Positions 1 through 35,021 of a stretch of 35,021 nucleotides of DNA are shown here, in pieces. A program made the translations under genes and the position numbers. The stretch covers positions 1-35,021 of the IMG/VR virus record IMGVR_UViG_3300048590_001437. One strand, given 5' to 3'. Under the pieces are notes generated by a model. The model did not search any database, was not told where the DNA came from, and saw only the letters and a program-made list of their open reading frames with translations. This stretch comes from a virus. Position 1 is the first letter of the stretch. Each line of letters starts with the position of its first letter.

Positions 1-126
1 CTCAAAGACTATGGCACAGTCCCCGAACTCGACGCCGGGTTAGCCGATTACTTTCGCTTCTACAATCATGAGCGACTGCACCAGAGCCTCGACTACCGTA
101 TGCCCGCCGAGCTCCATTTCGGCTAA
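1..126 (+). CDS. IS3-family transposase OrfB, C-terminal end only
   Basis: The first 41 codons visible are the tail of an IS3-family OrfB, the DDE (rve) integrase that catalyses transposition. The signature is FYNHERLHQSL followed by a Y-x-x-P-A-E segment and a stop at 124-126. This is the usual end of the rve core, which carries the last catalytic Glu region and a conserved Y-N-x-x-R-x-H-Q-S-L motif. The start and the rest of the protein, normally about 280 residues, lie outside the window to the left. It is in the same orientation as the OrfA at the right end of the window but cannot be the same copy in a linear molecule. Family-level assignment is firm; the subgroup is not determined. Confidence 0.85.
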   Translation, partial: LKDYGTVPELDAGLADYFRFYNHERLHQSLDYRMPAELHFG

Positions 127-489
127 GGCACAGCTGTTGTTGCTCTTCATTCCACCTTATTTTCGCCGTTCTGTGGTCTTGACATTGGGGCCAACCATAG
201 CAGGATTTTTCGGAGCAGTGATTTCACACATGCAGACGAGTTCACGCCGCTGTATACGCAGCGTCGCTCAGGTGGGCAAAATCGAGAGGGGTCAGTCAAA
301 CATGGCTGCGGGCTAGATGCTCACGCACCTTCCCATACAAATACTCGACCGGCCCCGACGTCACGCCCGGTAGGTAACGCGCCCTCTCAACTCACCGAAA
401 GGAAGCATACCTCCCCTACTGCCCAGTGCTCAAGCGTGCACAGCGTCCCGCACACGCCCAGGCGGCCCCATGCCCAACATGGCAGAGGT
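127..489. other. IS3 outer end and non-coding sequence
   Basis: No convincing gene is seen here. The outer end of the left IS3 element should lie shortly after the OrfB stop. A candidate terminus is the GGGGCCAACCA stretch ending near 197, which would read TGGTTGGCCCC inward and has the TG/CA ends of IS3 elements. It does not match the terminus of the right-hand IS3 element beyond a shared CCCCAA. The rest looks like decayed intergenic DNA leading into the RHS remnant. Confidence 0.4.
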
Positions 490-1212
490 AACCCCGTCAG
501 TAATAACGATCCCAGTGGGCATGATCCGCTTAGTCAAGGGTGGCGTGACGAATTTGATTCTGTACATGGCTATCAGCCGGACGCAACAGACGAGGCTATT
601 CGACTATTTTCTGTTGCCTATCCAAGTTAATGGGATGCCAGCAAGTTTTACGGGGACGGGGGGAAGGGACAACGCATCGAGGGGGCGCAGAAAGCCGCCT
701 TTCAAACCTATGTGCCTGACGGGAGAAATTGGGACACTCTCGGGACTACACTGACCAGTCTAGCTGGTTGGTACCTGTCTGGTGAAGAGGCGTATTTTGT
801 TCAGGATGTAGAATTCTTATTCGCTGGTTCTCCAAGTCGTACTCAGTCTCAGGCAGATGGAGTCCTTTACTGGGCTACAGAGCCAGGATATGAGGGTAAT
901 CTCCATGTCTTTATCCGTGCGGGCACTTTAGATCCGAAGTTCTACCTGAATCGCGAAGGCTCACCTACCGATGCAGACATGAACGCTCATCACTGGGCTT
1001 GGGGAGTTGCAGTAGGATATAACCTGGGCCGGGTTGCGGGAGATGTCCTCAACACAGGAAGAGAGCTAGCCGGGGTCAATTTTGCCGTTAATCGAGTTAA
1101 CATGTCTGATATCTATATGGGGCGTGCAGGAGTCTATACTGGAAGCGATCTTTGGTGGAATCCCAATGATATCTCATCCACAATGTACAAATACTTGGAG
1201 ATGGCTCCATAA
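490..1212 (+). pseudogene. RHS-repeat protein C-terminal remnant with in-frame stop
   Basis: One reading frame runs from about 490 to 1212 and is broken by a single TAA at 628-630. It opens with N-P-V-S-N-N-D-P-S-G-H, which matches the NNP..(Y/N)xDPSGH motif closing the RHS-repeat-associated core of polymorphic toxins and wall-associated YD-repeat proteins. After it come about 230 residues of variable C-terminus (HGYQPDATDEAIRLF, then WDASKFYG after the stop, then HHWAWGVAVGYNLG). The stop falls in conserved-looking sequence, and a one-base GAA or GAG to TAA change would explain it. The RHS body upstream is missing, so this is a broken tip fragment. An intact 166-residue segment starts at 712 and might still be translated. 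The toxin activity is not recognised. The 1-nt overlap with the next gene suggests the two were co-translated. Confidence 0.65.
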
Positions 1213-1622
1213 TGAGAACCTTCTGGATCTGGCGCCCATTCGTGTTCGGCATGCTTATTTGCTTTTTGGGCGTGGCTTGCAATCCTCTCACTATACGCGA
1301 GAGGAGCAGAGAGCAAGTTCGCTCTCTGGAAATTGTGAGGCAGGTATCGAACCAACTTCAAGTGGGTATGTCTCGCAGCGAGGTTGAATCTATCGTGAAT
1401 CCACTCGCCTGGAAACATTACAGATGTCCTGCCCTGAAAAGCTCTACAGATATTTATCTATTTGGTTCGCACGATCCTGAGTTGACAGCAATCCTCCATC
1501 TAACTTTCTTGTCACCAGAAGGTATAGAGAGCCTAAACCGGATTGCTGGCATGGACAATTACCTATTGGAGAACAGCACCCTTGGGTGTGAGGCAACCTT
1601 GTTACACGAGTCGAAGCAATAG
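1212..1622 (+). CDS. Small putative lipoprotein, possible immunity partner of the RHS C-terminus
   Basis: This encodes 136 residues. The N-terminus is basic then hydrophobic (FVFGMLICFLGVAC), with a possible lipobox Cys near residue 23. The -3 position is Gly rather than the usual Leu, so lipidation is likely but not certain. The segment VGMSRSEVESIV near residues 51-62 resembles the start of the SmpA/BamE-like fold (hydrophobic-G-M-[ST]-x-x-E-V), a common motif in small surface lipoproteins. The ATG overlaps the TAA stop of the RHS fragment by one base, so translation would have been coupled. In RHS systems the gene directly after the toxin tip usually encodes the immunity protein, which makes that the best contextual guess. 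No known immunity family is recognised. It ends just before a hairpin at 1632. Confidence 0.6.
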   Translation: MRTFWIWRPFVFGMLICFLGVACNPLTIRERSREQVRSLEIVRQVSNQLQVGMSRSEVESIVNPLAWKHYRCPALKSSTDIYLFGSHDPELTAILHLTFLSPEGIESLNRIAGMDNYLLENSTLGCEATLLHESKQ

Positions 1623-1631
1623 AAAAGCGAG

Positions 1632-1653
1632 GGGCTGGTGTGTTGACCAGCCC
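1632..1653 (+). terminator. Hairpin after the lipoprotein gene
   Basis: A perfect 8-bp stem, GGGCTGGT / ACCAGCCC with loop GTGTTG, begins 10 nt after the lipoprotein stop. A second small hairpin (GCCCTCAGGGC) follows. There is no T-tract, so it is a weak or rho-assisted terminator at best. Confidence 0.4.
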
Positions 1654-1739
1654 GGGTGCCCTCAGGGCGCGCTTCTCCCTTTGGGCAGTTTCAGTATACG
1701 TCTGGCTGCAGCCTGCGTCAAGGGATAGGCACTAGCGCA

Positions 1740-1759
1740 CAGGGCTTCTCAAAAGTCGT
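1740..1759 (+). repeat. ISAs1 left terminal inverted repeat
   Basis: This 20-bp terminal repeat is identical to the reverse complement of 3026-3045 and marks the transposase-promoter-side end of the element. Confidence 0.9.
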
Positions 1760-1829
1760 TGGAACGGGAGGGACTCCCTAGGGTAGACTGAGGTTTACCA
1801 AGACCAAACAGCTACGCAGGAGTCCCAAG

Positions 1830-3020
1830 ATGCAATGTACCATAGAAGTGAGAGGGGAAGATAGGTATACGGCCGCGCAAATCGAGAGTCTTTACCGGAA
1901 GCTACAAGCGGTGCCGGATTATCGCCATAAGCGCGGGAGACGTTATGAGACAGCGACCGTCATGGTCATCATCCTGTTGGCGAAGATGGCGGGACAAGAG
2001 AGCATCAGTGGGATTGCAGAGTGGGCAAGTTTGCGCGAGGGATGGCTCAAAGCGGCGCTAGGGTTGCGGCGTATGCCCTGTGCCAATACCTATGCCTACA
2101 TTTGCACACACCTGGACACCCTTGAACTCGCGGCTCAGCTTGCGACCTATTTTGAGCAGTGCGAGCCGGAGGAAGGGTGTGCAGAACAGGCCGAGGATCA
2201 AGAAAACAGCGCAGCATTAGAACATTGGGTGATCGATGGTAAAGTGCTGTGCGGGAGCCATCGTCAGGCACCGCCCAGCCGCAGTGGGCAGGAAGTCCTC
2301 AATGTCTATGCGGTGGAGCAAGGGTATCTCAAACACTGTCAACCGATTGCGAGCAAAGGCTATGAGGCTGCGACTGCCCAAGCCTTCATCGCCCAAAGCG
2401 ATTGTGCGGGCAAGGTCATCACCGCCGATGCCTTGCATACCCGTCCGCGTTTCTGTCGGCAGATTCGCCGTCAGCCGGGCGAGTATGTCCTCGTGGTCAA
2501 AGGAAATCGTCCGGAATTAGAGGGGGAGATTCGTCAGCTCTTTGCACTTGCCCCTGACCCATCCTGCCCCGTGCAAACGGCCAGAACGGTAGACAAGGGG
2601 CATGGGCGCTTGACGGTGCGTCAGTTGTCGACCAGCAGTGAGTTGAATTTGGCGGTCGCGACCGAATGGCGTGATGCGGCCCAAGTCTTTTTGCTGGAAC
2701 GCTGGGTCACGCGGCACGGCAAGACCTCCTATGCATCTGTCTGTGGCCTCACCAGTCTTTCGGCACACAAAGCCTCCCCGGCTAAGCTTTTGGCGCTGGT
2801 TCGTGCCCACTGGCACATTGAGAATCGTTGTCACTGGCGCCGCGATGCCACTTTGGGTGAGGATCGTTGCACAGTTCGCCAGCCACGAGTTGCCACGGTC
2901 TTAGCGGTGCTCAATTCGACCCTGCTTGCCCTCTTCGACCATTTGAAAATCACCAATGCTCGTAAAGCGAGGCGAGTCTATGATGCCCACCCGCATCTTG
3001 CCCTGGCGCTGCTCATTTAA
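1830..3020 (+). CDS. ISAs1-family DDE transposase
   Basis: The 396-residue protein is a cut-and-paste transposase. The N-terminus (residues 15-90, including the LQAVPDYRHKRGRRYE segment and AKMAGQESISGIAEW) matches the DDE_Tnp_1-associated domain of ISAs1/H-repeat proteins. The catalytic domain shows D136 in VIDGK, D200 in ITADALHT and E331 in HWHIENRCHW, in the family's usual spacing. The family is also recognised by VVKGNRP near residue 223. The start at 1830 has an AGGAG ribosome site about 9 nt upstream. The gene is full length with no frameshift, so the element may still be active. It lies between perfect terminal repeats. Confidence 0.95.
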   Translation: MQCTIEVRGEDRYTAAQIESLYRKLQAVPDYRHKRGRRYETATVMVIILLAKMAGQESISGIAEWASLREGWLKAALGLRRMPCANTYAYICTHLDTLELAAQLATYFEQCEPEEGCAEQAEDQENSAALEHWVIDGKVLCGSHRQAPPSRSGQEVLNVYAVEQGYLKHCQPIASKGYEAATAQAFIAQSDCAGKVITADALHTRPRFCRQIRRQPGEYVLVVKGNRPELEGEIRQLFALAPDPSCPVQTARTVDKGHGRLTVRQLSTSSELNLAVATEWRDAAQVFLLERWVTRHGKTSYASVCGLTSLSAHKASPAKLLALVRAHWHIENRCHWRRDATLGEDRCTVRQPRVATVLAVLNSTLLALFDHLKITNARKARRVYDAHPHLALALLI

Positions 3021-3025
3021 CTCTT

Positions 3026-3045
3026 ACGACTTTTGAGAAGCCCTG
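3026..3045 (-). repeat. ISAs1 right terminal inverted repeat
   Basis: This is the perfect 20-bp partner of 1740-1759. It starts 6 nt after the transposase stop codon. Confidence 0.9.
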
Positions 3046-3063
3046 CCCAATCTCTAAAATGGA

Positions 3064-3092
3064 TTGTTGTCGCCCAGAACTCATGCTATACT
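3064..3092 (+). promoter_or_regulatory. Sigma-70-like promoter with no gene behind it
   Basis: TTGTTG at 3064-3069 and TATACT at 3087-3092 are separated by 17 nt on the plus strand, a good match to a housekeeping promoter. There is no plus-strand gene downstream, only the antisense of the phage MuF gene. It may be left over from a gene removed when this junction formed. Confidence 0.3.
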
Positions 3093-3185
3093 AAACACAT
3101 AACCGCTTGAGGTAGAGATTCTGCCGCTACGCCCGGATCCAGCGCAAGCTAAGGGTATGTGGGGGATGGCAGGCCCACCAGGCGG

Positions 3186-4403
3186 TTACTTCTTTTGCCA
3201 CAGGCGACGCCCGCGCTCCCTTCCTTGCATAACTTCTTTTTCGTTTGCCAAACGGAAACTATGCACCGAATTGCGCAGATCGTCTCGCTCCGAAATCCAG
3301 ACGGTTGCTCGCAAATAGCGCCCATCCGGCAATCGGCGATACCAGATGCCGATTTGATCGTCGCGCACATCGCGATGAATTTCATCTGGCTCAAACAGTG
3401 TGCGCAGCAAATCTCCCTCAAATTCAATCACATCCAGATGCCGTGCCAAGTAGTGCGCGCGTCGCTCACCTGTCAGCACAACCGTATCTGTCGTTCTTGT
3501 CGGCCACTTCCGCAAAACCATGTCGGAAATATCACGTCGCCACGTTCCTATCGATACCACTTGCTGCGGGTCGGTCAATGTTTCAATCTGCCGAGCAATC
3601 GTCTCGTCAGCACCCGGCGTGGGTACGGCGTCTACCGCGTCATCCGACCCGACCACAGGGGCAATCCAGCACCGACAGCGTGGGTGTGCCGGCGGACCGC
3701 TCAACCCACCGGGGAATTCTTCGTCCAGCCCTACAATCACTCCCTGTAATGGTCCGCAGATAGGACAAACCAATTCATCGTTTGCCGTCTGCCATTCGCG
3801 CTGCTCAATAATCCCCCCAGCCTCCCAGGCTGCTCGATTGCCTTCGGCATAGGCCCGTGTAACCTCTGTGACGGCAATCAGCTCAGCCCGTTCCCGGCTA
3901 AAGACTGTCGTCTCCAGGGCCTCAATGAGGTCGCGCAACGGCAGCCCATTGCGAATCCATTCACCAATTTCTGCCCGCATCACGCCTTCACTTGTCTGTG
4001 CCAGCGCCGCAGCCAACACATCGCCATAGCCCGTGCCAAATGCACCCTGCCCGCCAAGAACCCAGTCCAGCACCGCCTGATTCACCATCTCCCAGTCAGT
4101 GGCCACCACACGCACCTCATTGGCAGTGTATCCTTTTACACCCAATAAGGCTTCGACCTGGCTTCGCCCCACGGCGGCCCCTGCCAGTCCGGCCTCACGC
4201 AACATCGCCACCAGCGCATCACGCAGCAGCCCCCCTGCCTCGCGATAGCGGTCCATTGCGGCCTGGGGTGTGAGGGTGCTTTCGCGTGTGCCGGGCGGCA
4301 GTACCGTGCGCAGCAGCTTGGCAAAGGCGCGCGCAATTGCCTCCGCATGGGTATTCTCCAACTTCTCCCGCTGCGCCAACCCGCCGTCGGCGACACCAGG
4401 CAA
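3186..4403 (-). CDS. Phage MuF head-morphogenesis protein with C-terminal RelE/barnase-like nuclease domain
   Basis: The protein has 405 residues. Residues about 130-250 form the MuF (SPP1 gp7-like) domain, with helical VTEVTRAYAEGNRAAW, then W204 and the metal-site pattern CPICGPLQG (213-221) and HPRCRCW (240-246). MuF proteins sit at the portal vertex and may be injected with DNA. Residues about 300-400 do not belong to MuF. They carry GERRAHYLARH (312-322), a strand-rich stretch with LFEPDEIHRD and WYRRLPDGRYLRATVWI, and a basic tail. This layout resembles the phage barnase/EndoU/ColicinE5/RelE-like (PBECR) nuclease domains found on MuF polymorphic toxins. The first codon at 4403 is TTG, 7 nt after the portal stop, and the true start is uncertain. 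No immunity gene follows; the next feature is the ISAs1 element. MuF is confident; nuclease activity is inferred from motif pattern. Confidence 0.85.
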   Translation of the reverse strand: MPGVADGGLAQREKLENTHAEAIARAFAKLLRTVLPPGTRESTLTPQAAMDRYREAGGLLRDALVAMLREAGLAGAAVGRSQVEALLGVKGYTANEVRVVATDWEMVNQAVLDWVLGGQGAFGTGYGDVLAAALAQTSEGVMRAEIGEWIRNGLPLRDLIEALETTVFSRERAELIAVTEVTRAYAEGNRAAWEAGGIIEQREWQTANDELVCPICGPLQGVIVGLDEEFPGGLSGPPAHPRCRCWIAPVVGSDDAVDAVPTPGADETIARQIETLTDPQQVVSIGTWRRDISDMVLRKWPTRTTDTVVLTGERRAHYLARHLDVIEFEGDLLRTLFEPDEIHRDVRDDQIGIWYRRLPDGRYLRATVWISERDDLRNSVHSFRLANEKEVMQGRERGRRLWQKK

Positions 4404-4410
4404 CCTGAGC

Positions 4411-5883
4411 TTATGGGTAGTTGGCCCAACGAAAGGGGGCGGTGTTGGCCGCCATCACCTCCTCCCCGCGCGGGGCGAGGGGTTGCGTTGTCTGGCCAGG
4501 CAAGCTTGTCGGCATAAGTGGCGTGGGACGCGGGACGACAGCACGTCTATCGAGAGGTTTTACCAGCGCCCGCACAAATTCTGCCACGTCCACCACGGTG
4601 TCTGTACCGGCCAGCAATTTCGAGAGCGCTTCAGCATATTCCTTGGCGACTACGGCGTCAGTCTGTGCATCGGCCTCACGCACCTCCGGCCAGCGCACCA
4701 CATAGCGCCCCGAAGCCGGCTTGGGCAGTACTCCGGCATAGACCAGCCGATTGATGAGCGGGCGCAGAATCATCGGCTCGGCAAAATTGCGTTGGCGACC
4801 GCCGATATAGCGCGCCCAGTTTTTTTCATCTTGGGAGCTTGCCAGTTCGCCTCGCTCCGACCCCAAGAGCAATCTTTGAGGGATGTTGGTCGTGGCGGCA
4901 ATCAGCGCCACATTGAGGTCAACCAAGCCGGAGGGGTCCACCACCTCACCCCCAGCCACGGTTACATCCATCCCCTCCAGTTGCAGAAAGCGCTGCAACC
5001 CATGAATATACTCTTCGATTTTCTCCTCTGTCTGTGCGTCGGTCGTATCTAGTCGATAGCCGTCGCGTGTGGAGAGAATCAGCCCCTTGTAAAGGAGCTT
5101 CCAGGCTGCTTCGCCCGCCCCGGCCATGATTTTTTCTAAATCGAGCAGCCGATTCCATGCAGAACGCAGCCGGGGCGTGCCGAAAATCTCGTCGCCCTTT
5201 AGCCCCTCGGCAATGTGCACCACGCGCGTCCAATGTACCGGCTTGGGGGCGAGTGATTCGCCCTGCAAATTTGTGCCTAGTGCCAGTCGATAGCGCAGCG
5301 GCAGCCCATAGCGCCGGCTGGTCGGGTCATTGTCTAACTCCAGCAAATCGGCGTCGCCCTCATCAAAGACACTGAGAAAGAGATAGCCGTCCAGTCCGCT
5401 TACTTTGCTGCGAGCAAGTGGCTGGTCCAGCGGCTGCCCGTCGTTGATGCCCAACAGCAGCACGCCATAGCGCCCCACGCCGGCAAGCTCATCGGCCCGA
5501 CGTAGGTAATGCCATACTGTGCGGCGGTCGGCCAACTCGTCACCCACATCTTCAATCGAAACAAACTCGTTCCAGGCTTGGATAAACTGGGTATCGTCGC
5601 GGCCATCTTCCAGTTGGGTGCCGTCGAGGATCTGAGGTGGTTCGCGCCAGGTCTCCGCCGCGGGTGCATCCACGATCCGGGCGGCGATGTCCTGCCGTTC
5701 ATAGCGCACCCGATATTGATCGAACTCGATGTGGATGTCATAGCCGGCGGCATCATAGATATCACGCAGCCCAGCAAACTGCATCCCCAGCGCACCGCTT
5801 AACTGTCGGCGCGCTTCTACCAACGCATTTGTACGCAATGCTGTCATCTGGATATGTTCTGTCTCTGCCGCCCCTGTTGCCAT
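4411..5883 (-). CDS. Phage portal protein (DUF1073-like)
   Basis: The 490-residue protein would form the dodecameric portal ring through which DNA is packaged. The N-terminal part YDIHIEFDQYRVRYERQDIAARIVDAPAAETWREPPQI, followed later by GTPRLRSAWNRLLDLEKIMAGAGEAAWKL and LLGSERGELASSQDEKNWARYI, is typical of the DUF1073 portal family. That family often sits beside Mu-type terminases and MuF proteins, as here. The open frame extends upstream to 6108, but that part overlaps the large terminase. I chose the ATG at 5883 because a GGGAGGGG ribosome site lies 4-6 nt ahead of it. It lies between the large terminase and MuF on the same strand. Confidence 0.85.
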   Translation of the reverse strand: MATGAAETEHIQMTALRTNALVEARRQLSGALGMQFAGLRDIYDAAGYDIHIEFDQYRVRYERQDIAARIVDAPAAETWREPPQILDGTQLEDGRDDTQFIQAWNEFVSIEDVGDELADRRTVWHYLRRADELAGVGRYGVLLLGINDGQPLDQPLARSKVSGLDGYLFLSVFDEGDADLLELDNDPTSRRYGLPLRYRLALGTNLQGESLAPKPVHWTRVVHIAEGLKGDEIFGTPRLRSAWNRLLDLEKIMAGAGEAAWKLLYKGLILSTRDGYRLDTTDAQTEEKIEEYIHGLQRFLQLEGMDVTVAGGEVVDPSGLVDLNVALIAATTNIPQRLLLGSERGELASSQDEKNWARYIGGRQRNFAEPMILRPLINRLVYAGVLPKPASGRYVVRWPEVREADAQTDAVVAKEYAEALSKLLAGTDTVVDVAEFVRALVKPLDRRAVVPRPTPLMPTSLPGQTTQPLAPRGEEVMAANTAPFRWANYP

Positions 5884-5897
5884 TGCCCCTCCCATCT

Positions 5898-5920
5898 GGC
5901 GATAATAAGGAGTTATCGCC
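5898..5920. repeat. Copy 1 of the GGCGATAA-N7-TTATCGCC palindrome
   Basis: A perfect 8-bp inverted repeat with a 7-nt spacer (TAAGGAG), in the gap between the terminase stop (5936) and the portal start (5883). It directly precedes the portal ribosome site. It is one of six copies in the window with the same arms and the same spacer length. Confidence 0.75.
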
Positions 5921-5935
5921 CCATAATTTGTTCGT

Positions 5936-7372
5936 TCACCGCGCTCGTGCAACTTTGGCCCGGTCGCTTTGTGGCCCATGTCCAGCGCCCAGCGCCAACA
6001 CCCATGCCCAAAATTTATCAGCGTGATGCTTCTCATTGGTTTCTGTGTCAAAGACCAGGTTGTTGCTCGATGTACGCATGCGTTTGATGGAGTGAATCTG
6101 ATAAGCAAGCTCGCGGTTCACCGGTAAGGGTGTGCGCTTTTGCTGGATCAGCATCTTTGCATCAGTCGCCCAGACCAGCTTGCTGCCCGCCGAGAAATTT
6201 TGGCCCACGGCCTTTCCAGGATAGAGCCGTTCCATCTTCTCTGCGATCTGCATACCCAGCCCCGAACGATCAATCCACAACGCAGTGATCGGCAGGTAGC
6301 GCATAACGTACTGTAAAACGGCCAACTGCTCGTCGAACTCTACCCCGTCCAGCGTTACGCCCAGGCGCAATGGATAATGTTTCGTCGTCGCCAATCCTAC
6401 AGCATAGATCTCCGTAGTGTTGCGTGTGCGACCGATGTCAACGCCGACGGCGAGTGCGCCCTCGACATCTCCAGCATTGATCGAGCGGCGTAATTCATCA
6501 ATGGCTGCGTAGACCAACTCCAGCGCCTTGCCGTTGCCTGTCGCCAACACACAGCACAACTCCTCATCCTGTGCGTCGCGAATTTCCTCCCAGGTGATCC
6601 AGGCCGTGGACTCATCGACGAACGCCGTTTCATATTCCTGTGCAAAATCTTCTTCAGGGATGTTGGCGTGAATTTCCTGAATGCGTTGATTGCCGAAGCG
6701 TGCAACGCGCTCGCCCGTGGAGAGGGTAGGCGCCACCTGTCGCGCCGTGCGTACATCTGTGCAAAAAGCATAGGTCTCCCACCAGGGTGTACGGCGACGC
6801 ACGTAGCCGGGATAGGTCCGCAGCTTTTCTTCAAAGACCTCCCAAAACGTGCCGCTTGACCCAAACGGCGATGATCCCATACGCAGCCGTCCGCCTTTGG
6901 AGATGATCGGCAGCGCTGCGGCATAGATGGGTTTGTCGCCTTTGACGTGGGCAAATTCGTCGAGATAAATGTTTGACCGCGCCCGCCCGCGTGGTGGCCG
7001 GGCCGGCAGCGAAGTCAGCCGCGCGCCGTTGTCCAACTCCAGCCCAAACATGTTGTCGCGTGCAACGCGCGGCAAGCCGCCGATCTCCAGTGCCCCATAG
7101 ATTTGCCGGGCGTAGCGGATTTTCTCTGCCGCTTCCTCTCGGTTGATAGAGACAAAGATGCCGTCGCGCTTCCCCAGAATGGCATCGGCAAGGGCATCCG
7201 CGGCGCACACAAAGCTGAACGCAATCTGGCGGCTTTTGTTGTCGATGCGAAAGGTGCCTTCGTCGTCAAGGAAGGCAATTTGAAACGCTTCCCACCGTGC
7301 GCCTGGCACGCCGGAAGCCGCTTCAAGGTTCAGGTTATCGACCAGAAACTGCCGGCGCAGCGATGCCCCCAT
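5936..7372 (-). CDS. terL: Phage terminase large subunit (Mu gp28/Terminase_6 type)
   Basis: The 478-residue protein is the packaging ATPase and nuclease that cuts and pumps phage DNA into the head through the portal. A Walker A-like segment NKSRQIAFS lies at 45-53; like the Mu gp28 group it lacks the classic GKT. Walker B is NIYLDE at 134-139, and a motif III-like GSSPFGSSGTFW lies at 166-177. The RNase-H-fold nuclease has acidic residues D312 (GVDIGRTRN), D368 (LWIDRSG) and D452 (HHADKFWAW). The start at 7372 overlaps the upstream gene's TAA by one base (TAATG), with GAGGAA just ahead. The longer frame to 7423 lacks support. It is followed by the portal gene on the same strand. Confidence 0.92.
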   Translation of the reverse strand: MGASLRRQFLVDNLNLEAASGVPGARWEAFQIAFLDDEGTFRIDNKSRQIAFSFVCAADALADAILGKRDGIFVSINREEAAEKIRYARQIYGALEIGGLPRVARDNMFGLELDNGARLTSLPARPPRGRARSNIYLDEFAHVKGDKPIYAAALPIISKGGRLRMGSSPFGSSGTFWEVFEEKLRTYPGYVRRRTPWWETYAFCTDVRTARQVAPTLSTGERVARFGNQRIQEIHANIPEEDFAQEYETAFVDESTAWITWEEIRDAQDEELCCVLATGNGKALELVYAAIDELRRSINAGDVEGALAVGVDIGRTRNTTEIYAVGLATTKHYPLRLGVTLDGVEFDEQLAVLQYVMRYLPITALWIDRSGLGMQIAEKMERLYPGKAVGQNFSAGSKLVWATDAKMLIQQKRTPLPVNRELAYQIHSIKRMRTSSNNLVFDTETNEKHHADKFWAWVLALGAGHGPQSDRAKVARAR

Positions 7373-7947
7373 TATTCCTCCGGCGCACCCTTGCTGATTT
7401 GCTGCACCTTGCTCGCGATGCACCTATGCCAATAGATGCGCACCGTCGCACCGGCCAGCAGCGCGCTGATAAAGTCATGGTCGCCGGCATAGTGGTCGCC
7501 CCATGCCCAGGCGTGCTCCTGCCAAACCTTGCGGCGCACAATCGGCGCACTCACGCCCACAAAACCGGCACCGAGGTTACGATGGCCCCAATGTTCAGCG
7601 GGCGGCAGCACACCCCGCTCGCCATGGTCCATCTGCACCATCACCACATCGGGGCCATGCGTTTCCACAATCGTTTTCAAGTCGGCGACCAGCGTGGGGC
7701 AGATACAGGTGTCATCATCGTCCAACACCCAGATGTACTCGCCGACCAACCGCGGCCCTTCTCGTCGCATCCGCTGATTCGCCCACGCTACGCCTCGACC
7801 AACTCGATCCGGCAATAAGGTCTGTACCCAGTCCGGATCGGTTTGCATTACCAGACTGGCTTGGCTCAGCATCAGCATCTGGGGCCGCTTATAACAGCGG
7901 GTCAAAATCTCCAGGAAGGGAGGGGCGATCTCACGTTTCGTCGGCAT
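7372..7947 (-). CDS. Glycosyltransferase family 2-like protein between the terminase genes
   Basis: This encodes 191 residues of a small GT-A-fold enzyme. The opening PPFLEILTRCYKRPQMLMLSQASLVMQ is the nucleotide-binding strand-helix of GT2 enzymes. YIWVLDDDDTC (about 80-90) holds the D-x-D metal site for the nucleotide sugar. GDHYAGDHDFISALL (about 155-170) fits the acceptor-side ED/HD motif. At under 200 residues it is a minimal catalytic domain with no membrane segment. The ATG at 7947 is preceded by GGAGGATGAGG and overlaps the end of the small terminase; its stop overlaps the large terminase start. Its position inside the packaging operon is unusual. Possible roles are glycosylating virion proteins, modified DNA or host surface sugars; the substrate is unknown. 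Confidence 0.78.
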   Translation of the reverse strand: MPTKREIAPPFLEILTRCYKRPQMLMLSQASLVMQTDPDWVQTLLPDRVGRGVAWANQRMRREGPRLVGEYIWVLDDDDTCICPTLVADLKTIVETHGPDVVMVQMDHGERGVLPPAEHWGHRNLGAGFVGVSAPIVRRKVWQEHAWAWGDHYAGDHDFISALLAGATVRIYWHRCIASKVQQISKGAPEE

Positions 7948-8521
7948 CCTCATCCTCCGCTTCGTCAAAGTCTGCTAACGTTGCATCCACCTGTCCACGT
8001 CGCTGGACGACTGCGGTCTGCCACTCGTCGAGAGTCACGCCGGTGGTACGCGTGGTGAGGTCCACTGTACCCCGTGGTTGATAGTCGCCCAGCAGCTCAA
8101 GCGCCAGCTTACGATCACTGTTGTGTTTGGGGTCGGCCACCGACGCCGACTGCGCCAGCGCCTCATAAATGTCACGCCGATGACGCAAGAGGGGAGCCGC
8201 CTGCAAGGCCGCAATCGTCAGTTCCATCTCCGGGTGACGTTCGCGCCAGGTACGAATGACACGATCACTCTTCAGACCCAGCACCCCCGTCGCCAGTTGG
8301 GCTTGTGTCTCCGGATCGCGCCCATGGGCCGGCGACGCTGCCCAAGCCAAATAGACGGCTTTGCGCCAATCCCAGCCGGCGGTCAGCATCTCCTCAAAAT
8401 CTTGCCACCAGGCGAAATTGCGCAGGCGATCCAGTAGTTCGACATAGGCCCGCCGACTCTGTGCCTGCCCCTGTACTAACTGGCTTGCCGGAAACAGCGT
8501 CCCCCGCTCTTCATCTGCCAT
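7931..8521 (-). CDS. Probable phage terminase small subunit
   Basis: This encodes 196 residues. The middle part QAQLATGVLGLKSDRVIRTWRERHPEMELTIAALQAAPLLRHRRDIYEALAQSASV resembles the helix-turn-helix DNA-recognition region of small terminases, which bind the packaging site and hand DNA to TerL. It is followed by a helix and the NSDRKLALELLGDYQPRG segment common at the end of that region. The C-terminus is very acidic (DFDEAEDEDADET), also frequent in TerS. It lies directly upstream of the glycosyltransferase and TerL on the same strand. A terminator hairpin precedes it, so it probably heads the packaging transcript. The ribosome site before 8521 is weak. Position strongly supports the role; sequence alone is suggestive. 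Confidence 0.65.
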   Translation of the reverse strand: MADEERGTLFPASQLVQGQAQSRRAYVELLDRLRNFAWWQDFEEMLTAGWDWRKAVYLAWAASPAHGRDPETQAQLATGVLGLKSDRVIRTWRERHPEMELTIAALQAAPLLRHRRDIYEALAQSASVADPKHNSDRKLALELLGDYQPRGTVDLTTRTTGVTLDEWQTAVVQRRGQVDATLADFDEAEDEDADET

Positions 8522-8561
8522 AGCGCATCATCGGTAAATTCGGAACTAATCCTGTTTTAGG

Positions 8562-8604
8562 AAAAAGCGAGCGGCAGCCCCGCCCAGCGGACGCAGCCGC
8601 TTGC
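8562..8604 (-). terminator. Rho-independent terminator between lysis and packaging genes
   Basis: Read leftward, a GC-rich hairpin with outer arms AAGCGGC and GCCGCT, plus internal GC pairing, is followed by a run of five T's at 8562-8566. It lies 22 nt past the holin stop and 41 nt before the small terminase start. It would separate lysis from packaging transcription. Confidence 0.6.
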
Positions 8605-8625
8605 AAGACTGCTGTATATGCGAAA

Positions 8626-8985
8626 TTAGAAAGGGGTTGCGGGTAGGTCTTTTGGGTCCTGCCCACTTGCCATTTTGAGCCAGTAGACTGCGGCCTCGAT
8701 GGTTGTCGTCAACTGATCCTCGTTTAGGTCTGGGTAAATTTCTGCCAACTGGTTGTAGACCATGCGAAAGCGTCCATCTTTCGGCAGGCGGCCCGTCAGC
8801 CAGAGTTGCTCTGCGCCGGCCACCAGTTCCAGCGCTGTTTCTGACGCCTGCACCACCAGCGTGCCCACGTCCGTGAAGGAGAGCATCTCTTCCGACTGGG
8901 GTTGCCGTTGGCGCAGCAACAGTCCCAGCAAGATCAAGAAGACCAGCACGGTTGTCCCAAATGTCAAAATCTCTCCAATTTCCAT
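8626..8985 (-). CDS. LLH-family-like phage holin
   Basis: This encodes 119 residues. A single N-terminal membrane helix (residues about 6-26, ILTFGTTVLVFLILLGLLL) is followed by a soluble helical part. That part has the pattern seen in the LLH holin family: an LV-x2-AEQL segment near residue 55, a K-x-R-x2-x-V-Y run, then P-D-L and TTTIEAAVYWLK near 90. Holins oligomerise in the inner membrane to time lysis, or assist other lysis proteins. The start at 8985 has a strong AGGAGG site 6-7 nt upstream. It follows the large lysin gene. A second holin-like gene lies upstream of the lysin, so the pair may act as holin and antiholin or holin and pinholin; that is inference. Confidence 0.65.
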   Translation of the reverse strand: MEIGEILTFGTTVLVFLILLGLLLRQRQPQSEEMLSFTDVGTLVVQASETALELVAGAEQLWLTGRLPKDGRFRMVYNQLAEIYPDLNEDQLTTTIEAAVYWLKMASGQDPKDLPATPF

Positions 8986-9029
8986 AATTTCCTCCTGATT
9001 TGATTGTTATGAACGGTTGTCGAGACAAT

Positions 9030-11336
9030 TTACTTGAGCCACTGCTCCAACAGGTCTGCCCCATGCAAAACCTTGTTGGCGAATTGGGCGGTTTCTCGTG
9101 GAGGAGCGACCTTTGCCAACACATTGCCAATGCCAAAATTCCAGGCAATGAGGGCCGACCAGTCGTTGCCCAGGGTTTTGCGCAGCCATGCCCAATAGGC
9201 TGCGCCCGTGCGCAAGTTGTCACGGGCATCCCAAACATCGGTTGCTTCCACCTGGGCCGACCACTCGGCCCACGTGCTTGGCATGAGTTGGCACAGCCCC
9301 TGTGCGCCTGCGTCACTGCGCGCATCCGGGCGGAATGAACTCTCTGCCCAGACCAGCGAGGCAAACAGCGCGGTGCGAATTCCAAACTCACGGGCGATCT
9401 GACGGATCAGATGTGGCACGTCTACTTCATCGGTGGGCAGGTAGGGGAGTGGGTCCACGCAACCGTCATAAGGATAGCCACGCGTGAAAGGCCGCACGCG
9501 CATCCCAAAATGAAGGTGGGGTCCAGTACTGTTGCCCGTGTTGCCCGAAAAGCCAACCGCATCGCCGGCGTTCAGCCACATGCCCGGCGCAAGCGGCTTT
9601 GCAATCCCCAGTTGGTAGAGATGCCCATAAATAGTCTCGCCCCACTCGTGGCGCAGCTTCACATAAAGTCCATAGCCATCTTTATCTTCACCGGCCTCGA
9701 CCACTTGCCCCCGATCTACCGCCCGGATCGGCGTCCCCATCGGTACCGCAAAATCCACACCGTTGTGCCCGGCAAGTCCAAAACGCGCATAGGCTGCGGG
9801 ATTCTCGCCAAATTTCTGTGAGATATCGCGTAGCGCCCATTCACGGATGGGGTGGACCAGTGGGGGGACCTCCATTCGCGGTTCGTTCTCCGGTACGGGT
9901 GGAGATGGGGCAGGCGTCGGCTGGGCTTGGGCAACACGCTGGAAATGCAAGATTGTGTTGGTATGGATGCCCGCATTAAATCCACTCGGTGTATTCGCCC
10001 CCATGCCGATGCCGCTCACTGTTTCCGATGCTGTGCCGTCATCGACGCGAATTGAAAATTCATTGCGGCTCGCTGTCATGGGATAATTCCCGCTGTAAGG
10101 TTCACCCGACTTCGCTTCCGTCACGATGCGCGCACTGCCTCCTGGCCATTCGACCAACAGCGGCACCCCAGCCAGGCGTTTGCCCACCTCGTCTAAAACA
10201 TCTACATAGATATGATGGCGGCCCCCTGCTTCGGCTTCCGGCTCCCAACGTCCCATGATCACTCGCCACAATGGGCCTGGCGTCACCGGCGTCTGGATGC
10301 TCACCCCACGATCACTGAGCCGCATATCCCAAATGCGCTTAGGAGACTGGTCCGGAATCGTTGAGCTGCCGCTCTGCAAGTTGGGCAAGCTCACTGTGTG
10401 CGTGACCGGTGCGGGCGTGGGCGGCAGGTTGGCTGTCTGCGCCGGAACGGTGTAGCCCCTAGCGACGGTGGCGCGAAAACCGGCTTGCACGCCGGTCTTG
10501 CCGTCGATATGCCATTGATCATCCTTCGACCAGCGATAGAGACAGAGCGCATGAATTTTGCGCCCATAATTCGTGGCATCGCGGTTCCATCCGTCAATCT
10601 CCGCATAGGCCGCCTCTACCCAGCCATTCGCCTGGTCGAGCCACGGACCATCCTGATTGGTTTCAGTGATGTAAATGGGCTTGCCCCAAAGCCCCTCCGG
10701 GAGTGCGTCGATAAAGTCGCGGTACGACCTAAACTGGAAGCGACGCGCCGCAAACGGTGCATCCATGCGTTGTTCCGAAGTGATAAGGGCGGGGTCTGCG
10801 CCATGGGTGTAGGTGTGCAGCGCAACGCCATCGGCCACATGTTGTGTCTCTCGGCACACCTGGCGGAAATAGTCGAGCCAATCACCTGTCTCGACATTCC
10901 AGGGCGCGATGGCCGCAAGGATCATCTCATGCTTTCGCAAAAGTTTGTTTTGCCAAACTGCCTGCGCACATAAATCAAAACAGCGTGCATAATCACCGGG
11001 TGCAATCGCCTGCCCCTGAGGGCGCTCTTGGCGGTGATTGGGTTCGTTCCCAACGATCCAACGGGTGCAACCTTGCGACGCGCCGATAAACTTGGCCACT
11101 CGCTGCGCGAATGCACCATACTTGTCCGGCGTGGGGATTGTGCCTGTGCTGCCGTAACCATGGTTAAGTCGCACGATCACGGTGTGGCCGCGGTCACTCA
11201 AATCCCGATAGTCGCGCCCGGTGCTGTCGCCTGGGTCTGCGCCGATGGCTTCCGTCACAACGACCCAGCCGGGCCTATCCGCCATGAGATGTTCGCCGCC
11301 GCGGTCGTGCAACCCATGCAGACTAAGGTTTGGCAT
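9030..11336 (-). CDS. Three-domain phage lysin: GH-A-like barrel, M23 peptidase and lytic transglycosylase
   Basis: The protein has 768 residues with three enzymatic modules. Residues 15-290 look like a clan GH-A TIM barrel, with the acid/base Glu in WIVGNEPNH (E98) and the nucleophile in IYITETNQDG (E225). Residues about 345-470 form a beta-rich linker/carbohydrate-binding-like region. Residues 510-630 are an M23 zinc endopeptidase, with H524 and D528 in HNGVDFA and H607/H609 in GPHLHFG. Residues 645-768 are an SLT (GH23) transglycosylase with E665 in WAESSF, then GAQGLCQLMPSTW. Such a chain could cleave both glycan and peptide parts of the wall. There is no signal peptide, so release needs the adjacent holins. 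I use the ATG at 11336 because GAGGAGG lies 6 nt upstream. It overlaps the holin gene end. A tail-associated lysin is an alternative, but the position favours lysis. Confidence 0.88.
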   Translation of the reverse strand: MPNLSLHGLHDRGGEHLMADRPGWVVVTEAIGADPGDSTGRDYRDLSDRGHTVIVRLNHGYGSTGTIPTPDKYGAFAQRVAKFIGASQGCTRWIVGNEPNHRQERPQGQAIAPGDYARCFDLCAQAVWQNKLLRKHEMILAAIAPWNVETGDWLDYFRQVCRETQHVADGVALHTYTHGADPALITSEQRMDAPFAARRFQFRSYRDFIDALPEGLWGKPIYITETNQDGPWLDQANGWVEAAYAEIDGWNRDATNYGRKIHALCLYRWSKDDQWHIDGKTGVQAGFRATVARGYTVPAQTANLPPTPAPVTHTVSLPNLQSGSSTIPDQSPKRIWDMRLSDRGVSIQTPVTPGPLWRVIMGRWEPEAEAGGRHHIYVDVLDEVGKRLAGVPLLVEWPGGSARIVTEAKSGEPYSGNYPMTASRNEFSIRVDDGTASETVSGIGMGANTPSGFNAGIHTNTILHFQRVAQAQPTPAPSPPVPENEPRMEVPPLVHPIREWALRDISQKFGENPAAYARFGLAGHNGVDFAVPMGTPIRAVDRGQVVEAGEDKDGYGLYVKLRHEWGETIYGHLYQLGIAKPLAPGMWLNAGDAVGFSGNTGNSTGPHLHFGMRVRPFTRGYPYDGCVDPLPYLPTDEVDVPHLIRQIAREFGIRTALFASLVWAESSFRPDARSDAGAQGLCQLMPSTWAEWSAQVEATDVWDARDNLRTGAAYWAWLRKTLGNDWSALIAWNFGIGNVLAKVAPPRETAQFANKVLHGADLLEQWLK

Positions 11337-11760
11337 TTGCATCCTCCTCATATCCCAACTTTGCGCGCGTCTCCGCCAAGAGTTTGCGCAGAAAGGGCGG
11401 CAAGGGGACGCCCATGCGCGCCACGTTCTCGGTAATGGAGACAAACTCCATAAAGGCGAGCGCGCCTGCCGACAGTTGCGCTACGCCATAGCCATTGGTC
11501 TCGGGAAATTCAAAGAGGGCGGTTGCTTCTGTCTGAAGGTAAGCGAGCGCGCCCAGCAAAATCCATGTGGCTGCTTTACGCTTGATCCCGGCTGCGCCGA
11601 TGCGGCTGCGCCACCCTTCGTTCATGGCGGCGGCCAACAGCCCCGTCAACACATCCAGCGTCTGCATAACCAGCAAGACGCGAAAGGCACTGTGCAGACC
11701 CGCCCACCAGGCCACCAACGTGACCAGGGCGAATTGCACCCAAAACCAAAACCGTTCCAT
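11323..11760 (-). CDS. Phage holin (holin-4 / toxin-secretion type)
   Basis: This encodes 145 residues with two to three membrane helices: FALVTLVAWWAGL, VLLVMQTLDVLTGLLAA and WILLGALAYLQ. The helix DVLTGLLAA followed by W-x-S-x-x-G-x-x-G-I-K-R-K is the hallmark of the phage holin 4 / TcdE-like group. The C-terminus is charged (KLGYEEDANAKP), as in most holins. The frame extends to 11904, but the ATG at 11760 has GAGGGGG directly ahead and starts close to the first membrane helix. It sits immediately upstream of the lysin and overlaps it by 14 nt, the standard holin-endolysin arrangement. Confidence 0.8.
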   Translation of the reverse strand: MERFWFWVQFALVTLVAWWAGLHSAFRVLLVMQTLDVLTGLLAAAMNEGWRSRIGAAGIKRKAATWILLGALAYLQTEATALFEFPETNGYGVAQLSAGALAFMEFVSITENVARMGVPLPPFLRKLLAETRAKLGYEEDANAKP

Positions 11761-11943
11761 TGCCCCCTCATTCGTCACTGGTGATCGCTCCATCAAGTAC
11801 CCCCGCATGGCAATAAAAAAGCCCAGCACCTGGGTTGAAATCCAGGGCTGGGCCGGGTCCGGCATCAACGCTCCAGTAGAGTGCGGATGGGCCGGAGTGG
11901 GCATCTGCGGTTAATTTCAGTCTACCACGACGATGCAGTCAAT

Positions 11944-12084
11944 TCAATCGGTTCGCCGTCGCTGTGGTCGGCTCTCTTGCCAACCATATTCCTTCTCGAT
12001 CCAGCGCACAACCAGGAGCAGAGCACGCCGTACCACAAACATAAATTCGCGCATCTCTCCTGTCTCCGTCTCAGCCGACTTCAT
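11944..12084 (-). CDS. Small 46-residue hypothetical protein heading the lysis operon
   Basis: The start at 12084 is chosen because AGGAGG lies 6-7 nt upstream, the strongest ribosome site in this region. The product has an acidic, polar N-terminus (KSAETETGE), an amphipathic or weakly membrane-seeking helix (FMFVVRRALLLVVRWIEKEYG) and a basic tail. No function is recognised. A membrane-associated lysis accessory is possible from its location just upstream of the holin and downstream of a terminator. The longer open frame to 12171 crosses the terminator and is not supported. Confidence 0.5.
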   Translation of the reverse strand: MKSAETETGEMREFMFVVRRALLLVVRWIEKEYGWQESRPQRRRTD

Positions 12085-12108
12085 CACGCCTCCTGCCGTT
12101 CTAGGCGC

Positions 12109-12159
12109 TAAAAATAGGAATGTGCGCCCGCACTGCCGGCGGAGCAGGCGAACGCACAT
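12109..12159 (-). terminator. Terminator ahead of the lysis genes
   Basis: Read leftward, an interrupted hairpin with outer arms ATGTGCG / CGCACAT (12120-12159) and inner GC pairing is followed by a U-rich TATTTTTAG at 12117-12109. It lies upstream of the small lysis-operon gene, so transcription into the lysis and packaging genes from the right must pass it. Confidence 0.6.
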
Positions 12160-12169
12160 CACGAGGACC

Positions 12170-12198
12170 AAGCATTAACATAATACCGTATGTGTCAA
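12170..12198 (-). promoter_or_regulatory. Possible late promoter, leftward
   Basis: TTGACA (12198-12193) is a perfect -35 on the minus strand. The best -10 is TAATGC at a short 15-nt spacing, so the element is weak or activator-dependent. It lies between two palindromes on its right and the terminator on its left, like a late promoter controlled by antitermination. Confidence 0.3.
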
Positions 12199-12213
12199 GG
12201 GGTAAGTCTGCCT

Positions 12214-12236
12214 GGCGATAATCAGTTGTTATCGGT
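12214..12236. repeat. Copy 2 of the GGCGATAA-N7-TTATCGGT palindrome
   Basis: GGCGATAA and TTATCGGT are separated by TCAGTTG (7 nt), just upstream (on the minus strand) of the possible late promoter and the lysis operon. It lies in a non-coding gap. Confidence 0.7.
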
Positions 12237-12240
12237 TGAA

Positions 12241-12263
12241 GGGCAACGCCATAACCGTTGCCC
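12241..12263. repeat. Second palindrome GGGCAACG-N7-CGTTGCCC
   Basis: A perfect 8-bp inverted repeat with a 7-nt spacer (CCATAAC), 4 nt from palindrome copy 2. On the plus strand it is followed by CTTTTACGGCTTTT, so it could be a weak rightward terminator. No plus-strand gene is seen to its left. Confidence 0.5.
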
Positions 12264-12367
12264 CTTTTACGGCTTTTGCGACAAATAGCCGATGTTGTCT
12301 CCGTACACATCTGCTAAACTGGGCACAGGTTTACTTCATCCTGCACTCTACCAGGAGTCTTCCCTCC

Positions 12368-12580
12368 ATGCGTATGTTTCTTTATGGCGTCGCTGCCTTC
12401 TTTGGCTTCGTCGCGCTTGCCGTTCTGCTGCTGCCCATCCTCGTCTCACTGCAAGACTTACGCAATGGCTTGACAGGGTTGGTGGTAGCCGGCGTGGCGG
12501 TGCGCACAGCCCCATTTGCCTTGAGCTTGGCCGTGGTCCCCCTCTGCATCGCCTTCGCCTATGACCGCATGACGGGCTAA
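12368..12580 (+). CDS. Small two-helix membrane protein
   Basis: This encodes 70 residues, almost entirely hydrophobic. It has two predicted membrane helices (FLYGVAAFFGFVALAVLLLPILV and VAVRTAPFALSLAVVPLCIAFAY) joined by a short polar turn (SLQDLRNG). I use the ATG at 12368, with AGGAG about 11 nt upstream; the longer frame from 12236 has no ribosome site and reads through the palindromes. It is the first plus-strand gene of the cargo block and ends 10 nt before the zinc-ribbon gene, so the two are probably co-transcribed. Function unknown. Confidence 0.55.
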   Translation: MRMFLYGVAAFFGFVALAVLLLPILVSLQDLRNGLTGLVVAGVAVRTAPFALSLAVVPLCIAFAYDRMTG

Positions 12581-12590
12581 GGTAGATTGA

Positions 12591-13190
12591 ATGCCATCAA
12601 CCAACCCGATTGCACCCGAACTTTTAGGGAACCCCCAAACCATGCCACCGCTCATCTCCCTTTCTTGTCCTTCTTGTGGGTCCAAATTGCAGATCACAAA
12701 CGACATGGAACGCTTTGCCTGTGGCTATTGCGGCAACGAACAGATCGTGCGCCGTGAAGGCGGCGTGGTCATGCTGGCCCCAGTCGTCGAAGGCTTGCGC
12801 CATGTGCAGACCGGCGTCGACAAGACGGCTGCTGAACTTGCCCTGGTACGCCTTGCCAAAGAGATCGCCATGCAGGAAGCTGTCGTCAAACAGATTGAAC
12901 GGACGCCCTTCTATCAAGCCTACCCGCCTACTTGGATAGAATCTCTGTACATCTATGTACTCGTGGGTTGCCTATTCGTTGGTACCATTGCTTTTAGTGC
13001 CCGTAACCTGCCACTGGTTTCGATCTGCATCATTGTAGTGATCGCCTATACGGTTTATTGGCAGCGCCTTAATTCGACTCGCATCGCCGCCGGCAGAGTG
13101 GACCTGAAGGAGCGTCTCGCCGCCGAGCAGCGCAAGCTTGCCCACCTACGCGCACAACTGAAGCATAACCAAGAGCTTGTCGGCAGGTAA
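12591..13190 (+). CDS. Zinc-ribbon membrane protein with C-terminal coiled coil
   Basis: This encodes 199 residues. A zinc ribbon lies near residues 26-48 (CPSCGSKL, then FACGYCGNEQ), a C-x2-C / C-x2-C pair. It is followed by a polar stretch with VVEGLRHVQTGVDKTAAELALVRLAKEI. Two adjacent membrane helices (about 119-160, YIYVLVGCLFVGTIAF and LVSICIIVVIAYTVYW) precede a C-terminal helix rich in Arg, Lys and Glu that is likely coiled coil. The layout is shared by uncharacterised bacterial zinc-ribbon membrane proteins, and no function can be named. AAGG lies 8 nt before the ATG. With the preceding small membrane protein it forms a two-gene plus-strand unit upstream of the type III system. Confidence 0.7.
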   Translation: MPSTNPIAPELLGNPQTMPPLISLSCPSCGSKLQITNDMERFACGYCGNEQIVRREGGVVMLAPVVEGLRHVQTGVDKTAAELALVRLAKEIAMQEAVVKQIERTPFYQAYPPTWIESLYIYVLVGCLFVGTIAFSARNLPLVSICIIVVIAYTVYWQRLNSTRIAAGRVDLKERLAAEQRKLAHLRAQLKHNQELVGR

Positions 13191-13226
13191 CATCGCTTGC
13201 CGCCCAACTCGCCCCACATTGGCACG

Positions 13227-13288
13227 TTGACCCTTTTCCCCAGCCCGTGCTAAAATACGGGCCGCTGTGAGTGGCATCACAGCGGCCC
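13227..13288 (+). promoter_or_regulatory. Promoter and 5'-leader hairpin for the type III R-M operon
   Basis: TTGACC (13227-13232) and TAAAAT (13251-13256) are 18 nt apart. The expected start of transcription falls at the beginning of a perfect 12-bp hairpin at 13259-13288, with arms GGGCCGCTGTGA and TCACAGCGGCCC and loop GTGGCA. There is no T-tract, so it is a leader hairpin rather than a terminator. It may stabilise the mRNA or act as an operator. mod starts about 125 nt downstream. Confidence 0.55.
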
Positions 13289-13413
13289 CAGGCCACCGCA
13301 GATCATCGCTACGGTTGGCAATAACCCCATTCTATCACACCTGTTGACCGCGCTTGCGTCATTGCGTTTGTCCTGTGGGCATCTCTCGCCGCCACTAGAA
13401 AGCGCACACGCTC

Positions 13414-15255
13414 ATGTCGCACGCTGAACAGATCACCCTGACTTCTGCTGACATCACCGCAGACCGTCTCGCCGCGCTCAAAGAGCTTATTCCCGAAGCG
13501 TTTACGGAAGGCAAGATCGACTTTGCCAAGCTGCGCGCGGCGCTGGGCGATTTCGTTGACGAAAGCCCCGAACGCTACACCTTCACGTGGGCCGGCAAGC
13601 GCGACGCCATGCGCCAACTTCAAGCGCCCACCAACGCCACGCTCGTTCCCGCGCCGGAAGAGTCCATCAACTGGGACACCACCCAGCATCTCTTCATTGA
13701 AGGCGACAACCTGGAAGTGCTGAAGCTGCTCTACAAACCCTACTTCGGCAAGGTCAAGCTCATCTACATCGACCCGCCCTACAACACCGGTAACGACTTC
13801 ATCTACCCAGATGACTACAAAGACCCGCTGCGTCCGTACCTGCAAATGACGGGGCAAATGGATGGCGAAGGCAATCGGTTCACCAGCAACTCAGAGTCGA
13901 GCGGTCGCTACCATTCGGCGTGGCTCAACATGATGTACCCGCGCCTGTTCATTGCGCGCCAGCTATTGCGAGATGATGGGGTTATTTTTGCCACGATTGA
14001 CGACAACGAGGCAGCTAACTTCGTCTTGCTAATGAACGAAATCTTTGGTGGGGAAAACTTCATAACGTCTATTGCTTGGCAAAAAAAGGTGTCTCCTTCA
14101 AATGATTCAAAATGGTTTAGTAGTGACCACGATCAACTCTTGGTATATGCAAAAAACAAGGAAATCTGGCGACCATATCGACTACCAATGAATGAAAGGC
14201 AGAGATCATATTATCAGAATCCAGATAACGATCCTCGTGGCCCTTGGAATTCTTCTACCTACACCTGCAACAAGACGAAGGGCGAAAGACCAAATCTTTA
14301 CTATCCAATTGTAAATCCGAACACCGGTCACGAAGTATGGCCCAGCGAAACGGCTGTTTGGGCTTACTCTCGTGATGTGAACGAAGAACACGCAGCCGCA
14401 AACATGTTGTATTGGGGGAAAGATGGTAAGGCTGCCAGACCGCGCTTCAAAAAATTCCTGGGAAAGAATGCATCTGTGGTACCGCGTACAGTATGGTCCT
14501 ATTCCGAAGTGGGAAGTACGCAATCTGCAACACAAGCACTTCAAAGTCTACTACCTGGCGTGAAATTTGAGACTCCAAAACCACCGGCTCTAGTCAAAAG
14601 AATTGTGCAAATCGCTACACTGCCGAATTCATCTGATATTGTACTTGATTTCTTTGCTGGTTCAGGCACTAGTGCCCAAGCCGTTCTTGAACTCAATACG
14701 GAAAACCAAGGAAATCGGAAAGTTATATTAGTTCAACTTCCCGAAGCCACATATAGCGCTGATTTCCCCACCATCGCGGACATCGCCAAAGAGCGCATCC
14801 GCCGTGTGATTGCTCGTCAAACAGCCGAACAGTCGCCAGACGCGATAACCGACCTCGGCTTCCGTGTCTTCAAACTTGCCCCTTCCCACTTCCGTGACTG
14901 GACCGGCGTCACCGCGCCCAATCCCGATGACTATGTGGAACAGATGTCGATCTTTGATGACCCATTGTCGCGCGGCGTCGATCCCCAAGCCGTCATTTGG
15001 GAGATTGCCATCAAAGAGGGTTATCCTCCTACCAGCCAGATCACACTCGTCGCCGTCCCCGACCATACCGTTTACTGCGTTACCGATCCGGACGCCGACC
15101 GTAGCTTCCACATTTGCCTGGACGATCACGTCAAGCATGAGGTTGTGCTTGCCTTGGGGCTTGCTGCCGAAGACCTCTTTATCTGTCGTGACTTTGCCCT
15201 CGACGACAGCACCGCCGCCAACCTCGCCCTGCAATGTCGCCTCAAGGTCATCTAG
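13414..15255 (+). CDS. mod: Type III restriction-modification DNA adenine methyltransferase (Mod)
   Basis: The 613-residue beta-class N6-adenine methyltransferase recognises an asymmetric site and methylates one strand, giving the complex its specificity. The catalytic motif IV is DPPYNTGNDF at 120-129, and the AdoMet-binding motif I comes later as DFFAGSGTSAQAVLEL (412-427), the beta-class order. The target-recognition region lies between them. From about 13,970 to 14,760 the DNA becomes distinctly AT-richer, with different codon use, then returns sharply to GC-rich sequence. This suggests that the specificity segment was swapped in by recombination. The C-terminal part (about 470-613) is the Res-contacting region. 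The frame is intact. The next gene starts 3 nt after the stop, so mod-res form an operon. Confidence 0.95.
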   Translation: MSHAEQITLTSADITADRLAALKELIPEAFTEGKIDFAKLRAALGDFVDESPERYTFTWAGKRDAMRQLQAPTNATLVPAPEESINWDTTQHLFIEGDNLEVLKLLYKPYFGKVKLIYIDPPYNTGNDFIYPDDYKDPLRPYLQMTGQMDGEGNRFTSNSESSGRYHSAWLNMMYPRLFIARQLLRDDGVIFATIDDNEAANFVLLMNEIFGGENFITSIAWQKKVSPSNDSKWFSSDHDQLLVYAKNKEIWRPYRLPMNERQRSYYQNPDNDPRGPWNSSTYTCNKTKGERPNLYYPIVNPNTGHEVWPSETAVWAYSRDVNEEHAAANMLYWGKDGKAARPRFKKFLGKNASVVPRTVWSYSEVGSTQSATQALQSLLPGVKFETPKPPALVKRIVQIATLPNSSDIVLDFFAGSGTSAQAVLELNTENQGNRKVILVQLPEATYSADFPTIADIAKERIRRVIARQTAEQSPDAITDLGFRVFKLAPSHFRDWTGVTAPNPDDYVEQMSIFDDPLSRGVDPQAVIWEIAIKEGYPPTSQITLVAVPDHTVYCVTDPDADRSFHICLDDHVKHEVVLALGLAAEDLFICRDFALDDSTAANLALQCRLKVI

Positions 15256-15258
15256 CGC

Positions 15259-18147
15259 ATGTCGCCTGCCACCATGCAGTTTCAATTCGACCCGAACCAG
15301 GACTTCCAACTGGAAGCCATCGCTGCCGTGGCCGACCTTTTTGACGGCCAACGCCGCAATGAGCGTGGCTTTTTCTTCCAGTTTGGCGCGATTCCCGCGG
15401 TTCCGAATCGGCTTGACTTGTCCGACGAGGACCTGCTCCGCAACCTGCAAGCCGTACAACGGCACAGCTTCGACCCGCTGGGCGAAGACCCTGCCTACCG
15501 CGGCGACGATCAGCTTCAATACCTGACCGGCGAAGCCGTCACCGCCAAAGGCCCGCAGACCATCCGCTTCCCCAACTTTTCCGTGGAGATGGAAACCGGC
15601 ACGGGCAAGACCTACGTCTACCTGCGTACCGCGCTTGAACTATTTCGCCGTTACGCCTTTCGCAAATTCATCATCGTTGTCCCTTCCGTTGCCATTCGTG
15701 AAGGCGTACTCAAGACCCTGCAAGTCACCCGCGCCCACTTTCGTGCTCTCTTCGACAACGCTCCCTACCGCTACTATGCCTATGACTCGGCCAACCTGAG
15801 CCAAGTCCGCCAGTTCGCCCTGGCCGAAAGTGTTGAGTTCATGGTCATGACCTTGGCCGCTTTCAACAAGACTGACATCAACGTCATCCACCAATCGACC
15901 GACCGCTTACAAGGCGAGACACCCGTTCATCTCATCCAGGCCGCCCGCCCGATCCTGATCTTGGATGAACCCCAGAACATGGAGAGCGAACAGAGCATTG
16001 CCGCGCTTGCCACGCTCAACCCGCTCTTTGCCTTGCGTTACAGCGCCACACACCGCGTCCCCTATAACGTGGTCTATCGTCTGACTCCAGCCGCCGCCTA
16101 TCGCCGTGGCTTGGTCAAACGCATTGAGGTTGCTTCGGCCCAAGAAGAGGGCCATGCTTACCGGCCCCATATCCGGCTCATCAACATCAAAGCCAGCAAG
16201 CGCACCCTCACGGCCCAGCTTGCCATCCACAAGGTCATGCGCAATGGCGACATTCGCGAGATGACCTTCACCGTCAAACCCGGCGCATCACTTCTTCTGC
16301 TTTCCGAGGGCCACACCGTCTACGAAGGCTATGAGGTGGATGAAATCAACGCTGCCTACGGCTTTGTGCGCTTTGCAAACAGCGAAGAAGTCCGTCTCGC
16401 GGAAGTAGCAGGCGACAACCGCGACGCCATCTTCGAGGCCCAAATCCGCTATACCATCCAAGAACATATTCGCAAGCAAAAGCGCTATCAAGCTTTGGGG
16501 CTAAAAGTGCTTTCGCTCTTTTTCATAGACCGCGTAGATAACTATGCGCCCGACGATGGCATCATTCGCACTCTGTTCAATCAAGCTTTCGATGAGTACA
16601 AGGCCGAAATCCCGAAATGGAAGAATCTCTCGGCGGATGAAGTCCAGGCCGCTTATTTTGCCCAGCGCCGCACCCGCTCCGGCGAAACCATTCTGGAAGA
16701 CTCAAAGACCGGTGCATCCGCCAAAGACCGCGACGCCTATGAACTCATTATGCGTGACAAGGAGCGGCTGCTTGCCTTCGATGAGCCGGTGGCCTTCATC
16801 TTCACCCATTCGGCGCTGCGCGAAGGTTGGGATAACCCCAACGTCTTTCAAATCTGCACCCTCAACCAGTCTGTCTCAGATGTAAAGAAACGCCAAGAGA
16901 TCGGACGTGGCGTGCGTCTGGCCGTCAACCAGGATGGCGAACGCACCCACGACGACAGTGTCAACGTCCTGACGGTCATCGCCAATCAGAACTATGAAGA
17001 GTATGTGCGCCAGCTTCAGGGCGAGATCACCGAGGAATATCGGCTGGAGATCGAAACCCGCTTTGGCAAGCCCTTCAACGAGTTGACGGATGAGGAACGG
17101 CGCAAGGTTGCTCGCGAATATGGCGAAATCCTTCCGCCCAAGCCCGCCAATGCGCGTCGCCGCAATCGCATTTACCTGAAAAAAGAAGTCCAACTCAAGC
17201 CGGAGTTCCGCGAACTTTGGGAGCGTATCAGCCAAAAGACATACTACCGTGTCCAGATCAATTCGGAGACGTTGATTGATTCTGTCATTAAGGAGCTAAA
17301 CAAGGTTCATATCCAACCGCCGCGCATCGCCATCACCAAGGCGGCTGTTGATGTTAACTTCGTCGATGTCTTTGAAGCATGGCAGATGAGCGCATCCAAA
17401 ACGTTGGTCAACTTGGCCGGTCGCTATCCCCTGCCCAATCTTATTGACCTCATGATGCAGTTGTTGGAACACACGTCACCGCCCATGCGTGTGACACGAC
17501 GCACACTATGGGAGATCATCAGCCGGGTAGATAACCGGCAACAGTTCGTAGATAACCCGGTTGATTGGGCGACCGCGGCAGTCTCGATCATCAAGCAGAA
17601 GTTGTCCGACCAGTTGAGCGACGGGATTGCCTACTATAAGACCGACGACACCTACTCTATGACGCAGTTCGAGCCGTTCATCGAATCATGGGAGCAATAC
17701 ATCGTCCCGGTCGAACATAGTGCCTATGATGGGGTCATTGTGGATTCGGATGTGGAGCGCAGATTTGTACAAGAACTGGAACGGCGCAGAGATGTCGTCT
17801 TTTACCTCAAGCTACCTGACTGGTTCAAAGTTCCCACACCTATCGGCAACTACAACCCAGACTGGGCAATTGCCATGCGCGACCCGGATGCGCCTGCCGG
17901 CACCGAACCGCTACTGTTTCTGATTGCCGAAACCAAGGGGAGTGATAATCTTGCTCTCCTTCGGTCCCAGAAGGAACTCTTCAAAATCGGCTTTGCCGAG
18001 CGCCATTTTATCGATGCTCTGGGTATTGCGTACAGAGTGGTCAGTGCTACAGGCCAACTACCCGAGTATGACAAGCTCTCCGCCGAGACTCAGGAACGTC
18101 TGTTGGCAGAGCAGGCGCAAATTCACAACAAGACCTTGTCGGGTTAG
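15259..18147 (+). CDS. res: Type III restriction enzyme ATP-dependent helicase/endonuclease (Res)
   Basis: The 962-residue protein uses ATP to move or signal along DNA after binding with Mod, and cleaves unmethylated DNA. SF2 helicase motifs are clear: Walker A ETGTGKT at 112-118, motif II LDEPQ at 235-239 (DExx box) and a motif VI-like QEIGRGVRL. The C-terminal nuclease is PD-(D/E)XK type, with NPDW at 866-869 and AETKG at 890-894. All key residues are present, so the enzyme looks functional. The annotated ATG follows the mod stop by 3 nt; an internal ATG at 15274 is an alternative start. The operon lies on the plus strand, opposite to the phage genes on both sides, consistent with inserted cargo. 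Confidence 0.95.
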   Translation: MSPATMQFQFDPNQDFQLEAIAAVADLFDGQRRNERGFFFQFGAIPAVPNRLDLSDEDLLRNLQAVQRHSFDPLGEDPAYRGDDQLQYLTGEAVTAKGPQTIRFPNFSVEMETGTGKTYVYLRTALELFRRYAFRKFIIVVPSVAIREGVLKTLQVTRAHFRALFDNAPYRYYAYDSANLSQVRQFALAESVEFMVMTLAAFNKTDINVIHQSTDRLQGETPVHLIQAARPILILDEPQNMESEQSIAALATLNPLFALRYSATHRVPYNVVYRLTPAAAYRRGLVKRIEVASAQEEGHAYRPHIRLINIKASKRTLTAQLAIHKVMRNGDIREMTFTVKPGASLLLLSEGHTVYEGYEVDEINAAYGFVRFANSEEVRLAEVAGDNRDAIFEAQIRYTIQEHIRKQKRYQALGLKVLSLFFIDRVDNYAPDDGIIRTLFNQAFDEYKAEIPKWKNLSADEVQAAYFAQRRTRSGETILEDSKTGASAKDRDAYELIMRDKERLLAFDEPVAFIFTHSALREGWDNPNVFQICTLNQSVSDVKKRQEIGRGVRLAVNQDGERTHDDSVNVLTVIANQNYEEYVRQLQGEITEEYRLEIETRFGKPFNELTDEERRKVAREYGEILPPKPANARRRNRIYLKKEVQLKPEFRELWERISQKTYYRVQINSETLIDSVIKELNKVHIQPPRIAITKAAVDVNFVDVFEAWQMSASKTLVNLAGRYPLPNLIDLMMQLLEHTSPPMRVTRRTLWEIISRVDNRQQFVDNPVDWATAAVSIIKQKLSDQLSDGIAYYKTDDTYSMTQFEPFIESWEQYIVPVEHSAYDGVIVDSDVERRFVQELERRRDVVFYLKLPDWFKVPTPIGNYNPDWAIAMRDPDAPAGTEPLLFLIAETKGSDNLALLRSQKELFKIGFAERHFIDALGIAYRVVSATGQLPEYDKLSAETQERLLAEQAQIHNKTLSG

Positions 18148-18196
18148 TTTGCAAGATGCAAGGCGTTTGATCCACAATCGTCACCTATCTTGCAAA
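18148..18196. terminator. Inverted repeat at the convergent res/methylase junction
   Basis: TTTGCAAGAT (18148-18157) directly after the res stop pairs with ATCTTGCAAA (18187-18196), a perfect 10-bp repeat with a 29-nt loop. It spans the ends of the two convergent genes. Without a T-tract it is a doubtful terminator. It could also mark the edge of the inserted cargo block. Confidence 0.4.
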
Positions 18197-19006
18197 AAGC
18201 TGAGGACGTATGGCTGCATTTGGACTGATCCACAGCACTTCGGTGCGTTCCCGTGCCCCGTCGGCGTGGGCGGCTCGCTCGATGCGCGTCCAGTCGGGAT
18301 AGAGTACAAAATCGTACAAGTCACAGGCATAGCCCGATACAATCACCATGCCATGTAGCCCGCGCAGCACCGTCGCCAACTCTCGGTGGTCATCATCGGT
18401 CATCTCGTGCCGATAGTGCGCGCCGCTTTGCATCGCACGTGTACTGTGCGGATAGGGCGGGTCAACGTAGTGCAGCGTCTCCGGGCTATCGTATCGCACT
18501 AAAACAGTGGCTGCCTTGTCGTGCTCAATCACTACCCCGCGCAGCCGTTCAATCGCACTACTTAGCGCGTGTGGCATGTTCCGCCAATCATGCGCGGGGA
18601 TCGTGCCCGCGCGAGTTGTGTTGGCACGGAAGCCGGTATTGCGGTGCACACCATTCGACCCAAAGCCCGCAAACGACCGAAACATCGTGCGCCGGGCTTG
18701 CTCAATCGGATCATCATCGGCTAGATAAGAGGCTTCAAATTCCAATCGAGAAAAAGGTGTTAGCTCGATCAGCCGAATCAGTTCGCCCGCTTGGGCCGGG
18801 TTGCGCAGCACCCGGAATAGGTTGACCACCTCCCCGTCTAGGTCGTTGTACACCTCGGCATAGGCGCGGCTCTTGCGCAGCAGCACACTCGCCGCGCCGC
18901 CAAACGCCTCGGTGTAAATTCGATGCTCTGGAAAATGGCCGACAATCCACGGGGCCAAGCGCCATTTGCCCCCGTAATAGCGCAACACGGGTCGTGGGGC
19001 GGTCAT
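18185..19006 (-). CDS. D12-class (Dam-like) adenine-specific DNA methyltransferase
   Basis: The 273-residue alpha-class N6-adenine methyltransferase has RYYGGKWRLAPWI at 9-21 and EAFGGAASVLL at 33-43 (AdoMet-binding motif I). YNDLDGEVVNLFRVLR follows at 53-68, and the catalytic DPPYP lies at 182-186. The length matches the Dam/D12 family. No cognate restriction gene is adjacent on this strand, so it is an orphan phage methylase. Such enzymes commonly protect phage DNA from host restriction. A ribosome site AAAGGA lies about 10 nt before the ATG. It is the last gene of the long leftward early run before the opposite-strand cargo. Confidence 0.93.
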   Translation of the reverse strand: MTAPRPVLRYYGGKWRLAPWIVGHFPEHRIYTEAFGGAASVLLRKSRAYAEVYNDLDGEVVNLFRVLRNPAQAGELIRLIELTPFSRLEFEASYLADDDPIEQARRTMFRSFAGFGSNGVHRNTGFRANTTRAGTIPAHDWRNMPHALSSAIERLRGVVIEHDKAATVLVRYDSPETLHYVDPPYPHSTRAMQSGAHYRHEMTDDDHRELATVLRGLHGMVIVSGYACDLYDFVLYPDWTRIERAAHADGARERTEVLWISPNAAIRPQLFAR

Positions 19007-19035
19007 TGTTTTGCGGTCCTTTCCGACATACGAGG

Positions 19036-19446
19036 TCAGGCTTTTCGCGCCTGGGCATGAGTACGCACCGCATAATCAAGCAGCCCAGCCACACGCTGAG
19101 TTACATTTTCAACCGCTTGGATATAGGCATCGGCGCGATAGGCATCGATACCGAGCGGTGCTTCATGGCCGGGTGTAGTGTAAAGTAGTGATGCCATCGC
19201 CGCGTGGGTATACTCATGGATCAGGATGTCACGCCAAGCCTCACCGTCAAACGCATGGCTGCGCAGGAAAATCACAATCTGCTCTGGGCGAATATTGCAT
19301 GCGCCATCTGCATAGTTGTCGTGCATGGCCCATACCAGATGAGCGTCATCTGCAAGCACCACTTGTAGTGGACGATCCAGCGGCCATAGAGCCTGTAACG
19401 TCTCAATCAACCGATTTACCCAGTTGGGGGCAGGATGCTCGTTCAT
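19036..19446 (-). CDS. Putative zinc metallopeptidase-like protein (HExxH)
   Basis: This encodes 136 residues. The segment DILIHEYTHAAM near residues 75-86 contains an HEYTH zinc-binding HExxH motif in a helix, after a helix/strand N-terminus. This is the layout of small phage- and plasmid-borne minigluzincin-type proteins. A third zinc ligand is not obvious; an Asp or Glu about 30 residues on (DAYRADAYIQAVEN) is a candidate. There is no signal peptide, so it would act in the cytoplasm. I use the ATG at 19446 with GGAAAGAG upstream; an in-frame codon at 19464 is less likely. The gene lies 29 nt upstream of the methylase. A protease role is inferred from the motif only. Confidence 0.55.
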   Translation of the reverse strand: MNEHPAPNWVNRLIETLQALWPLDRPLQVVLADDAHLVWAMHDNYADGACNIRPEQIVIFLRSHAFDGEAWRDILIHEYTHAAMASLLYTTPGHEAPLGIDAYRADAYIQAVENVTQRVAGLLDYAVRTHAQARKA

Positions 19447-19532
19447 TGTTTTCTCTTTCCGCATTTACATGAATAGGGGGGGAGGTGAGTGGAGGTCCCC
19501 CCCCTGGGTGACCCACCCACCCCAGGGTCAAT

Positions 19533-20183
19533 TTAAGCAAGTGTGCGAAAGTCGTCGATAGTGGGGTAGTCGGCAATCCCCCACTGAAATCCATTGCCGA
19601 GGTCGATCAGCGCATCTCGATCCAGCAACCATTGGCGGGCCTCGCCCCGCGGGGCAGCCACACGCAACCGACCAGGCGGCTCCTTATCCGTGTTCAAGAC
19701 AACCTTGCGCGGGTCCAACCACCCATCTGCGCCATATAGTTGCAAGCCAAAGGCAATGGCCTCACGTCTGGCGCTCTGATCCACCGGCGCATAGGGCGAC
19801 ACAAACGACGGTGCGCCAAGCTGAGGCATAGGGTTGCGATCCTGCTGTAGGGGGTCTGCACGCCGCACCACCGGCAGTTCAATCTGTTGGGCTTGATATT
19901 GCAATTGATGGAGGCGACGCACCGTCACTTGCTCTTGGCGGCTCACCACCGTTGCGCCCAACGTGCCGGAGAGGATCAGCAGGGCAAGCGTTGTGGTGAT
20001 GAAATAGTAGGCGGCTCCGGCAATGATGCCGATGACTGCGCTATCGGCATTCACCGTCAAGGCCACAATGATAATGGCGGCTACCATCACGTTAGCCATG
20101 ATCACAACGCCATATCCGCCCGGTTGATACCACGGGGTGCGACTGGGTAAAGGTGTCGCACTCTCATATTCAGAATTTCGCAT
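19533..20183 (-). CDS. Hypothetical membrane protein with soluble C-terminal domain
   Basis: This encodes 216 residues. Two membrane helices lie near residues 27-75 (GVVIMANVMVAAIIIVALTV and VIGIIAGAAYYFITTTLALLILSG). A soluble part follows, with a Gln-rich helical stretch (RLHQLQYQAQQIE) and a C-terminal domain (REAIAFGLQLYGADGWLDPRKVV to RQWLLDRDALIDLGNGFQWGIADYPTIDDFRTLA). The ATG at 20183 is supported by GAGGAG 6 nt upstream. It is in the leftward early gene run; no family is recognised. The WLDRDALI and ADYPTIDDFRTL elements could be a small DNA- or protein-binding fold, but that is a guess. Confidence 0.6.
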   Translation of the reverse strand: MRNSEYESATPLPSRTPWYQPGGYGVVIMANVMVAAIIIVALTVNADSAVIGIIAGAAYYFITTTLALLILSGTLGATVVSRQEQVTVRRLHQLQYQAQQIELPVVRRADPLQQDRNPMPQLGAPSFVSPYAPVDQSARREAIAFGLQLYGADGWLDPRKVVLNTDKEPPGRLRVAAPRGEARQWLLDRDALIDLGNGFQWGIADYPTIDDFRTLA

Positions 20184-20245
20184 GGTCACTCCTCGTCATA
20201 AGCTGCGACCATGCTACAATGGCCACAGCGATCCATTCGCTAGGT

Positions 20246-20277
20246 GGCCCGGAGCGGGTTCGATTCGCCTCCGGGCC
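20246..20277. other. GC-rich hairpin with a T-loop-like apex
   Basis: Arms GGCCCGGAGCG and CGCCTCCGGGCC pair almost perfectly (one bulged base) around the apex GGTTCGATT, which resembles the T-loop of tRNA. A full tRNA cloverleaf cannot be built: there is no 5' acceptor partner and the T-stem is poor. It lies in the gap between two minus-strand genes and could be an RNA structure or a tRNA fragment. Confidence 0.35.
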
Positions 20278-20303
20278 ATCGTCTACTCTGCAAGGTCAAT
20301 GGT

Positions 20304-20972
20304 TTACTCTTCCAACTGCCCCAACATCTCCGTCCAGGTCAGTCCCAGCGCCTGCCGGCGTTGATTGAGCCGATCAAACAGTCCCCCGTCGATGGCAATG
20401 CGAAAACGCCGGCGGCGCGGTGTGTGCGAATCCTTGACGTGGTTTATAAAGGAGTTGAATGTCGCCTTCGTTGCATGAGGCGACATCATCACAATCAATT
20501 GTGGGCAGTCATCTCCCACCTGGACCACCTTTGCATTCGGGTCGGCTGCGGCGATTGCCTCCACGACAGTGGGCGGCAGTATTGCCAAGCCCACGGCCAC
20601 GCGCAGTTCATTGCGCATGGCACGATTTAATGCCAACTCCCCACGTTGATATTTGCTCCAAGCTGCCTTGCTAAACCGGCTCTGGATTGCCGCCCCAAAC
20701 GCTTCCAGGCTCACGCCATACTTCCCGGTAGCCGAATCAAACCGGCGCAGTTCTTCATAAATGTCATGGTACTCTGCCGCCGTCAGTGCATCGTGTTCAG
20801 CATCTTCCGTAACCACTGTTACCCGCTCTGCTTGGCCCATCGTATTTACCCCGTGCCCGTTTCCTCCCATTGTGCCCGGTGAGTTGCCCACACCCCCAAC
20901 TCGGTGCAGTTCGTCCCCTACCGATAAGAAGCGCTTATCCGCAGAGGTCCGAAATCTTTTCAACCAGTCCAT
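20304..20972 (-). CDS. Hypothetical protein with HTH-like and ribbon-helix-helix-like segments
   Basis: This encodes up to 222 residues. The central part AEYHDIYEELRRFDSATGKYGVSLEAFGAAIQSRFSKAAWSKYQRGELALNRAMRNELRVAVGL reads like a helix-turn-helix unit (S-K-A-A-W-S-K-Y-Q-R-G). The C-terminus RRRRFRIAIDGGLFDRLNQRRQALGLTWTEMLGQLEE resembles a strand plus two helices, as in ribbon-helix-helix regulators. DNA binding is therefore plausible but unproven. Start choice is uncertain: ATG 20972 overlaps the small zinc-protein gene. In-frame ATGs at 20870 or 20840 would instead leave a palindrome copy (20920-20942) in the upstream control position. The Gly-rich low-complexity stretch between these starts favours the shorter form. 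Confidence 0.5.
   Translation of the reverse strand: MDWLKRFRTSADKRFLSVGDELHRVGGVGNSPGTMGGNGHGVNTMGQAERVTVVTEDAEHDALTAAEYHDIYEELRRFDSATGKYGVSLEAFGAAIQSRFSKAAWSKYQRGELALNRAMRNELRVAVGLAILPPTVVEAIAAADPNAKVVQVGDDCPQLIVMMSPHATKATFNSFINHVKDSHTPRRRRFRIAIDGGLFDRLNQRRQALGLTWTEMLGQLEE
20920..20942. repeat. Copy 3 of the palindrome (ACCGATAA-N7-TTATCCGC)
   Basis: ACCGATAA and TTATCCGC flank a 7-nt spacer (GAAGCGC). The core CGATAA/TTATC matches the other copies. It overlaps the stop codon of the small zinc protein and lies either in the N-terminal coding part, or just upstream, of the next gene, depending on that gene's start. Confidence 0.6.
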
Positions 20973-21042
20973 CGTCTTCACCACAGCGCGGGCAATCGAG
21001 TAGTTTTTTCACTTCACGGCTGTGTTCATATTTGCAAGTCAT
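20935..21042 (-). CDS. 35-residue zinc-ribbon-like small protein
   Basis: This short gene is supported by a strong AGGAGG site 7 nt before the ATG at 21042. The product begins MTCKYEHS and contains DCPRCGEDDG, ending DLCG. A C-P-x-C knuckle plus Cys3 and Cys34 could bind one zinc. It overlaps the preceding gene's end by 17 nt, typical of the tight packing here, and its stop overlaps palindrome copy 3. Function unknown; similar tiny knuckle proteins are common among phage early genes. Confidence 0.5.
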   Translation of the reverse strand: MTCKYEHSREVKKLLDCPRCGEDDGLVEKISDLCG

Positions 21043-21394
21043 GCTCTGCCTCCTTTCGCTCCTCATGGATCAGGTCAAAAACCCAAGCCGGCATACGATA
21101 GCCCGCGTCCTGCAACCATTGTAGGCGTGCCTCAAATTCGTCTAGAGTCGGCTCAAGATAAAATTTGCCGTCGTGGGGCATGCCAATCGGTTGGCGTTCT
21201 GCGTTCCTCACAAACTCCGCCTGGATGCGATACGCATCCCACCATTCCTCGCTAACAAACGCTCCATTTTTCGGCAGCGGCGGCACTTCACCAACGATTC
21301 GCATACTGCCAACATGGATGGCATACCCATCTGCGCTCTCATAGGCATAGATGTCGCTACGCCAATTGTCGTCCGACCATCGGCAATAACTCAT
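21026..21394 (-). CDS. Phage hypothetical protein (MSYCRWSDDNWRSD type)
   Basis: The 122-residue protein opens MSYCRWSDDNWRSDIYAYES, an N-terminus I recognise from uncharacterised phage and prophage proteins of diverse bacteria. It has aromatic-rich strands (YAIHVGSMRIVG), a W-W-D-A-Y-R-I-Q-A-E-F helix and a C-terminal helix rich in Glu and Arg. No catalytic motif is visible. The ATG at 21394 overlaps the stop of the preceding gene (ATGA), so the two are translationally coupled. It is in the early/middle leftward run. Confidence 0.65.
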   Translation of the reverse strand: MSYCRWSDDNWRSDIYAYESADGYAIHVGSMRIVGEVPPLPKNGAFVSEEWWDAYRIQAEFVRNAERQPIGMPHDGKFYLEPTLDEFEARLQWLQDAGYRMPAWVFDLIHEERKEAEHDLQI

Positions 21395-21660
21395 AGCTGC
21401 GTCTCCGCCAACCAGGCCCGCGCCGCCTGGATCCCTGCAATATAGGATTGACTGTCAATGAGACCACTCATGCGTGCGGTTATCTCTTCATTGGCCAGCA
21501 CAACCAGGAGCGTGTCCAGGACTTGCTCCGGCATGGTCAGCGTACGCGCAACTTGCTGTCGGTAGAACTCGACTTCCAGTTCCAGGCCATGAATCACTTG
21601 GTCGGGTGATGGGCGAAATGTTTCGTCAGGCGGTAGGTAGCTATATTCAAGGTCATTCAT
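21391..21660 (-). CDS. Hypothetical protein, 89 residues
   Basis: A mainly helical protein: YSYLPPDETFRPSPDQVIHGLELEVEFYRQQVARTLTMPEQVLDTLLVVLANEEITARM, then a C-terminal helix SYIAGIQAARAWLAE. AGGAG lies 6-7 nt before the ATG at 21660. Its stop overlaps the next gene's start. It lies 63 nt after the sigma factor gene. No family is recognised. Confidence 0.55.
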   Translation of the reverse strand: MNDLEYSYLPPDETFRPSPDQVIHGLELEVEFYRQQVARTLTMPEQVLDTLLVVLANEEITARMSGLIDSQSYIAGIQAARAWLAETQL

Positions 21661-21722
21661 GTCAGTCTCCTAAGGGGCGGGTACAAAATAATCGTTGGCA
21701 AACTGGGTTGTACTGATCACGG

Positions 21723-22226
21723 CTATGCCCCTTGTACACATCGCAATCGTGCGCGCAGTGTCGCGCGTCCGCGATGTTGCAACGCCTTGACTGCGCCCGT
21801 GGTCCGCTTCAAGCAAATGGCGATCTCTTCAAGCTCATAACCATCCGCCTGCATTTCGATGGCTGTGGCCTGAGGGGATGTGAGTCTCGACCACGCCCGC
21901 CGCACCTCCATCTGCGTCTCGACCTGTTCCGCTATGTCATGTACACACATTGCACCGGTATGCCCTGTAATGCTGTCGAGGCTCACAGTGAGACAGCGGT
22001 CGCGCCGGCGGTAATGGTCAATAACCAGGTTGTGTGCAATTCGATAAAGCCAACCCCCAACGTGCTTCGTCGGCCCCCGACCTTCAGATATCGCCACAAG
22101 TGCACGTACAAAGACATCACTCGCCATATCTTCTACTTGGTCGTATTCAACGCGTCCGCGTAGATAGGTGCAGATTTTGGCGTGGTAGTCTGTCCAGAGC
22201 GCCAACTCGACCTCTGTATCGGACAT
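21723..22226 (-). CDS. ECF-type RNA polymerase sigma factor
   Basis: The 167-residue protein is about the usual ECF sigma length. Region 2 is seen as VEDMASDVFVRALVAIS and then GGWLYRIAHNLVIDHYRRRDR, which contains the -10 recognition helix and core-binding surface. A linker with SITGHTGAMCVHDIAEQ follows. Region 4 (about 110-162) has QATAIEMQADGYELEEIAICLKRTTGAVKALQHRGRATLRARL, a helix-turn-helix for -35 binding. No anti-sigma factor is adjacent. The ATG at 22226 has GGGGA upstream and follows the preceding stop by 2 nt. Within this gene run it is likely phage-encoded and could redirect host polymerase to middle or late promoters; the target genes are not known. Confidence 0.88.
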   Translation of the reverse strand: MSDTEVELALWTDYHAKICTYLRGRVEYDQVEDMASDVFVRALVAISEGRGPTKHVGGWLYRIAHNLVIDHYRRRDRCLTVSLDSITGHTGAMCVHDIAEQVETQMEVRRAWSRLTSPQATAIEMQADGYELEEIAICLKRTTGAVKALQHRGRATLRARLRCVQGA

Positions 22227-22228
22227 GG

Positions 22229-22438
22229 TTACGCATCCCCATCAATTTTTAGCGGGGCGATCTCGGCTTCAACGAATGCGTTAATTTGCCGCCATTCGTC
22301 AATGGTAAAGAGCATTCGTCCCTTGCTCCCGTCCGGCACAAGGCAGACAAGCTCAATCTCTGACACATAAATTTTGACAGAAAAAGCCCGGTCTTTTGTG
22401 TCGGTAAAACCATCATCCACCAGCAGGGCAATCGTCAT
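22229..22438 (-). CDS. Hypothetical protein, 69 residues
   Basis: Alternating short strands and one helix: TIALLVDDGFTDTKDRAFSVKIYVSEIELVCLVPDGSKGRMLFTIDEWRQINAFVEAEIAPL. The ATG at 22438 overlaps the previous gene's TGA, with GAGGTGAT just ahead. It ends 2 nt before the sigma factor ATG, so the two are coupled. A role as a sigma partner is possible only from position; no family is recognised. Confidence 0.5.
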   Translation of the reverse strand: MTIALLVDDGFTDTKDRAFSVKIYVSEIELVCLVPDGSKGRMLFTIDEWRQINAFVEAEIAPLKIDGDA

Positions 22439-22656
22439 CGCATCACCTCATATTCTCCTGGCTGTAGATAGCTGAGTGTCGGCACCAGGGCCGGGGCATC
22501 TTTACGCAGCGTGCCAACCTCATCCGTGCCGCACAACGGGCAGTAATAGATAAGCCGCCCCTTCATGTCACCGCCTGCGAGGGCGATCTCGCCGCACCCG
22601 GTGCAAGTGAGTTCGTTCGGCGCAACCCGCACTTTCCAGATAACATGGCCGCTCAT
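22435..22656 (-). CDS. Zinc-ribbon hypothetical protein
   Basis: About 73 residues with two CxxC knuckles, CTGCG near residue 18 and CPLCG near residue 39, around a GRLIYY strand. This is a compact zinc ribbon that could bind nucleic acid or protein. The start is uncertain: 22656 directly follows the upstream stop, while ATGs at 22677 and 22686 are also in frame. None has a strong ribosome site. It is coupled to the next gene by an ATGA overlap. Confidence 0.5.
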   Translation of the reverse strand: MSGHVIWKVRVAPNELTCTGCGEIALAGGDMKGRLIYYCPLCGTDEVGTLRKDAPALVPTLSYLQPGEYEVMR

Positions 22657-22657
22657 A

Positions 22658-22819
22658 TCACGCACCGTATGCTCCATTAACGTCATTCTCGCTGTTGTCA
22701 CGCGACCATTGAGTGAACGCAATCGACACGTCGGACTGAAACGGCCATGTCCATGTGAAGGCAAGAATATCGGCTCGGCCCAGCGCCTCTAGAGCCTTAA
22801 CCACGGCGTCACCGTTCAC
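22658..22819 (-). CDS. Hypothetical protein, 53 residues
   Basis: A GTG start at 22819 sits 1 nt after the previous stop, with GAGG upstream. The product has an N-terminal helix (DAVVKALEALGRADILAF), an aromatic strand (TWTWPFQSDVSIAF) and a polar tail. A longer reading from 22861 would overlap the preceding gene by 40 nt. Nothing identifies a function. Confidence 0.4.
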   Translation of the reverse strand: MNGDAVVKALEALGRADILAFTWTWPFQSDVSIAFTQWSRDNSENDVNGAYGA

Positions 22820-22820
22820 T

Positions 22821-23159
22821 TCAACGCACCTCAATCTCTTCTTCAATTTGGCCGGCACCATTACAGGCCGAGCATGTCACTCGCTGCCCACTATTCACCA
22901 TCCACCCGGCTCCCCAGCAGGTGGGGCAGATCCTCTTGATCAAGCGCTTACCGCGTAGCCCTGCTGCCTTCTGTCGCATATCTGCCTCATAGTCTTCTAT
23001 CGTACGCGTTTGCCATACACCATAATCACAGCCGGACCGCGCCGGCGATCCGGGTCGGCTGCACCAAACTAACTCACCCTCGCGCATCAACGATGCCCCA
23101 CACTGGGGACAACGCAGACGTTGACTACCCTCCGTCCCTGTCTCCGTCCGCGGTTTCAT
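22821..23159 (-). CDS. Double zinc-finger protein with DnaJ-type CxxCxGxG repeats
   Basis: This encodes 112 residues. The first zinc ribbon is CPQCGASLMREGELVWCSRPG with a later GCDYG. The second is CPTCWGAG and CSACNGAG, the paired CxxCxGxG repeats of DnaJ zinc centres, at the C-terminal end. The two are joined by a helix (IEDYEADMRQKAAGLRGKRLIKR). The ATG at 23159 follows GGAG at about 8 nt. DnaJ-type repeats often bind unfolded peptides or act as adaptor zinc folds; the phage function is unknown. It lies in a chain of small early genes. Confidence 0.6.
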   Translation of the reverse strand: MKPRTETGTEGSQRLRCPQCGASLMREGELVWCSRPGSPARSGCDYGVWQTRTIEDYEADMRQKAAGLRGKRLIKRICPTCWGAGWMVNSGQRVTCSACNGAGQIEEEIEVR

Positions 23160-23457
23160 GCGATCCGGCTCCGACCAGTACATAGCCGTCGCGCTCTGCC
23201 CGTGCCCGTAACCCTGCATACTCTGCCCCCTCCAAACGCATCGCCGTCACAACCCGTCCGCTCTGCCAATCGACCAAAACGCCTACCGCCGAACGTAAAT
23301 CGTAGTGCAGTAAATTGTTCCCACGCCGGTCGGTCATGCCGCTGGCGAGCGCCTTCTCCATCGCCCACACCGAAAGCCCCCGTTCTGCCGCCCGTTGGCG
23401 CGCATGTTTGCTGAGCCGCAGCCGCCGTCCAAAGCCTGCCCGCAGCATTTTCGCCAT
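23125..23457 (-). CDS. DUF4258-like hypothetical protein
   Basis: The 110-residue protein has LSKHARQRAAERGLSVWAMEKALASG near residues 15-40, the H-A-x-x-R-x-x-E-R-G signature of DUF4258 and related RelE-like folds. Strands follow: NNLLHYDLRSAVGVLVDWQSGRVVTAMRL. The small, basic make-up is typical of that family, some members of which are toxin-like RNases, although most are uncharacterised. GGAGG precedes the ATG at 23457. No antitoxin-like partner is evident next door. It is the first gene downstream (leftward) of the iteron-like region. Confidence 0.5.
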   Translation of the reverse strand: MAKMLRAGFGRRLRLSKHARQRAAERGLSVWAMEKALASGMTDRRGNNLLHYDLRSAVGVLVDWQSGRVVTAMRLEGAEYAGLRARAERDGYVLVGAGSHETADGDRDGG

Positions 23458-23765
23458 CCTCTCTCACCTCCCCTCGATGTTTGCAATTTTTGTTACAGCC
23501 CATCGCCCAACCCCGTTGACTAGGCCTGCGAAACTTCGATCCAATGTTTCGCAGAAGTTTCGCAGAAGTTTCGCAAGTTCCGCACCCCCTATTATTTCTC
23601 TCTCGAGAAAACTCTATAGGGTCGGCTGTTTTGCCTTCGACCATTCGCACTTATCGTCAACCTGATGCACTTTTTTGGCTCCCATCCTACATGCCTGCGA
23701 AACTTTGCACTCTGGCAGCGGGGATCAGGCTGAAAAAATATTTTTTTGGCCTTGATCCGGCGAGA
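23458..23765. other. Non-coding, origin-like region
   Basis: About 308 bp without a supported gene. It contains the iteron-like repeats, a pure A/T stretch AAAAAATATTTTTTT at 23733-23747, and an inverted repeat TTGATC-N6-GATCAA at 23752-23769. The repeats, the AT-rich block and the neighbouring primase-helicase gene together resemble a phage or plasmid replication origin. An overlapping minus-strand open frame here (to 23650) is mostly a shadow. Confidence 0.5.
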
Positions 23766-23778
23766 TCAAAGTTTCGCA
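23527..23778. repeat. Iteron-like TGCGAAACTT repeats
   Basis: The 10-mer TGCGAAACTT or its complement AAGTTTCGCA occurs exactly at 23527, 23555, 23566, 23696 and 23769. Variants with one or two changes occur at 23544 and 23575. The middle group is spaced at 11, 11 and 9 bp, close to one helical turn. The right-most copy lies in the last codons of the primase gene. Confidence 0.7.
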
Positions 23779-26441
23779 TCCTTCGATCCGTTGCTATTTT
23801 CGTTGCGACCTCTTTCTTCTGCGGTGTGATCACCCTCCTTGCCGCCCGGCGGTGTCACCCCATAGCGCACCATCAGCGCACGCAATTCATCCTCAGTCAC
23901 CACCAATTCCACCCGGCGATGGCGTGCATGACGCTGTCGCCCCGTCAGCCCCAGTTCTTCACTGAGTACCTGCCCCACCTTCTTGGCCGTGATCGTGGTG
24001 CCGGGGTCAATGTCGTTGATCAGCGCCTGCGCCTTATCGGCAATGCCCTTCATGCTGAAGTCGCGTTCTTCTTCGCCCATTAGATTGCGCTTGGACGCAT
24101 ACTGGATGTCAACTAACGCCTGCACCACCACCGCAGGCAACGTCATCTGACGGTCGCTGATTAGCTGCTCGTTGTACGCACGGATAAAAAGATCAATCTC
24201 GGCACGCATGGTCTCGTCGTCTACCATTGCCTTGAGCGCCATGGTCACCTGATTGAGCCGCGGCTCAACACTGGTATCCGCCAAGTCCATCGTCAATTCC
24301 ACCGGGCGATGGCTGCGTAGCCGATAGAGCAGCAACTGGTTGCGCAGACCTTGCGCCTCCTGCCAAAACCCGCGCCCTAACACGAAAGGTATTTCGGGTC
24401 GAGGCCGCGCCGTGGTGGTGCGCTTGGTCAGACACCGGCTCTCTGTAGCCCGGTCAGTGAAGGGCCGCCGCGTTGCCAAAATCTTTGGCCCATAGACGCT
24501 CTTGGCCGAGGGCCAATATTCGTCATACTTGCTCGTCGGGTCTTTCTCGCTGCGCAGCACCACGCCGCCCCGGTAATAGCCCACGTTCAGAATCTTGATG
24601 ATCTCCGCTTCGGCGTCACTGTTGCCGAAATCGGCTTCGTCGATGACGAGCGTTCCTTGAAACATGTCGATCATGCGAAAGATCGGGGATGTGGTAGACG
24701 CGCCGGAGACAAACATAGGGCGATAGCAAATGCTGCCGATGGTCTGCAAAAAACGGGTCTTGCCGGTGCCGTAATCGCCCAGCGCGCGCATATAAGGCAG
24801 GGTTTCAAACAGGTCATAGACCCAGGATAGGAGCACGTAATAGGCTGCCAACCGCTCATAAAACGGGTCTACGTCCAGATATTTATGGATGAAAGCCAGA
24901 ATACGCTGCACCAACTCGCGTTGCGTGCCATATTCCACAGCTTTGGCGGGAAACAGCACCACATCTTTAGCGACCAAACCCATATCCACCGGATAGGGCA
25001 CATAGGTAACACTGCCGATGTCAACCATCGGCTGGGTTTTGATCTCGCCGCTGGGCAGGCGTACCGCATACTCCGTCGAGACCTTGCCGCCCTCATCCCA
25101 GACACACTGTTCAAAGACCAAGCCGGCGCGGGCCAAGCCTGCACAGAATTCATAGCGCTCCGGGCTGGGCTTCTCGCCCCCCTTCTCTCGCTCCTTTTCG
25201 CGCGCCTTGAGCAGCCGGTTAAACTGCGAGAGACTCTCGCCCATCGCCGCGGCTAACTCCGGTTTGAGGTCCGTAGCGGTGATCTCCTCCATGTTGTCAA
25301 AGGCATCCAGCAGCCGACGCAGCGTGCGGTTGCGTGCCTCGCCCTGCAACCCGCGGATCGTTTCGGCCAAAGTCACCAGTGCCGGCGGCGCGCCGATAAA
25401 GGCTTTCACCACTTCCCCCTCGGTGGGCGCATGTAGCAACCACTCATTGGCGTCTTTGCCCGCAGGCCACATCACCACCCGCGTCGCCGGATCAATTGCC
25501 AATGCCACATCCAATCCCTTGGCCTGTCCCACGGCGTCGCCGTCCAACCCCACATGCGACCATTGCCGTTCGCCCAAATCCGTTGCCGCCACACCACACA
25601 GCGCCGTCGCCGATACGCCCAATTGCCCCAAACTGATCGCGTCGGCCTGCCCCTCAACAAGGGCAGCCACCCCGGCCAGGCGCATCCGGTCACCGTCCGG
25701 TTCATTCGTATACAGCCGACGAGGACCAACCAAGTCCGACGGTAAATTCCAATGGCGTTTGCCTTCAATACTGCGTGCCGATAGATAGACCACCCTGCCG
25801 CGTTCGCGATGTACATAAACCAGATGCCCCGGCGGGATCATCAAGACCGCCTTGGCCACTGGGTGGGTGTCGAGTTGCGCTTGGTGCAGTTGGCGATGCA
25901 AGGGGAGAATATCAGGCGATAATGCCTTATTATCGGTAGAGGAGTTGTCTCCGCCTGCCTCATCCGCCCCCGTCCGCATGTCAGGGACATACCCAATTGC
26001 TTCACGGGCAACCGTTGCACTGTCCCATCCACGCGTGGCGCAATAGGCCCGTGCCCGTGCGCCCGCCGGCCCCAACATCTGAGCATGGTAGTAGCGGGCC
26101 GCCATCTCCAGAATGGCGGTTTGTCGGCGGGTCGCTTCTGCCGCCTGCTGATCGCCCGGCTTCATGGGCGCAAGCTCTACCCCTGCTCGCCCCGCAAGCG
26201 CACCCAGCGCCGTGCGAAAGTCACACCCATGCTGCAACTGATACCAGTCAAAAATATCGCCGCGCAGGTCACGGCTATACCACGCCCATGTCTGCCAATC
26301 CGTGCGCAGCTTTAGGCTGTCATGCTCGACTGTAGACAAGGTCCGCCCCTTGCCGGTGAGCGTCAGCGTCTCGGCCACCAATTCTTCCAACCGCAACCGC
26401 CCTTTGATCTCCTCAATCACGCTGTTCGCGCTCTGGCTCAT
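23766..26441 (-). CDS. Phage primase-helicase
   Basis: The 891-residue replication protein makes primers and unwinds DNA. Residues 10-90 resemble a DnaG-type CHC2 region, ending WYSRDLRGDIFDWYQLQHGCDF, but the zinc-binding Cys/His set is missing. A TOPRIM-type catalytic core follows, with VEGQADAISLGQLG (E263), GLDGDAVGQ (D300, D302) and GKDANEWL (328-335). The C-terminal half is a P-loop ATPase: Walker A GDYGTGKT at 555-562, Walker B TLVIDEADF at 597-605 and a later ATRRPF. A linker insert (about 157-178, Asp/Ser/Asn-rich) is encoded by palindrome copy 4. It lies directly upstream of the iteron-like region and is coupled to the preceding small gene by an overlap. Confidence 0.88.
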   Translation of the reverse strand: MSQSANSVIEEIKGRLRLEELVAETLTLTGKGRTLSTVEHDSLKLRTDWQTWAWYSRDLRGDIFDWYQLQHGCDFRTALGALAGRAGVELAPMKPGDQQAAEATRRQTAILEMAARYYHAQMLGPAGARARAYCATRGWDSATVAREAIGYVPDMRTGADEAGGDNSSTDNKALSPDILPLHRQLHQAQLDTHPVAKAVLMIPPGHLVYVHRERGRVVYLSARSIEGKRHWNLPSDLVGPRRLYTNEPDGDRMRLAGVAALVEGQADAISLGQLGVSATALCGVAATDLGERQWSHVGLDGDAVGQAKGLDVALAIDPATRVVMWPAGKDANEWLLHAPTEGEVVKAFIGAPPALVTLAETIRGLQGEARNRTLRRLLDAFDNMEEITATDLKPELAAAMGESLSQFNRLLKAREKEREKGGEKPSPERYEFCAGLARAGLVFEQCVWDEGGKVSTEYAVRLPSGEIKTQPMVDIGSVTYVPYPVDMGLVAKDVVLFPAKAVEYGTQRELVQRILAFIHKYLDVDPFYERLAAYYVLLSWVYDLFETLPYMRALGDYGTGKTRFLQTIGSICYRPMFVSGASTTSPIFRMIDMFQGTLVIDEADFGNSDAEAEIIKILNVGYYRGGVVLRSEKDPTSKYDEYWPSAKSVYGPKILATRRPFTDRATESRCLTKRTTTARPRPEIPFVLGRGFWQEAQGLRNQLLLYRLRSHRPVELTMDLADTSVEPRLNQVTMALKAMVDDETMRAEIDLFIRAYNEQLISDRQMTLPAVVVQALVDIQYASKRNLMGEEERDFSMKGIADKAQALINDIDPGTTITAKKVGQVLSEELGLTGRQRHARHRRVELVVTEDELRALMVRYGVTPPGGKEGDHTAEERGRNENSNGSKDAKL
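25915..25937. repeat. Copy 4 of the palindrome, inside the primase gene
   Basis: GGCGATAA and TTATCGGT flank TGCCTTA (7 nt). On the coding strand it specifies Thr-Asp-Asn-Lys-Ala-Leu-Ser within a low-complexity linker. This suggests that the element was inserted in, or tolerated at, a non-essential position. Confidence 0.7.
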
Positions 26442-26655
26442 CGCTCAGGTCCTCCTCTCGCTTGGTTTGCCCCTGCGGCATTGACCGCAGATGCAATTTG
26501 TCCCATGCGCACGCATAGCAGTTTTCCCAATCCCCTTCGCGCTCTATGATCAGCGCATTGCGCCGCGCCGGCGCGAGTCCGCCTTCTCCGGCGATGTGCT
26601 GACGGCAGCGCGTGCGCGTGACGCCGTCAGCACATCGATAGGTATAGATTTTCAT
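26413..26655 (-). CDS. Small Cys-rich hypothetical protein
   Basis: This encodes 80 residues. Cysteines and a histidine (RCADGVTRTRCRQH, then ENCYACAWD) could bind a zinc ion, and the C-terminus is highly charged. The ATG at 26655 overlaps the preceding stop (ATGA), and the gene end overlaps the primase start by 29 nt. It is therefore translated as part of the replication gene chain. Since the primase lacks its own zinc ligands, this protein could supply a zinc element in trans, but that is speculation. Confidence 0.5.
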   Translation of the reverse strand: MKIYTYRCADGVTRTRCRQHIAGEGGLAPARRNALIIEREGDWENCYACAWDKLHLRSMPQGQTKREEDLSDEPEREQRD

Positions 26656-27035
26656 TTGCCACGGGCAGAATGCGGCTCGATCTCGGCAAGCTTTCGTGGT
26701 CCCCAAATCAACGCATCGCGCATGATCTCACACGGTATCTGGAGCCGCTCGCGCTGCATGCGCCGTTGGAGATAGTCCGGCCATGCCTCCAGCATCGGTG
26801 GTGCATCATCGCCCGGCTCACGCACGATGACTGTTGTCGTTGTCTGCACACTGTTGCGTGTCGCAGACTGCATCTCCGCCCATTGCCGGCAGGCTGTATC
26901 ATGCACAGCCGCCCGCGTGAGATAGTCATTGGCTAATGCAAGGATTGTCTTGGCCCCAGCCCGCCACGCTGGGTCATCCATGGACCGTTTCTGTTGCTCG
27001 GCCCACTGCCGCAGTGCCTCATCTGCCGCCCACAT
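26652..27035 (-). CDS. Hypothetical protein, 127 residues
   Basis: A largely helical protein: MWAADEALRQWAEQQKRSMDDPAWRAGAKTILALANDYLTRAAVHDTACRQWAEMQSATRNSV. A Thr-rich strand (QTTTTVIVRE) and a C-terminal helix with MLEAWPDYLQRRMQRERLQIP follow. GGGGGGA lies about 6 nt before the ATG at 27035. The further upstream frame to 27113 overlaps the preceding gene and lacks a ribosome site. No family is recognised; the position suggests a replication-module accessory protein. Confidence 0.5.
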   Translation of the reverse strand: MWAADEALRQWAEQQKRSMDDPAWRAGAKTILALANDYLTRAAVHDTACRQWAEMQSATRNSVQTTTTVIVREPGDDAPPMLEAWPDYLQRRMQRERLQIPCEIMRDALIWGPRKLAEIEPHSARGK

Positions 27036-27066
27036 CGCTATTCCCCCCAATTTGCCTTTGGATACT

Positions 27067-27327
27067 TTAGTTCTGATAGATTTTTCCATAGGCCGTTTCC
27101 ACAACGGACCCATGCAAGATCATCTCGGCTTGCCGCTCCACGCGATTTTCAAGCAGTTTGCACTGCGCATGAAGTTTTTGCTCGCGTGCCAGGGCCTGCC
27201 CCAACTGCACCTGTGAGGCACGTGCTTTGGCCTCTGCCACCAACCGCCGTTGGCGTTCTTCATCCCACAGCCATAACAGCGCAACCATCCCACTGCCCAA
27301 CACAAAGACTAAGCATCCCACGATCAT
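27067..27327 (-). CDS. Membrane-anchored coiled-coil protein
   Basis: This encodes 86 residues. One N-terminal membrane helix (IVGCLVFVLGSGMVALLWLW) is followed by a long charged helix (EERQRRLVAEAKARASQVQLGQALAREQKLHAQCKLLENRVERQAEM) that is likely coiled coil. This is the layout of inner-membrane spanins (Rz) and of FtsB/L-like proteins. However, it lies among replication genes, away from lysis, so a spanin role is doubtful. GGAGGGAGG abuts the ATG at 27327. Confidence 0.5.
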   Translation of the reverse strand: MIVGCLVFVLGSGMVALLWLWDEERQRRLVAEAKARASQVQLGQALAREQKLHAQCKLLENRVERQAEMILHGSVVETAYGKIYQN

Positions 27328-27340
27328 CCTCCCTCCGATG

Positions 27341-27679
27341 TTATGCACTCTCGTCACCCCCCAGACGTTTTGCCAGCGCCGCCATGCTTGCCTCCAGTGC
27401 AGTCAAGCGCATGTCTAATCCTTCTTCCTCGACCTGCCGCGCATGCAGGCGGATCGACCACATCTCTTCCATTGCCTCACTGGTCTTCGCCAGCCGTAGC
27501 GCCAACTGGCCCAACAACCGCTCCACCTTCCCATAGTCCGGCCTCCCGACCTGTTCTCGCATTCGTCCGATTTCATCCAGCACCCGCGCCGTCAACTGAC
27601 GGCCTTCGCCCACTTGTTGTCGTGCTTCTCGCAATGCAACAACATCATTGCGCGCGCCCACCTTTGGAGGAGTGGCCAC
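27341..27679 (-). CDS. Coiled-coil hypothetical protein
   Basis: 112 residues, starting with GTG at 27679 directly after the upstream stop; GGGGAGGAA supports this start. After a short basic N-terminus the protein is nearly all helix: DVVALREARQQVGEGRQLTARVLDEIGRMREQV, then KVERLLGQLALRLAKTSEAMEEMW and a final MRLTALEASMAALAKRL. Heptad-like spacing of Leu, Ala and Val suggests oligomerisation. Function unknown. Confidence 0.5.
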   Translation of the reverse strand: MATPPKVGARNDVVALREARQQVGEGRQLTARVLDEIGRMREQVGRPDYGKVERLLGQLALRLAKTSEAMEEMWSIRLHARQVEEEGLDMRLTALEASMAALAKRLGGDESA

Positions 27680-27681
27680 GC

Positions 27682-28026
27682 CTATTCCTCCCCGAGTCTT
27701 GACTCGGCCATGTGGAGCTTTCGCTGCCGTGCCGCGCGCCGCATGTCGCCAAGCCACATAGGTACGCCCGACGCCATGAAGCAGACCAGCACAGAGCCGA
27801 CGGCGATCAATGCTATCTGCCAGCCGAACAACAGCCCGACCACCAACCCGGCTCCGATGAGCGTGTAGACCACCCCCAGTACGGTGAATACCGCGTTGTA
27901 CCCACCAAGTGGATCGTTATCCAAAAAGGCGTCGATCCATCCGTTGAACCACACGCTGACCACCACCAACGCGATCAATATGCCTGCTGCCATTGCGCCG
28001 TCCTGCCATGTCACCTGTTCCAACAT
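27682..28026 (-). CDS. Hypothetical membrane protein with three helices
   Basis: This encodes 114 residues. Hydrophobic helices are AMAAGILIALVVVSVWFNGWIDAF, AVFTVLGVVYTLIGAGLVVGLLFGW and IALIAVGSVLVCFMASGVPMWL, followed by a basic cytosolic tail (RRAARQRKLHMAESRLGEE). AAGGAA lies about 6 nt before the ATG at 28026. It starts about 80 nt downstream of the integrase terminator hairpin and opens a run of overlapping small genes. No family is recognised. Confidence 0.55.
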   Translation of the reverse strand: MLEQVTWQDGAMAAGILIALVVVSVWFNGWIDAFLDNDPLGGYNAVFTVLGVVYTLIGAGLVVGLLFGWQIALIAVGSVLVCFMASGVPMWLGDMRRAARQRKLHMAESRLGEE

Positions 28027-28104
28027 GCTTGGTTCCTTCCCGGCCATTGCCCGGTGAACTCCCGAAGATAGAATTTTCTTAATTGAATGAATAGAATGAG
28101 AGGG

Positions 28105-28133
28105 CGCCGGCCCTGCCTCCATTTGGGCCGGTG
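28105..28133 (-). terminator. Hairpin after the integrase gene
   Basis: CCGGCCC (28107-28113) pairs with GGGCCGG (28125-28131), with extra GC at the base. Read leftward it is followed by a moderately T-rich CTCTCATTCTATTCATTC. It lies about 20 nt past the integrase stop and probably reduces read-through. Confidence 0.5.
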
Positions 28134-28152
28134 GCGGGTGGGTGGGATGGTT

Positions 28153-29376
28153 CTACAGGTTGAGCGAGAGCTTTTGCCAAATGCCCTCGGAGTAGTCGTC
28201 CGAAGGGTCTTGCAGCGACCGCACATAGATGCCGGTCGTCGCCAACGATTCGTGGTGGAGAATCTTGCGCAGCTTCTCCAGGTCTCCCTGAAAAAGATGT
28301 GCAAAGGAATGGCGCAGGTCATGCACGCGGTACTTGTTCCAGTCGGACACACCCGCTTTGCGCAACGATGTCTGAAATATGCGCACTGCATTCTTTTCAG
28401 AGATATAGCCACGCGGCTTGCGTCCACGCTGTGCGCTTTCCAGATTGCTGATCCCGTGTGTGACTAACGGTGCCCAAATGAATCCATCATCTTGGATGTG
28501 GTCCTCATGTCCCGGCAGATAGCGTCCGGCCAACTTCAGATAATGGACAATCGCATGATAGGCACGCGCAGGCAGCACGGTGTCCTCTTCCTTGCCCCCC
28601 TTGCCCCGCCAGGCAAACACGTAGCTTCCTGGTTGGCTACGACTTGGGCGGATGTCCCCCCATTTCATTTGCAGGACTTCCCGATTGCGGCTCGCCGTCA
28701 GAAAATAGCTCAGGATCAGGGCGAAGTTGCGCGCCCCGGTCACATTCTCTTGATGCGCCTGCAAATAACCGAAGAGTTTGCCCAACGTGGCTGCCGAGAG
28801 GGGACGTGCTTTGCCATACTGCCGCACCTTGGCACGCCGAATGTTGCCCACGCGGAACGGGTTGGCCCGCGTGGTGCCGTTGGCATCAAAGAAGGCTGTG
28901 CGCTCGACGCCGTCCACCATGTGGACCTCGTTGATCACAAACGAATACCAACTGGAGACCGCCGACATGCGCGCGTTGACCGTGGCATCGGTATTGCCGG
29001 ACGCGGCCATGCGACTTTGCCATCCGCGCACATGTGCCGTCGTGGCCGTCCAGGGTTGCACCCCCAAATCACCCAGATAATCCAGCCACAAATTGGTGGC
29101 TTTCATATAGGCGCGGCGCGTGTGCCGGCTTTGGCTGCGATCCTCCGCCGCGTCCAACCACGTGTCGCGCAGACGGTACCAAAGCCGGCGCAGGTTCTCC
29201 GCTGCAATCTCCGGGTCCACCTGCCACATCGTGGCCAGCGGATGCACTGCGCCCATCTCATCGCACAAATCTTGCGCCGGGTCTCTTCTCCCGCCGGCCA
29301 CCACCAAGACCGCATCTTGGGGCAACACATCTACCATTACACCGTTCGAGGAAAACTGCTTGAGGTTCGAGGTCAC
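28153..29376 (-). CDS. int: Tyrosine site-specific recombinase (phage integrase)
   Basis: This encodes 407 residues. The N-terminal SAM-like core-binding domain spans about 85-190 (SRHTRRAYMKATNLWLDYLGDL and later helices). The catalytic domain has the first Arg in TASRNREVLQMKWGDI (near residue 235). It then has H352 and R355 in HDLRHSFAH, H375 in the HHES segment, and the nucleophile Y384 in TTGIYVRS. All active-site residues are present. It inserts and excises element DNA at an att site. Unusually, it is in the interior of the gene run rather than beside an att site; no duplicated att core is visible next to it. A palindrome copy lies about 50 nt upstream of the start. The plus-strand open frame across this region is only its shadow. 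Confidence 0.93.
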   Translation of the reverse strand: MTSNLKQFSSNGVMVDVLPQDAVLVVAGGRRDPAQDLCDEMGAVHPLATMWQVDPEIAAENLRRLWYRLRDTWLDAAEDRSQSRHTRRAYMKATNLWLDYLGDLGVQPWTATTAHVRGWQSRMAASGNTDATVNARMSAVSSWYSFVINEVHMVDGVERTAFFDANGTTRANPFRVGNIRRAKVRQYGKARPLSAATLGKLFGYLQAHQENVTGARNFALILSYFLTASRNREVLQMKWGDIRPSRSQPGSYVFAWRGKGGKEEDTVLPARAYHAIVHYLKLAGRYLPGHEDHIQDDGFIWAPLVTHGISNLESAQRGRKPRGYISEKNAVRIFQTSLRKAGVSDWNKYRVHDLRHSFAHLFQGDLEKLRKILHHESLATTGIYVRSLQDPSDDYSEGIWQKLSLNL

Positions 29377-29424
29377 GCTGCTTGGTCCTTCCCCAACTCC
29401 ATTGATGGCTTATGCGCCGTCGTT

Positions 29425-29447
29425 GGCGATAAGTTCTTGTTATCCGT
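29425..29447. repeat. Copy 5 of the palindrome, upstream of the integrase
   Basis: GGCGATAA and TTATCCGT flank GTTCTTG (7 nt). It sits in the short gap between the preceding gene (stop 29455) and the integrase start (29376), where an operator for int would lie. Confidence 0.7.
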
Positions 29448-29454
29448 ACAACAC

Positions 29455-29817
29455 TCAGTGCCCCGCCGGCGCTGGTTGCCGCATTTTGTCCTTCTCCACC
29501 CACGTCAGTTCCGCCACGTAGTAGGTGATCGTCCGTCCGCTCTTCGGATGACGATATTGCGCCGTCCGTCGCGCAATCTCCGCCGCCTCCGGCACATGAA
29601 AGGCACGTCGGCAAGTTTCGATTTCCGTGTCAGAGGGGTAGATCCCTTCCCGCCCCAGCGCCAATCGCCAGTGGTGCCGATCTCGGCGCTGCATCACAAT
29701 CTGCAACCCATGCGGCAGCGGTCGATGCAACGCGGCCTCATCACCTTGCGTCTCCAACGTGTCACGCATGTCGTCCGCAATTGTCATCAGCCTGTTGTCC
29801 TTGCTCCCTGTTCTCAT
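29455..29817 (-). CDS. Hypothetical protein, 120 residues
   Basis: A mixed alpha/beta protein: MTIADDMRDTLETQGDEAALHRPLPHGLQIVMQRRDRHHWRLALGREGIYPSDTEIETCRRAFHVPEAAEIARR, ending with aromatic strands (TAQYRHPKSGRTITYYVAELTW). AGGAGG lies about 7 nt before the ATG at 29817, supporting the full-length frame. It sits between the nuclease-like gene and the integrase. No family is recognised; the basic, aromatic make-up would suit nucleic-acid contact. Confidence 0.55.
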   Translation of the reverse strand: MRTGSKDNRLMTIADDMRDTLETQGDEAALHRPLPHGLQIVMQRRDRHHWRLALGREGIYPSDTEIETCRRAFHVPEAAEIARRTAQYRHPKSGRTITYYVAELTWVEKDKMRQPAPAGH

Positions 29818-29841
29818 TGCTTGATCCTCCTAAAGCCCAAC

Positions 29842-30321
29842 TCAAAAGACCTTGCGCGCAATGCATTCAAATTCATCCAGCGGCACCAGCAACCCGACTG
29901 TGTGGTAGCCTCGGTTCGGAATCCGCCGCACCGGATATTCTTCCCGCCAGCGAGGCAACTGTCGGCGCAACCGACGCATCGAAATCAGATAAATTGTTTC
30001 CGGGTCGGGAATGTAATAGATCAGCGCCGTTGCCTGCGACCGCACTGCCCACCCCAGCCGACGAGCCAGTCGGTGCTGCCCTGGATTGGGGTCGATACTG
30101 ATCGTCTCCACAAAGGCATTTCCGGTGCGCCCTGCCGTAGCATCTGTCTTGTATTCCACCGTGAAAGATTGCTTCGACTCCCGTTCTACAAATACTCGGT
30201 CAATCCCTGCGCGCTGTGCCGTCATGTCCACCGGCGTGATGTCATACCACCGGCCAAAGAACTGATCGAGCGCTTCCTCTCCCTGCACCCCCATCGCCAA
30301 CTGGGTATCAGATGAATACAT
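29842..30321 (-). CDS. PD-(D/E)XK nuclease-like protein
   Basis: This encodes 159 residues. An N-terminal helix (GVQGEEALDQFFGRWYDI) precedes RAGIDRVFVERESKQSFTVEYKTD (about 38-60). There an Asp (GIDRVFV) is followed by strand V-E-Y-K, the D-(x)n-E-x-K core of the restriction-endonuclease-like fold. FVETISID follows, as in several phage-encoded members. It may be a resolvase or recombination nuclease, or a decayed one. Its ATG overlaps the preceding stop (TAATG), so it is coupled to the methyltransferase fusion gene. Activity is inferred only from the motif. Confidence 0.65.
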   Translation of the reverse strand: MYSSDTQLAMGVQGEEALDQFFGRWYDITPVDMTAQRAGIDRVFVERESKQSFTVEYKTDATAGRTGNAFVETISIDPNPGQHRLARRLGWAVRSQATALIYYIPDPETIYLISMRRLRRQLPRWREEYPVRRIPNRGYHTVGLLVPLDEFECIARKVF

Positions 30322-31589
30322 TAGCCCTCCATTGCTCGCTCAAGCACTGGCCCCAACTCGCTAAAGACTCTCGCAAACTGGGGCCGGTTCGGCCCAATGT
30401 AAAAGACCGCTTGTCCCTGCCGTGCCCCCGCAGGGGCATGACCCTCGCGCCAAAACTGCACGCGCGAGGCTGGAAAGCAGACTGGGAAGCGAGTCAAGAG
30501 GCTCTGAAACCAAACCGTCTCGGTGGCGTTGTTGACCAAGATCACCGCCTGGGTCATGTCGCCAAGGGTGTATTCGTCAATTGCCTTCTTGATAAACTCT
30601 TGTGCCAACGGCGACGAATAGGGCGGATTCAGCCACACCCGCCCCGACCACGGCAGCGCCAAACCGTTGGTCGTCTTGTCGAAAAAGCGTGCGGCTCCCA
30701 CCACCTCGTTGGCCGCCACACACGACGCCGGGTCCAGGTCGATTGCGCCCATTACCGCGCGCGCTGCGTCGGTGTACTGTTGGGGCGTATACCACTCGTC
30801 GGAGTCATAGTCGGGCCGCTGCGAGATGGGCAGCGTGGCGGGGCCGACGGGCTTGGGCTGCTCATACTCTGCCGCCCAAGCCGGGTCCGGCTCCCAACGC
30901 GGGGCCGGCGGGTCAATCTGGGGCAGCTTGCTGGTAAAGACCAGCCCGCGCGCCGTCATGGCATTTTCCATCGCGGCCAACTCGCGGCGTTTCCCTTCGG
31001 TCTCCGTCGCCCAGTGCGCGCGATACAGCGTGCTGTCACTCGCTTGTTGCAAGGCGTCGCGAAAAAGCGCACTGGTTGCCGGTTGGTCCAGCAGCGAGCC
31101 GTAAACCCACGCCGGCTCCATTTTGAAGTCGTCGGCGCTGACTCGCTCAAAGGTCTGGGTGGGGGCGGGTGGCGTCTCAACCGTCTCGACGCGCGGCTTG
31201 TACTGTTCGGCGACCGTCGCCACATGCGCCGCGGTCACCTTGCCGCCGGGCGCAGTCTCGACTGCCTCCTGCCAGGCGACGCGCTGTTGCTCTGGGGGCA
31301 GCGCGGTCAGGGGGCGGGTCTGTGCTTCGCTGGTGGGCAAAATGGGTACAATTGTACCCAGATTCGCGACTGTTTCAGACGCCGAAATTAACTTATTGGC
31401 ATAATTGCGCGCCATGTTCCACTTAACCCGGCAGTAATCTTCAAAGGTTTCATATCCCTGCCGATAAAGCCGCTGATCCCGAATCGTTAATAGTGCATTG
31501 CCGACGCGCACAAATGCATGTAACTCGCCTTGAATCGTCGCTTCACATTGGTCGAGCCGACTGCGCTCGTCGATGGTCAGTTCATTCAT
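30321..31589 (-). CDS. Fusion: N-terminal helical regulatory domain plus phage N6-adenine methyltransferase
   Basis: This encodes 422 residues. Residues 1-75 (RLDQCEATIQGELHAFVRVGNALLTIRDQRLYRQGYETFEDYCRVKWNMARNYANKLISASETVANL) form the helical domain found at the N-terminus of DUF3102-like and related phage/ICE proteins. A Pro/Thr-rich linker follows. Residues about 260-420 match the phage DNA N-6-adenine-methyltransferase family: DEWYTPQQYTDAARAVMGAIDLDPASC, the catalytic NPPY at 321-324, and PASRVQFWREGHAPAGARQGQAVFYIG. It probably modifies phage DNA against host restriction. This is the third adenine methyltransferase in the window. The start at 31589 follows AAGG. It is one of the first genes behind the early promoter. 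Confidence 0.87.
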   Translation of the reverse strand: MNELTIDERSRLDQCEATIQGELHAFVRVGNALLTIRDQRLYRQGYETFEDYCRVKWNMARNYANKLISASETVANLGTIVPILPTSEAQTRPLTALPPEQQRVAWQEAVETAPGGKVTAAHVATVAEQYKPRVETVETPPAPTQTFERVSADDFKMEPAWVYGSLLDQPATSALFRDALQQASDSTLYRAHWATETEGKRRELAAMENAMTARGLVFTSKLPQIDPPAPRWEPDPAWAAEYEQPKPVGPATLPISQRPDYDSDEWYTPQQYTDAARAVMGAIDLDPASCVAANEVVGAARFFDKTTNGLALPWSGRVWLNPPYSSPLAQEFIKKAIDEYTLGDMTQAVILVNNATETVWFQSLLTRFPVCFPASRVQFWREGHAPAGARQGQAVFYIGPNRPQFARVFSELGPVLERAMEG

Positions 31590-31610
31590 CGTTGTAACCT
31601 TTGTTCCTTG

Positions 31611-31835
31611 CTAGCGGTCAGAATCGGATTGCAAGGTTGTCTCGGCCTGTTGCTGCCGAGCTAAAACTTTGCCGGCTTCGGTTGTGACCGCTAGCCCAAG
31701 ATCAAGCCGCAACGCTTCGTCCCGAATCAGCCGGCGCAATGTAGCTGAAATAGGGGCATTGCCGTCTTTGGCCGCGATGGCATCTAGTTTTTCCTTGTCA
31801 GAGGGCGTTAGAAGAAAACGCACAGACATATCCAT
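31611..31835 (-). CDS. Ribbon-helix-helix (CopG/Arc-like) transcription regulator
   Basis: This encodes 74 residues. The first strand MSVRFLLTPSDKEKL pairs in the dimer to contact DNA. Helices DKEKLDAIAAKDG and SATLRRLIRDEALRLD complete the RHH fold; the rest is a polar tail. The ATG at 31835 has GAGG upstream; 31829 is an alternative. It is the first gene transcribed leftward from the switch region, the place where a Cro- or Arc-like early repressor is expected, opposite the XRE repressor. It may autoregulate at the inverted repeats in the switch. Confidence 0.75.
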   Translation of the reverse strand: MDMSVRFLLTPSDKEKLDAIAAKDGNAPISATLRRLIRDEALRLDLGLAVTTEAGKVLARQQQAETTLQSDSDR

Positions 31836-31864
31836 ATCCACCTCATTTCTTTTGTCGCTAAAAT

Positions 31865-31909
31865 GGCTACCTACAAAAGCATTGTAGCCTATCTGGTGAC
31901 ACATGTCAA
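31865..31909 (-). promoter_or_regulatory. Early leftward promoter with overlapping operator palindromes
   Basis: On the minus strand TTGACA (31909-31904) and TACAAT (31886-31881) are exactly 17 nt apart, a near-consensus sigma-70 promoter. Two inverted repeats overlap it: TGACA-CA-TGTCA (31897-31908) covers the -35, and GGCTAC-N13-GTAGCC (31865-31889) covers the -10 and start. They are likely operators for the divergent XRE repressor and/or the RHH protein. Confidence 0.75.
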
Positions 31910-31966
31910 TTAGATTGCTAGTGATTGGTCAACAATATGGCGACTTTTTGCGATATATTGGGAAAC

Positions 31967-32518
31967 ATGGGGATAAATCAACGGCTGCGCGAGAGACGCG
32001 AAAAAGCCGGCTTGACACTCGGTCAAGTCGGTGAATACGAAGGCTTGGGCAAGCAGTATTTGTCGAAGCTAGAATTAGGCGTGAATGATCCGCCTACGTG
32101 GGATTTATTGGCCCGCTTGGCGCGCAGATACCACACAAGCACCGACTATTTGCTTGGACTGACTGACGATCCTGCGGCTACAGACCAACCGCTCCGGGGC
32201 AATCGCCCACCTGAGATCGTCTTGTCCGGCGAATTAGGTGAGGTGATGGGTTCTTTAGGACGCGACGAACAGACGGCCCTTATCGAAATTGGTCGGATTC
32301 TTAGTCGCATCTCCGCTCAAAATCGTGAACGAATACTCGGGCAGTTTTTCCTACGCATGATGCAGGATTTCGAGGATGCACTTGGGGAAAAGGCGGCGGA
32401 GGACCTCTATTCAGCGATTGACCTTGCGGCGGACGGTGACGACTCGGCGCTGAGCAGTTGGTTTATGCGCTATGTCGGTACTCCCAAAGACGGCTTGCCA
32501 AACAGCCGCCAACAATGA
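31967..32518 (+). CDS. XRE-family (CI-like) repressor
   Basis: The 183-residue protein has an N-terminal helix-turn-helix (INQRLRERREKAGLTLGQVGEYEGLGKQYLSKLELGVNDPPTWDLLARLARRYHTSTDYLLGLTD, residues 3-67) typical of phage repressors. A C-terminal part without a recognisable Ser-Lys peptidase follows, so it is probably not a LexA-type self-cleaving repressor. The acidic helix LGEKAAEDLYSAIDLAADGD may mediate dimerisation. The ATG at 31967 has GGGAAA upstream; the 31925 start is less likely because it lacks a ribosome site. It is divergent from the RHH gene across a 131-bp control region and is the only phage-side plus-strand gene outside the cargo. It probably maintains lysogeny. Confidence 0.88.
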   Translation: MGINQRLRERREKAGLTLGQVGEYEGLGKQYLSKLELGVNDPPTWDLLARLARRYHTSTDYLLGLTDDPAATDQPLRGNRPPEIVLSGELGEVMGSLGRDEQTALIEIGRILSRISAQNRERILGQFFLRMMQDFEDALGEKAAEDLYSAIDLAADGDDSALSSWFMRYVGTPKDGLPNSRQQ

Positions 32519-32593
32519 GACCCGGCGTAGTCTGCCATCCATGTCATGTCGTTGAAACTGAGCTGCATACTTGCGTTGTTTTCGCCGGGCCAT
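32411..32593 (-). CDS. Possible small basic protein overlapping the repressor's 3' end
   Basis: An open frame of 60 residues starts at 32593 with a good AGGAG site 7 nt upstream. It is Arg/Lys-rich (MARRKQRKYAAQFQRHDMDGRLRRVS). It overlaps the XRE gene on the opposite strand by 108 nt, which lowers its likelihood. The region upstream also contains the LexA-like box, so it could be SOS-controlled if real. Confidence 0.2.
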   Translation of the reverse strand: MARRKQRKYAAQFQRHDMDGRLRRVSLLAAVWQAVFGSTDIAHKPTAQRRVVTVRRKVNR

Positions 32594-32612
32594 CGGGGTT
32601 CTCCTGGTAAAA

Positions 32613-32636
32613 TGCATAATTAGAACTTGCGTTCTA
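32613..32636 (+). promoter_or_regulatory. LexA-like (SOS) box next to an extended -10
   Basis: TAGAAC-TTGC-GTTCTA (32621-32636) is a perfect palindrome containing GAAC-N4-GTTC, the core of gram-positive-type LexA boxes. It directly follows an extended -10 TG-CATAAT (32613-32620), so bound LexA would cover the start of transcription. The next gene is the nuclease at 32728, suggesting DNA-damage induction. Confidence 0.6.
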
Positions 32637-32727
32637 TATTAAGTCCAAAAATTGACTGCGTCAAGGTCTTTGTGGACCTGTCATTTGATTTTGCCAATAT
32701 CAGTGGTCTTCACCCTCGGAGGAAAGC

Positions 32728-33846
32728 ATGGACTTTATTGATAGACTACGTGAACTCGCAGCCAGAATCCCTCGCCAGCTTGAGCACATCCAGACTGAGG
32801 AAGCAACGAAGAGCGCCTTGATCTTGCCGTTTATTGCTGCACTTGGCTACAACGTATTTGATCCTACTGAAGTGACTCCCGAATTGAATGCGGATGTTGG
32901 AGTAAAGAAGGGGGAAAAGGTGGATTATGCCATTCTAAAAGATGGCAAGCCCATCATTCTTTTTGAATGCAAACATCATTCCGCAGACTTGTCACTCGCC
33001 CATGCATCGCAATTATATCGATATTTCAGTGTAACCGAGGCGCGTTTCAGCGTGCTCACCAATGGAATCATTTACTGGTTCTACACTGATCTGGATGCGC
33101 CCAACAAAATGGATGCCAAGCCATTTTTTGAGTTTAATTTGCTGGATATTGACGAAGATGATGTGGAAGAACTGAAGAAGTTCTCCAAGTCGGCATTCGA
33201 TCTCAATCATATTCTGACCACAGCAAGCGAATTGAAATACACACGCGAAATTGTTCGACTGCTTGCCGAACAGTTACGGGAACCCAGTGACGATTTTGTG
33301 AAATTTGTAGTTTCTAACGTTTACAGTGGTCGCATGACGCAACCTATCCGAGAGCAGTTTACCCCTCTGACGCGCCAAGCCTTCAACGTCTTGATTAATA
33401 ACCGCATTCAGGACCGGTTGCGCAGTGTCTTGGCAAACGACGCTAATTCAGCACCTGTCACTGCTCCTGCGGTCACTAATGATATTGTGCCCGCTCCAGA
33501 GGATGTTGCCGGGATAGTCGTTACCACGGACGAAGAAACCGAGGCGTTCTATATCATACGTGCCATTTTGCACGAACTGGTTAACACCAAGCGGATCGTC
33601 ATGCGCGACGTACAAAGCTACTGCGGAATTCTGTTGGATGACAATAATCGCAAGCCTATCTGTAGGTTGTACTTCAATACGACCCAAAAGTATCTAGGGC
33701 TGTTTGATACAGGACAGATGGAGCGGGTGGCGATTGAGGGGCTGGAAGACATCTATAAGTACGTAGAGCGGATGAAGGTAGTTGTGACGCGATATGAGGA
33801 TAAGAGCGCAAAACCTGCGAAGCCCGCAAAGTCTGAGCCGGTGTGA
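32728..33846 (+). CDS. Standalone HSDR_N-type restriction endonuclease-like protein
   Basis: The 372-residue protein has an N-terminal PD-(D/E)XK domain like the N-terminus of type I HsdR, but it lacks the helicase part. The helix EEATKSALILPFIAALGYNVFDP (25-47) is followed by VDYAILKDGKPIILFECKHHS (about 65-85). The Asp in VDYAI and the E-C-K in LFECK are the catalytic set. SQLYRYFSVTEARFSVLTNGIIYWFYTDL is the next conserved stretch. The C-terminal 150 residues (EFYIIRAILHELV-like, then YCGILLDDNNRKPICRLYFN) occur in the same family. GGAGGAAAG precedes the ATG. It lies downstream of an SOS-like box, outside the phage operon but on the switch side. It is probably an accessory or defence nuclease; its partner and target are unknown. 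Confidence 0.8.
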   Translation: MDFIDRLRELAARIPRQLEHIQTEEATKSALILPFIAALGYNVFDPTEVTPELNADVGVKKGEKVDYAILKDGKPIILFECKHHSADLSLAHASQLYRYFSVTEARFSVLTNGIIYWFYTDLDAPNKMDAKPFFEFNLLDIDEDDVEELKKFSKSAFDLNHILTTASELKYTREIVRLLAEQLREPSDDFVKFVVSNVYSGRMTQPIREQFTPLTRQAFNVLINNRIQDRLRSVLANDANSAPVTAPAVTNDIVPAPEDVAGIVVTTDEETEAFYIIRAILHELVNTKRIVMRDVQSYCGILLDDNNRKPICRLYFNTTQKYLGLFDTGQMERVAIEGLEDIYKYVERMKVVVTRYEDKSAKPAKPAKSEPV

Positions 33847-33869
33847 GGCGATAATAAGGCCTTATCGGT
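33847..33869. repeat. Copy 6 of the palindrome, abutting the nuclease gene stop
   Basis: GGCGATAA and TTATCGGT flank TAAGGCC (7 nt), starting at the base right after the TGA stop. A matching half-site TTATCGCC lies at 34041-34048 without its left arm. Confidence 0.7.
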
Positions 33870-33890
33870 TGATAGTGGAGAGAAGAGGTA

Positions 33891-34037
33891 ATGCCTGGCT
33901 CAGGGGCGGCTACGGCTTCATGTTACAAAAAACGCATCATATTGCTACCCAGTTACGACCAACAGAGAGTGGATAGCATGCACGGTTGGCAGCACAATGA
34001 CAGCGAAGAAGGCCAACTGATAAATCCAGCAAGCTAA
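33891..34037 (+). CDS. Doubtful 48-residue open frame
   Basis: ATG at 33891 has GAAGAGG close ahead and reads 48 codons (MPGSGAATASCYKKRIILLPSYDQQ, then SMHGWQHNDSEEG). The composition is unremarkable and no family is recognised. It lies between palindrome copy 6 and an isolated half-site. I list it because the 33847-34348 stretch otherwise contains no protein gene. Confidence 0.15.
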   Translation: MPGSGAATASCYKKRIILLPSYDQQRVDSMHGWQHNDSEEGQLINPAS

Positions 34038-34151
34038 GCCTTATCGCCTCACAAAGCCACTATCAAACATTTGGTTACACCACATGGATAGTTATGAAAA
34101 GACCGCACGGCTGGGGTAAAAAAGCTAGCCGTATCGTCTAATCACACCTGT

Positions 34152-34207
34152 GTTGGTTGGCACAATTCACATCCGTGAGGTCGCGGGTTCAAGTCCCTCC
34201 GCGCCCA
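34152..34207 (+). tRNA. Degenerate tRNA-Val(CAC)-like 3' remnant
   Basis: A D-arm-like GTTGGTTGGC, an anticodon-loop-like TTCACAT (anticodon CAC), AGGTC, then GCGGGTTCAAGTCCCTC (T-arm with one mismatch) and CGCGCCCA (acceptor 3' strand) follow in the correct spacing. The 5' acceptor partner GGGCGCG is absent and the anticodon stem pairs poorly, so it is not a functional tRNA. The 3' half of a tRNA left beside an integrase gene is a typical att-site remnant. Confidence 0.4.
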
Positions 34208-34229
34208 CCTACGTGACATAAGTGTCAGC

Positions 34230-34277
34230 GCTTAGAGCGCACGGACAGGTAATTTTACCTGTCCGTGCGCTCTAAGC
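34230..34277 (+). terminator. Perfect 23-bp hairpin after the tRNA-like remnant
   Basis: The two 23-nt arms at 34230-34252 and 34255-34277 (core GAGCGCACGGACAGG / CCTGTCCGTGCGCTC) are fully complementary with only TT between them. It lies 22 nt past the tRNA remnant and 71 nt before the integrase ATG. It could be a bidirectional terminator or a recombination-site structure. Confidence 0.55.
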
Positions 34278-34348
34278 ATTTCTGGACCTGGTTTGTTATC
34301 GGCACACAAACGCAATTATCACCCATGCTTAGACTGCACGGAGGGAAC

Positions 34349-34678
34349 ATGGAGCTATGCGCCGTATTGGAAGGATATTGGTTGGCAAGACAGCGTGATT
34401 TGAGTGTCAATACATTCAATGACTATACGTTACATTTCCGCCGCATGGGAGAGTTCTTTGGTACAGATCGGGAGTTTGAAACTATCGGCAGTGACGAACT
34501 TCATGCGTTCTTAAACCACTGCAAAAATAAATTCAAGCTTGGCCCCAAGACCATGTCGAATTTATGGGCTGCGCTTAGTAGCCTCTGGACCTGGGCAGAA
34601 ACTGAACCCAGTCTTCGCACACCCCATGTCATCCGTGGCGTGATTGTAATGCACCCCAAAACTTGGATACACATCTAA
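34349..34678 (+). pseudogene. Second tyrosine integrase, N-terminal part truncated by an IS3 element
   Basis: About 98 genuine residues precede the IS junction. LCAVLEGYWLARQRDLSVNTFNDYTLHFRRMGEFFG and later helices ELHAFLNHCKNKFKLGPKTMSNLWAALSSLWTWAETE form the SAM-like N-terminal core-binding domain of tyrosine recombinases. The catalytic domain is missing. GGAGGG lies 5-6 nt before the ATG at 34349. At about 34645 the frame runs into the terminus of an IS3 element and stops at 34676-34678. Its position right after a tRNA 3' remnant indicates another integrative element, extending to the right, whose integrase was knocked out. Confidence 0.75.
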
Positions 34679-34712
34679 ATGAAGTAAGATGAGTCCAAGA
34701 AAGGGAAAAGTC

Positions 34713-35021
34713 ATGCGAAGTCGACGAGCCTTCAGTGCTGAATTCAAGGCACGGGTGGTGCTGGAAGTTTTGAGCGGTGCGAAGAACGCCGCCGAGATCT
34801 GTCGCGAGCACCAGATCAAGCCACAGTTGTTTGCCTCGTGGAAAGCGCGGTTTCTCGAAAATGCGTCGCAAGTCTTTAGGGAAGAGCGTTGCCTAGACGA
34901 GAACAGTGAGCGCATCTGCGAACTGGTAGGGTTGCTTGGGCAGAAGACGCTGGAGCTAGAAATCGCAAAAAAAGCCTCGGACATCTTGACATTGCACCAG
35001 CGCAGAAACGGGAAATCGTGA
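34713..35021 (+). CDS. IS3-family transposase OrfA
   Basis: The 102-residue protein has RRAFSAEFKARVVLEVLSGAKNAAEICREHQIKPQLFASWKARFLENASQVF, the helix-turn-helix that binds the IS ends. It is followed by a leucine-zipper-like helix with VGLLGQKTLELEIAKKAS. I use the ATG at 34713, with AAAGGG about 8 nt upstream; an ATG at 34689 is also in frame. A run of seven A's at 34967-34973, read in frame as A AAA AAA, is the standard slippery site for the -1 frameshift that makes the OrfAB fusion. In the -1 frame the reading stays open to the window end. It ends exactly at the last base of the window. Confidence 0.9.
   Translation: MRSRRAFSAEFKARVVLEVLSGAKNAAEICREHQIKPQLFASWKARFLENASQVFREERCLDENSERICELVGLLGQKTLELEIAKKASDILTLHQRRNGKS
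34967..34973 (+). promoter_or_regulatory. Predicted -1 translational frameshift site (A7)
   Basis: The A7 run reads A AAA AAA in the OrfA frame, allowing both tRNAs to slip back one base. The -1 frame stays open through the window end, as required for an OrfAB fusion. Confidence 0.6.

Follow-up and report, generated by a model that had tools for sequence, protein, structure and literature searches.

A phage MuF head protein with a PBECR-type nuclease-like tail is linked to a skipping-rope RNA gene, its candidate antidote

The DNA analysed here (the window) spans a complete virus record, 35,021 bases long. A tyrosine integrase gene at 28153–29376 on the minus strand (PF00589, E 1.2e-11) indicates that the phage is temperate. 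Also on the minus strand, the genes for the large terminase (5936–7423) and the portal protein (4411–6108; PF06381, E 2.3e-30) lie upstream of muF (3186–4403, minus strand), which encodes a minor head protein of 405 amino acids with a C-terminal nuclease-like tail. A TTG codon was taken as the start of muF, and this start is uncertain because the reading frame stays open to 4454. Past the 3′ end of muF are a skipping-rope RNA (RF02924) at 3102–3186 on the plus strand, which is convergent with muF and shares the final base of the muF stop codon, and an ISAs1-family insertion sequence (IS) at 1740–3045 on the plus strand, with a transposase gene at 1830–3020 and perfect 20-bp inverted repeats. 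A likely type III restriction-modification pair was observed at 13414–18147, and the phage also carries a Dam-type (D12) methyltransferase (within the region 13414–19006).

Compared with copies on plasmids, the transposase shares at most about 34% identity, and searching genome contigs with the terminase and the transposase revealed no host. No target-site duplication is visible around the ISAs1 element, in keeping with a deletion or rearrangement next to the IS. The 1,739 bases to its left (1–1739) contain plus-strand ORFs without phage or Pfam match and are probably host or rearranged DNA. In the two closest IMG/VR relatives, the sister phages L001 and L002, further head genes follow MuF; these are absent beyond the IS of the window. 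In the original prediction the gene normally downstream had been removed at the IS-side junction. The gap between the IS and MuF is 140 bp long and is not empty, since it holds the skipping-rope RNA, placed intact between the end of the IS (3045) and the MuF stop codon.

The N-terminal part of the protein is a MuF protein, as had been predicted, with a Phage_Mu_F domain at residues 147–246 (3666–3965, minus strand; Pfam PF04233, E 1.3e-14) and a match to the SPP1_gp7 model of NCBIfam. The C-terminal module spans residues ~290–405. GC3 is 0.57 for residues 250–405 versus 0.64 for residues 1–250. Within the module, Smith-Waterman alignment with the gut-phage protein L004, an HMM built from relatives only, and an AlphaFold2 (AF2) model with fold search placed a PBECR-type core at residues 305–405 (3189–3491, minus strand). 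PBECR stands for phage-Barnase-EndoU-ColicinE5/D-RelE-like nuclease, a domain found fused to MuF and described by Iyer et al. 2017 (PMC5512222). A frame or assembly artefact was considered for the tail and rejected; the ORF is unbroken, and known head proteins have homologous tails.

Direct searches did not identify the tail: the window tail had no match in Pfam, the PBECR3 profile run directly against the window had none, a sequence search of the PDB returned nothing meaningful for the tail, and a peptide-pattern search of viral contigs found no close tail relatives. Alignment with L004 extended over about 100 residues of the window tail with a Smith-Waterman score of 89, as compared with a best score of 50 in 2000 shuffles. 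L004 belongs to PHROG 29609 and matches PBECR3 at 7e-7, just below the cut-off. A degenerate DNA pattern derived from the shared motifs (ERxxHxxxRH ... [RK]NSV) was then used to retrieve relatives; it gave four matches, two by chance and two true, and the true ones led to the remaining relatives. Seven other distinct phage head proteins have tails homologous to that of the window, and three of these relatives (L023, L024 and L030) score above the PBECR2 cut-off (PF18810). Identity between the window tail and its relatives is only 19–24%. In a search of 504 ORFs, an HMM built from the relatives with the window left out picked up the window tail at E 1.8e-5, with the runner-up at E 2.

Across the tail alignment E313, R314, H317, R321, H322, D340, D345, N378 and S379 are invariant, and position 382 is Ser or Thr. 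These residues fall largely in two motifs: GERRAHYLARH (residues 312–322; 3438–3470, minus strand), a helix in the AF2 model that contains the invariant columns E313, R314, H317, R321 and H322, and NSVHSF (residues 378–383; 3255–3272, minus strand), which lies in strand 4 and contains the conserved N378, S379 and S/T382. The helix histidine (H317/H322) and the strand-4 alcohol (S379/S382) are predicted to form the active site. For PBECR, PMC5512222 describes this configuration, a first-helix histidine and a strand-4 Ser/Thr.

An AF2 model from the single sequence had a pLDDT of 54 and its fold search was uninformative, so a model based on the alignment of relatives was used instead (pLDDT 75.5, pTM 0.72). 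This model has a helix (58–68) followed by strands 87–91, 97–103, 109–115 and 124–132, in agreement with the PBECR layout of an N-terminal helix and then 4–5 strands. Nearly all of the top 17 fold matches in the PDB were RNase-type toxins, with moderate scores (Z 3.8–6.4). The toxin of a Salmonella toxin-antitoxin complex gave Z 6.4, a CDI toxin 6.0 and BrnT 5.9, followed by RelE (5.1–5.4) and HigB (3.6–4.5). Viral fold matches were to minor capsid, MuF-C and nuclease proteins, with a best E of 9e-9. The original prediction of a PBECR-type nuclease-like module thus agrees with the relatives that pass PBECR2, with the HMM, with a BECR-like model resembling RelE, BrnT, HigB and CDI RNase toxins, and with the exchange of the tail in the sister phages. 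We consider the tail to be a PBECR-type domain with high confidence, and it presumably acts as an RNase. It is like PBECR (PF18810/PF18812) in its fusion to MuF, its predicted BECR fold, its helix His and strand-4 Ser/Thr, and its homology to PBECR2 members; it is unlike them in being too divergent for a direct Pfam match, and in being paired with a structured RNA, of which the excerpted text of PMC5512222 makes no mention.

Comparison with the two sister phages revealed that the tail is exchangeable. L001 and L002 share 62–66% with the window in the MuF region and 67–81% in the terminase. The window tail was sought in both and is absent from both: the MuF protein of L001 runs on into an HEVGH stretch that is metallopeptidase-like by eye, and the protein of L002 ends after MuF. 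With a metallopeptidase-like tail in one sister and no tail in the other, the window tail is a swappable cassette. The same tail, together with the RNA, was found on Phage_Mu_F, Phage_min_cap2 and VG15-like head proteins. These data bear on the alternative that the tail belongs to the MuF-C type, with a structural or early-infection role; it would then need no immunity, and the protein would not be a competition toxin. The weak MuF_C scores of the relatives are consistent with it, as is the PBECR-like MuF-C domain of classical Mu gp30 (PMC5512222). However, the predicted active-site His and Ser/Thr are conserved, and sisters that lack the domain or carry another one indicate that the tail is not a required structural part; we regard this alternative as very improbable.

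Both sisters also carry a MuF intein (PF14890, 325–330 aa) inserted at PPAHPRC (L001:5470–6435, minus strand; L002:6850–7830, minus strand), and the muF gene of the window has none. After the intein in L001 (6439–7197, plus strand), MuF ends in the metallopeptidase-like tail containing HEVGHFLDSHG, with no confident Pfam match. The antisense frame of the intein DNA encodes a conserved protein of 321–326 aa that has HTH and REase-like (MTES_1575/DUF559) matches and may be a homing endonuclease lying opposite its own intein. The intein and antisense frames are each about 60% identical between L001 and L002.

The skipping-rope RNA of the window scored 36.1 bits (E 1.2e-8 over 35 kb), and the RF02924 gathering cut-off is 36.7, 0.6 bits higher; in unrelated phage records the model scored at most 19.3 bits. 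Like RF02924 it has stems P1 (3102–3109/3179–3186), P2 (3112–3115/3127–3130) and P4 (3159–3163/3174–3178) and the pseudoknot (3120–3125/3168–3173). Unlike RF02924 it has an altered third stem (P3), without match to the family, and a different hairpin-forming stretch is found there. When the window RNA was aligned with those of six relatives, 99.4% of the cells in P1, P2, P4 and the pseudoknot were paired. Seven pairs changed on both sides, and none of 500 shuffles reached seven (mean 3.1). In P1 of the window A-U pairs are replaced by G-C, and one pseudoknot pair is changed from G-C to C-G. The element is almost certainly a genuine skipping-rope RNA. An extended −10 promoter, TGCTATACT (3084–3092, plus strand), ends 9 nt before the RNA; such sites occur four times on the plus strand of the 35 kb. 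This promoter is a suggestion only, since a generic sigma-70 scan finds none; standard sigma-70 and terminator scanning at the window RNA gave no site.

In the relatives, the conserved non-coding stretch 3′ of the tail gene was found by Rfam to be skipping-rope RNA as well. RF02924 was detected in all seven relative loci scanned (E 1e-13 to 6e-9), and each of the nine tail-bearing records outside the window has exactly one RNA over the cut-off. Three of these records (L027, L028 and L029) are near copies, leaving eight distinct cases of tail plus RNA including the window. Among phage records without the tail, a set that includes the two sisters, none of 13 has an RNA over the cut-off. At the seven loci measured, the RNA begins 29–43 nt past the toxin stop, and in all nine tail loci it is preceded by a promoter (TTTACA-17-TATAAT) that starts within the last toxin codons. 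The RNA of the relatives is on the same strand as the toxin gene and downstream of it, whereas that of the window is on the opposite strand and convergent. The window RNA shares 47–53 bases with the tail-linked RNAs, and its core fits the tail-linked subtype at 20 of 23 bases, not the unlinked subtype. The nine records are not independent, since the relatives are all of one subfamily and were found through shared motifs. The stronger argument for linkage is that the pairing persists although tail identity is as low as 19–24% and the window RNA has diverged. The linkage of RNA and toxin across divergent phages and different head proteins is well supported, and RNA and tail probably form a functional module. 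Two variants were seen among the near copies: in L028 and L029 a TAA just before 3971 splits MuF from the PBECR part, which form a single fused ORF in L027, and the third stem of the L027 RNA (4396–4518) has an insertion of roughly 43 nt.

No small immunity ORF is visible directly downstream of muF in the window. Among the relatives, the ORFs next to the toxin gene are dissimilar (e.g. metallopeptidase-like, HNH-like and scaffold-like proteins) and include no conserved small protein. The original prediction of no visible immunity gene therefore holds for an immunity protein, but an RNA gene occupies the gap between MuF and the IS. It also proposed looking in related prophages for a small gene after MuF; what the relatives have there is skipping-rope RNA instead of a conserved protein. 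The proposed loss of a cognate immunity partner was not borne out: what the relatives share is the RNA, not a protein, and the window RNA is intact.

Skipping-rope RNA also occurs away from the tail, in Enterocloster phages and in the Streptococcus satellite phage Javan99, neither with a tail relative. In the Enterocloster phages (L036 and L037:2999–3078) its neighbourhood is a non-head one that includes an NrdG-like gene. In Javan99 (L035:2999–3877) a Gp49/HigB-type gene with an XRE-like partner follows the RNA at a distance of about 145 nt, a single case which hints that the RNA class may serve BECR-fold RNases more widely. A search of plasmids and E. coli with the RNA consensus gave chance matches or none. 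The RNA could be a small RNA that the phage uses independently, regulating host or phage genes for example, often placed in this late-gene gap and with no direct action on the nuclease. Its occurrence in phages without the tail, its own promoter and its Rfam type, sRNA gene, are in keeping with this explanation. However, it is missing from the two sisters that share the head genes without the tail, its pairing with the tail is kept despite tail identity of 19–24%, differing head proteins and flipped orientation, and the core of the window RNA is that of the tail-linked subtype (20/23 bases), not the unlinked one. We therefore consider an independent small RNA rather unlikely.

A nuclease-like tail that is always accompanied by a pseudoknotted RNA, without an immunity protein, is most simply accounted for by an RNA antidote. 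In the mechanism that we propose, the MuF head protein of a temperate phage would bear a PBECR-type RNase domain with the BECR fold and bring it into the capsid, from which the RNase could pass into the next cell along with the DNA. The RNase domain would move as a two-part cassette with the skipping-rope RNA gene at its 3′ end. Made from its own promoter, the small pseudoknotted RNA would most likely bind and neutralise the RNase in the producing or lysogenic cell, replacing the usual immunity protein and acting like a type III antitoxin. Capsid loading and injection are taken from published proposals for MuF toxins (PMC5576092), and the neutralisation of protein by RNA is likewise presumed. 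We put the whole proposal, a MuF-PBECR RNase with an RNA cassette partner that is most likely an antidote, at slightly below an even chance; that the RNA acts as antidote of the tail nuclease is held a little more tentatively. Against an antidote, injected phage effectors may need no immunity. The occurrence of the RNA in phages without the tail, its opposite-strand position in the window, its score slightly short of the gathering cut-off, its altered third stem, the moderate fold-search scores and the origin of the relatives in one subfamily also count against the proposal.

The RNA may instead act on the MuF-nuclease as cofactor, substrate, packaging tether or expression control, for instance by keeping the enzyme inactive in the capsid or as an antisense to the 3′ end of muF in the window. 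Such a role would be compatible with the tight linkage, with the promoter that overlaps the toxin 3′ end in relatives and with the convergent overlap in the window. However, the antisense reading is inapplicable to the relatives, in which RNA and gene are on one strand, and nothing positive favours a cofactor; roles of this kind are improbable.

The proposed antidote has parallels in known systems. The window protein resembles the MuF polymorphic toxins (Jamet et al. 2017, PMC5576092) in that, within a temperate phage, a MuF N-terminus is joined to an exchangeable C-terminal toxin domain; unlike them, it has an RNA gene in the place of a small immunity ORF. Such a downstream ORF is usual but not universal for MuF polymorphic toxins (89%; PMC5576092). 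ToxI, an RNA pseudoknot, counteracts the RNase ToxN (PMC5772629), and the RNA RCd22 neutralises the phage-encoded AbiF via direct binding (PMC12373285). As in ToxIN and AbiF-RCd22, an RNase-type toxin here stands beside a small structured RNA, which is pseudoknotted in ToxI. Unlike in type III toxin-antitoxin systems, there is one RNA copy, downstream or convergent, with no upstream repeat array, and the toxin fold of the window is RelE-like and fused to a capsid protein. With no upstream array and a RelE-like fold, the pair departs from the canonical type III arrangement.

MuF-PBECR fusions and skipping-rope RNA were each already known, and priority for their linkage is unproven. In the literature searched, which comprised papers other than the original description of the RNA, neither a function assigned to skipping-rope RNA nor a report linking it with MuF-PBECR was found. 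That the skipping-rope RNAs linked to the tail are in general RNA antidotes of capsid-borne RNase toxins, with RNA instead of protein immunity, is possible, and we hold it more cautiously still than the antidote role itself. Looking for a small immunity ORF alone can miss the partner of a toxin. If the RNA does neutralise the nuclease, immunity to phage polymorphic toxins can be provided by an RNA, and an orphan RNA class would gain its first function.
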